Below are positions 1 through 38,962 of a stretch of 38,962 nt of DNA, one piece after another. The translations under genes and the position numbers were made by a program. Position 1 is the stretch's first letter; each line of letters opens with the position of its first letter. The notes below the pieces were generated by a model. That model was not told the DNA's origin. It was given only the letters and a program-made list of their open reading frames with translations, and did not search any database. Source of the DNA: Armatimonadota bacterium (GTDB lineage Bacteria > Armatimonadota > Armatimonadia > Armatimonadales > Armatimonadaceae); assembly GCA_026392155.1 (NCBI GenBank), contig JAPLCP010000137.1, positions 1 to 38,962 of the forward strand. The letters are read 5' to 3'.

Positions 1-227
1 AGAACATAGATCGGCTTGCCTGTGATGCGCTGGTCTTCACCGACTTGCTCTAGAAGCGCGGCGGCTTCGGTGGCCTTAAGCCGAATGTCCGACTCGGCCT
101 CCAAGCCTCCGGCGCCCAGCTGAGCCAGTGTCAAGAGCAGCGGTGCCTCCGGGTCTTTGAGGGCCAGAGCGGCAAGCTGGCGCTGTGCGGCGGGCACATC
201 GAAGGTGTAGTCGTCGGGGAGGGTCAC
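1..227 (-). CDS. Unknown protein, N-terminal part (runs off left edge)
   Basis: An open minus-strand frame begins with GTG at 227-225, two codons after the TAG of the SRPBCC gene, and stays open to the window edge (about 75 residues). The protein starts M-T-L-P-D-D-Y-T-F-D-V and continues as an alanine- and leucine-rich, probably helical sequence containing D-P-E-A-P and G-L-E-A-E-S-D-I-R. I do not recognise the family. The tight spacing to the upstream gene suggests one transcript. The start is inferred because no ATG lies nearby in frame. The C-terminal part is missing, so no function is proposed. Confidence 0.55.
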   Translation of the reverse strand, partial: MTLPDDYTFDVPAAQRQLAALALKDPEAPLLLTLAQLGAGGLEAESDIRLKATEAAALLEQVGEDQRITGKPIYV

Positions 228-233
228 GCGGCT

Positions 234-689
234 CTACACGCTGCTTTCGCAGCGCTTCTTGATGGCTTGCTGGGTGGCCTCCACATTGTTTTGCATGGTC
301 TTGTGGATAATCGCGTTGATCAGCGCTCCGACGAGCGGGATTTCCAGCCGGTAGACAAGCACGGAGTCAAACTTGGTCAGCCCTGGCTCGATCTCCGTAA
401 AGGTCCAGGTACCATGGAACTCATCGAAGTCCCCGCTGATTTGCTTGAAGTTCAAGATCCCTTGATCTGGATCCCAGACATCTTCCTCGGCCCAGGTGAT
501 TCGCTTCTTGAGCTTCGGGACAATCCCCACCCACTCACTCACCACGGTTTTAAGATCGTCTGAACGAGTTAAAACGGTCACGGACTCAACATCGTCCATG
601 AACTGCGGAAAGGCTTCATTATCACGGGCAACCATAACCGCGGTGTCGCGGCCCTTCCGAATGAGAATTGTGTTTTCAATACGTGGCAT
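234..689 (-). CDS. SRPBCC (START-like) family protein
   Basis: This 151-residue protein looks like a polyketide cyclase/RatA-type SRPBCC domain. The order fits: an N-terminal strand (MPRIENTILI), a helix carrying the F-P-Q-F-M-D-D-V-E-S-V motif typical of the family around residues 27-37, a run of beta strands (I-T-W-A-E-E-D-V-W; H-G-T-W-T-F-T-E) and a long C-terminal helix with amphipathic residues. Such domains make a hydrophobic pocket for lipids, polyketides or quinone-like ligands; the actual ligand is unknown here. The ATG at 689-687 has no Shine-Dalgarno, but TACAAT (minus strand, 696-701) lies exactly 6 nt upstream, so the mRNA is probably leaderless. It is divergent from the isomerase gene at 726 and probably co-transcribed with the partial gene at the left edge. 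Confidence 0.8.
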   Translation of the reverse strand: MPRIENTILIRKGRDTAVMVARDNEAFPQFMDDVESVTVLTRSDDLKTVVSEWVGIVPKLKKRITWAEEDVWDPDQGILNFKQISGDFDEFHGTWTFTEIEPGLTKFDSVLVYRLEIPLVGALINAIIHKTMQNNVEATQQAIKKRCESSV

Positions 690-695
690 AGAGGG

Positions 696-701
696 ATTGT
701 A
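696..701 (-). promoter_or_regulatory. -10 element, leaderless type, for the SRPBCC gene
   Basis: On the minus strand the hexamer TACAAT is followed by six bases (CCCTCT) and then the ATG at 689. Transcription would start at or next to the A of the start codon. Confidence 0.6.
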
Positions 702-725
702 GCATACTTTGCCGAATCAAAAGCC

Positions 726-1583
726 ATGCAACTTTCACTCTGTGGCGCAGGACTGGGAGCGGGCAAGCTGAGCCTGCTGGAGTTTGCGGAGCTGGCAGCG
801 CGCTCTGGCTACTCGGGAATTGACTTTGGCATCAGTAGCGCCCAGCGCCTTGCCGACGAGCTCGGAGGGGCAACGGCGCTGAGTGAGAAATTTCTCACAC
901 TGGGGGTTTTGCCGGCGACATTTGGTCTCGAAGTCGAGTGGCGCAGAGACGATGCGGCGTTTGCGAGTGGCATGGAGACTCTCGCGGAGAGAGCCGCGCT
1001 GGCCCAGCAGCTTGGCTGTGAGCGGTGCTGCACCTGGATGCCCAGCTCCACCAGCGAGGATTCTTCGCAGTGGCGCTCGCGCTCGGTGGCACGCTTTCGT
1101 GAGATTGGGAAGGTCTTTGCGGACTACGGCGTGCGCTTCGGGCTAGAGTGGGTCGGGCCACATCACTTAAGGGCAGGTGGCGAGAATCAGATGGGCCCCA
1201 ACCCGACCGTCTGGACAATGCCCCAGACTCTAGAGCTCATCGCGGAGATTGGGCTGAGCAATATCGGCCTGCTGGTGGACTCTTATCATTGCTACACCAC
1301 GGGAGTTACGGACGCCGAGCTTGCGGCACTCGCCGACAGCCAGATCGTGCATGTGCACATCAACGACGCCCCCAAAGGCGTGGGGCCCGAAGGCGCAAAA
1401 GACGGCCAGCGTGTTGTCCCGGGCACCGGAGAGATTGATCTGGCAAGTTTTCTCAGCGGACTGAAGCGAGCGGGCTATGGGGGCTACATTGCGTGCGAGA
1501 TCCTCGCTCCTTCTCCTGTGGCCGACACGCCCGAAAGTGCTGCGACTCTAATCCGAAGCGCCCTGCGGGAGCTAGGGCTTTAG
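726..1583 (+). CDS. Sugar phosphate isomerase/epimerase family (TIM barrel)
   Basis: This 285-residue protein has the xylose-isomerase-like (AP endonuclease 2) TIM-barrel pattern. Putative divalent-metal ligands lie at the ends of the strands: E in R-F-G-L-E-W-V-G-P, D in L-L-V-D-S-Y-H, H in V-H-V-H-I-N-D, and E in I-A-C-E-I-L near the C-terminus. The segment V-V-P-G-T-G-E-I-D matches the usual loop before the last barrel strands. Members isomerise or epimerise ketoses, inosose or related sugars; the substrate cannot be read from sequence. Its stop TAG (1581-1583) overlaps the GTG start of the following NAD-dependent dehydrogenase by one base, so the two are translationally coupled and probably act in one sugar or inositol-type pathway. 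Confidence 0.85.
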   Translation: MQLSLCGAGLGAGKLSLLEFAELAARSGYSGIDFGISSAQRLADELGGATALSEKFLTLGVLPATFGLEVEWRRDDAAFASGMETLAERAALAQQLGCERCCTWMPSSTSEDSSQWRSRSVARFREIGKVFADYGVRFGLEWVGPHHLRAGGENQMGPNPTVWTMPQTLELIAEIGLSNIGLLVDSYHCYTTGVTDAELAALADSQIVHVHINDAPKGVGPEGAKDGQRVVPGTGEIDLASFLSGLKRAGYGGYIACEILAPSPVADTPESAATLIRSALRELGL

Positions 1584-2566
1584 TGGCAGAGCCTAGGCTG
1601 GCGCTCGCGGGCTGTGGAACGGTCGGAGCGGTACATGCGGAGCGCCTCGTTGCGGAGGGCGGGCAGATTGTCGCCATCTGTGACCCGGATGCCGAGGCAC
1701 TCTCGCGCATGGCACGCCTACTCCCCCAGCGCCCTCTGCTCTTTCGCTCGGAGCAAGATTTGTTGGCGTCGGGCGAGGTAGAGGCCATTGTTCTGTGCAC
1801 GCCCCATGCCCGTCACGCCAGCCAGATCGAGGCGGCACTAGATGCAGGCGTTCACGTCCTCTGTGAGAAACCGTTTGTCACCCATCACGAGACGGGAGTG
1901 GCGCTGGTGCAGAAAGCAAGAGAGAAGAATCTTGCGCTCTTTGTCTCCTACACACGCCGCGCACGGGGTCATGCTCGGTTTCTTCAATCCACAGTGGGCA
2001 AGATCGGGCCGGTGCGCTTTGTCTCTGTGCTACGCTGCCAGCCCTGGCTTCAGGCACACGGGCGCACGTGGCGGATGCAGGAGAATGAGGGCGGTGGCTT
2101 TTTGCGCGATGCGGGAGCGTCTGTGCTAGACCTGACCCTGCGCCTAATCCCCGAAGCCGTGAGTGCGGCCCATGCCGACCTCTACCGAGCAGGCTCCGCC
2201 GCCGTGGATGTCTGTGCCTCGGTGCGCTTGCAGTTTCGGAGTGGGGCTAGAGCAGAGCTGACACTTCTGGGCGATGCCCCCGAGACCCTAGAGCGAATTT
2301 TGGTTGTGGGGGAGCGAGGGACGGCGGGCTGGTGCCAGCGTGAGGGAGCGCCTGCGGAGCTCTATCTCAAGCAAGAAGGCTCCCCACAAGAGACGCCCGA
2401 CCCCGCCTTCTACCGAATCCCAACTCCCGATATCGCCTTTCTGACAGCGCTGCGCTCCGGCCGTCGCTTCGATGCCGATACCGCCTCGGATCTCTACGAC
2501 GGTGCCACAGCCCTTCCCACCATTGCCCTTGTCGAGCGGCTCTACCAAGAGGCACAGTGGGGATGA
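1583..2566 (+). CDS. Gfo/Idh/MocA family oxidoreductase
   Basis: This 327-residue protein has an N-terminal Rossmann fold with A-L-A-G-C-G-T-V-G-A-V-H, an acidic residue after strand 2 (A-I-C-D-P-D-A) and the family hallmark C-E-K-P-F near residue 97. The C-terminal half is the alpha/beta substrate domain. I chose the GTG at 1583 because it overlaps the preceding stop (TAGTG) and places the glycine-rich loop about 10 residues in; a longer reading would add 30 residues unlike the family. It likely oxidises or reduces a sugar or cyclitol with NAD(P). Operon partner: the isomerase-like protein upstream. The substrate is unknown. Confidence 0.85.
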   Translation: MAEPRLALAGCGTVGAVHAERLVAEGGQIVAICDPDAEALSRMARLLPQRPLLFRSEQDLLASGEVEAIVLCTPHARHASQIEAALDAGVHVLCEKPFVTHHETGVALVQKAREKNLALFVSYTRRARGHARFLQSTVGKIGPVRFVSVLRCQPWLQAHGRTWRMQENEGGGFLRDAGASVLDLTLRLIPEAVSAAHADLYRAGSAAVDVCASVRLQFRSGARAELTLLGDAPETLERILVVGERGTAGWCQREGAPAELYLKQEGSPQETPDPAFYRIPTPDIAFLTALRSGRRFDADTASDLYDGATALPTIALVERLYQEAQWG

Positions 2567-2572
2567 TATAAT
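2564..2572 (+). promoter_or_regulatory. Extended -10 promoter for tRNA-Leu(CAA)
   Basis: TGATATAAT is a perfect TATAAT preceded by a TGn extension. The first T lies at the stop of the dehydrogenase gene. No good -35 box is visible at 17 bp. The predicted start near 2579 leaves about 20 nt of leader before the tRNA. Confidence 0.65.
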
Positions 2573-2599
2573 GCCCCCCGTAGCGATTGCTACTCGTGA

Positions 2600-2680
2600 G
2601 CCGGAGTGATGAAATGGTAGACATGCGCGCCTCAAAAGCGTGTGGGGCAACCCGTGCGAGTTCGAGTCTCGCCTTCGGCA
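2600..2680 (+). tRNA. tRNA-Leu (anticodon CAA)
   Basis: The 81-nt sequence folds as a class II tRNA. The acceptor stem GCCGGAG pairs with CTTCGGC with one G-U, followed by discriminator A. The D arm contains TGGTAGAC. The anticodon stem CGCGC/GCGTG has the loop CTCAAAA, so the anticodon is CAA (reads UUG). A long variable arm (GGGG-CAA-CCC) and a T arm with GAGTTCGAGTCTC follow. The 3' CCA is not encoded; the next bases are TGA. Confidence 0.95.
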
Positions 2681-2699
2681 TGAAACCCTCCTCCCCCTG

Positions 2700-2727
2700 C
2701 CCCTCCTCCCAATACTGGGAGGAGGGG
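2700..2727 (+). repeat. GC-rich hairpin between tRNA-Leu and tlpA
   Basis: A perfect 12-bp inverted repeat (CCCCTCCTCCCA / TGGGAGGAGGGG, loop ATAC) lies 20 bp after the tRNA. Its 3' arm contains the only Shine-Dalgarno-like sequence in front of the thioredoxin gene, and it is followed by a short TTTT. It may act as a weak terminator for the tRNA or occlude the ribosome site. Similar GC-rich palindromes occur near 27600 and inside the gene start at 38800. Confidence 0.6.
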
Positions 2728-2737
2728 GGAGATTTTG

Positions 2738-3262
2738 ATGAAGCTTCAGATTCCCCCGATTGTTTTTTACGGCATCGTCGCCGTCGTGATCTTAGCCGGA
2801 CTCCAGTTGGTCACCACGCCAGGCAACCCGGACTACCATAAAAGCGGCTTTGTGGGTCAGCCTGCGGCAGAGTTCTCTGGGAAAACGGCAGAGGGCAAAG
2901 AGATTCACCTCTCGGACTACAAGGGCAAAGTCGTTGTCGTGAACTTCTGGGCGACCTGGTGTGGACCCTGCCGTGCGGAGATGCCAGGCTTTATCAAACT
3001 AGAGAAAAAGTACCGCGATAAAGAGGTCGTTTTTATCGGACTTGCGGTCAATGACGAGCTTCCCAAGATCGCCAAGTACACCGCCGAGCACCAGATTCTC
3101 TGGCCCACTATCCTTGCCACGCCCGAGGTAATCGAGAGCTACGGTGGTGTGAAAGCCATTCCGACCACCTTCATCGTCTCTAAAAAGGGCACGATCGCCG
3201 CCGTTGTTGAGGGCATGGCAGAAGAAGGCCCGCTAGAGGTGGAGATCACGGGCCAGCTATGA
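2738..3262 (+). CDS. TlpA-like membrane-anchored thioredoxin
   Basis: This 174-residue protein has one N-terminal hydrophobic segment (about residues 6-25, I-V-F-Y-G-I-V-A-V-V-I-L-A-G), then a redoxin/TlpA fold. The active site W-C-G-P-C is at residues 74-78 in V-V-N-F-W-A-T-W-C-G-P-C, with a cis-proline loop K-A-I-P-T-T-F later. It should be anchored facing the periplasm or outer side and transfer electrons to disulfides, for instance in cytochrome maturation or oxidative repair. I chose the ATG at 2738, preceded by GGAGG at 2720-2730; an in-frame TTG lies one codon upstream. Its stop overlaps the start of galU (ATGA, 3259-3262), so the two are coupled although no functional link is obvious. 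Confidence 0.9.
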   Translation: MKLQIPPIVFYGIVAVVILAGLQLVTTPGNPDYHKSGFVGQPAAEFSGKTAEGKEIHLSDYKGKVVVVNFWATWCGPCRAEMPGFIKLEKKYRDKEVVFIGLAVNDELPKIAKYTAEHQILWPTILATPEVIESYGGVKAIPTTFIVSKKGTIAAVVEGMAEEGPLEVEITGQL

Positions 3263-4155
3263 AAACCAGAAAAGCCGTTATCACGGCAGCCGGACGCGGA
3301 ACCCGCATGTTTCCCGCCACTCGCGCGATCCAAAAAGAGATGCTTCCGCTGATTGATACAGATGGATTAGTCAAGCCGACCATCCAGATGATTGCCGAGG
3401 CTTGTGTGGCCGCCGGTATTGAAGAGATCTGCATCGTTGTCGAAAACGGCGGCGGACAGGCGTTTCGCGAGCACTTCCGCGCCTTCACCGACGATGAGCG
3501 GTCTGTGTTTGCTGGAAAAGACTGGCTGTTGGCCGAGGGCGAGAAGCTGGCACGTCTGGCGGAGCGCATCTCCTACGTGGAGCAGCCGTCTCCTGAGGGC
3601 TTTGGCCATGCGGTCTACCAGGCCAAAGACTTTGCGGGCGGCGAGCCAATCTTGCTGCTTCTGGGCGACCATGTCTACACGGGTGACCCGCTGGGCCAGA
3701 TGCTGGCGGCGGGAGAAGCCTCCGGTGGCTCCGTGACGGGCGTCCGTGTCGAGCCCGAGAGCGGCGTGAGTGTCACCGGCATTATCAAAGGGCAGGCAAC
3801 TCAGACTCCGGGCCTCTACGAGATTCTCGCGCTGCAAGAGAAGCCGACTGTCGCCGAGGTTCAAGTCCTCAAGACCGAGGGGCTGGAAGATGATACCTAT
3901 CTGGGGCACTTTGGGATTCATCTTTTCACCGCCGAGATCTTTGACTGCCTCGGGGAGCTGATCGCCACCAACACACGGGTCAAGAACGAGTTCCAGCTCA
4001 CCAGCGGCCAAGAGCTGCTCTGGAAGCGCAACCCCGCCCACTACCGCGCTCTCTTGCTCTCCGGCGAGCGCTGGGATATTGGCCTGCCCGACGAGTATCT
4101 CAAGACGCTGGCAAAGTTTGGAAGCCTCGGCCCCCACGCGGAAGTGCTGAAGTGA
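3259..4155 (+). CDS. galU: UTP--glucose-1-phosphate uridylyltransferase (GalU-type)
   Basis: This is a 298-residue nucleotidyltransferase. The N-terminal A-A-G-R-G-T-R-M-F-P-A-T followed by K-E-M-L-P-L-I-D matches the GalU signature (G-x-G-T-R-x-x-P-x-T and K-E-M-L-P). Further family features are the E-Q-P-S-P-E-G-F-G-H-A-V segment with the uridine/glucose-binding region and L-G-D-H-V-Y near the metal site. It should make UDP-glucose from UTP and glucose-1-phosphate in the cytoplasm for exopolysaccharide, glycolipid or trehalose synthesis. The length equals that of known GalU. It overlaps the upstream thioredoxin gene by 4 bp. A related sugar nucleotidyltransferase is the main alternative. 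Confidence 0.87.
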   Translation: MKTRKAVITAAGRGTRMFPATRAIQKEMLPLIDTDGLVKPTIQMIAEACVAAGIEEICIVVENGGGQAFREHFRAFTDDERSVFAGKDWLLAEGEKLARLAERISYVEQPSPEGFGHAVYQAKDFAGGEPILLLLGDHVYTGDPLGQMLAAGEASGGSVTGVRVEPESGVSVTGIIKGQATQTPGLYEILALQEKPTVAEVQVLKTEGLEDDTYLGHFGIHLFTAEIFDCLGELIATNTRVKNEFQLTSGQELLWKRNPAHYRALLLSGERWDIGLPDEYLKTLAKFGSLGPHAEVLK

Positions 4156-4190
4156 GATAAGAAAAAGCACCTAGCCCGGTTCTAAAAGCC

Positions 4191-4421
4191 ATGAAGCCAG
4201 GAGGACTCTCGCTCGACTGGAAAACCATGTCGCTCGGTCCTAAAGGTGCTCCGATAGGGCTGCATCTCTACTGCTTCCCCCCAAAAGGCACCAAGCAGGG
4301 AGACATTGGTTCCGGCTCGACCATTGCCGCATCCCCGTTTTATGCGGAGCTCTGGCGCCTTGCACCTTTGCAGAAGGTCAATAGACGGAAATTTCCCGGC
4401 TACGCAAAAAAAGCGAAGTAG
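4191..4421 (+). CDS. Possible small protein, unknown
   Basis: A 76-codon frame opens with ATG at 4191 in the 307-bp gap between galU and the next exported protein. The product is basic at its C-terminus (K-V-N-R-R-K-F-P-G-Y-A-K-K-A-K). It has no recognisable domain, signal peptide or membrane segment. No Shine-Dalgarno or correctly spaced -10 precedes the ATG. It could be real or chance; the rest of the gap shows nothing else convincing. Confidence 0.28.
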   Translation: MKPGGLSLDWKTMSLGPKGAPIGLHLYCFPPKGTKQGDIGSGSTIAASPFYAELWRLAPLQKVNRRKFPGYAKKAK

Positions 4422-4462
4422 GATTCTGTCACACCCCAAGCAACAGGGGCGTTTCTTAGGGT

Positions 4463-5095
4463 ATGAAAAAACAAACTCTCTTTGTATTGGCCGCTCTCTC
4501 GCTGCCACTTCTCGCCACTCGGGTTCATGCGGATACCTCCGAGCTCCGCGCGCGTCTGGAAGCGCCGGGTGCCTCAACCGTGCGCCGCATGGCTCCCGTT
4601 CGAATTAGCGGTCGTGGTCGGAGCTGGGCCAATGCCACTGCGATTTCGGTGGATGCCGAGGCGGGACAGGAGCGTAAAGACGGCGTCTATCTCTACTTCC
4701 AAGACACCAAGGCTGATAACAGCGGCGAGATCTTCCTCGGAGGCCGCACTGATGCCGTCGGAATCTACACCTCGTCGGCGTATCTGGACAGCAAAGAAGT
4801 GGATGGCCTCGTCAAGTTCCTGGATGCCACGATTGCAAAGTATCGCGAGATTCAGGGCAAAGACCAAGGCCTCGTCAGCTATAGCTATGCCCTCGCTGAG
4901 GACTGTACACTGGAGATGGGCGTGGTGGGCAAGCGCCAGGAGTTCTCAATCTACTCGTCGGGCAAGTTGCTAAGAGGCCAGTCGTTTGCCGTCGCCAACC
5001 GCCAGCTCAAAGTGACTCTGGTGGGCGTTGAGGAGTTCGAGAAGCTCCGGGACTATCTCAAGGAAAGCATTGCCTGGCAAAAGTCGGTAAAGTAG
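4463..5095 (+). CDS. Exported protein of unknown function
   Basis: This 210-residue protein begins with a clear Sec signal peptide (M-K-K-Q-T then L-F-V-L-A-A-L-S-L-P-L-L-A; probable cleavage after V-H-A, about residue 23). The mature part is a mix of short strands and acidic/lysine-rich stretches, with one region D-T-K-A-D-N-S-G-E-I-F-L-G-G. A C-terminal helix reads E-E-F-E-K-L-R-D-Y-L-K-E-S. I do not recognise a family. It lies three bases upstream of a P460-like cytochrome gene that is also exported, so the two are probably co-transcribed and may act together outside the cytoplasm. Confidence 0.75.
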   Translation: MKKQTLFVLAALSLPLLATRVHADTSELRARLEAPGASTVRRMAPVRISGRGRSWANATAISVDAEAGQERKDGVYLYFQDTKADNSGEIFLGGRTDAVGIYTSSAYLDSKEVDGLVKFLDATIAKYREIQGKDQGLVSYSYALAEDCTLEMGVVGKRQEFSIYSSGKLLRGQSFAVANRQLKVTLVGVEEFEKLRDYLKESIAWQKSVK

Positions 5096-5098
5096 GGC

Positions 5099-5764
5099 AT
5101 GAACGCAAAATACCTCTGGGGGCTGGTACCACTGCTGGCACTAGCCCTCCCCTTGCTGGCACAGAGCACTCCTAACCCTGTGAAAGGCTACAAGAGTGGC
5201 AAGGCACTTCTGAAACAGCCGATTAAGATGGAGAATCTCACGAGTCAGCTTTGTGCCTACACGCTTCACAGAGAGATTGCAGTCAAAGAAAAAGATCCAC
5301 ATTTCTTTAAGTATGCCCAAGTCCATGTCAATCCAACAGGACAAGCCGCCACACAGCGCTACCAGCAGGCTCTGAAACGCTTGGAGCAAGAATGTCAGCA
5401 ATATTCTAAAAAGCACCCGGCGGCTTACTCCAATGGAGAAATGCAACGCTTTGCCGATAAGCGATGGTCACATCCAGCTCCTTTTCCGGTTGGTACGGTC
5501 TTTACCAAAGAAAAATTCGATAATCCCAGAGGCACGGGAACGCCAGAGCTACTCACCGCGATGGTGAAGCGCGAGAAAGGCTACAACCCCTCGTGCTATG
5601 ACTGGGAGTTTCTGGTGCTGGATGGTAAGGCGGAGCGCATTTTGGAGCGTGGGAAGCTAGCCCGTTGCCAAAGCTGCCACCAAGACAAACAATATCAGCG
5701 TACTGATGGGGTGGTTACCCTGATGCACTGGGGGATGCCATTAGCCTCGCTCGGTTCTCGGTGA
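5099..5764 (+). CDS. Exported cytochrome P460-like heme protein
   Basis: This 221-residue protein has a signal peptide (hydrophobic residues 6-20, cleavage near L-L-A-Q-S) and a C-terminal domain resembling cytochrome P460. The diagnostic run is F-P-V-G-T-V-F-T-K-E-K-F, then L-T-A-M-V-K-R-E-K-G-Y-N-P and Y-D-W-E-F-L-V-L-D-G, ending with the single c-heme motif C-Q-S-C-H at residues 190-194. P460 family members bind a c-type heme, in some cases cross-linked to lysine, and oxidise hydroxylamine or detoxify NO; most homologues in heterotrophs are uncharacterised. It follows the exported protein by 3 bp. Its 3' end overlaps the convergent rimI gene by 50 bp. Confidence 0.72.
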   Translation: MNAKYLWGLVPLLALALPLLAQSTPNPVKGYKSGKALLKQPIKMENLTSQLCAYTLHREIAVKEKDPHFFKYAQVHVNPTGQAATQRYQQALKRLEQECQQYSKKHPAAYSNGEMQRFADKRWSHPAPFPVGTVFTKEKFDNPRGTGTPELLTAMVKREKGYNPSCYDWEFLVLDGKAERILERGKLARCQSCHQDKQYQRTDGVVTLMHWGMPLASLGSR

Positions 5765-6227
5765 AGCGTTTTTTCCAAGCCGCGTCTTCCATGTGGCGCA
5801 CCCAGAGAATATCGCCGTCCTCGCCGTCGTAGTAGCCTTTGCGGGTGCCTTCCCAGGCGAAGTTGTATTTGTGGTAGAGGTGTTGTGCAGGGGCATTGCT
5901 CCTGCGCACCTCGAGGGTTGCCGACGTTGCGCCGCGTGCTTGTGCGGCCTCCAGCAAGCCGATTAAAAGCCGCTCCCCGAGCTTCTGGTTGCGCCAGGTC
6001 TCGGCGACGGCGAGCGTGGTGATATGGGCCTCGTCCATGACCAAGTGAAAGCCACAGTGCCCGACGACCTGGCCCTCAATCTCCGCCACGAGATAGATCG
6101 CAAAGGGGTTGGAGAGCTCATTGATCCACGCCGACGTGGTCCAGTTGCTGGTAAACGACTGCCGCTCGATCCGCGCGACGGTCTCGATGTCCGAACCCAC
6201 CATGGGGCGAATGGTCACCACGCTCAT
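5715..6227 (-). CDS. rimI: [Ribosomal protein S18]-alanine N-acetyltransferase (GNAT)
   Basis: This 170-residue GNAT protein begins I-R-P-M-V-G-S-D-I-E-T-V-A-R-I-E-R-Q-S-F, the RimI-like opening, and has A-H-I-T-T-L-A-V followed by the acetyl-CoA pyrophosphate loop R-N-Q-K-L-G and N-A-P-A-Q-H-L-Y-H-K-Y-N-F. RimI acetylates the N-terminal alanine of ribosomal protein S18. It is the last gene of a minus-strand run moaD-moaE-rimI and overlaps moaE by 4 bp. The C-terminal tail overlaps the convergent cytochrome gene by 50 bp, slightly longer than typical RimI. A different GNAT substrate remains possible. Confidence 0.82.
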   Translation of the reverse strand: MSVVTIRPMVGSDIETVARIERQSFTSNWTTSAWINELSNPFAIYLVAEIEGQVVGHCGFHLVMDEAHITTLAVAETWRNQKLGERLLIGLLEAAQARGATSATLEVRRSNAPAQHLYHKYNFAWEGTRKGYYDGEDGDILWVRHMEDAAWKKRFTENRARLMASPSASG

Positions 6228-6646
6228 TGTGCCATGATCGCCTCATCACCCTCGATCCAGAACGTCCCGTCGGGGCAGAACTCTTTCTTCCAGATCGGGA
6301 CATCGTTTTTTAAGGCGTCAATCGCCCAGCGGCACGCCTCAAATGCCTCGGCTCTATGCGAACTTGCCACGCAGACCACAACCGCCATCTCGCCCACCGG
6401 AATAAAGCCGTAGCGGTGGAGGATCGCGCAGGCCAGCCCCCAGCGCGTCTTCACTTCGGCGACGAGTTTCTCCATCTGCGCCGTCGCCATCGGTGCATAG
6501 ACCTGGTACTCCAGACCCGTCACGCTCCGGCCCTTTGAGTGGTCCCGCACCACGCCCACAAACTGCACGTACGCGCCATCGGAGTCGGTCATCACGGCAT
6601 CCACGGCTTGTTGTGGCTGAAGCGGCTCGGTCGTTAAAAGCACCAT
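6224..6646 (-). CDS. moaE: Molybdopterin synthase catalytic subunit MoaE
   Basis: This 140-residue protein matches MoaE across its length: G-A-Y-V-Q-F-V-G-V-V-R-D-H-S-K-G-R-S-V-T-G-L near residues 24-45 (usual G-x-V-R), then L-E-Y-Q-V-Y-A-P-M-A, a conserved H-R-Y-G-F-I-P-V-G-E and S-S-H-R-A-E-A-F, and V-P-I-W-K-K-E with the catalytic lysines. With MoaD it converts cyclic pyranopterin monophosphate to molybdopterin. It starts 9 bp after moaD and overlaps rimI by 4 bp. Confidence 0.95.
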   Translation of the reverse strand: MVLLTTEPLQPQQAVDAVMTDSDGAYVQFVGVVRDHSKGRSVTGLEYQVYAPMATAQMEKLVAEVKTRWGLACAILHRYGFIPVGEMAVVVCVASSHRAEAFEACRWAIDALKNDVPIWKKEFCPDGTFWIEGDEAIMAQ

Positions 6647-6655
6647 GACGCCTGT

Positions 6656-6901
6656 CTACCCTCCACTCATCGGGGGGAGAAATGCCAGCTCGTCGCCGTC
6701 TTTGAGTAGGGTCTCGGCGGTCGCAAAGTCCGCCCCGACGGCCACTCGCGTCCGGCTCAGAAGATCGGCAAGACGCGGCTCAGGCGCTGCCAGCGCTGCG
6801 GCGGCATCAGCGACCGTGGCGGGTGCATCGAGCGTCAGCTCCCGCTCACCAGAAGAGACAATATCGCGGTAGTGGCCGAAAAAGAGGGCACGGATAGTCA
6901 T
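6656..6901 (-). CDS. moaD: Molybdopterin synthase sulfur carrier subunit MoaD
   Basis: This 81-residue ubiquitin-like protein opens with I-R-A-L-F-F-G-H-Y-R-D-I and ends in P-P-M-S-G-G, the double glycine that carries the thiocarboxylate. The length is standard. It pairs with MoaE, whose gene starts 9 bp downstream. A possible -10 (TATCCT, minus strand 6909-6914) sits 7 nt upstream of the ATG. The gene follows the DUF4127 gene after an 18-bp gap, so it may also be read from the promoter of that gene. Confidence 0.93.
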   Translation of the reverse strand: MTIRALFFGHYRDIVSSGERELTLDAPATVADAAAALAAPEPRLADLLSRTRVAVGADFATAETLLKDGDELAFLPPMSGG

Positions 6902-6919
6902 TGGCTTCAGGATACCACT

Positions 6920-8443
6920 TCAAGCAAGCTCAAAGTCACACTCAAACGTGCGGCTCCAGGGAAGCGTCACGGAGCCAGGGACGAGCGTGAGGCCCACCCC
7001 GACGCCGCGTTTCTGGAGCTGTGCGAGGCGGACTTGCAGCCCCGATTCGATGCTCTGGCAGGTAAAAAGAACTTGCTCTGGTGTGGCCGGATCGTAGTGC
7101 CAGCCTTGGGCGATATTTTTGGCACGAGCCTCGCGGCGAACCTCGGTCTGGTAGCCCCAGCCTTCTAAAAAGTGATGGGTTAGGGCGATGTTCTGCGCGT
7201 GGGCATCGGCCTTGTCTCCCGCAAGCCAGAGCGCGACGGCCTGCGCGACCGTGGTGCCGAGGGTGTTGCCCGCGGTGTTCCACGCCCCAAAGCTGGCGAG
7301 CTTGGCGGGAGCACACGGCGAGTTTTCGGCAAAAAGGAGCTCAATGCCGAGCGGGTCGGCCCCGTTGGGATAGGCCACATCGCCCAGTGCAACCAGTTTT
7401 CCAGAGTTTTGGAATGTACCCAGCTCTGCGAAAAACGCCTCGTAGGCGCTCTGGCGGGCCTCGCGCTCGGCGTCGGCGAAGTCGGCACGCCACTCGGTGC
7501 GGCGCGGCGAGGGCGTGAGCACGCCAAGAATGAGATCCGCATCTTCGGCAGAGCTTGCCAGAGTCCCGCCACACGCCCCGATCTGCCCCTCGACCGTGAG
7601 CCGCACCGCGCGGTCTTCGTAGGGTGCGATAATCGCTTCGTCACCGGGGAGGGCGTAGAGCGGGAAGATGCGCGGGCGGCGTCCCCGCTTTTCGCAGAGT
7701 AGCCGCGCCGTCAGCGCCGAGCCGACTTCATCCGCGCCGGGGTGGATCATCATCCTATCCCGTACATCGAGCAAGTCCGCCCAGCTCTCCAGCCAGGCTT
7801 TCTCCCGACTCGGCAGGCCCCACGCCGACGTGTCATCCGAGGTAATCAATAAAAACGAGAGTTTCTCGCTGGCGAGAAGATTGAGCACGCTGAGATTCAG
7901 TGCGTGGTTGCGCTCGCGGCGGGTCAGAAACTCACGGACATGCTCGCTCGGAACCTCCGCCCGGATCGCCGCGATCTTCTCCGCCTCGCCGGGCTCCAGC
8001 GCCCCAACCGTTTGTTTATGTAAAAGCTGGGAGAGGGCGTAGCAGCGCGTCCCGTAGGTCTTCCACCAGAGCGGCTCCTCCACGCAGTCATTGGCATTGG
8101 CGACGCGCGTGATCAGCACAAAAGCATAGACCAGCGCCCCGTTTTCGTGAGCCTGCACCAGCGGCGCGAGCCGCGCCAGCCCCTCCGCCGTGGTCTCGCT
8201 AGAGATCCGCGAGCTGATCAGATTGCCCCAGGCTAAATACTCCACCGACGCCACAATCCCATCGCAGACACCCGCCTGCTCCGTCAGCCACGCCGCCACG
8301 GCAGCCGTATCGGCAGGGGTGCGCGCCGAGCCACGAATCTCTAGCGGCGGCAGGGCGATCTCCGCCCCCACAATGGCGGCGATCTGAGACGGATAACGCG
8401 TGTTGACGGGGCGCTCATCGAGCGGAGCAAGGGCAATTTTCAC
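6920..8443 (-). CDS. DUF4127 family protein
   Basis: This 507-residue protein opens with M-K-I-A-L-A-P-L-D-E-R-P-V-N-T-R-Y-P, the signature of DUF4127 proteins, and continues with the family pattern W-G-N-L-I-S-S-R, E-R-N-H-A-L-N-L, S-D-D-T-S-A-W-G, H-P-G-A-D-E-V-G and D-V-A-Y-P-N-G-A-D. The biochemical role of the family is not established; the conserved Asp, Arg and His residues suggest an enzyme. I take the GTG at 8443 as start because it yields the conserved N-terminus and TACAAT lies exactly 6 nt upstream (8450-8455), a leaderless arrangement. It is divergent from rhaB with only 29 bp between start codons, hinting at shared control with carbohydrate use. Confidence 0.88.
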   Translation of the reverse strand: MKIALAPLDERPVNTRYPSQIAAIVGAEIALPPLEIRGSARTPADTAAVAAWLTEQAGVCDGIVASVEYLAWGNLISSRISSETTAEGLARLAPLVQAHENGALVYAFVLITRVANANDCVEEPLWWKTYGTRCYALSQLLHKQTVGALEPGEAEKIAAIRAEVPSEHVREFLTRRERNHALNLSVLNLLASEKLSFLLITSDDTSAWGLPSREKAWLESWADLLDVRDRMMIHPGADEVGSALTARLLCEKRGRRPRIFPLYALPGDEAIIAPYEDRAVRLTVEGQIGACGGTLASSAEDADLILGVLTPSPRRTEWRADFADAEREARQSAYEAFFAELGTFQNSGKLVALGDVAYPNGADPLGIELLFAENSPCAPAKLASFGAWNTAGNTLGTTVAQAVALWLAGDKADAHAQNIALTHHFLEGWGYQTEVRREARAKNIAQGWHYDPATPEQVLFTCQSIESGLQVRLAQLQKRGVGVGLTLVPGSVTLPWSRTFECDFELA

Positions 8444-8449
8444 GCAGGG

Positions 8450-8466
8450 ATTGTACCGGGTATAGT
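8450..8466. promoter_or_regulatory. Divergent leaderless -10 pair (DUF4127 / rhaB)
   Basis: The minus strand carries TACAAT (8450-8455) 6 nt before the GTG of the DUF4127 gene. The plus strand carries TATAGT (8461-8466) 6 nt before the ATG of rhaB. The two -10 boxes are only 5 bp apart, so the two polymerases would compete and each promoter covers the upstream region of the other. Confidence 0.6.
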
Positions 8467-8472
8467 AGCGCT

Positions 8473-9912
8473 ATGGCACGGATTCTGGCACTGGATTTAG
8501 GCGCGGAGAGCGGACGTGGTGTGGTGGGTACGCTCTCGGACAGCGGCAAGCTCTCTTTAGAAGAGGTTCATCGGTTTCCCACCGGCGGGATCAAGCTCGG
8601 GGCGCACCTGCACTGGAACCTCCCGGGGTTTCTGGTGGAGCTGCAAACCGCGATTAAGAAAGCCGCTGAGGGCGGGACGGTCTCTAGCCTCGGTATTGAC
8701 ACCTGGGGCGTGGACTTTGGTCTGCTCGGGCCGCGTGGCGAGCTGGTAGCACTGCCCGTTCACTACCGCGACCCGCGCACGGTCGGCGGCGAGGCAAAGC
8801 TCTACGCGAAAGTCCCCAAGGCGGAGATCTTTGCGAAAGTGGGCATCCAGAGCATGGCGCTCAACACCCTCTTTCAGGTCGCGGCGCTGGCCGAGCAGGA
8901 GCCCAAGCTGGTGGAGGCGAGCGCAAAGCTGCTCTTCATGCCGGACTTGCTGCACTATCTTCTGACAGGTACGGCGCAGATCGAGTACGCGATTGCCAGC
9001 ACCAGCCAGATGCTCAATGCCACCACGCGGGAGTGGGCCACCGATGTCCTTGCGCCGCTGAACTTGCCGATGCACCTGCTTGGCCCCGTCGTCCCCGATG
9101 GCAGCGCCTACGGTCACGAGTTCACTACCGGCATCCCCGTGCTCGCCCCCGGCGGCCACGATACGGCCTGTGCTGTCGCCGCCGTCCCTGCCGAACCCGG
9201 CGAGAGCTGGGCCTATCTGTCGTCGGGCACCTGGTCGCTGATGGGGCTGGAGATTCCCGCGCCGATTCTCACCGCCGACGCCGAGGCGGCCAATGTGACC
9301 AACGAGGGTGGGGTCTTGAGCACGATTCGCCTGCTGAAAAATATCGGGGGGCTCTGGCTGGTGCAGGAGTGCCGCCGCGCCTACGCCCGCCTCGGCTCCG
9401 AGCGCAGCTACGACCAGCTCACGCGCCTCGCCGGAGATGCCGAGCCGCTGGCCGCGCTGATCGACCCCGATCATCCCAGCCTCTACGCTCCCGACGACAT
9501 GCCCAAGGCCATCCGCGAGCTCTGCATCGCCACCGGCCAGACCCCGCCCGAGGGCGTTGGTGCGACGATCCGTTGCTGCCTGGACTCGCTGGGGCTCAAG
9601 TACCGCATCACGCTCCAGATGCTGGAGCGCCTCACGGGCCGTAAGATCACGACGCTTCATATCGTCGGCGGTGGCTCCCAGAACCGCTTGCTCAACCAGA
9701 TCGCCGCCGACGCCACGGGCTGCACCGTGATTGCAGGCCCCGTCGAGGCCACTGCCATCGGAAACCTACTGCTCCAAGCCCGCGCCCAAGGCCTCATCGC
9801 CGATCTGGCCGAGCTCAGAAGCATCGTCCGCGCCTCGTTCCCCGTCGAAACCTACCACCCCGACCCTACGATGACCGCACGATTCGCAGAGGCAATGGAA
9901 AAGGCAAACTGA
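8473..9912 (+). CDS. rhaB: Rhamnulokinase (FGGY carbohydrate kinase)
   Basis: This 479-residue protein has the FGGY kinase fold: an N-terminal phosphate-1 motif I-L-A-L-D-L-G-A-E-S-G-R-G, G-I-D-T-W-G-V-D-F-G with the catalytic aspartate region, S-S-G-T-W-S-L-M-G in the middle and H-I-V-G-G-G-S-Q-N-R-L-L-N-Q in the ATPase domain. The A-E-S-G-R and R-F-P-T-G-G/H-L-H-W-N features are typical of RhaB, which phosphorylates L-rhamnulose to rhamnulose-1-phosphate. Neither isomerase nor aldolase is adjacent; only the DUF4127 gene is divergent. The start is leaderless (-10 at 8461-8466). Confidence 0.9.
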   Translation: MARILALDLGAESGRGVVGTLSDSGKLSLEEVHRFPTGGIKLGAHLHWNLPGFLVELQTAIKKAAEGGTVSSLGIDTWGVDFGLLGPRGELVALPVHYRDPRTVGGEAKLYAKVPKAEIFAKVGIQSMALNTLFQVAALAEQEPKLVEASAKLLFMPDLLHYLLTGTAQIEYAIASTSQMLNATTREWATDVLAPLNLPMHLLGPVVPDGSAYGHEFTTGIPVLAPGGHDTACAVAAVPAEPGESWAYLSSGTWSLMGLEIPAPILTADAEAANVTNEGGVLSTIRLLKNIGGLWLVQECRRAYARLGSERSYDQLTRLAGDAEPLAALIDPDHPSLYAPDDMPKAIRELCIATGQTPPEGVGATIRCCLDSLGLKYRITLQMLERLTGRKITTLHIVGGGSQNRLLNQIAADATGCTVIAGPVEATAIGNLLLQARAQGLIADLAELRSIVRASFPVETYHPDPTMTARFAEAMEKAN

Positions 9913-9924
9913 TAAAATAGCGCT

Positions 9925-10277
9925 ATGTCGGCACTTACTGCGGAGCCACAGTTCTTACTCTTCCCTTTCGGTCAGACGGGGCAGCACCTTCGGCTACGTG
10001 GGGGGCTGGACTTGACCGACAAGCACGATTTTGGGCTGTTTTGTGACGACAACAAAGACTAGCGGATAGAGCGGACGGCACACGGGGAGCTGGTGATTGA
10101 GATGCCCACCAAAGGATCAACCGGGGCGCAGAATGCCCTGCTCACGGCGTACTTAACCATGTCTATCGGCTCGGGCAAGCTGCCCAAGTTCTCAGCAACC
10201 CTGCTATGCTAGACTGCTCCCCGGAGCTACCAGGGTTTATCTTGGATACCCAAGCCCTCTTCGATGCAGGGCTTTAA
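9925..10277 (+). pseudogene. Uma2-family nuclease pseudogene
   Basis: The frame from ATG 9925 reads like a Uma2 (PD-(D/E)XK-like) protein: after 45 residues a TAG (10060-10062) falls immediately before R-I-E-R-T-A-H-G-E-L-V-I-E-M-P-T-K-G, which is the family core R-x-E-R-T-x-x-G-E-L. A second TAG ends this piece near 10212. The sequence then resumes in another frame with S-P-E-L-P-G-F-I-L-D-T-Q-A-L-F, the Uma2 C-terminal motif, ending at TAA 10275-10277. The catalytic middle part (about 90-100 residues) is deleted. A -10 (TAAAAT, 9913-9918) 6 nt before the ATG is preserved, so decay may be recent. Confidence 0.75.
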
Positions 10278-10301
10278 GTCGCAACTTATCTCGTCTGCCA
10301 C

Positions 10302-11054
10302 CTACCCACGTGGCGGGGTGTAGAGGTAGAGCGTCCCGAGCTGCTGGTAGCCGACGGTGGGGTAGAGCAGGGCACCGCTGTGGCTCGCAAGAAGCACATT
10401 CGCCCTGGCACCGGCGGCTTTATCATCGGTGAGCATTCGGGCCAGCAGAGCGCGGGCGATTCCTTGGCGACGGTAGGCTGTCAGCACGAACATACTATGG
10501 CACCAGCCGCAGCCTGCCGCCGCGATACTGGTCACCCAGCCGATAATCTGAGGCACGGCCTCGTCTAGGGCGGTGTAGACCCGCATCGGGGGCGGGTCTT
10601 GTGCGAGAAGCTCCGGGAGAAGCTGCTTGCGTCCGGCGGTTTTATTGAGCGCCTCCGCTTGCTCCACGGTCTCGACGCGGACAATCGGAAAGGGTATCGG
10701 GGGCGTGGGAAGCGTCGCCAGATCGTGGGCAAAGAAGGGCTCCGTGGAGCCGAGGCGGTAGCCCAGCGCCTTGAACGCCGCCCGCATCGGCTTGTCATCG
10801 GTGCCCGTAGGAACGAGATAGCAGACCATAAACTTCCCCTGCGCATGGGCACGAGCAAGGCGGTCAGCTTCCGTGGGCGGCAGCTCCCAGGCAATAAACT
10901 CCTCGTTGCGGTAGCTGTCGCTGGCGCGGTGGCGCGGCGCATCAAAGAGCCGCCAGAGATTCTCATTCAGCCGCTCCGCACGATAGGAGTGGGTCAGGCT
11001 GCGCGAGAAGCAAAACCCCTCCACAAAGACCGTTAGTGCCTGCTCAATAGTCAT
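10302..11054 (-). CDS. GNAT family N-acetyltransferase
   Basis: This 250-residue protein has its GNAT core in the C-terminal half: I-I-G-W-V-T-S-I, then M-F-V-L-T-A-Y-R-R-Q-G-I-A-R-A-L-L containing the acetyl-CoA loop R-R-Q-G-I-A, and L-Y-P-T-V-G-Y-Q-Q-L-G near the end. The N-terminal ~110 residues resemble a degenerate second GNAT-like or substrate domain. The substrate is unknown. The ATG at 11054 has no Shine-Dalgarno; TAAACT (minus strand 11064-11069) is 9 nt upstream, so the leader would be very short. It is divergent from the small membrane peptide/HTH operon. Confidence 0.8.
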   Translation of the reverse strand: MTIEQALTVFVEGFCFSRSLTHSYRAERLNENLWRLFDAPRHRASDSYRNEEFIAWELPPTEADRLARAHAQGKFMVCYLVPTGTDDKPMRAAFKALGYRLGSTEPFFAHDLATLPTPPIPFPIVRVETVEQAEALNKTAGRKQLLPELLAQDPPPMRVYTALDEAVPQIIGWVTSIAAAGCGWCHSMFVLTAYRRQGIARALLARMLTDDKAAGARANVLLASHSGALLYPTVGYQQLGTLYLYTPPRG

Positions 11055-11094
11055 GTCGTCTCTAGTTTATCCGAAGTCTAGATGTAAAAAATAT

Positions 11095-11123
11095 TTGACA
11101 AATAGTAAAATAAACCGTACATT
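11095..11123 (+). promoter_or_regulatory. Sigma-70 promoter of the membrane peptide/HTH operon
   Basis: A perfect TTGACA (11095-11100), 17-bp AT-rich spacer and TACATT (11118-11123). A GGAGG Shine-Dalgarno (11130-11134) follows 9 nt before the ATG at 11144. The region is AT-rich compared with its surroundings. Confidence 0.75.
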
Positions 11124-11143
11124 AATCACGGAGGTTACTTTCG

Positions 11144-11272
11144 ATGGAGATGTCGTTTCGTGAGAAGAGTGCGTGGGCCTGCTTGGTCACCACAGGCGTG
11201 GTGTTTATCCCGTACTTTACGTTTATCGCGCAGCTTGCCAGCCGCGGTGAGCTGATTCGGAGGGGGTATTAG
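11144..11272 (+). CDS. 42-residue single-pass membrane peptide, probably truncated
   Basis: The frame from ATG 11144 encodes 42 residues: M-E-M-S-F-R-E-K-S-A-W-A, one hydrophobic segment (C-L-V-T-T-G-V-V-F-I-P-Y-F-T-F-I-A), then a polar end with R-G-E-L-I-R-R-G-Y. It has a consensus promoter and a well-placed GGAGG, and stops 3 nt before the HTH gene, so it is very likely translated. The S-F-R-E-K-S-A-W opening resembles the first helix of multi-helix membrane proteins often encoded just before a small HTH regulator; here only the first helix remains (inference). Whether the short form works is unknown. Confidence 0.6.
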   Translation: MEMSFREKSAWACLVTTGVVFIPYFTFIAQLASRGELIRRGY

Positions 11273-11275
11273 AAC

Positions 11276-11482
11276 ATGCCCATTCGCAACAATATCCGCA
11301 AGCTGCGCTTCGAGAACGGCGAGCTGACCCAGCAGGCGCTCGCCGAGAAAGTGGGCGTCACACGCCAGACCTTGATCGCCATTGAGGCCGCCAAGTACTC
11401 CCCGACGCTGGAGCTGGCCTTTCGCATCGCCGCGGTCTTTGGCAAGTCCTTAGATGACGTCTTTCAGCACGAACCCGAGTAA
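11276..11482 (+). CDS. Cro/CI-type HTH transcriptional regulator
   Basis: This 68-residue protein is a single helix-turn-helix domain: N-I-R-K-L-R-F-E-N-G-E-L-T-Q-Q-A-L-A-E-K, then V-G-V-T-R-Q-T-L-I-A-I-E as recognition helix and S-P-T-L-E-L-A-F-R-I-A-A-V-F-G, ending D-D-V-F. This matches the short regulators that accompany small membrane proteins in many bacteria. GGAGGGGG lies 9 nt upstream of the ATG, and the membrane peptide stops 3 nt before it. It probably controls its own operon, perhaps the divergent GNAT gene too. Confidence 0.88.
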   Translation: MPIRNNIRKLRFENGELTQQALAEKVGVTRQTLIAIEAAKYSPTLELAFRIAAVFGKSLDDVFQHEPE

Positions 11483-11483
11483 T

Positions 11484-11619
11484 CCCGCCCGTTGGAGGGG
11501 CGGGACTGGAGAGCGCTTCGCGCTGCAAAGGCCGTTCCGGCCATAGTTCGGTAGGGGCGGCACGCCCTTTGTAGCGGAGCCTGCGACGCTCTCCAGCCCC
11601 CTTGTTCTAATCGAGGGGG
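11484..11619. repeat. Palindromic intergenic element, copy A
   Basis: A 136-bp element between the HTH and mannosidase genes. It is bounded by a left hairpin (CCCGCCC / GGGCGGG, loop GTTGGAG, 11484-11504) and a right hairpin (CCCCCTTG / CGAGGGGG, loop TTCTAAT, 11597-11619). Inside are perfect 10-bp inverted repeats CTGGAGAGCG (11506) and CGCTCTCCAG (11587), and the shorter palindromes GGCCGTTCCGGCC and GGGGCGGCACGCCC. Copies B and C share this plan. It abuts the -10 of the mannosidase gene. Confidence 0.8.
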
Positions 11620-11625
11620 TAAAAT
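11620..11625 (+). promoter_or_regulatory. Leaderless -10 of the mannosidase gene
   Basis: TAAAAT directly follows the right hairpin of repeat copy A and lies 6 nt before the ATG at 11632. Any -35 contact would be inside the repeat. Confidence 0.55.
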
Positions 11626-11631
11626 GAGCCG

Positions 11632-14600
11632 ATGATTCCTCCCCCGACCCCTGAGTGGGTGCAGCAGTGGCTATCCGCCTGCGAGCACTCCGTCTTTTCC
11701 CGGCGCCTTCCGATCACCCACTGGGCCTTTGAGCGTGGTGGGCAGACGCAAGCCGTGGCGATGGGTTTCTCCTGGACCGCGGCCGAAGAAGAGTGCTGGC
11801 TCCGGGCGAGTGTCACGATTCCCTCTGAGTGGGCAGGTGAGCGAGTCGGGCTGTGGTTTGAGCTGCCGGGCTGCGAGCCACTGCTCTCGGTGGATGGCAC
11901 GCTCTGGCAAGCGCTAGACTACAACCACGGGGATGTGCTTCTGCACGAAACAGCCACTGGTGGCGAGAGCCACACACTGGAGATTTCTTGCTACAGCCCC
12001 TCGCGCGGCGGCGAGGCGACCCTACAAACCGCAGAGCTTTTGCTGATTGATAGAGAGGCCGAGGGACTCTACTACGATGCCCTCACGGCAGTTGAGTTAC
12101 TGGGAGTTCTTAAGGATGAACATCTACGCTTAGCGATAGAGCAGGCGATGCAGGCAAGCACCGTCGCAGAGTCTCGCGCAGTGCTGGGAGCATTTTTCGC
12201 CCAGGCAGCCTCGGTCGGTGAGCCGCATGTCACACTGCTGGGACACTCGCACATTGATCTGGCCTATCTCTGGGCAATCCCTAACACGAAGCAGAAAGTG
12301 GGGCGGACATTTGCAACGGCCCTGCGCCTGATGCAGGAGTTCCCCGAGTTTGTCTTCACCCAGTCCCAGCCGCAGCTCTATGCCTGGTGCAAGGCGCTCT
12401 ATCCCGAGTTGTATACCCAAATCAAAGCCCGTGTCGCTGAGGGGCGCTGGGAACCAACAGGCGGAATGTGGGTGGAGGCCGACTGCAACCTCGCGTCGGG
12501 GGAGTCGCTGATCCGGCAAGTGCTCTTTGGCAATCGCTTCTTTGAGCAGGAGTTCGGCGTCACCACCAAGATCCTCTGGCTCCCCGATGTCTTTGGCTAC
12601 AGCGCGTCGCTGCCCCAGCTGATGAAGTCCTGTGGGCTCGAGTATTTTCTGACGTCGAAGATCGCCTGGTCGGACACCAACCGCATGCCCCACGACACGT
12701 TTCGCTGGCGCGGCATCGATGGCACCGAGGTGGTGACCCAGTTTCTCACGGCCCCTGAGTTCCACCGTGGGCTGAATCAGGAAATCTCTACCTACAACGG
12801 TCAGCTTACGCCCTACGAGCTGCGCCGTGGCTGGGAGCGCTACCAGAACAAAGATCTCCATCAAGAGATCTGCCATGCAGTCGGGCACGGTGATGGCGGT
12901 GGGGGAGTGACCCGTCGGATGCTGGAAGTGGCGCGGCGCCTCAAGAGCATTGCGGGTCTTGGCTCGTGTGGCTTTGACCGCGCGGATGCGTTTTTCGCGC
13001 GGCTCCCCAAGACGAATCTGCCCCTCTGGAGCGGCGAGCTGTACTTAGAGAACCATCGGGGGACGTACACCTCGCAGGGGCGTATTAAGCAGGGAAACCG
13101 CAGCGCCGAGCGCGCGCTTCGGAGCGCTGAGCTATTTGCCGCGCTGGCCCAGACACAGCTGGGAGCGCCCTATCCAAAACTTACCCTCGACGCGCTCTGG
13201 GAGACGCTGCTGCTCAACCAGTTCCACGATATCTTGCCTGGCACTTGCATCCGCCCCGCTGTGGAGCAAGCCGAGCACGAGCTGGGTGAGGTCGTTTCCG
13301 GTGCCCTCGCCCTCCAAGACGCGGCGCTGACAGAAATCTCCCAGAATATCGCCACGCCCACAGACTCGGTGATTGTCTTCAACCCCACCGACACGCTCCG
13401 GCCCGGCGATGCGTTCTATGTTCGGCTCCCCGGTGATCTGGTGCGCAAGGGGCGTGTCCTCTTCACCGACTCAGAGGGCGAGCCACTCAGTAGTCAGTTC
13501 CTGCGAATGGTTGGCAAGGAGCGTGAATATGTCGTCACGCTTCTGGATGTCGAGCCCCTCGGCTACCAGACCATTGGCCTGGGTCGCACCGATGCCCCCG
13601 CCGATGAGAGCACGGTAGTCGCCGAGGACAATATCCTGGAAAATGACTTTGTCCGAGTGACGCTCAATCAGTACGGCGAGCTCGCCTCAGTCGTCCACAA
13701 GACCGAAGACGGTGAACGCGAGGCCCTCGCTGCCCCCGCGATGCTGGTCGCGTACGAGGACAAGCCCGCCGCCTACGATGCCTGGAACATAGACGCCAGC
13801 TACCGCGACAAGCCCTGCCCCCTCGCCGACGAAGCCACGGTGACGCGCTTTGAGGTGATCGAAAACGGCCCGGTCCGTGCCAGTATCTTGGTCGAGCGCC
13901 AGTTCCGTAGCTCCAAAATCACCCAGCGCATCCAGCTCTGGGCGCACTCTGCCCGTGTCGAGCTGGTCACGGAGATCGACTGGCACGAGCACCAGACCCT
14001 GCTCAAGGCACATGTCCCCGCCACCGTGCTCGCCAGCCGCGCCACCTACGAGATTCCCTTTGGCGCGATCGAGCGGCCGACGCACCGCAATACCAGCTGG
14101 GACGCCGCCAAGTTCGAGGTCTGTGGCCACAAGTGGGCCGACATCTCCGAGGGCGACTTTGGCGTCAGTATTCTCTCGGACACAAAATATGGCTACGATG
14201 CCCGCGAGAACACGCTCTCGCTCACCCTCATCAAGTCCGGTATCTACCCCGATCCCGACGCCGACCAAGGCTTGCATCACTTCACCTACGCCGTTCTCCC
14301 CCACACCGGCGACTGGCGGAGCGAAACCGTCGACGAAGCCCATGCCCTCAGCTACCCGCTCCTCGCCCGCTTTGCCCCGAAAAATCCCAAGGCCGCGCTT
14401 CCCCCCCGCTACGACTTTGTCTCCGTAGACGACCAGGGGATCATTATCGAGACTGTCAAGTGCGCCGAAGCCGACAGTAGCTCTCTGGTCGTGCGTCTCT
14501 ACGAAGCGCTCCAAACCCGTGGCGAGGCAACCCTCACGTTTGGGTTTGAGATTGCGGCGGCCTACGAGACCAACAGCCTGGAGCAAGAGCCTGTGCCCGT

Positions 14601-14676
14601 GCCTTTTAAAGGCAGCTCACTCACGTTCCCGTACCGGCCCTTTGAGATCAAAACACTGGTGATCAAATCCAAGTAG
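11632..14676 (+). CDS. Alpha-mannosidase, glycoside hydrolase family 38
   Basis: This 1014-residue cytoplasmic enzyme has the GH38 layout: an N-terminal beta domain (about 1-190), the catalytic (beta/alpha)7 domain with H-S-H-I-D-L-A-Y-L-W (H207 and D209 as zinc ligands), and W-L-P-D-V-F-G-Y-S-A-S-L-P-Q with D319 as the likely nucleophile. A helical bundle region (Q-F-H-D-I-L-P-G-T) and long C-terminal beta-sandwich domains follow. It should cleave terminal alpha-mannosides from glycans. No signal peptide is seen. It stands alone behind repeat copy A and just upstream of mqnE, in a window rich in sugar enzymes. Confidence 0.93.
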   Translation: MIPPPTPEWVQQWLSACEHSVFSRRLPITHWAFERGGQTQAVAMGFSWTAAEEECWLRASVTIPSEWAGERVGLWFELPGCEPLLSVDGTLWQALDYNHGDVLLHETATGGESHTLEISCYSPSRGGEATLQTAELLLIDREAEGLYYDALTAVELLGVLKDEHLRLAIEQAMQASTVAESRAVLGAFFAQAASVGEPHVTLLGHSHIDLAYLWAIPNTKQKVGRTFATALRLMQEFPEFVFTQSQPQLYAWCKALYPELYTQIKARVAEGRWEPTGGMWVEADCNLASGESLIRQVLFGNRFFEQEFGVTTKILWLPDVFGYSASLPQLMKSCGLEYFLTSKIAWSDTNRMPHDTFRWRGIDGTEVVTQFLTAPEFHRGLNQEISTYNGQLTPYELRRGWERYQNKDLHQEICHAVGHGDGGGGVTRRMLEVARRLKSIAGLGSCGFDRADAFFARLPKTNLPLWSGELYLENHRGTYTSQGRIKQGNRSAERALRSAELFAALAQTQLGAPYPKLTLDALWETLLLNQFHDILPGTCIRPAVEQAEHELGEVVSGALALQDAALTEISQNIATPTDSVIVFNPTDTLRPGDAFYVRLPGDLVRKGRVLFTDSEGEPLSSQFLRMVGKEREYVVTLLDVEPLGYQTIGLGRTDAPADESTVVAEDNILENDFVRVTLNQYGELASVVHKTEDGEREALAAPAMLVAYEDKPAAYDAWNIDASYRDKPCPLADEATVTRFEVIENGPVRASILVERQFRSSKITQRIQLWAHSARVELVTEIDWHEHQTLLKAHVPATVLASRATYEIPFGAIERPTHRNTSWDAAKFEVCGHKWADISEGDFGVSILSDTKYGYDARENTLSLTLIKSGIYPDPDADQGLHHFTYAVLPHTGDWRSETVDEAHALSYPLLARFAPKNPKAALPPRYDFVSVDDQGIIIETVKCAEADSSSLVVRLYEALQTRGEATLTFGFEIAAAYETNSLEQEPVPVPFKGSSLTFPYRPFEIKTLVIKSK

Positions 14677-14685
14677 AAGACTCGC

Positions 14686-14714
14686 TTGACAGTCTTTCAC
14701 ACCGGCGATAGAAT
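14686..14714 (+). promoter_or_regulatory. Sigma-70 promoter of mqnE
   Basis: Perfect TTGACA (14686-14691), 17-bp spacer and TAGAAT (14709-14714). It is one of only three perfect -35 boxes at ideal spacing I see in the window. The -10 is embedded in the left end of the palindrome at 14709-14738. Confidence 0.8.
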
Positions 14715-14738
14715 TTGTGAACAAGTTCACAAATTCTA
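14709..14738. promoter_or_regulatory. Operator palindrome over the mqnE promoter (Rex- or CRP-like)
   Basis: A perfect 14-bp inverted repeat with a 2-bp spacer (AA) spans the -10 and the predicted start site. The core TTGTGAACAAGTTCACAA (14715-14732) fits the Rex redox-repressor consensus TTGTGAA-N4-TTCACAA exactly. It equally fits the CRP-family half-sites TGTGA-N6-TCACA. The location over +1 fits a repressor better than a class I or II activator. Confidence 0.75.
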
Positions 14739-14768
14739 GTCAGGCCGATTTTTAAGTTAGGTAAACCG

Positions 14769-15938
14769 ATGGCAACGTCAAGTTTTATGCACCAGTATCT
14801 CCGAACGGGAGAGCTTTCCCCGATCTACGATAAGGTGATGGAGGGCAAGCGGCTCTCCTTCGACGACGGGCTCACGCTGTGGAAGTCAGACGATCTCACG
14901 GCGATTGGTGCACTGGCCAATATCGTCCGCGAGGCCAAGAACGGCAACGATACCTACTACGTCCGCAACCAGCACATCAACTACACCAATCTCTGCAACA
15001 AGGGCTGTAAGTTCTGCTCGTTCTATGCTCAGAAAGGTGGCCCCGCGGCCTATACCATGAGCATGGATCAGGTGCGGGAGAAGCTAGAGCGCACCAAGCA
15101 CCTGCCCGTCACCGAGATTCACATGGTGGCAGGGATCAATAAAAAGCTTCCGTACTCCTACTATCTGGAGCTGCTTGATACCGTCAAAGCCACCCGCCCC
15201 GAGGCGCACATCAAAGCCTTCACGATGGTCGAGCTGCTTCATATTCAAACGTTGGCGCAGAAACCCATGACCGAGATGCTCCTTGAACTCAAGGCGCATG
15301 GGCTCTGTAGCCTACCCGGTGGGGGAGCGGAGATTCTCACGGATCGTGTCCACGATGCCATCTTCGAGCGCAAGGAGACGGCGGCGGAGTGGCTGGAGAC
15401 GGCCAAGACGGCGCATCGCGCAGGCCTGCATACCAACGCCACGATGCTCTACGGGCATATCGAGACGCTGGAAGAGCGTGTTGTCCACATGATGAAGCTC
15501 CGCGAGGCTCAAGATGAGACCAATGGCTTCTTGACCTTTATCCCACTGGCATTCTCTAGCAAGGGCACCAAGCTCTCTCATATTCCCAGCACCACGGGCT
15601 ATCTGGATCTCAAGGCCATCGCTATCGGGCGGCTGATGCTGGATAACTTCCCTCACATCAAGGCCTTCTGGATGATGATCACCCCTCCCGTGGCCCAGAC
15701 CGCGCAGTGGTACGGAGCCGACGATATTGATGGCACGATTGTGGAGTATGTCATCACCCACGAGATTGACGACGAAAACGAGCAGCAGAACCTCAGTCAG
15801 CGCCAGCTCGTGCAGATGATCGTGGAGGCAGGCCGCGACCCCGTGGAGCGCGACCCTCTCTACAACGTTATCGAGCGCGACGACAGCCGGATGCTCCTCG
15901 AAGACCCACGACGGCTCAGCCTTCCGATGCTGGCATAA
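14769..15938 (+). CDS. mqnE: Aminofutalosine synthase MqnE (radical SAM)
   Basis: This 389-residue radical SAM enzyme has C76-x3-C80-x2-C83 (L-C-N-K-G-C-K-F-C-S-F-Y) for the 4Fe-4S cluster, after H-I-N-Y-T-N. It then shows L-P-G-G-G-A-E-I, N-A-T-M-L-Y-G-H-I-E-T and H-I-K-A-F-W-M-M-I-T-P, and a C-terminal E-A-G-R-D-P-V-E-R-D-P-L-Y typical of MqnE rather than MqnC. It joins S-adenosylmethionine to the chorismate-derived enolpyruvyl benzoate to form aminofutalosine, a step of the futalosine route to menaquinone. No other mqn gene is in the window. The promoter carries a redox-type operator. The Shine-Dalgarno (TTAGGT) is weak. Confidence 0.92.
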   Translation: MATSSFMHQYLRTGELSPIYDKVMEGKRLSFDDGLTLWKSDDLTAIGALANIVREAKNGNDTYYVRNQHINYTNLCNKGCKFCSFYAQKGGPAAYTMSMDQVREKLERTKHLPVTEIHMVAGINKKLPYSYYLELLDTVKATRPEAHIKAFTMVELLHIQTLAQKPMTEMLLELKAHGLCSLPGGGAEILTDRVHDAIFERKETAAEWLETAKTAHRAGLHTNATMLYGHIETLEERVVHMMKLREAQDETNGFLTFIPLAFSSKGTKLSHIPSTTGYLDLKAIAIGRLMLDNFPHIKAFWMMITPPVAQTAQWYGADDIDGTIVEYVITHEIDDENEQQNLSQRQLVQMIVEAGRDPVERDPLYNVIERDDSRMLLEDPRRLSLPMLA

Positions 15939-15996
15939 CAGGCCAGCATCTTAAAGCAAGAAGGAAAGTGACAGCTCTCTGGCGAACCCCTCTGCC

Positions 15997-17016
15997 ATGA
16001 CAAAGAAAGTTGCGGTAGTGGGCTATGGAGCGGCATTTAACATGGGCCGGCACCACCTACGAGAGATGGAGCGGGCGGGAATGATCCCGACCGCCGTGTG
16101 TGATCTGGACAAAGAGCGGCTTAAAGCGGCTCGTCAGGACTTCCCTGGAATCAAGACCTACACCCGCGTGGCGTCGCTGCTCAGCAAGACCGATGTGGAC
16201 TTGGTGACCGTCATCACGCCCCACGTCACCCATGCACCTCTGGCGCTCCAGTGCCTCAAGGCGGGGCGAGCGGTCGTGATTGAGAAGCCCATGACGGTGA
16301 CAACAGCGCAGTGTGACCGCCTGATCGCCGAGGCTGAGAAGCAAAATGTCTTACTCTCGACCTACCACAACCGGCACTGGGATGGACATATTCTCAAGGC
16401 GCTCGACGTTATCGGCAGCGGCGAGATCGGCGAAGTCTATAAAATTGAGGCGCACATGGGCGGCTGGGGCCAGCCGCGTGAGTGGTGGCGCTCTCAGCGG
16501 AGCATCTCCGGCGGGATTCTCTACGACTGGGGCGTGCATCTCTTAGAGTACGCGCTTCAGATCCTCCAGCCCTCAGAGCTCGTCGAAGTGAGTGGCTACG
16601 CCAAAACGGGCTTCTGGCAAGATCAGCTCCCCTACGGCGACGATGTTAACGAGGACGAGGCGCAGCTAACCGCACGCTTTAAAGATGGCCGCTGGCTCTC
16701 GCTCAATGTCTCGCATCTCGACAGCAACCCGAAAAACGAGCGGGGTGTTCTGGAGATCACGGGGACGAAGGGCACGTATATCATGCACTTCGACCGCTAT
16801 ATTGTCCGCAAGCACGAGGGCACGGAGCTGACGATTCGTGAGGATAAGAATGCACCGAGTGAGGGCCAGAAGTTCTACAACAATATTGCGGCGGCACTGG
16901 AGGGTAAAGAGGCGCTGATCATCACCCCGCAGTGGGCACGCCGCCCGGTGCACATCCTCGACCTGGCGGTGCAGAGCGCCCAAAAAGGCCGCGCCGTTCC
17001 CGCCAAGTACGCCTAA
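15997..17016 (+). CDS. Gfo/Idh/MocA family oxidoreductase
   Basis: This 339-residue protein has a Rossmann nucleotide-binding start (K-V-A-V-V-G-Y-G-A-A-F-N-M-G), A-V-C-D-L-D after strand 2, V-I-E-K-P-M near residue 97, and a C-terminal substrate domain with G-G-I-L-Y-D-W-G-V-H-L-L-E-Y. The D-x-G-V-H portion supplies the usual catalytic-site histidine. It should oxidise or reduce an unidentified sugar using NAD(P). It follows mqnE by 58 bp without a strong terminator, so read-through from the mqnE promoter is possible. No clear Shine-Dalgarno precedes the ATG. Confidence 0.88.
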   Translation: MTKKVAVVGYGAAFNMGRHHLREMERAGMIPTAVCDLDKERLKAARQDFPGIKTYTRVASLLSKTDVDLVTVITPHVTHAPLALQCLKAGRAVVIEKPMTVTTAQCDRLIAEAEKQNVLLSTYHNRHWDGHILKALDVIGSGEIGEVYKIEAHMGGWGQPREWWRSQRSISGGILYDWGVHLLEYALQILQPSELVEVSGYAKTGFWQDQLPYGDDVNEDEAQLTARFKDGRWLSLNVSHLDSNPKNERGVLEITGTKGTYIMHFDRYIVRKHEGTELTIREDKNAPSEGQKFYNNIAAALEGKEALIITPQWARRPVHILDLAVQSAQKGRAVPAKYA

Positions 17017-17021
17017 GCACC

Positions 17022-17155
17022 GCCGATTGGAACGGCAGTGCTGGAGAGCCTTCGGCTACGAAGGCCGCTTCGGGCCATAAATCCAAAAATTGGGTATGGG
17101 CGGCATGCCCTTCGCAGCTTTAGCTCTCCCGTCCCCTCGTTCTGATCGAGGGGAC
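17022..17155. repeat. Palindromic intergenic element, copy B
   Basis: A 134-bp element after the dehydrogenase gene in the same orientation as copy A. The left hairpin GCCG-ATTGGAA-CGGC (17022-17036) and right hairpin GTCCCCTCG-TTCTGAT-CGAGGGGAC (17131-17155) flank CTGGAGAGC at 17041 and TAGCTCTCC near 17121. The internal palindromes CCTTCGGCTACGAAGG and GGGCGGCATGCCC are also present. Hairpin loop sequences are conserved with copies A and C although the stems differ. Confidence 0.8.
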
Positions 17156-17217
17156 TCTCGGAAACCTGGCGGAAACAGTGGGCGGCTAAATTAGGCGTAG
17201 AATGGTCACGGTTGCCC

Positions 17218-18723
17218 ATGACGCCTTATCGCGTGAGAAAGTGGGCTGTGAGCGTGTCGCTTTTTGAAACATATGAGCTGGGTGGGTTTTATGATGAGCT
17301 GATGCAGGCACCCGGCGTGCCGCAGACACACTCACGGGCGCTGGTGACCCATCTACAGTCCATGTCGCCCCTCGAATTTGCCCAGCGTGCTCGCCTGGCC
17401 GAGACCCTGATGATGCAGCAGGGCATCACGTTTAATGTCTACGGCGCAGACGGGGGCGTGGAGCGGGCGTTTCCCTTTGATCTGGTGCCGCGTGTGCTCA
17501 CGGCCAGGGAGTGGGAGACGATTGAGAAAGGGCTTACCCAGCGGCTCACGGCACTCAATCTCTTTCTCTGGGATATCTACCACGAGCAGAAAATCCTCAA
17601 AGATAGTGTCGTCCCTCGGGCACTGGTGATGGGGGCGGCGCACTTCCGGCGCGAGTTTATGGGAGCCGATCCGCCCGGTGGGGTCTATGTACACATCTGC
17701 GGCACGGACTTAATCCGCGACACCGATGGCAAGTTCTATGTCCTCGAAGACAACCTCCGAACGCCCTCGGGGGTCTCCTACATGCTGGAGAACCGCGCGA
17801 TTCTTGCCAGGGTGATGCCCCAGCTCTTTCAGGACATGGGAGTGCGTCCCATCTCCGACTACACCGCGCATCTCCTCAACAACCTGCGGGCGCTCGCTCC
17901 CGCGCACCGTGGCGATGATCCGACCGTGGTGCTTCTGACGCCCGGTGTCTACAACAGCGCCTACTACGAGCACTCCTATCTGGCGCAGCAGCTGGGGATT
18001 CCTCTAGTCGAGGGCCGCGATCTGATCGTCGAGGAGAATATCGTCTCCATGAAGACGACACATGGTCTGAAGCGTGTTGACGTGATCTACCGCCGCGTGG
18101 ACGATGACTTCCTCGACCCGCTCCTCTTCCGCTCGGACTCGAAGCTTGGTGTGGCAGGGCTGGTCAATGCCTACCGCGCGGGCAATGTCGCGCTGGCAAA
18201 CTCCATTGGCACGGGAGTCGCCGACGACAAAGTGATCTATGCCTACGTGCCGCAGATTATCAAGTACTACCTCGATCAAGAGGCGATCTTGCCCAATGTC
18301 ACCACCTATCCTGCGTTCGAGGACAGCCACCGCGCGTATATCTTGGCGAACTTAGACAAGCTCGTGGTCAAAGCCGCCAATGAGTCAGGGGGCTACGGCA
18401 TGCTGATGGGGCCACAGGCCAGCCTCTCGGAGCGCGAGGTCTTTGCCGAGCTGGTGAAAGCAAACCCGCGTAACTACATCGCCCAGCCGCTGATCCATCT
18501 CTCCCGCGCGCCCGCCTTTGTGGAGCCGGGAAACTTCGAGGGCCGCCACGTGGACCTGCGTCCGTTCGCGCTCTGTGACAGAGACTTGAAAGTGACCATC
18601 GTGCCGGGCGGCCTGACCCGCGTCGCGCTGAAAAAAGGCTCGTATGTCGTGAACTCGTCGCAGGGTGGCGGCAGCAAAGACACCTGGGTCTTAGGAAAGG
18701 AAAGTCGTCATGCTCAGTCGTGA
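17218..18723 (+). CDS. Circularly permuted ATP-grasp protein
   Basis: This 501-residue protein matches the circularly permuted type 2 ATP-grasp family (DUF404/DUF407). Features: L-G-G-F-Y-D-E-L near the start, [30 protein letters not shown] in the catalytic lobe (written here as separate motifs; E-D-N-x-R is the metal-binding core), [14 protein letters not shown] and [11 protein letters not shown]. The family is thought to ligate an amine to a carboxylate using ATP, possibly making peptides. TAGAAT (17198-17203) is upstream; a TTG at 17212 or GTG at 17248 could also be the start. It overlaps the alpha-E gene by 14 bp. Confidence 0.88.
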
Positions 18724-19684
18724 GGCCGATTCGTGTTTCTGGATCGGGCGCTATGTGGAGCGTGCCGAGGCCACGGCGCGCATGCTAGACGTGCACTACC
18801 ATGCCACGCTCGAAGGCGTTCCGGGCATGCTCGCCTGGGAGTCCGTTCTTGCTATCGCCGACTGCGCCGAGGACTTTCACAAGCACCACGACCAGCTCAA
18901 CGAGCGCACTGCCATCCAGTACTTTGTCTTTGATACCAACAATCCCGGCTCGATTGTCTCGGCGCTGACCTATGCCCGGGAAAACGCCCGCTCGATCCGG
19001 GAGATGGTGGCCTCGGAGATCTGGGAGTGCCTAAACATGGTCTATCTGGAGCTCAAAGAGTGGGACGTCGACCGTGCGCTCGCGGGGACGCCCCATGCTT
19101 TTTTCACTAAGATCAAGAACGCCGCGCATCTGTTTCATGGCATCACGTATCGCACGCAGCTCCTCAACGAGACCCGCGACTGGCTCCGCGTCGGGACTTT
19201 CCTAGAGCGCGCTGACCAGACCGTGCGCCTCTTAGATGTCAAGTACCACGACTTGCTCCCTGCCACCCGCGCCGGAAAGCCCGAGCTGGGCGGCATGGGA
19301 GTGGGCGGCCCCGCAGACATTCACGGCTGGATCGCGGTTCTGCGCTCCGTGAGTGCCTTTGAGATGTACCGCAAGACCCACCGTGAGGGGATTCACCCCG
19401 CAGGCGTGGTGGACTTTCTGGTGCTCAACCCCATCTTTCCCGCATCCGTGCGCTACAGTATCGGGCAGACCGAGGAGGCGCTACGCCGCGTGAGTGGAAC
19501 ATCGCCCAGTAGCCCCGCCACCTGCGACCCCGAGCGCCTCATCGGTCGCCTCCGCGCCGAGCTCAACTACGCCCGCGCCGACGAGATCATTGTCTCGGGC
19601 TTGCATGAGTATCTCCAGAGTGTCCAGAAGCGCTGTACCGAAATTGGCGGTAGTATCACCAAAACGTATCTCTCGTACCAGTAG
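18710..19684 (+). CDS. Alpha-E domain protein (DUF403)
   Basis: This 324-residue, mostly helical protein begins with [23 protein letters not shown], the start signature of alpha-E proteins. Further conserved points include [16 protein letters not shown], and [14 protein letters not shown]. The family always accompanies the permuted ATP-grasp gene and is believed to help peptide or amide synthesis; its chemistry is not proven. GGAAAGGAAAG precedes the ATG inside the ATP-grasp frame. Overlap of 14 bp implies coupled translation. Confidence 0.9.
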
Positions 19685-19704
19685 TCCTGCCGGTTGGAGA
19701 CCAC

Positions 19705-19838
19705 GCCGATTAGAACGGCATGGCTGGAGAGCCTTCGGCTACGAAGGGCGTGCCGCCCATAATACCGAGTAAACTCGGGATGGCCGGAATGGCCTTTGCA
19801 GCTTTAGCTCTCCAGCCCCGCCCCTCCAACGGGCGGGG
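19705..19838. repeat. Palindromic intergenic element, copy C (inverted)
   Basis: A 134-bp element in the opposite orientation to copies A and B. Left hairpin GCCG-ATTAGAA-CGGC (19705-19719), whose loop is the complement of the TTCTAAT loop of copy A. Right hairpin CCCCGCCC-CTCCAAC-GGGCGGGG (19816-19838), complement of the left end of copy A. CTGGAGAGC (19724) and GCTCTCCAG (19807) form the inner repeat. It separates the alpha-E gene from the transglutaminase-like gene of the same functional cassette. Confidence 0.8.
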
Positions 19839-19849
19839 GAAAATAAATT

Positions 19850-20728
19850 GTGATCTATCGCATTCGTCATACAACGGAATATCTCTACCCGGCTCCTGTG
19901 CGCAACAGCCACAACGAGCTGCGTCTCATGCCGCTAAGCGATTCGTGGCAGACCTGCCGCCGCTTTGAGCTACACGTGGAGCCGGAGACACGCCTCTTCA
20001 CCTACGAGCTTCCCGACGGCCACGTGCACCACTTTAGCCATAGACTGCCCCACCACTCCCTAAAGATCACCGCCGATTCCGAGGTGGAGAGCATTAAGAG
20101 CAACCCGTTCGCGTATCTGGATCTCATCGGCGATGATGCCGCGTTCTACCGACAGACCTCCCTCTACAACAATTTCTGTGAGTTTCTGGACCCCAGCGAG
20201 CGCGTCCCCAACGACCGCTACATCCAGATCGAGTGTGAGCAGATCGCGGCCTCGGCGAAGATCGAGGCGCGGAGCTGTAGCACCGCCTCGTTTCTAATCG
20301 CCCTCACCAAGCTCCTCAAGCGCGAGTTTCGCTACGAGCCGGGGAGCACGCATGTCCATACCAAGATCGAGGAGATCTTTATCTACCGGCGTGGCGTTTG
20401 CCAAGACTTCGCGCAGGTGATGCTGGCGGTCTGCCGGAACCAGGGAATCCCGGCGCGCTATGTCAGTGGGTATCTCTACACCGGCCACAATGGGCTGGTT
20501 AGCAACGATGCCACACATGCCTGGGTCGAGTGTCTTCTTCCCGATGGTCACTGGCACGGCTTCGATCCCACCAACGACATGGTGGTCAATGATGCCTACA
20601 TCCGTACCCACACGGGCCGCGACTACAGCGATGTTGCTCCCGTACGCGGTATCTACAAGGGCCCTGCGGCCACCAAGCTCGATGTTATGGTCACGGTCGA
20701 GCGCGTCGATCACGAGTCAGTGCCCTGA
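19850..20728 (+). CDS. Transglutaminase-like cysteine protease family protein
   Basis: This 292-residue protein has an N-terminal beta domain (I-Y-R-I-R-H-T-T-E-Y-L-Y, the bacterial transglutaminase N domain, to about residue 90) and a transglutaminase core. The catalytic triad is visible: C184 in R-R-G-V-C-Q-D-F-A-Q, H223 in D-A-T-H-A-W-V-E and D239 in G-F-D-P-T-N. Homologues sit with ATP-grasp and alpha-E genes and are thought to cut or form isopeptide bonds. The GTG at 19850 is the start because it gives the conserved N-terminus; it follows copy C by 11 bp. Confidence 0.9.
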   Translation: MIYRIRHTTEYLYPAPVRNSHNELRLMPLSDSWQTCRRFELHVEPETRLFTYELPDGHVHHFSHRLPHHSLKITADSEVESIKSNPFAYLDLIGDDAAFYRQTSLYNNFCEFLDPSERVPNDRYIQIECEQIAASAKIEARSCSTASFLIALTKLLKREFRYEPGSTHVHTKIEEIFIYRRGVCQDFAQVMLAVCRNQGIPARYVSGYLYTGHNGLVSNDATHAWVECLLPDGHWHGFDPTNDMVVNDAYIRTHTGRDYSDVAPVRGIYKGPAATKLDVMVTVERVDHESVP

Positions 20729-20752
20729 AACCCCGGCGAAACGTAGCCAGGG

Positions 20753-20758
20753 TACAAT
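20753..20758 (+). promoter_or_regulatory. Leaderless -10 of ppc
   Basis: TACAAT ends 6 nt before the ATG at 20765, preceded by GG as in several other promoters of this window. No clear -35 lies 17 bp upstream. Confidence 0.55.
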
Positions 20759-20764
20759 AGCCGC

Positions 20765-23515
20765 ATGTCCTCTCTCACCCTAGCCGGACTCGATCCCCAC
20801 GCCTGCGGCCTGCCTGCTCCTCTCTCCGATGACATCGTGCGCTTAGAGGCGCTTTTCTCCGAAGTGCTCGCCGAGCAAGAGGGCGCAGCGTTTGTGGCGC
20901 TCTCTCGCAAGCTCATGGAGACAGCCCACACGGAAAATATCACGCCCTCGGGCCTGCTGGCGGCGCTGCCGGAGCTGACAGATTCTGCGGTCTGTGCGCG
21001 GCTACTGCGAGCAGTCACGGTGCTCTTTCAGCTTCTCAACACGGCGGAGCAAAAAGAGATCGTGCGGGTCAATCGTGGGCGCAGAGAGCCGCGCTCAGAG
21101 TCTATTCGCGAGGGAATTCAAAAGCTTAAGGAGCAGGGCCTGAGTGCGAGCGAGGTGCAGACGCTTCTCCATAAAATCGAGATCTGCCCCACGCTCACGG
21201 CCCATCCCACGGAGGCGCGGCGGCGGGCGGTGCTCGATAAGCTCCTACGCGTCGCGGAGGGACTGGCGCTGCGGGCACAGACCGCGGATGGCTCGCACCT
21301 AGACCAGCCGCTGGAGGGCGACCCGAGTGTGCGCGCCGATGAAAATCTCCGCCGCGCCCTGACCGAGCTCTGGCAGACCGATGAGATCCGCATCACCCCG
21401 ATCACGGTGCCTGAAGAGGCCCGCAACGCGCTGTATTTCTTTGAGCGGACGATCTTCAAAGTGGTCGCCTGGCTTCACGCTGATCTAAGGCGTGCGCTGG
21501 AGGAGAGCTATCCCGGCGAGGCATTCGAGGTGCCGGTCTTTGTGAGCTACCGCTCGTGGGTGGGGGGAGATCGTGATGGCAACCCCAACGTGACGGCAAA
21601 GATCACCTGGGAGACGCTCAAAGAGCACCGACGGATCGCGCTGGAGTTCTTTGTCGAGCGCGTGGAGAGTGTCCGTAAAGCACTGACACTCTCGGTGAAG
21701 CGCATCGCGCCGGGCGATCCGCTGCTGGCCTCGGTCGAGCGCGATCTGGCCGAGGTGCCGATTCCGGAGAGCCGCCGCCTGCGCCATATCGGGGAGCCCT
21801 ATGTGCTCAAGCTGATCTGCGTGCGAGAGCGCCTGCTGGCGACCCTCAGCGATGCCCCGCATGCCTACAAGAGCGCGGATGCCTTTCTGGCTGACCTGAC
21901 TCTGCTCCAAGACACGCTGCGCCGCAACCATGCGGCATCGGTGGCGGACGCAGGCGATGTGGCCGACCTACTCATACAGGCCCGCACCTTTGGCTTTCAT
22001 CTTGCGCCCCTCGATATCCGCCAGCACAGCGATGTCCATGTCAAGGCCGTCACCGAGATTCTCTCCCTCGCCGGGGTCACGGCCAACTACGCCGCCCTCT
22101 CAGAGGAAGAGAAAGTCGCCATTCTGCGCTGGGAGCTACGCTCGCCGCGGCCTCTGGTTAGCCGCGATGCCCCGCTCTCGGCCCAGACCCGCGAGGTTTT
22201 GGATGTCTTTGAGGTCATTCGCCGCGCCCGCCGGGAGCTCTCCGAAAAAAGTGTCGTGTGCTACATCATCAGCATGACCCATGGCGCAAGCGATCTCCTA
22301 GAGCCGCTGTTGTTGGCGAAAGAAGTGGGGCTGGGCAGCGAGCTTGATATTGTCCCGCTCTTTGAGACCATTGATGATCTGCACCACTGTGGCGATCTCA
22401 TGGCCGATGTCTTCAAGATCCCCGAGTACAAGGCGCATCTGGCGACCCGAAAACACTTTCAGGAGATCATGCTTGGCTACTCGGACTCCAGCAAAGATGG
22501 GGGCTTTCTTGCCGCGAACTGGGCCTTGCAAGCGACCCAAGAAAAGATCGCCACGGTCTGCCACGAGGCGGGGATCACGCTACGGCTCTTTCACGGACGC
22601 GGTGGAACCGTCGGGCGCGGCGGGGGACGTGCCAACAAAGCGATCTTGGCCCAGCCGCCGGGAAGCTTCGATGGCCGCATCCGCTTCACCGAACAAGGAG
22701 AAGTGATTTCTTTCCGCTACGGCCTCGCCCCGATTGCCCACCGCCACCTGGAGCAGATCGTCAATGCCGCGCTTCAGGCCGCCAGCCCCAAGCGCCAGGC
22801 CAAAGAGAGTGAAGAGGGCAAGCTCGTTCTTGCGCAGATGGCTCAGAAGAGCCGCGAGCTCTACCGCGCCATGGTCCACGACGACCCGAGCTTCTGGACG
22901 TTTTTCGCCCAGGCCACGCCCATCGCCCACATCAGCAAGCTCCCAATTGCCTCGCGTCCCGTCTCGCGTAGTGGGAAAGCCCTCGCCAGCGTGGATGACC
23001 TGCGGGCGATTCCCTGGGTCTTCTCCTGGATCCAGAGCCGCTATATCGTCCCCGGCTGGTTTGGCCTGGGAAGCGCCTTGGAGTGGTACATCGGCGACGA
23101 TCCGGCAAAGCTGACAGCGCTCCAGACCCTCTATCGGGAGTGGGCGTTTCTCAAGGCTATCGTAGACAACGCCCAGCTAGAGCTCACCCGCACCCACCTG
23201 CCCACCGCCAAGCTCTACGCCGACCGCTGCGACGACCCGGCTCTGCGCGACAAGTTCCACGGTCATATCGAGGGCGAGTACAGCCGCACGGTCGAGTGGG
23301 TCAAGAAGCTCACAGGCCAGACCGGCGAGCTCATGGAGCACGCCCCGGTCGTCCGCGCCACCGTGCATCTCCGAAACCCCGCCGTCCTGCCGCTCTCACT
23401 GTTGCAAGTCGCGCTGATGGAGCGCCAGGAAAAAGAAGGCGAGAGCGATCTCCTGCGCGAGGCCATCCTCCTCTCCATCACCGGAATCGCCGCCGCCATG
23501 CAGAGCACGGGGTAA
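20765..23515 (+). CDS. ppc: Phosphoenolpyruvate carboxylase
   Basis: This 916-residue protein matches bacterial PEP carboxylase over its length. The catalytic histidine is H147 in T-L-T-A-H-P-T-E-A-R-R-R. Other active-site signatures are S-W-V-G-G-D-R-D-G-N-P-N-V-T, G-Y-S-D-S-S-K-D-G-G near residue 575, and F-H-G-R-G-G-T-V-G-R-G-G-G near residue 610; it ends with the conserved S-I-T-G-I-A-A-A-M-Q-S-T-G, like the usual Q-N-T-G end. It makes oxaloacetate from PEP and bicarbonate, refilling the TCA cycle. It is slightly longer than the E. coli enzyme (883). Preceded by a leaderless-type -10. Confidence 0.96.
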   Translation: MSSLTLAGLDPHACGLPAPLSDDIVRLEALFSEVLAEQEGAAFVALSRKLMETAHTENITPSGLLAALPELTDSAVCARLLRAVTVLFQLLNTAEQKEIVRVNRGRREPRSESIREGIQKLKEQGLSASEVQTLLHKIEICPTLTAHPTEARRRAVLDKLLRVAEGLALRAQTADGSHLDQPLEGDPSVRADENLRRALTELWQTDEIRITPITVPEEARNALYFFERTIFKVVAWLHADLRRALEESYPGEAFEVPVFVSYRSWVGGDRDGNPNVTAKITWETLKEHRRIALEFFVERVESVRKALTLSVKRIAPGDPLLASVERDLAEVPIPESRRLRHIGEPYVLKLICVRERLLATLSDAPHAYKSADAFLADLTLLQDTLRRNHAASVADAGDVADLLIQARTFGFHLAPLDIRQHSDVHVKAVTEILSLAGVTANYAALSEEEKVAILRWELRSPRPLVSRDAPLSAQTREVLDVFEVIRRARRELSEKSVVCYIISMTHGASDLLEPLLLAKEVGLGSELDIVPLFETIDDLHHCGDLMADVFKIPEYKAHLATRKHFQEIMLGYSDSSKDGGFLAANWALQATQEKIATVCHEAGITLRLFHGRGGTVGRGGGRANKAILAQPPGSFDGRIRFTEQGEVISFRYGLAPIAHRHLEQIVNAALQAASPKRQAKESEEGKLVLAQMAQKSRELYRAMVHDDPSFWTFFAQATPIAHISKLPIASRPVSRSGKALASVDDLRAIPWVFSWIQSRYIVPGWFGLGSALEWYIGDDPAKLTALQTLYREWAFLKAIVDNAQLELTRTHLPTAKLYADRCDDPALRDKFHGHIEGEYSRTVEWVKKLTGQTGELMEHAPVVRATVHLRNPAVLPLSLLQVALMERQEKEGESDLLREAILLSITGIAAAMQSTG

Positions 23516-23520
23516 AAGAC

Positions 23521-23652
23521 CGCCCCATGGAATGGGGCGTCAACCGTGGCTTCGTCCCTCAGCCGCAAAGCCCGTGCCGGGCTACAAATTTCCCTAGCCC
23601 GGCACGGGCTTTGCGGCGCTTGCGCCATTGCAGACGCCGGTTTCCAACCGGC
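23521..23652. repeat. Intergenic element D with a 23-bp perfect hairpin
   Basis: Left hairpin CGCCCCAT-GGA-ATGGGGCG (23521-23539). Central perfect 23-bp inverted repeat at 23562-23584 and 23595-23617 (loop CAAATTTCCC), with arms starting GCCGCAAAGCCCG. Right hairpin GCCGGTT-TCC-AACCGGC (23636-23652), whose loop complements that of the left one. The plan (two end hairpins with GGA/TCC loops around a palindromic centre) resembles copies A-C, but the middle is different. It immediately precedes the -10 of the next gene. Confidence 0.75.
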
Positions 23653-23672
23653 GGCGCGAGGTAAAATAGGCC

Positions 23673-24368
23673 ATGCAAACCGTACGGGGGATTGGTCTGT
23701 GGCAGAGTGACGACTTACCAGACTGGCCCAATCCTGCATGTTTTGTGGATGAGAGCCAAGATGCTGATGTTCGTACGAAAGTCATAGAGTATCTGAAAGC
23801 AGGCGAGGTGACGGCTTGTTCCAGCTACGATTGGTGCCGTCTTTGCGGAGCCCAGCTCAGCCTCGCAGCCCAGGAAGACGGTTACTACACTTGGAACACC
23901 TTACTGGCTCACTATGTTGAGATGCATGCTGTACGCCTCCCCGACGACTTCATTCAGCACGTCCTTTCCAACCCAACACCCATCCCCTATTCGCTAGAGG
24001 CCAAGTACGACCAAAACCGCTACGACGATACCTGGTGGAAGTCCCAAAAAGGCTGGCACGACGGCTCGCAGGTTGAGATTGTCCCGTTTCGCTCCTACTA
24101 CGACAGCGTGGGAGTACTCTGGCTCACCGCAGTGACGCATCCTGTCACCGCCGCACAGCTCAAGTTTGTCCGCCGCTTCTCCGATTTTTCGTTCTTCAGC
24201 ACGCTTGCTCTACGAGAGGCGCTCCGCTCCGGAGAGCCCTTGCTCCTCCAGCAAGAATTCCACGTCACCAGGGTTGCTGAGGTGGCGGCGGAAGCAGCGG
24301 CATTGGGCCTTACGCTTACACATATACGCTACGAGAGCCGGGAGGAGTGGCAACAAAAGGCACGGTGA
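23673..24368 (+). CDS. Unknown protein with Cys/His motif
   Basis: This 231-residue protein is not recognised. It contains W-C-R-L-C-G near residue 55 and later H-Y-V-E-M-H near residue 80, a spacing (C-x2-C ... H-x4-H) compatible with a zinc finger. The C-terminal half, W-L-T-A-V-T-H-P-V-T-A-A onward, is rich in hydrophobic strand and helix segments and ends in L-T-H-I-R-Y-E-S-R-E-E-W-Q-Q-K. The soluble, aromatic-rich composition suggests a cytoplasmic protein, possibly of immunity type, but this is speculation. TAAAAT (23662-23667) is 5 nt before the ATG, a leaderless type start, right behind element D. Confidence 0.6.
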   Translation: MQTVRGIGLWQSDDLPDWPNPACFVDESQDADVRTKVIEYLKAGEVTACSSYDWCRLCGAQLSLAAQEDGYYTWNTLLAHYVEMHAVRLPDDFIQHVLSNPTPIPYSLEAKYDQNRYDDTWWKSQKGWHDGSQVEIVPFRSYYDSVGVLWLTAVTHPVTAAQLKFVRRFSDFSFFSTLALREALRSGEPLLLQQEFHVTRVAEVAAEAAALGLTLTHIRYESREEWQQKAR

Positions 24369-24397
24369 AATCCCTCTACCGCGTGGCAGTGAGTGGC

Positions 24398-24586
24398 TCA
24401 GGGGCTACAGTGGTAGTTCCAGAGCGTCTCCGGCAGATTATCAGGGCCGAGGTCTTCCACAACCGTATAGCCATCAGCGCGAAACGTGCAAGCTAGCCAG
24501 TGTCGCGCATCATGGGTAGAGCGCACCCACCCTGGAATCTCTTCAGGAACCCCTGGGATCATCAAAATCTCTGTGCCCAAGATCAC
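24398..24586 (-). CDS. 62-residue ORF coupled to the PIN gene
   Basis: The GTG at 24586-24584 overlaps the TGA stop of the PIN gene as GTGA. The frame gives 62 residues: I-L-G-T-E-I-L-M-I-P-G-V-P-E-E-I-P-G-W, then S-T-H-D-A-R-H-W-L-A-C-T-F-R-A-D-G-Y and E-D-L-G-P-D-N-L. Not recognised; no membrane segment. The 4-base overlap favours translation as third gene of the toxin-antitoxin-like operon; an internal ATG (24562) could be used instead. It may equally be the remnant of a longer gene. Confidence 0.42.
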   Translation of the reverse strand: MILGTEILMIPGVPEEIPGWVRSTHDARHWLACTFRADGYTVVEDLGPDNLPETLWNYHCSP

Positions 24587-25017
24587 TGCACTGTCCAGTC
24601 CACACACAGCACGCCAATACGTTCAAAATCCTGGAGATTGCGGGTCACCACGGTTAAGTGGTGCGCCATTGCCTGCGCGGCGATACGGCAGTCCTGGGTA
24701 CCGACACGCTTGGCGGTTGCTCCCAGACCGCGAAATGCAGTTTCGGCATCGTCAGAGTAGGTCAGGACGGGAAAGTGCTTCAGTGTTTCAATAATATTAA
24801 TGAGGCTAGCATGAGCCTGAGGCACAGAGACAGGAAATTTCCCACTTCGTGCTCGATTCAGGCTTGCCATGAGTCCGGTCAGCACTTCTTCGACGGCTAC
24901 GGAACTGAGCAAAATAGGGAGATTTGTCGCTTGCCAGTACCGTAGAACGGTGAGATTTCCTGTTGTGACTTCGCGAAAGGTATTCGTATCGAGTAAAAAG
25001 CCTTCATTTGGTGGCAC
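24583..25017 (-). CDS. PIN-domain ribonuclease, VapC-like toxin
   Basis: This 144-residue protein has the four acidic PIN positions: D in G-F-L-L-D-T-N-T-F, E in A-V-E-E-V-L-T, D in G-T-Q-D-C-R-I-A-A and D/N in V-V-T-R-N-L-Q-D-F. The strand T-R-N-L-Q-D-F-E-R-I is the standard PIN C-terminus. Such proteins cut RNA using Mg ions. I chose the GTG at 25017, which overlaps the upstream antitoxin stop by 14 bp and puts the first Asp at residue 9. The upstream extension reads into the antitoxin frame and looks unreal. Confidence 0.8.
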   Translation of the reverse strand: MPPNEGFLLDTNTFREVTTGNLTVLRYWQATNLPILLSSVAVEEVLTGLMASLNRARSGKFPVSVPQAHASLINIIETLKHFPVLTYSDDAETAFRGLGATAKRVGTQDCRIAAQAMAHHLTVVTRNLQDFERIGVLCVDWTVQ

Positions 25018-25207
25018 GTGCAGCTCTTGCCTCCTCACGGGCGATCTTGCGGCGATAGCGTGCAATCTCATCGAAAACGCGTTCGACAAGCTCCGGTTGG
25101 TCTTTCCAGACACCAAATACGCCGTAGAGCGGGTGGTCGGCTGGCAGAACTATTTCGTTATCGTCCTGCTTTTTCTCCGTTGTTTCCGCAGCTTTTTCCT
25201 CAGTCAT
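25004..25207 (-). CDS. Probable antitoxin of the PIN toxin
   Basis: This 67-residue charged protein begins M-T-E-E-K-A-A-E-T-T-E-K-K, then H-P-L-Y-G-V-F-G-V-W-K-D-Q-P-E-L-V-E-R-V-F-D-E-I-A-R-Y-R-R, and ends with a basic E-A-R-A-A-R-A-T-K. The pattern (short, disordered start, then K-D-P-like helix and an E-I-x-x-Y-R-R stretch) is like antitoxins paired with PIN proteins in cyanobacteria. GGAGG lies 7 nt before the ATG. TAAAAT on the minus strand (25224-25229) gives a probable promoter. The downstream PIN gene overlaps by 14 bp. Confidence 0.68.
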   Translation of the reverse strand: MTEEKAAETTEKKQDDNEIVLPADHPLYGVFGVWKDQPELVERVFDEIARYRRKIAREEARAARATK

Positions 25208-25290
25208 TAGGTACCTCCAGCCCATTTTACCGCCTCACATATCGCTGCTGCTATGCAGAGCAGGGGGTAGAAGTTCTGTGGGAACTAAGC

Positions 25291-25296
25291 TACACT
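25291..25296 (+). promoter_or_regulatory. Leaderless -10 of the small ankyrin gene
   Basis: TACACT followed by six bases and ATG at 25303. This supports the ATG at 25303 over longer readings that run back across the antitoxin gene. Confidence 0.5.
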
Positions 25297-25302
25297 GACT
25301 GC

Positions 25303-25686
25303 ATGAAGCGGTGGCGTATGGGGCTGGGTATCCTGCTGGCTGTAGGAGTCTGTGCGAGCCTCGGGCTGGCTCGCGCCCGGTATCTACAGTGGCGCTGGGA
25401 TCGGTCGGTGCTCAACGTGAAGCTCCATGCCGCGCTGGATAAGCAAGACCTGCTGGCTGTCGAGGAAGCCCTACGTCACGGTGCCGACCCCAATGCGGAA
25501 GAGCGTCCAGGAACGGGCTTCACGGGGCTGATGCATGCCGTAGAGCATGGCAATCCTGCACTCGTCAAGGCTCTCCTGAATGCAGGGGCGGATCGCGAGC
25601 GCCAAGACCACACCGGAACCACCGCGCTTGAGCAGGCGCAAAAAGCCCAGCTCGCCGAGATTGTTCAGGTTCTGCAGGCACCATGA
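25303..25686 (+). CDS. Membrane-anchored ankyrin repeat protein
   Basis: This 127-residue protein has an N-terminal hydrophobic segment (M-G-L-G-I-L-L-A-V-G-V-C-A-S-L-G-L-A, residues 6-23) and two to three ankyrin repeats: L-H-A-A-L-D-K-Q-D-L-L-A-V-E-E-A-L, H-G-A-D-P-N-A-E with G-F-T-G-L-M-H-A-V-E-H-G-N-P-A-L-V-K-A, and N-A-G-A-D-R-E-R-Q-D-H-T-G-T-T-A-L-E. Ankyrin proteins bind other proteins; no partner is known. The repeats would be anchored at or outside the membrane. Start chosen by the -10 at 25291. Confidence 0.82.
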   Translation: MKRWRMGLGILLAVGVCASLGLARARYLQWRWDRSVLNVKLHAALDKQDLLAVEEALRHGADPNAEERPGTGFTGLMHAVEHGNPALVKALLNAGADRERQDHTGTTALEQAQKAQLAEIVQVLQAP

Positions 25687-25729
25687 GGTTTGATCGGGAG
25701 CATGCGTGAGCAGCACCACATCACCGGCT

Positions 25730-26737
25730 TCAGAGGTGCTTCTTCAAAAACGCCCACGCCGACGGGTCGTGGAACTCGTGGCCACCTTCGAAGACAAGAA
25801 ACTCAAAGTTGCCTTCTTTACCGACTTTTTTGTAGTGCTCCGCCGATGCCGGAGCGAGCTTGGCACCGCCTTCGCGGTGGCTGGCATTGTCTGTGGCACC
25901 CGCTTGAATCAGCAGGGCACGGGGGCAGATGAGGGCGACCAAGTCGGAGTCGAGGAGCTGCGTAAATCTATCGGGGAAGCGGAAATCCGACGGTACCGAG
26001 AGCTCATCTTTTTCGTAGCGCCACTCTTGGACCCCGAAGTAGCAGCTCGACACCGCCACTTTAATGCGCGGCTCTAGCGCCGGAGTCACCAGCGCGTAGT
26101 AGCCCCCGTAGGAGAGCCCGACCATCGCGACCCGTTTCGGATCAATTTCAGGGCGCCTCAGCAAGACATCTAAGCTGCGCGTGATCTTGGCAATCTCCAC
26201 CGCTGTCAGGCTCGTGCCGACGAGCTTCAGGCGCTCGTCGGTGCGGTTGCGGATATCGCCGGGGAAGCCATCGGCACGGAACAAATGCTGGGGTGCAAAG
26301 ACCGCGTAGCCGTTTTTCACGCCGCCGCGCACCATGTCGTGGTAGTTCGCCCCGCCATTAAAGAGCGCCACTTCCGGCGAGCCACCGCCGCCGTGCATCG
26401 AGATCACTAGCGGCACGCGGCCTGTGGCGTTCTTGGGCGTGATGTAGATTCCCTCGGCGTGGACACTCGGCAAGATCGGGATCATCGCCCGGTAGTAAAC
26501 GCCTAGGCTGTCCTCGCCGATCTGCGTAAAGCTCGCCTGCTCTTTCGGATCGGGCTTGCCGGGTGGAGGATAGCCGATACTCTCCGCAAAGCGCTGGCGG
26601 AGCTTCTTGATATCGGAGATCCGGCGGCTCTTATCGGTCTTGAGGTGCTCGATATAGCGCTCCAGCTCACGGGCCTGCTCGGTGCGTATCGGGTCGGAGG
26701 AGGCAACGCGGTCGTTGTAGAGAGGGGGTTGTTTCAT
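25730..26737 (-). CDS. Alpha/beta hydrolase (acetylxylan esterase or dienelactone hydrolase type)
   Basis: This 335-residue protein has an N-terminal helical region of ~80 residues and an alpha/beta-hydrolase fold. The oxyanion segment V-I-S-M-H-G-G-G-G, nucleophile elbow V-G-L-S-Y-G-G-Y (Ser) and G-G-H-E-F-H (catalytic His) are visible, with an acid in A-T-D-N near the end. No signal peptide is seen. It probably cleaves an ester, perhaps acetyl groups on sugars; related proteins in similar bacteria sit with carbohydrate genes. The ATG at 26737 is 6 bp after the creatininase stop, so they share an operon. Confidence 0.8.
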   Translation of the reverse strand: MKQPPLYNDRVASSDPIRTEQARELERYIEHLKTDKSRRISDIKKLRQRFAESIGYPPPGKPDPKEQASFTQIGEDSLGVYYRAMIPILPSVHAEGIYITPKNATGRVPLVISMHGGGGSPEVALFNGGANYHDMVRGGVKNGYAVFAPQHLFRADGFPGDIRNRTDERLKLVGTSLTAVEIAKITRSLDVLLRRPEIDPKRVAMVGLSYGGYYALVTPALEPRIKVAVSSCYFGVQEWRYEKDELSVPSDFRFPDRFTQLLDSDLVALICPRALLIQAGATDNASHREGGAKLAPASAEHYKKVGKEGNFEFLVFEGGHEFHDPSAWAFLKKHL

Positions 26738-26743
26738 GGTTTC

Positions 26744-27598
26744 TTAGTCCAGGTTGGGGAGTGTGGGGAAGGCGGGCTTGACAGCGCGGTGATCTACTCT
26801 CGTGAGCTTCTCCATGCCCCTAAACTCGCGGATAAAGGCGACGAGGTTCTCTGCTGCACCGTCCACGATCACCTTGCCCTTCTCGGCGGTTGAAAGCGTC
26901 GGTGCACCAGAGACCCCAGTGGGGGTTGCGCCGCTGGTCCACTGCACCAGCTTCATCGGCCCCCAGCCGCGTGTGAGATCCACCGAGAGGAACTTGCTCC
27001 CCTCACGTCCCGCCGCCCCACCGTAGTGGTCGCTGGCCTTGTCCATCTGCACATGCTCGGGAGCGAGGTGTAGATAGGCGCTGGTTTCTAGCTCACAAGC
27101 ATGGGCTGCGCCGCCATGGCCACTCTCGCGCACGCTCTCAAAAGCCGCAATCGCCAGGTTGGTCCACATCGCGGATGCCACCAGTGCCTCCGTCTCCAGC
27201 GTTGCGCGGCGGGCAATAAACTCACAGAGATGCTCGTTGGAGCCGTGGCCGTCGATGATCACAATGCGGTCAAACCCGGCGTAGGCGACACTTTTCACTA
27301 CATCCAGGCAGTACTCGATAAAGTGTGCATAGGTCACGTGGATCGTGCCGGGAAAGTCTTGGGCGTGCTCGTTGTAGCCGTAGGGAATGGTCGGCATTAC
27401 CAGCAGCTCACGCGGGCTCCGTTTTGCGGCCTCTAAGCAAATACTACGTGCCAGGAAGTTGTCCACATCGAGTGGCAGGTGGTGCCCATGCTGCTCCGTG
27501 CTCCCAATGGGCAGGAGCACCACTTTTCTCGCGCGCACCGCCTCGTTGAGCTCCGGCCATGTCAGGCCGTCATAAAGTACCTTGTCTAAGCTATTCAT
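26744..27598 (-). CDS. Creatininase family protein
   Basis: This 284-residue protein shows the creatininase/mycofactocin-MftE amidohydrolase signature: V-L-L-P-I-G-S-T-E-Q-H-G-H-H-L-P-L-D-V-D, P-Y-G-Y-N-E-H, I-D-G-H-G-S-N-E-H and H-A-C-E-L-E-T-S-A-Y, which provide metal ligands (E, H, D, H, E). Members cleave cyclic amides or peptide ends. The ATG at 27598 follows GGAGGAGAGG inside the repeat at 27600; a 51-residue upstream reading through the repeat is not protein-like. Downstream is the esterase gene. Confidence 0.85.
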   Translation of the reverse strand: MNSLDKVLYDGLTWPELNEAVRARKVVLLPIGSTEQHGHHLPLDVDNFLARSICLEAAKRSPRELLVMPTIPYGYNEHAQDFPGTIHVTYAHFIEYCLDVVKSVAYAGFDRIVIIDGHGSNEHLCEFIARRATLETEALVASAMWTNLAIAAFESVRESGHGGAAHACELETSAYLHLAPEHVQMDKASDHYGGAAGREGSKFLSVDLTRGWGPMKLVQWTSGATPTGVSGAPTLSTAEKGKVIVDGAAENLVAFIREFRGMEKLTRVDHRAVKPAFPTLPNLD

Positions 27599-27599
27599 A

Positions 27600-27724
27600 A
27601 CCTCTCCTCCCCAGCCCTCCTCTCCCGGGTGCTCCTCCGTCGCTGGGAAAGGAGGGAGCCCTGTTCTTACTAGCCCCTTTCCCAGTGAGGTACGAACGCC
27701 CGGGAGAGGGGTTGGGGAGAGGTT
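27600..27724. repeat. Palindromic intergenic element E
   Basis: Between the dehydratase and creatininase genes. Outer imperfect inverted repeat (CCTCTCCTCCCCAGCC... at 27601 and ...GGTTGGGGAGAGG ending 27723, both including CCCGGG at 27624 and 27699). Inner perfect 10-bp repeat CTGGGAAAGG (27643) and CCTTTCCCAG (27676). The 5' part supplies the Shine-Dalgarno of the creatininase gene (minus strand). Its C-rich arms resemble the hairpin at 2700 and the region at 38800. Confidence 0.7.
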
Positions 27725-27839
27725 ACGTGAACCTCTTGAGTGCCTCTTCATCTACCTCGATCCCGAGTCCAGGGGTCATGGGAATCGGCAGAAATCCGTC
27801 GGGGTCGCGCTTCCAGGGCGTCTTGACGAGCTGGTCGAT

Positions 27840-28835
27840 CTAGGCGGCAGGGGTGATGTACTCGACATAGCGTGCTGTTGGGAGCGCGGCGGCGAGCGCC
27901 AGGTCCGCCGCGAGGCCGATGGCGGTGTTCCAGCCGTGGCTGACAAAGCCAATATTGTGGTCGTAGGCGGCCCAAGCGATCTTGCGCGCCTCCGAGAGTC
28001 CACCACACTTGGTCGTGTCCGGCTGGAGAATGTCTACTGCGCCGCGCTCGATCCACGGCAGAAAGCTCTGTCGCCGCACCAGCACCTCACCGCTGGTAAT
28101 GGGCAGGGGGGCGTGCTCACGGAGCCTACAGAAGCCGTCGATATCGTCGGGGGGAAGCGCCTCCTCAAACCAGTCCACCCCGTAGTCAGCGAGCATCTTG
28201 GCGGTCTGGAGCGCCCACTTGTAGCTGTGCGGCCAGAGCTGCTCCGAGCCGCCCGCATCGACAAATATCTCGACATCGCTACCGACCGTGTTGCGTGCAG
28301 TTTCCACCAGCAGCTTGTCGTAGTCGCCGCTCACGCGCCCAAAGCCTGACCAGCCGAGCTTGATGGCCTTGAAGCCGCGCTCTAAGACATCTTCGAGGCG
28401 CTGCCGAAGCACGGGTGGCTCGGCGAAGAGAATCGAGGCATAGGGCTTGACCTTGTTGCGGTAGCAGCCGCCCAGAAGCCGCGCGACCGGCTGGGCCGTC
28501 GCCTTTCCGAGAATATCCCAGAGCGCAATGTCGATCCCCGAGATCGCGTGCGCCACGGTTCCGCCGCGCCCCTGCCAGAACGTGGACTGAAGCAGCGTCT
28601 CGCTTACCCGCTCGGGCTCAAGGGCGCTCTGGCCCAGCAGATACGGACGTAGGAGCCCCAGCGCCGCCTCGACCAGTGCGCCCGAGGTGAAACAGCTCCC
28701 CCAGCCGATAAGCCCCCCATCGGTCTCGACCCGAATCAGCGTGTGCAGCTCTTCGTCCTCGTTGTAGCCCTGCGCCCAGCCGCCATCGGGAGTCGCCCCC
28801 CGTAGCGGCAGCGCCGTCACTGCCGTGATTGTCAT
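27840..28835 (-). CDS. Enolase-superfamily dehydratase/racemase, ends at premature TAG
   Basis: This 331-residue reading belongs to the mandelate racemase/muconate lactonizing group. The lid domain is followed by A-I-K-L-G-W (catalytic Lys region), then metal ligands D in I-F-V-D-A-G-G, E in W-F-E-E-A-L-P, and E in S-G-E-V-L, and the catalytic His in V-S-H-G-W-N-T. The TAG at 27842-27840 cuts the protein before its usual C-terminus: the same frame stays open for 38 more residues containing L-P-I-P-M-T-P-G-L-G-I-E-V-D-E-E, the conserved family end, up to TAA 27723. The active-site residues lie before the stop. The -10 (TATCAT, 28842-28847) is 6 nt from the ATG. It probably acts on sugar acids. 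Confidence 0.85.
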   Translation of the reverse strand: MTITAVTALPLRGATPDGGWAQGYNEDEELHTLIRVETDGGLIGWGSCFTSGALVEAALGLLRPYLLGQSALEPERVSETLLQSTFWQGRGGTVAHAISGIDIALWDILGKATAQPVARLLGGCYRNKVKPYASILFAEPPVLRQRLEDVLERGFKAIKLGWSGFGRVSGDYDKLLVETARNTVGSDVEIFVDAGGSEQLWPHSYKWALQTAKMLADYGVDWFEEALPPDDIDGFCRLREHAPLPITSGEVLVRRQSFLPWIERGAVDILQPDTTKCGGLSEARKIAWAAYDHNIGFVSHGWNTAIGLAADLALAAALPTARYVEYITPAA

Positions 28836-29042
28836 GTGCCTATGATAACACTAAATCGGCAGCGCGGAGCACAGTGGGGCCAATTCTCTATGGCCACAAC
28901 GGCTCCAACCACCACCATTCCTGGTAACCGCGTCGCTCCTGCCACGGAGCTGCTGCCTACTGTCGCCTACGAAACGGCGCTGAAGCACGCCCTCAGCGAT
29001 ACGCCTCTAGAAGCCTACTCCTGCGAGACGAGAGTAGTGGAG

Positions 29043-31331
29043 CTATTTTGCGGGGAGGAAGGCGTCTACCATGGCGCTGTCCCACTGGGTTCCGGCACCG
29101 GCTCGGAGAATGGCGCGTGCTTTTTCACAAGGCATTCCGAGGCGGTAGGGACGATCCGTGGTCATGGCGGAGAAGGCATCGGCGACCGCCATCAGGCGTG
29201 CTAGGAAAGGAATCTCTTCGCCGGCCAGACCAGCAGGGTAGCCCGCACCATCCCAGCGCTCGTGGTGGTGGCGGACAATATCTAAAATGGACTCTAGTCC
29301 AGGCACCGCGCTTACAATGGCGGCTCCCATCGCCGCGTGCTGCTTGACTGCGCTGAACTCAGCATCGGTCAGCCTTCCGGGCTTGCGCAGGATCGCATCG
29401 GGGACACCGATCTTGCCCACATCGTGCAGAAGCGCGGCAACGGCGATGGTGTGCTGCGTTTCCTCATCAAGGTCGAGCTGGCGGGCAATCTGTAGGCTGT
29501 AGGCCAAGACATCCTCGGAGTGGTTTTGGGTATAGCGGTCTTTATTGTCCACCGCCGTGACGAGCGCATCCAGCATGGAGAAGCCCTCCAGCGACTCACT
29601 AATCCGTGCACGGGCTCGCTCGGCCTCACTACCACTCTCGCCGCCTGTCTTGGCATGTCGGAGCCTCAGATCGGCAAACTCCACCAGCTCACTGCGGTTC
29701 TGGCTATGGTTTGGGTAGAGAGAGAGCCCCAGAGAGAGGCTCAGAGGCACCGCACTCTCGTAGCCCTCGGGGTGAAAGGCAAGGCTCCGCAGATCTGATT
29801 TCAGGCGTGCCTCCAGCTCGATCGCGGGCACACTCCCCACATTGGGGAGGATCATAGCAAACTCATCGCCACCAAAGCGCGCCAGAACATCGTAGGAGCG
29901 GCTCGTCTCACGCAGGCGCTGGGCAATCAGCCGGAGCACCTCATCGCCCGTGGCATGGCCGTAGACATCGTTGAAGAACTTGAAGTTATCGAGATCTATC
30001 ATCACGACCGCAAGGGTCGTTCTTTCACGCTCCGCTCGTGCCAGCTCCTCGTTAAGGCGCTTGTAGAAAGCCCGGTGGTTCCAGAGATCCGTCAGAGGAT
30101 CGCGCTCTGCACGCTCATGAGCCTCTCCTAGCGCCTTCTCTTTTTCCGCGTCACGGAGCTTTTGCTCGGTAATATCGTGTGCGAGGCTGATCGCGCCAAT
30201 AAGCTCTCCAGTGTCGCTGTACTGAGGGCGGAAGTCGGTACGGAGCGTGATGTTGTTCTCCGTCATCTCCACCGAGACTTCCTCGCCTTGCAGGGCGCGG
30301 AACACTCCCTCCGCAAACAAAGGCTTGTCCTGAGCCAGCTCGGCAATGGAGCGGCCAACACGCTGATCGGTAGGCACTCCGAGCACAGCGCGCCCCGCCC
30401 CACAGGCAAACGTCACGAGCCCTTCAGTATTATAATGCGAGAGAATCACAGGCGCGGTCTCGACAATGGCTTGTAGTGCTGCCGTGCTCTGGCGTAGTGC
30501 CTCTTTGGCTTGCTCACGCATTGTCAGATCGCGGATATAGGCGGTAAAGAAGACCTGATCTCCTACCTGCACGGGGAAGGCAGTTACCTCGATAAGAAAC
30601 TCTGTACCATCGGCACGGAGGGCGGGTACCTCAGTGCGTTGGTTGAGCGCAGGCCCCTCGCCGGTCTTGAGAAAGTGCGCGATTCCCCGCTTGTGGCGAT
30701 CTCTGAGGGAGTGGGGGACGATCAGCTCCGAAAGATTTTTGCCCTGTGCCTCAGCCGCGGAGTAACTAAAAATTTTCTCCGCAACCGCATTCCACTCCAG
30801 CACGTGCTCTTGGGCATCAATCGTGATGATTGCATCCAGAGTGGCTTTCTGAAGCGCCTCCTGGCGGGTCTGGCTATCTTTGAGGGCCTGCTCGATGCGC
30901 TTTCGCTCGGTAATATCAATAGTAGTGCCCACAAGCCGTGTCACATTTCCGGCAATATCGAGAACCGGACTTCCTTGCGCTTGAAGCCAGCGTATCGTGC
31001 CATCGTCACAAAGAATGCGTGTCTCCATAGAGAAGGGGGTCTTCGTGTGTACTGCCTGCTCTATCAGCGCCAAGACTTGCTGGATATCCTCGGGGTGGTG
31101 GTGCCGTAGGACTTGTTCAGGCGTTGAGATATCGTCACTAGGAGTGAGATTGAAAAGCCGTCGTTGCTCAGTGGAGAGCCAGCCCATCCGTGTACGAATA
31201 TCAAGCTCCCAGCTACCGCAGTGTGCAAGTGCTTGAGACTCATCCAAGCGTTGCTGACACAAAAAAAGCTCTTGGGAGATCCGATCAAGCTCTACGGTAA
31301 GACTAGTTTTACTTATGGATTGGCCGCTCAT
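29043..31331 (-). CDS. PAS-PAS-PAS-GGDEF-HD-GYP signalling protein
   Basis: This 762-residue protein has three PAS-like sensor segments (first around residues 20-140; second with D-A-I-I-T-I-D-A-Q-E-H; third with E-T-A-P-V-I-L-S-H-Y), a GGDEF domain with intact R-F-G-G-D-E-F at about 485 and an HD-GYP domain with L-L-H-D-V-G-K (about 635) and H-H-E-R-W-D-G-A-G-Y-P (about 697). It could both make cyclic di-GMP and degrade it. No membrane span is visible, so it senses cytoplasmic cues. The ATG at 31331 is favoured; a GTG at 31376 would add 15 residues. It is a single-gene transcript. Confidence 0.92.
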   Translation of the reverse strand: MSGQSISKTSLTVELDRISQELFLCQQRLDESQALAHCGSWELDIRTRMGWLSTEQRRLFNLTPSDDISTPEQVLRHHHPEDIQQVLALIEQAVHTKTPFSMETRILCDDGTIRWLQAQGSPVLDIAGNVTRLVGTTIDITERKRIEQALKDSQTRQEALQKATLDAIITIDAQEHVLEWNAVAEKIFSYSAAEAQGKNLSELIVPHSLRDRHKRGIAHFLKTGEGPALNQRTEVPALRADGTEFLIEVTAFPVQVGDQVFFTAYIRDLTMREQAKEALRQSTAALQAIVETAPVILSHYNTEGLVTFACGAGRAVLGVPTDQRVGRSIAELAQDKPLFAEGVFRALQGEEVSVEMTENNITLRTDFRPQYSDTGELIGAISLAHDITEQKLRDAEKEKALGEAHERAERDPLTDLWNHRAFYKRLNEELARAERERTTLAVVMIDLDNFKFFNDVYGHATGDEVLRLIAQRLRETSRSYDVLARFGGDEFAMILPNVGSVPAIELEARLKSDLRSLAFHPEGYESAVPLSLSLGLSLYPNHSQNRSELVEFADLRLRHAKTGGESGSEAERARARISESLEGFSMLDALVTAVDNKDRYTQNHSEDVLAYSLQIARQLDLDEETQHTIAVAALLHDVGKIGVPDAILRKPGRLTDAEFSAVKQHAAMGAAIVSAVPGLESILDIVRHHHERWDGAGYPAGLAGEEIPFLARLMAVADAFSAMTTDRPYRLGMPCEKARAILRAGAGTQWDSAMVDAFLPAK

Positions 31332-31418
31332 AGAAATTCCCAAACGAAGTAGTAAATCTATTGTCGGACGGAACACGGAAAAATTGAAGCACGGCTTCGG
31401 TTCGGCTATGGGAAAGGG

Positions 31419-32147
31419 TTAGACGTTGGGGAAGAGTGCACCTGCGAGGGGCTCGCCGACGGCAAGGTTGAGGGGATCGGTAACGACGTGGCCCTTGCCG
31501 CTATAGGTGGTGCCCGGCTCCATGAAGATCACGATATGCGCCACACGGGGATCGTCGGTGAAGTTGGGGGTCGCCATATGGGCGCAGCGCCCGTGGTGAA
31601 ATGTGCAATCGCCCGCCTTGAGAGGCACCGTCACACGCGGAAACCAGACAAACTCGGGCTCGATCTGAAAGAGGCTACGCGCATCTGAGAGGTTCTGTGC
31701 GGGGAGCTCGGTATGGCGAAACGAGCCCGGCAAGAACGTCATGCAGCCTTTCTCCACCGGCACATCACAGAGCGCGATCCAAGCCGAGATGGGGTTGGGC
31801 GATGTCGCATGGGGCCAGTAGGGCTGGTCCTGGTGGAACTCCGTGGCGGCATTATTGTGGGGCTGCTTGATCAAGATCTGGTCGTGCCAGAGCCGCAGCT
31901 CGGTGCCGTTCAGCGCCTTTGCTGCCGCCGCCAGACTCGGATGTAGGGTCAGGGCACGCATCGCCACATCTTCCGTCCAGACATTGACGTGCTGGTCAAA
32001 GACCGGGCGGTTGGAGAGCGGCGGATTGCGGCGGGTGTAGTCCCGTGCGGCCTCATAAAAATGCGCCGCCTCTTCCGGGGAGATCACACTCGGGATATGG
32101 ACAAAGCCCTGGGTGCGAAAGTGGGTTTTCTGTTCTTCCGTGATCAT
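31419..32147 (-). CDS. Phytanoyl-CoA dioxygenase (PhyH) family protein
   Basis: This 242-residue protein fits the Fe(II)/2-oxoglutarate PhyH family. It starts I-T-E-E-Q-K-T-H-F-R-T-Q-G-F-V-H-I-P, shows the metal motif E-F-H-Q-D-Q-P-Y-W (H-x-D), and later F-H-H-G-R-C-A-H-M with the distal His, plus P-R-V-A-H-I-V-I-F near the 2-oxoglutarate site. It hydroxylates an unknown small molecule, perhaps a sugar-derived or lipid substrate. The ATG at 32147 follows GGAGA and lies 19 bp after the ROK regulator stop; a longer upstream reading would overlap that gene. It may be regulated by the ROK protein. Confidence 0.85.
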   Translation of the reverse strand: MITEEQKTHFRTQGFVHIPSVISPEEAAHFYEAARDYTRRNPPLSNRPVFDQHVNVWTEDVAMRALTLHPSLAAAAKALNGTELRLWHDQILIKQPHNNAATEFHQDQPYWPHATSPNPISAWIALCDVPVEKGCMTFLPGSFRHTELPAQNLSDARSLFQIEPEFVWFPRVTVPLKAGDCTFHHGRCAHMATPNFTDDPRVAHIVIFMEPGTTYSGKGHVVTDPLNLAVGEPLAGALFPNV

Positions 32148-32166
32148 AAGATTGTCTCTGGTCTCC

Positions 32167-33345
32167 TCAGGGAGCAAGCGCGGGGTCGAGGAGGTGAAGC
32201 TCCTGAAGCGATGTCGGCAAGAGGGCATTGGTCAGGTGCTCGATAATCCCCGCGATAACCCCTTCGGATTTATTGCCCTGTGCCAGCCGAATCGTGCAGT
32301 CGTCGAGGGCAGGCTTGAGAGTGCGGATGGCGAGCTGGCTCTGGAGCGCAGGAAGAAGTGCGGGGCACTCTTGTAAGAAACGGCTATTGAGAAAGAGATG
32401 GGGTGGGTTAAAGACATGGATTGCGGCAGCAATGCCAATGGCCAGATAGTCTAGATGGGCGTTGACAATCTCGGTCTCTCCCGCGTTGTAGCGGGCAATG
32501 GCTTCGTCTAGGCTGGCTGCGCCCATGGCGGTCTGGAGTGAGAGATCACTCACCTCGGTCTCCAAGCAGCCACGGTTGCCACAGCCACAGAGCCGCGCTT
32601 CTGGGCCAGAGTTAACCGTGATATGGCCGAGCTCGCCCGCAAGCCCTCGGTGACCGGTGAAGGGCTGGCCCCGCAGAACCGCCGTAAAGCCCACACCTGT
32701 CGAGAGATCCATGAGAGCAAAGTCATCGAGGCCCTGTGCACTGCCGCTGTGGCGCTCCGCAAGGCTGAGAGAGTGGATCTCGTGGATCAAAACGCAGGGA
32801 ACTCCCAAGGCATTTTGTAGATCCAGAGCAGGGGTGTGGCCATCGGTGATATGGACATTTGGTGAGAGAAGGCCGCGCTGCTCGGTGTAGTCAATCAGGC
32901 CGGGCATGGCCACGCAGAGCCCATGGGTGCGCACCTTGGGCTGGGCAAGGTGCTCTTGTGCCCAAGTCAGCGCCGTGTGCAGGAGCGCCGCGTAGCTCTC
33001 CGGCGTCGTGAAGCGTGTCTCGTCGCGCAGGACACCATCCAGCCCGGCGGTCACGAGGCGGCACTGGGGCTGGTCGATCACCACCCCTAGCACTTGCGCC
33101 CCCTCTGAGGGCACGCGTAGCTTCTTGGCAGGACGGCCCCGGCGCACATCGGCATCGTCCTCTTCGAGCAGCCAGCCGTCACGCAAGAGCGCTTCGACGG
33201 CTTTAGAGGCAGTGGGGGCGGTGATCGAAGTCGCTCGTGCAAGCTCGGCACGGGAGAGTGGCCCACTTCGCTGGATCGTCCGCAGTACCCGCCACTCGTT
33301 GATACGTCCTAATAACCCTGGCTGAATCTTACCCTTTGATGGCAT
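32167..33345 (-). CDS. ROK family transcriptional regulator
   Basis: This 392-residue protein has an N-terminal winged helix (R-I-N-E-W-R-V-L-R-T-I-Q-R-S-G-P-L-S-R-A-E-L-A then T-A-P-T-A-S-K-A-V) to about residue 80 and a sugar-kinase-like ROK domain. The ROK motif G-L-A-G-E-L-G-H-I and the zinc motif C-G-C-G-N-R-G-C-L-E are intact. Relatives (NagC, XylR) release DNA on binding a sugar or its phosphate. TACAAT (minus strand, 33354-33359) lies 8 nt before the ATG, so the leader is almost absent. The PhyH gene 19 bp downstream is its likely operon partner. Divergent from the DUF4242 gene. Confidence 0.9.
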   Translation of the reverse strand: MPSKGKIQPGLLGRINEWRVLRTIQRSGPLSRAELARATSITAPTASKAVEALLRDGWLLEEDDADVRRGRPAKKLRVPSEGAQVLGVVIDQPQCRLVTAGLDGVLRDETRFTTPESYAALLHTALTWAQEHLAQPKVRTHGLCVAMPGLIDYTEQRGLLSPNVHITDGHTPALDLQNALGVPCVLIHEIHSLSLAERHSGSAQGLDDFALMDLSTGVGFTAVLRGQPFTGHRGLAGELGHITVNSGPEARLCGCGNRGCLETEVSDLSLQTAMGAASLDEAIARYNAGETEIVNAHLDYLAIGIAAAIHVFNPPHLFLNSRFLQECPALLPALQSQLAIRTLKPALDDCTIRLAQGNKSEGVIAGIIEHLTNALLPTSLQELHLLDPALAP

Positions 33346-33374
33346 ACGCTTCCATTGTAGCAGAATCCTGCGGG

Positions 33375-33380
33375 TACAAT
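33375..33380 (+). promoter_or_regulatory. Leaderless -10 of the DUF4242 gene
   Basis: TACAAT followed by six bases and the ATG at 33387. It lies 15 bp from the divergent TACAAT of the ROK gene (minus strand, 33354-33359). Confidence 0.55.
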
Positions 33381-33386
33381 AGCCCT

Positions 33387-33662
33387 ATGCCTCGATTTCT
33401 CTCGGTTCACACGTTCCCTCCCGGTGAGTTTACTCCCGAGCGCATTGAGGAGATCGCGGCGCAAGGCCAGTCCGATCCCGTGGTGCGCGGCTACCGTAGC
33501 TTTCACAGCCCAGCGGAGGGGCAGATCGTCTGGATCTTAGAAGCTCCCGATAAAGAGGCTATTCTGGCATTTTGTCAGCGCGTCGGGCTGCCCGTGGATG
33601 CTGTGACGCAGCTTGAGCTAGAGGGCCATGTGGGCGTCATTCGTCCCACTCTTCCCACTTAG
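33387..33662 (+). CDS. DUF4242-like small protein
   Basis: This 91-residue protein (P-R-F-L-S-V-H-T-F-P-P-G-E-F-T-P-E-R-I, then V-V-R-G-Y-R-S-F-H-S-P-A-E-G-Q-I-V-W-I-L-E-A-P-D-K-E-A-I) has the ferredoxin-like beta-alpha-beta pattern of DUF4242 proteins, a few of which bind nickel. The function is unknown here. The ATG at 33387 is selected by the -10 six bases upstream and the absence of family similarity in the upstream frame. Its stop is 13 bp from the convergent kinase-like gene. Confidence 0.68.
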   Translation: MPRFLSVHTFPPGEFTPERIEEIAAQGQSDPVVRGYRSFHSPAEGQIVWILEAPDKEAILAFCQRVGLPVDAVTQLELEGHVGVIRPTLPT

Positions 33663-33675
33663 CCGAGCAAAGCGA

Positions 33676-34551
33676 CTAAATAGCGTAGCGCTCTAGGGCA
33701 GGAACCAGGCTGGGGGAGGCACCACAGGCAGCCTCTAGCGCGGTGGTCAGTGTCCGTAGCTCACGTCGCTCGCGCAGGAGGCTGAAGGCGCGGGAGCTTG
33801 TCGGAGCCATGAAGTCCTCGCGTCGGAAGAGCAAGTTATCGCCGTTGTCCAGCCGGTACCAGAGCTCTGGAGCCACGGCTAGCGCCCGGAGCGCGGTGTA
33901 GATCACCAGTGCCGGGAAGCGATCCTGCGTGCTGTTGTAGCGACGCTGCGGGTGCTGGTACGACGGATGCCCGAGCTCGCCGGGAGGGAGCTTTTCCAGC
34001 ACGGGAGCCCACAGGGCATCGTAGTCCAGAAGCCGTAGCTCGCTCTCGGGGGTCACCAAGATATTGCCGTGTTGCAAGTCCCCGTGGGCAAGCTGCGCGA
34101 CTTCAAGCTCCCGGATCAGCGCCACCCAGCGCCCCGCCAGCGCTTCCAGCGCTCTACGGTCATTGAGATGCCTCTCCACCCAGACATTCAGCGGCTCGCC
34201 CTCTTGCCAGGGCAGCTTCATCAGAGGAAAGCTGCCCGTTGCTAAGACCAGCCCCTCAGGCTGAAACTCAAAGGGCAGCAAGCACCCCGGCCAGCTTGGC
34301 AGGGCTGCCAGAAGAGCATAACGCGCCCTGCGATGCGGCTCATCGCGCAGAAAGAGCCGGACTGCCCACTCCTGCATGCCACTTCCGCCACTTTTAAGGC
34401 GATAGACATTGGCAAAGTTACCCGTGATCGGCTGGGGAAGCCCAAAGTGCCCGAGCAAGGTGAGTTGCGCGCTACCCAGCTCTCTATCGGTAAAGCAGTG
34501 AGCAGGGAACGCAAGTGCTTCCTGATAGTCGAGCTGTGTAGGCCAGGTCAT
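33676..34551 (-). CDS. Protein-kinase-like domain protein
   Basis: This 291-residue protein belongs to a prokaryotic kinase-like group: the N-lobe G-N-F-A-N-V-Y-R-L lies near residue 43 with W-A-V-R-L-F as strand 3 (Arg instead of the usual Lys), the catalytic loop is A-H-G-D-L-Q-H-G-N-I-L-V, and the metal loop is L-L-D-Y-D instead of DFG. E-L-G-H-P-S-Y-Q-H-P follows. It resembles stand-alone kinases next to phosphatase or VWA genes, but none is here. The substrate is unknown and catalytic activity is uncertain because of the altered lysine position. TAGAAT (minus strand, 34562-34567) is 10 nt before the ATG at 34551. Confidence 0.78.
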   Translation of the reverse strand: MTWPTQLDYQEALAFPAHCFTDRELGSAQLTLLGHFGLPQPITGNFANVYRLKSGGSGMQEWAVRLFLRDEPHRRARYALLAALPSWPGCLLPFEFQPEGLVLATGSFPLMKLPWQEGEPLNVWVERHLNDRRALEALAGRWVALIRELEVAQLAHGDLQHGNILVTPESELRLLDYDALWAPVLEKLPPGELGHPSYQHPQRRYNSTQDRFPALVIYTALRALAVAPELWYRLDNGDNLLFRREDFMAPTSSRAFSLLRERRELRTLTTALEAACGASPSLVPALERYAI

Positions 34552-34585
34552 CGCGAAAACGATTCTACCGTGTCTGGGAGAGACA

Positions 34586-34594
34586 TGGTATACT
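34586..34594 (+). promoter_or_regulatory. Extended -10 promoter of the zinc-ribbon leader
   Basis: TGGTATACT: a TATACT hexamer (34589-34594) with TG two bases upstream. It would start a ~160-nt leader before the ATG at 34763. A -35 is not evident. Confidence 0.5.
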
Positions 34595-34600
34595 ATTTTA

Positions 34601-34762
34601 CATCGCACACGTTCTGTGCAGAGAGTTTGTTAGAGCAAGCGGAGTTTTGCTCTCGAAACAGCGAGCGGCAGGTTCTTCTCTGGCCGCTTTTTTTGTGTGA
34701 GAGAGTTGGTTTGTGAAAAATTTCGCGAAGGTACGTGGTCCGTACCGGCAAGGAGTTTAAGA
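34601..34762 (+). ncRNA. Structured leader with internal terminator (candidate attenuator)
   Basis: Four hairpins in order: GCACA/TGTGC (34605-34619); AGAGCAA/TTGCTCT (34632-34653); an 8-bp stem AGCGGCAG/CTG(G)CCGCT (34664-34688) followed by seven Ts, which is a good intrinsic terminator; and GGTACG/CGTACC (34730-34746) just before the Shine-Dalgarno AAGGAG (34750-34755). Nothing codes in it convincingly. It may be a conditional leader of the zinc-ribbon gene or a ~95-nt small RNA. No known riboswitch class is recognised. Confidence 0.5.
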
Positions 34763-35014
34763 ATGAAATCCCCTGTGATGGGCGGCGGACGCCGCGAGCT
34801 TACCGTGACCTGCCCCGGATGTAGCTTCAACTGCATGTTGCCCCCCGCGGCTATCATGCGCAATCAGTTTTTCTGCTCGGGCTGTGGCAAGCAGCTCGAC
34901 CTCAAGCAGCTTCTACGAGCAATGGCAGGCGATGGCCCCGGCGTGGGTCTCGGCGCCCGCAATGACCGCGAGAGCCGCTACAAGAGCGCCCGCAAAGCTG
35001 CTGGTCGCCGTTAA
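34763..35014 (+). CDS. Small zinc-ribbon protein
   Basis: This 83-residue basic protein has two C-x2-C knuckles, T-C-P-G-C (about residue 17) and C-S-G-C-G-K (about residue 37), spaced 18-20 residues apart, so one zinc ribbon. The C-terminus is polar and basic (R-Y-K-S-A-R-K-A-A-G-R-R), suiting RNA or DNA contact. AAGGAG lies 7 nt before the ATG, one of the best ribosome sites in the window. The unusual long structured leader and the strong terminator after it show an independent, probably regulated and well expressed unit. Exact role unknown. Confidence 0.78.
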   Translation: MKSPVMGGGRRELTVTCPGCSFNCMLPPAAIMRNQFFCSGCGKQLDLKQLLRAMAGDGPGVGLGARNDRESRYKSARKAAGRR

Positions 35015-35023
35015 AATCGCTTG

Positions 35024-35059
35024 AAAAGCCCCCGCAAGCTTGTGCTTGCGGGGGCTTTT
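35024..35059 (+). terminator. Intrinsic terminator after the zinc-ribbon gene
   Basis: A perfect 16-bp hairpin: AAAAGCCCCCGCAAGC, loop TTGT, GCTTGCGGGGGCTTTT. It works on both strands in principle. It ends the zinc-ribbon transcript 9 bp after its stop and precedes the next promoter. Confidence 0.93.
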
Positions 35060-35082
35060 GTTACTTGTGGGAACCAGGCAGG

Positions 35083-35088
35083 TATAAT
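35083..35088 (+). promoter_or_regulatory. Leaderless -10 of the GlcE-like gene
   Basis: Perfect TATAAT ending 7 nt before the GTG at 35096. It defines that GTG as start and puts the transcript start at or near its first base. Confidence 0.65.
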
Positions 35089-35095
35089 CCCTCTT

Positions 35096-36241
35096 GTGAA
35101 TGATGTGGAAGTGTGGGGAAGAGAAGCCGGGGTGCGTACCCGCCCGGAGAGCCTTGAGGATGTTCAGGAAGTTCTGAAGCATGCGTACGGATCGGGCAGT
35201 GCCGTGATTCCTTGGGGCGGTGGCACGGGGCAGGACTACGGTGCACCGCCGCGCAAGGCCGATATCCTCCTCGATCTCAGTGGCATCAATGCGCTGGTGG
35301 CTCATGAGTACGCCGATATGACTGTCACCGTTCAGGCCGGAATGACGCTCGCAGCGCTTCAGGAGCAGCTTGCTCAGCACGGGCAGTTTCTCCCCCTCGA
35401 CCCGCCACAGCCAGAAAAAGCAACCGTCGGTGGGATTCTGGCAACCAATGCCTGTGGCCCCCTGCGCCTTGGCTACGGCACGGTGCGCGACTGGCTTATT
35501 GGAATCACGGTGGTGGATGCGCAAGGTCGGCTGGTCAAGGGCGGCGGAAAAGTGGTCAAGAATGTCACGGGCTACGACCTGCCCAAGCTCCATGTGGGGG
35601 CACTTGGAACTCTAGGAGTCATTGTCGAGGCGACTTTCAAGGTCAGCCCAAACCCAGGGCGCGATCTCGAAGGGGCGAGCACGCGGCTCTGGAATGAGAC
35701 CCGTCCGGTGAGCCTGCTCCTTCATGAAGACATACAGGGGCGCTTTCTGGTAGCCCTCTACCATGGCACCGAGACGGTCACCGATGCGGCAGCGCAGCGC
35801 GGCGCAGAAATTGCCACGGAGTGTGGGCTCACGCCTGTGCAAGTCTATCCTGGCGAGCTTGTCCCCGAGTCGCCCGCCGCGCCCGTTCAAGTGCGTCTTG
35901 TTGCCCCTCCTGCCGCTGCAGTCGCCCTGCACGCCGCTGCCTTTGATGCCCTTGTGGAAACCGCCGCGACTTTAGATACCTGGCTAGGGGTCGGTACTCT
36001 GACACTCTCCTGGGACGCCGACGATGAGAAAGCTCGAACCGGTGTCGCGCGGGCGCTGATGCTTGCCAAGGTGCGCGGAGTTCGCTTCACACTCCTGCAT
36101 GGCTCTCTAGCCTTGCGCTCCGGCGGCGTTGAGGCACTCTGGTTCCCGGCTCCCCCCGCCCGCGTCCTCCACGAGCGTGTTAAAGAGGCGCTCGATCCCT
36201 ACAACTTGCTCAATCCAGGGCGCTTTGTGTGCGGAATCTAG
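35096..36241 (+). CDS. FAD-binding oxidoreductase, GlcE-like
   Basis: This 381-residue protein has the FAD_binding_4 domain (R-P-E-S-L-E-D-V-Q-E-V, V-I-P-W-G-G-G-T-G, and G-G-I-L-A-T-N-A-C-G-P-L-R-L-G-Y-G-T with D-W-L-I-G). The C-terminal oxidase cap ends Y-N-L-L-N-P-G-R-F, typical of GlcE, the glycolate oxidase FAD subunit, or D-lactate dehydrogenase-like enzymes. No GlcD or GlcF is in the window. I chose the GTG at 35096 because a perfect TATAAT is 7 nt upstream; longer readings cross the terminator at 35024. It precedes tRNA-Leu(CAG). Confidence 0.86.
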   Translation: MNDVEVWGREAGVRTRPESLEDVQEVLKHAYGSGSAVIPWGGGTGQDYGAPPRKADILLDLSGINALVAHEYADMTVTVQAGMTLAALQEQLAQHGQFLPLDPPQPEKATVGGILATNACGPLRLGYGTVRDWLIGITVVDAQGRLVKGGGKVVKNVTGYDLPKLHVGALGTLGVIVEATFKVSPNPGRDLEGASTRLWNETRPVSLLLHEDIQGRFLVALYHGTETVTDAAAQRGAEIATECGLTPVQVYPGELVPESPAAPVQVRLVAPPAAAVALHAAAFDALVETAATLDTWLGVGTLTLSWDADDEKARTGVARALMLAKVRGVRFTLLHGSLALRSGGVEALWFPAPPARVLHERVKEALDPYNLLNPGRFVCGI

Positions 36242-36242
36242 C

Positions 36243-36271
36243 TTGACAAAAGATTGTTCATGGCCTACAAT
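36243..36271 (+). promoter_or_regulatory. Sigma-70 promoter of tRNA-Leu(CAG)
   Basis: TTGACA (36243-36248), 17-bp spacer, TACAAT (36266-36271). It begins right behind the stop of the oxidoreductase gene. The tRNA starts 22 nt after the -10. Confidence 0.9.
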
Positions 36272-36292
36272 CAGTGTCGCTAGTTTGCACCT

Positions 36293-36373
36293 GCCCAGGT
36301 GGTGAAATGGTAGACACGCCAGTTTCAGGTACTGGTGCCGCAAGGTGTGGGGGTTCGAGTCCCCCCTTGGGCA
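36293..36373 (+). tRNA. tRNA-Leu (anticodon CAG)
   Basis: The 81-nt class II tRNA has acceptor stem GCCCAGG/CTTGGGC (one G-U), D arm TGGTAGAC, anticodon stem CCAGT/ACTGG with loop TTCAGGT, so anticodon CAG (reads CUG), a variable arm TGCCGCAAGGTG and T arm GGGGGTTCGAGTCCCCC. The discriminator is A and no CCA is encoded. Confidence 0.95.
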
Positions 36374-36381
36374 TAGAAAAG

Positions 36382-36416
36382 CTCCCGACCTCATGCGAGG
36401 TCGGGAGTTTTTATTT
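36382..36416 (+). terminator. Intrinsic terminator after tRNA-Leu(CAG)
   Basis: An 11-bp hairpin CTCCCGACCTC / GAGGTCGGGAG with loop ATGC, followed by TTTTTATTTT. The T-run overlaps the stop of the convergent ankyrin gene; the other side has AAAAG, so it can end both transcripts. Confidence 0.93.
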
Positions 36417-37988
36417 TAGAGCCTTCAGAAGGGCTTGTGCTTTCGCCAGATCACCGTCACGAGCAAATACCTTGAGGCTTCGTAGACTCTCCGCTACCCT
36501 TGGATCATCGGAAGAGTTAGGTTCGGTGGACGATTCATCGTAGTGGGCATAGCGCGTCCATGTCACCACCTCCGCCTCAGCGTAGTCTATTGGGGTGTTG
36601 CCTGTCAGGTCGGGTAGCCTTGGGTTCGCTCCCGCCTCCAAGAGCGCCACAGCACACTCCAGAGCACGGTTACGAGTAGCAAGGTGCAATGGTGTCTGAC
36701 CGTAGCCATCCACAGGGTCAGGCTCTGCCCCCAGCTCCAGCAGCGTTCGCACCGCCGTCTGATTTGCCCAGTCACCGCCCGTCGCTTTATGCAAAGGTGC
36801 TCGCCCCTCACTGTCGCGAGCATCCATAGAGAACCCAGCACGGACGAGGGAGCGGATGATCTGAGCGCATGCCGCGTTGGTTTCCTCGTCCTGGCATCCC
36901 CCCTTCCAGCAAACGCTGTGAAGCGGTGTCGTGCCTTCCTGGGTTGATTGACCTGCGGCTCCGTGCTGGAGAAGATAGTCCACGACATGGGCATGATGCC
37001 GAAACGCCGCAGAGCCCAAACGAAACTCGCCTTTGAAGTTCTTATCCAGAGTCGCCCCAGCCTCCAGTAGTACATCGGCGACCGCAAAAGCGTCCGAATT
37101 CCCCATCACTAACTCCGTGTCCGCTGTTTCTAGCACCCGTCCTAAGACGTCTTCATACCAGTCATGAGCATCCACCCGCGCCCCTGCTGCGATGAGAAGG
37201 CGAGCCACTTCCGGAGAGCCTGCACTAGCCAAAGCCGTTTCACCATCCTCTCCCCAAAGCTCATTCGTGGATTGGATTCGTTGGTCGATATACGCCCCAA
37301 GGTCAATGCCAGCTGCAGATTGGGAAATGTCATCGAGATCCAGTCCCGGTGGAAGATCAACAGTGGGAAGATCGATCTGGTTTAATGTCACCTGGAAACT
37401 TCCTGTTTTGCAGACCTCATTGACATCCGCGCCCGCGTCTAGGAGGAGCTGCACACACTCTGCGGAACCTGACTCGGAAGCGGCGAACAGCGGGATTTGG
37501 AACGATTGTCTTTTGTCTGAGGATGAGTGATTCGTCAGCGATGCGCCCCGGTTCATGAGCAATCGTACTTGCGCGGGATCGCCCGAGCGACACGCCTTGA
37601 CGAGGAGAGAAACACCATTTGAGGAGGATTCATTTGCATCAAGGCTGGCATCAAGCAGAATGCGGAGCCGGTCTGCCTGATCGGTCGGGACTGTGGCATC
37701 GCAATATAAATCGGGGCCAGCAGCATACCAAGTAGCGGTTACTCTGTACCAACCACCGGTCGTTTTTGGATTTGCTCCCTGGGCAAGTAGCCACTCGACA
37801 GCACCTTTCGTTTCTGCGTCTGTCGAGCCAGCCGCGATCATCAACGGCGTCGCTCCATTCTGATCTCCTGCCTCAAGATCCGCTCCTTCGGCGAGGAGCC
37901 GCTCTAGCTGTGCGATGTCTCCCAGCCTTGCCGCCCGATGTAGCGCGGGTTCGGGGGCTTCCTGAGGAACAGGTTCAACGTTTTCCAT
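36411..37988 (-). CDS. Ankyrin repeat protein
   Basis: This 525-residue protein is built of about ten ankyrin repeats. Examples: P-A-L-H-R-A-A-R-L-G-D-I-A-Q-L-E-R-L-L, N-G-A-T-P-L-M-I-A-A-G, and G-A-S-L-T-N-H-S-S early; R-L-L-I-A-A-G-A-R-V-D-A-H-D-W in the middle; G-T-T-P-L-H-S-V-C-W-K-G-G, R-A-P-L-H-K-A-T-G-G and Q-T-P-L-H-L-A-T-R-N late. No signal or membrane segment. It is probably a cytoplasmic protein-binding scaffold; partner unknown. TAAACT (minus strand, 37995-38000) is 6 nt before the ATG. It is convergent with tRNA-Leu. Unrelated in detail to the small ankyrin protein at 25303. Confidence 0.92.
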   Translation of the reverse strand: MENVEPVPQEAPEPALHRAARLGDIAQLERLLAEGADLEAGDQNGATPLMIAAGSTDAETKGAVEWLLAQGANPKTTGGWYRVTATWYAAGPDLYCDATVPTDQADRLRILLDASLDANESSSNGVSLLVKACRSGDPAQVRLLMNRGASLTNHSSSDKRQSFQIPLFAASESGSAECVQLLLDAGADVNEVCKTGSFQVTLNQIDLPTVDLPPGLDLDDISQSAAGIDLGAYIDQRIQSTNELWGEDGETALASAGSPEVARLLIAAGARVDAHDWYEDVLGRVLETADTELVMGNSDAFAVADVLLEAGATLDKNFKGEFRLGSAAFRHHAHVVDYLLQHGAAGQSTQEGTTPLHSVCWKGGCQDEETNAACAQIIRSLVRAGFSMDARDSEGRAPLHKATGGDWANQTAVRTLLELGAEPDPVDGYGQTPLHLATRNRALECAVALLEAGANPRLPDLTGNTPIDYAEAEVVTWTRYAHYDESSTEPNSSDDPRVAESLRSLKVFARDGDLAKAQALLKALK

Positions 37989-37994
37989 GAGGTA

Positions 37995-38000
37995 AGTTTA
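37995..38000 (-). promoter_or_regulatory. Leaderless -10 of the ankyrin gene
   Basis: TAAACT on the minus strand, exactly 6 nt before the ATG at 37988. Confidence 0.5.
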
Positions 38001-38048
38001 TCCGCTTTCCTTCCATGCCATTAAAGGGCTACAATAGTGGCAGAAAAA

Positions 38049-38774
38049 ATGCAATACTTCATAAATTCTCTCCCCTTACTTGCCGCGTTCTTGATGTCTG
38101 TACATGGCGTGGTTCCTCAAGAAAAGCCGTATTCTGGCTCGACGCGGGGAGTGATTGATCCTCGTAAAATAAGTCGTCCTGCGGATGCCGTTTCACTTGT
38201 CGGGGCGATGGGCTACGAGCTGATCCCTGAGAAAGAGGCTGGCCCTACGCGGTGGGTCTTTGAAAAAGGTGTTCTTACTGCCCCGAAGGGCTGGGAGAGC
38301 CTTGTCACCAAAGAAGCGTACCAAGACTTTCGCCTACACGTGGAGTTTAGTGTCAATGATGTCAAAGACACCACAGATCCCGAAAGAAACGGCAACTCCG
38401 GAATCTACATCCAGCAGCGCTACGAGATTCAGATTCTTAACTCGTTTGGCGTGGCGGAGAAAGACTACAAGCCCAGCTATGGCGGCAGTCTCTACCAGCT
38501 CAAAAAGCCGGATCGCCTCGTGAATAAAAAAGCGGGAGAGTGGCAGAGCTACGACATTGTCTTCCGTGCGGCCCGTTTTGACGGCGAGAAGAAGACGGAA
38601 AATGCGCGGGTCACGGTCTACCAGAACCAGCAGCTCATCCACGACGACTTTCCTATCCCACGCAAGACCGGAGCGGGACAAAAAGAAGGGCCAGAGCCCA
38701 AGCCTATTCTGTTTCAAGGACACAACAACCCCGTGCGGTTCCGAAACGTCTGGATTCAAAAACTTACGCTTTAA
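38049..38774 (+). CDS. Exported DUF1080 (3-keto-disaccharide hydrolase-type) protein
   Basis: This 241-residue protein has a short signal peptide (I-N-S-L-P-L-L-A-A-F-L-M-S-V-H-G) and the concanavalin-like DUF1080 domain. Family motifs: W-V-F-E-K-G-V-L-T, Y-Q-D-F-R-L-H-V-E-F, R-N-G-N-S-G-I-Y-I-Q-Q-R-Y-E-I-Q-I-L-N-S-F-G (N-S-G-I and E-I-Q-I), G-E-W-Q-S-Y-D-I-V-F, and P-I-L-F-Q-G-H-N-N-P-V-R-F-R-N-V-W-I as the standard end. Such proteins cleave or bind glycans outside the cytoplasm. I prefer ATG 38049 over GTG 38037, since TACAAT is at 38030-38035, making the leader very short. Confidence 0.87.
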   Translation: MQYFINSLPLLAAFLMSVHGVVPQEKPYSGSTRGVIDPRKISRPADAVSLVGAMGYELIPEKEAGPTRWVFEKGVLTAPKGWESLVTKEAYQDFRLHVEFSVNDVKDTTDPERNGNSGIYIQQRYEIQILNSFGVAEKDYKPSYGGSLYQLKKPDRLVNKKAGEWQSYDIVFRAARFDGEKKTENARVTVYQNQQLIHDDFPIPRKTGAGQKEGPEPKPILFQGHNNPVRFRNVWIQKLTL

Positions 38775-38783
38775 TCACACATC

Positions 38784-38962
38784 ATGCCTGAAGACAATTC
38801 TAAACCCCTGCCCTCTCCCAGCAGTGGTAGGGGCGGCATAGGTAACGGACGACCACCCTCACGGGTCGCTACCGGCCCTGAGCCGGAAGAGGCGAAGGGA
38901 ACGATTGTTGAAAAAAGGGGAGGTAGTGGTCTTTTCAAGGTGAAGCTGGACAGTGGCAACGA
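38784..38962 (+). CDS. infA: Translation initiation factor IF-1, partial, with N-terminal extension
   Basis: The last 59 codons before the edge start at ATG 38784. Residues from about 38 read A-K-G-T-I-V-E-K-R-G-G-S-G-L-F-K-V-K-L-D-S-G-N, aligning with the start of the IF-1 S1-type fold (E-G-T-V-V-E ... F-R-V-E-L-E-N-G). IF-1 binds the ribosomal A site during initiation. Normal IF-1 starts only about 8 residues before this. Here the preceding ~36 residues are Pro/Ser/Gly/Arg-rich, and no other in-frame ATG, GTG or TTG exists, so the extension must be translated if the gene is used. The C-terminal part is outside the window. Confidence 0.72.
   Translation, partial: MPEDNSKPLPSPSSGRGGIGNGRPPSRVATGPEPEEAKGTIVEKRGGSGLFKVKLDSGN

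Follow-up and report, generated by a model that had tools for sequence, protein, structure and literature searches.

The predicted promoter of mqnE, the aminofutalosine synthase gene of an Armatimonadota bacterium, carries a palindrome that is very probably a Rex binding site. We consider it highly likely that this site is a Rex operator over the −10 and +1 region of mqnE, that it mediates repression at low NADH which is relieved by NADH, and that the same type of operator is common to mqnC, menG, and nuoA. The Rex assignment is strong but unproven, and it is Rex binding, repression, and the NADH response that we infer.

Predicted mqnE promoter and its inverted repeat

In the window (the whole 38,962-nucleotide stretch of DNA that was analyzed), a glycoside-hydrolase-like gene (11632-14676) is the upstream neighbor of the mqnE promoter region, for which the following features were assigned.

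14686..14691, plus strand: −35 hexamer TTGACA, consensus match together with the −10 hexamer
14709..14714, plus strand: −10 hexamer TAGAAT, consensus match after a 17-bp spacer, abutting the operator core
14709..14738, no strand: perfect inverted repeat with arms of 14 bp each and AA at the center; the outermost ~5 bp of both arms are not kept in the congener
14715..14732, no strand: predicted Rex operator core TTGTGAACAAGTTCACAA over the predicted +1, from pattern and conservation
14769..15938, plus strand: mqnE, aminofutalosine synthase, 389 amino acids, the proposed target gene (NCBIfam TIGR03700, 443.6 bits, cut-off 434.55)

The two hexamers of the predicted promoter agree with the consensus at 11 of 12 positions; in shuffled versions of the region, promoter-like matches averaged 0.1 with both strands counted. 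The arms of the inverted repeat (14709-14722 and 14725-14738, 14 nucleotides each) are 100% complementary and leave two nucleotides between them, and the core matches TTGTGAA-N4-TTCACAA with 0 mismatches, whereas the chance expectation for this pattern within the window is 0.01, even with up to three mismatches. A preliminary description of this DNA had proposed both a perfect 14-bp inverted repeat lying over a consensus promoter and the exact fit of the core to the Rex site, and both were borne out. The core adjoins the −10 hexamer and spans the predicted +1 of mqnE, a position suited to blocking transcription from a promoter that is itself predicted. At the mqnE site of the congener G001, ATTTGTGAACAAGTTCACAAA is retained, but AGTC stands in place of ATTCTA. 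On sequence grounds, the outer portions of the arms are specific to the source genome, and conservation is confined to a core of ~20 bp.

The inverted repeat could alternatively work at the RNA level, as a leader hairpin or terminator of mqnE, and the strand of the source genome folds well (−16.9 kcal/mol, z = −4.4). However, the congener version folds no better than shuffles (z = −0.6), no terminator-like site was found at the mqnE promoter region, and relatives hold the protein-type consensus but lose the pairing, e.g. TTGCGGATTTTTTCACAA; compensatory changes that would preserve the pairing were not seen. The hairpin and terminator ideas were dropped because of the missing terminator, the weak congener fold, and the lost pairing, and action as RNA is considered extremely improbable. 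The repeat is treated below as a candidate Rex operator.

Rex and further Rex-type sites in the source genome

A rex gene, which the preliminary description had proposed to look for, is present as a single, intact copy in an obg-rex arrangement (L016 1018-1686, minus strand). The deduced product of 222 amino acids exceeds the cut-offs of the DNA-binding domain PF06971 and the dinucleotide-binding domain PF02629 as well as that of the Rex family NF003995 (245 bits, cut-off 126). Comparison with the solved Rex structures 3ikv, 1xcb, and 2dt5 gave E values of about 1e-45, with a match that spans the RKDLSYFG recognition segment, the GAGNLGSAL dinucleotide-binding loop, and the stretch between them.

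A pattern scan of the whole 4.77-Mb genome identified three copies of the exact sequence TTGTGAAN4TTCACAA, one each at mqnE, menG/ubiE, and a thiol-disulfide oxidoreductase gene. The second copy, TTTGTGAACATGTTCACAAA, lies directly before menG/ubiE (menG over the NCBIfam cut-off), with a polyprenyl diphosphate synthase gene (PF00348) next in line; together, the two genes cover the final reaction of menaquinone synthesis and its side chain. The thiol-disulfide oxidoreductase gene preceded by the third copy is ResA-like, and a double-redoxin, ResA-like gene with a conserved Rex-type site was observed in both genomes of the genus (L002 1501-1518; L178 1501-1518). Two-mismatch copies precede mqnC (TTGTGAAAACAATCACGA, L008; mqnC over the TIGR03699 cut-off) and nuoA (TTGTGATAAACTTCGCAA, L012), with nuoB next after nuoA. 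A further two-mismatch Rex-type site is found before a membrane pyrophosphatase-like gene (L015 1501-1518).

Conservation in the order and across the phylum

To avoid circularity, a classical-target matrix was built from 13 sites of non-menaquinone genes only (nuoA, cydA, ndh-like, rex, nadA, pncA, actA-like, and ctaA-like; most gene identities were checked by Pfam/NCBIfam, the remainder by reading) and was applied to the 250 bp upstream of mqnE, menG, and mqnC. At a threshold of at least 14 bits, it detected sites in 14 of 16 mqnE, 16 of 17 menG, and 8 of 13 mqnC promoters of the window's order, in line with the preliminary description, which had looked to relatives for conservation of the palindrome ahead of mqnE and other mqn genes. 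Scores of at least 14.9 bits were reached by none of 3020 shuffles, by 4 of 250 neighboring 270-bp windows, some of which may be promoters of minus-strand genes, and by 2 of 144 blocks of the window, namely the mqnE operator and the following site.

34711..34728, no strand: weaker Rex-type site TTGTGAAAAATTTCGCGA, 20.9 bits with the classical-target matrix

This weaker site sits between an ORF on the minus strand (33676-34608) and one on the plus strand (34697-35014), and the congener has the same gene pair with TTGCGAAACTTTTCACAA (L177). The minus-strand ORF matched no Pfam family and weakly resembles lanthionine-synthetase kinase regions.

The reciprocal matrix, derived from menaquinone sites only, found an operator on nuoA in 14 of 18 genomes belonging to the order, among them the source genome; cydA in G014 is another classical Rex target with an operator in the window's lineage. 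Since the two matrices find each other's target sets, it is very likely that one and the same regulator acts on menaquinone synthesis and complex I. In G001, both exact sites, before mqnE and before menG, are kept. In 37 of the 38 menaquinone sites of the order, the end of a −10-like hexamer falls somewhere from 2 bp within the operator to 14 bp ahead of it, and at the mqnE genes from 2 bp within to 3 bp ahead; this location fits a repressor. Genus g5 (G005, G009, G010, and G011) has kept the operators on menG and, where seen, on mqnE and has lost those on nuoA and mqnC, a pattern that, judged from these sites, is a partial rewiring of the regulon. The promoters of PF02621 genes (mqnA/mqnD) at plus-strand loci of the family showed no consistent operator, save in G002 (TTGTGAAGGAAATCACAA).

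The base composition of the sites bears on a second alternative, in which a TetR-type regulator would recognize the inner palindrome TGAAC-NN-GTTCA. The TetR gene of G017 has TTTTGAACACGTTCACAA and a second TGAAC-NN-GTTCA box upstream, and a similar tandem pair exists in G002. In the conserved 18-bp core, T occupies position 1 in 37 and A position 7 in 33 of the 38 menaquinone sites, whereas positions 8 and 11 are mixed, and the nuoA sites of the order read TTGTGATAAACTTCNCAA or TTGTGACATAATTCACA. The inner C and G are thus unconserved in the menaquinone and nuoA sites of the order, and this variation of the center contradicts recognition by a TetR-type protein, which we regard as very unlikely for mqnE. 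The tandem boxes themselves, found in G017, beside the TetR gene, and in G002 (L020 1430-1560; L027 640-720), probably serve a different regulator. A search restricted to GAAC-NN-GTTC gave too narrow a picture and led to the TetR site in G017.

The distribution of the Rex-type motif was followed in 101 genomes of the phylum (the source genome and 100 relatives; 68 with and 33 without rex), allowing at most one mismatch. Its density was 0.45/Mb in genomes with rex versus 0.11/Mb in those without (p = 5e-7) and, outside the window's order, 0.38/Mb versus 0.09/Mb (Mann-Whitney p = 2e-5), counts and densities from related genomes being non-independent events; a reversed control pattern reached 0.02-0.07/Mb. 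Elsewhere in the phylum, the motif lies on nuoA (G025, G052, and G062), cydA (G014), an ndh-like gene (G060), nadA (G060), pncA (G036 and G060), and rex itself (G080).

These data weigh on the reading that the preliminary description had offered beside Rex, in which a CRP/FNR-family protein reads TGTGA-N6-TCACA and controls mqnE, for example via a cyclic nucleotide or oxygen. Such half-sites are present in the mqnE palindrome, and three CRP-like proteins of the genome exceed the HTH_Crp_2 cut-off, two of which have CRP-type recognition helices that could read TGTGA (L409 SRESVNK and L411 TRETVNR); in genus g5, no CRP match other than the SRESVNK type was found. However, a CRP-like HTH occurs in 95 of the 101 genomes, yet the motif is ~4 times denser where rex is present, so that CRP presence does not explain the density difference and discriminates little. 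Moreover, the genes that carry the motif are typical of Rex, with NAD synthesis genes and rex itself among them, the conserved 18-bp core shows the outer T..A and the inner A/T of the Rex operator, and its place at or just after the −10 hexamer is that of a repressor. While the fit of the half-sites and the presence of CRP-like proteins stand, control by CRP/FNR is weakened by the targets and by a motif density that follows rex, and we consider it unlikely. The earlier preference for Rex over CRP is supported by the identity of the targets (nuoA, cydA, nadA, pncA, and rex) and by the contrast between genomes with and without rex.

In family f6, Rex-type sites were observed on pncA and nadA (L123 1522-2166; L200; L122 245-1456), and NAD supply is probably under Rex there too. 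In two other families, rex itself is linked to menG: in G053, it overlaps menG in the same direction, and in G071, it runs divergently from a menG-polyprenyl synthase pair (L266 980-2411; L265 950-2876). Outside the order, operators on menaquinone genes are scarce in genomes with rex (mqnE 2 of 31, menG 3 of 36) as in those without (mqnE 0 of 21, menG 1 of 17); since most rex-containing genomes there have no menaquinone operator, the phylogenetic test of the link between rex and menaquinone, taken alone, extends over the order only. Among 80 mqnE loci from named genomes, an operator of at least 12 bits was found upstream in 12, all from Armatimonadota, and in none of the loci from Poribacteria, Methylomirabilota, Latescibacterota, or Desulfobacterota.

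Proposed control of the quinone pool and known Rex systems

In the proposed mechanism, an NAD+-bound Rex dimer would sit on TTGTGAA-N4-TTCACAA at low NADH and block RNA polymerase at mqnE, and the build-up of NADH would release Rex and permit transcription. With the operator common to mqnC, menG, and nuoA, a backlog of electrons on NADH is expected to bring a joint increase in menaquinone synthesis and complex I: rising NADH would free all four genes at once, and more complex I and more menaquinone would oxidize more NADH, giving a feedback loop on the electron-transport chain that includes the mobile carrier. The quinone-pool size of these Armatimonadota would thereby appear to be set by the NADH level. 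With modest confidence, we favor the broader view that the Rex of this order is chiefly a controller of the quinone pool and complex I, with mqnE, mqnC, menG, and nuoA as its most conserved targets and with NADH pressure raising the supply of the carrier that serves NADH oxidation; the rex-menG linkage of two other families points to an old association within the phylum.

The setting of quinone-pool size in bacteria is described as poorly understood (PMC12421875). If true, a direct link from Rex to menaquinone would account for the matching of membrane electron carrier supply to the input of electrons, and it would provide the first predicted respiratory regulon for Armatimonadota. The operator type, the regulator, and several of the targets are already known; what is new, provisionally, is a predicted Rex regulon of Armatimonadota that has menaquinone synthesis among its conserved targets. 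No report of Rex acting on mqn (futalosine-route) or menG genes was found among the open-access papers covered, a scope outside which the main comparative study doi 10.1128/JB.06412-11 (J Bacteriol 2012) falls.

The published Rex operator is TTGTGAAN4TTCACAA (PMC8376106, PMC2883068, PMC5355995), from which Rex represses under NAD+ and lets go as NADH rises (PMC8376106, PMC2883068). Among the solved structures, the Rex proteins of T. aquaticus and T. thermophilus (PDB 1xcb, 3ikt, 3ikv, and 2dt5) are the best matches to the Rex of the source genome, with which they have the recognition-helix/wing segment RKDLSYFG...G..GVGY and the dinucleotide-binding loop in common. The Rex of Firmicutes (S. 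aureus, PMC2883068; S. agalactiae, PMC8376106) uses the same 18-bp operator near −10/−35, with NAD+-favored and NADH-relieved binding; unlike the menaquinone targets predicted here, its targets are mostly fermentative and anaerobic genes, and S. agalactiae Rex, when tested on the menA promoter, did not bind (PMC8376106). The Streptomyces regulon (S. coelicolor and S. avermitilis, PMC5355995) has the same operator and the target types nuoA, cydA, ndh, and rex in common with the Armatimonadota; hppA, a listed target in S. avermitilis (PMC5355995), has its counterpart here in the two-mismatch site before the membrane pyrophosphatase-like gene. Whereas the S. avermitilis target table contains no mqn or men gene (PMC5355995), mqnE, mqnC, and menG rank with the best-conserved predicted targets in the Armatimonadota order.
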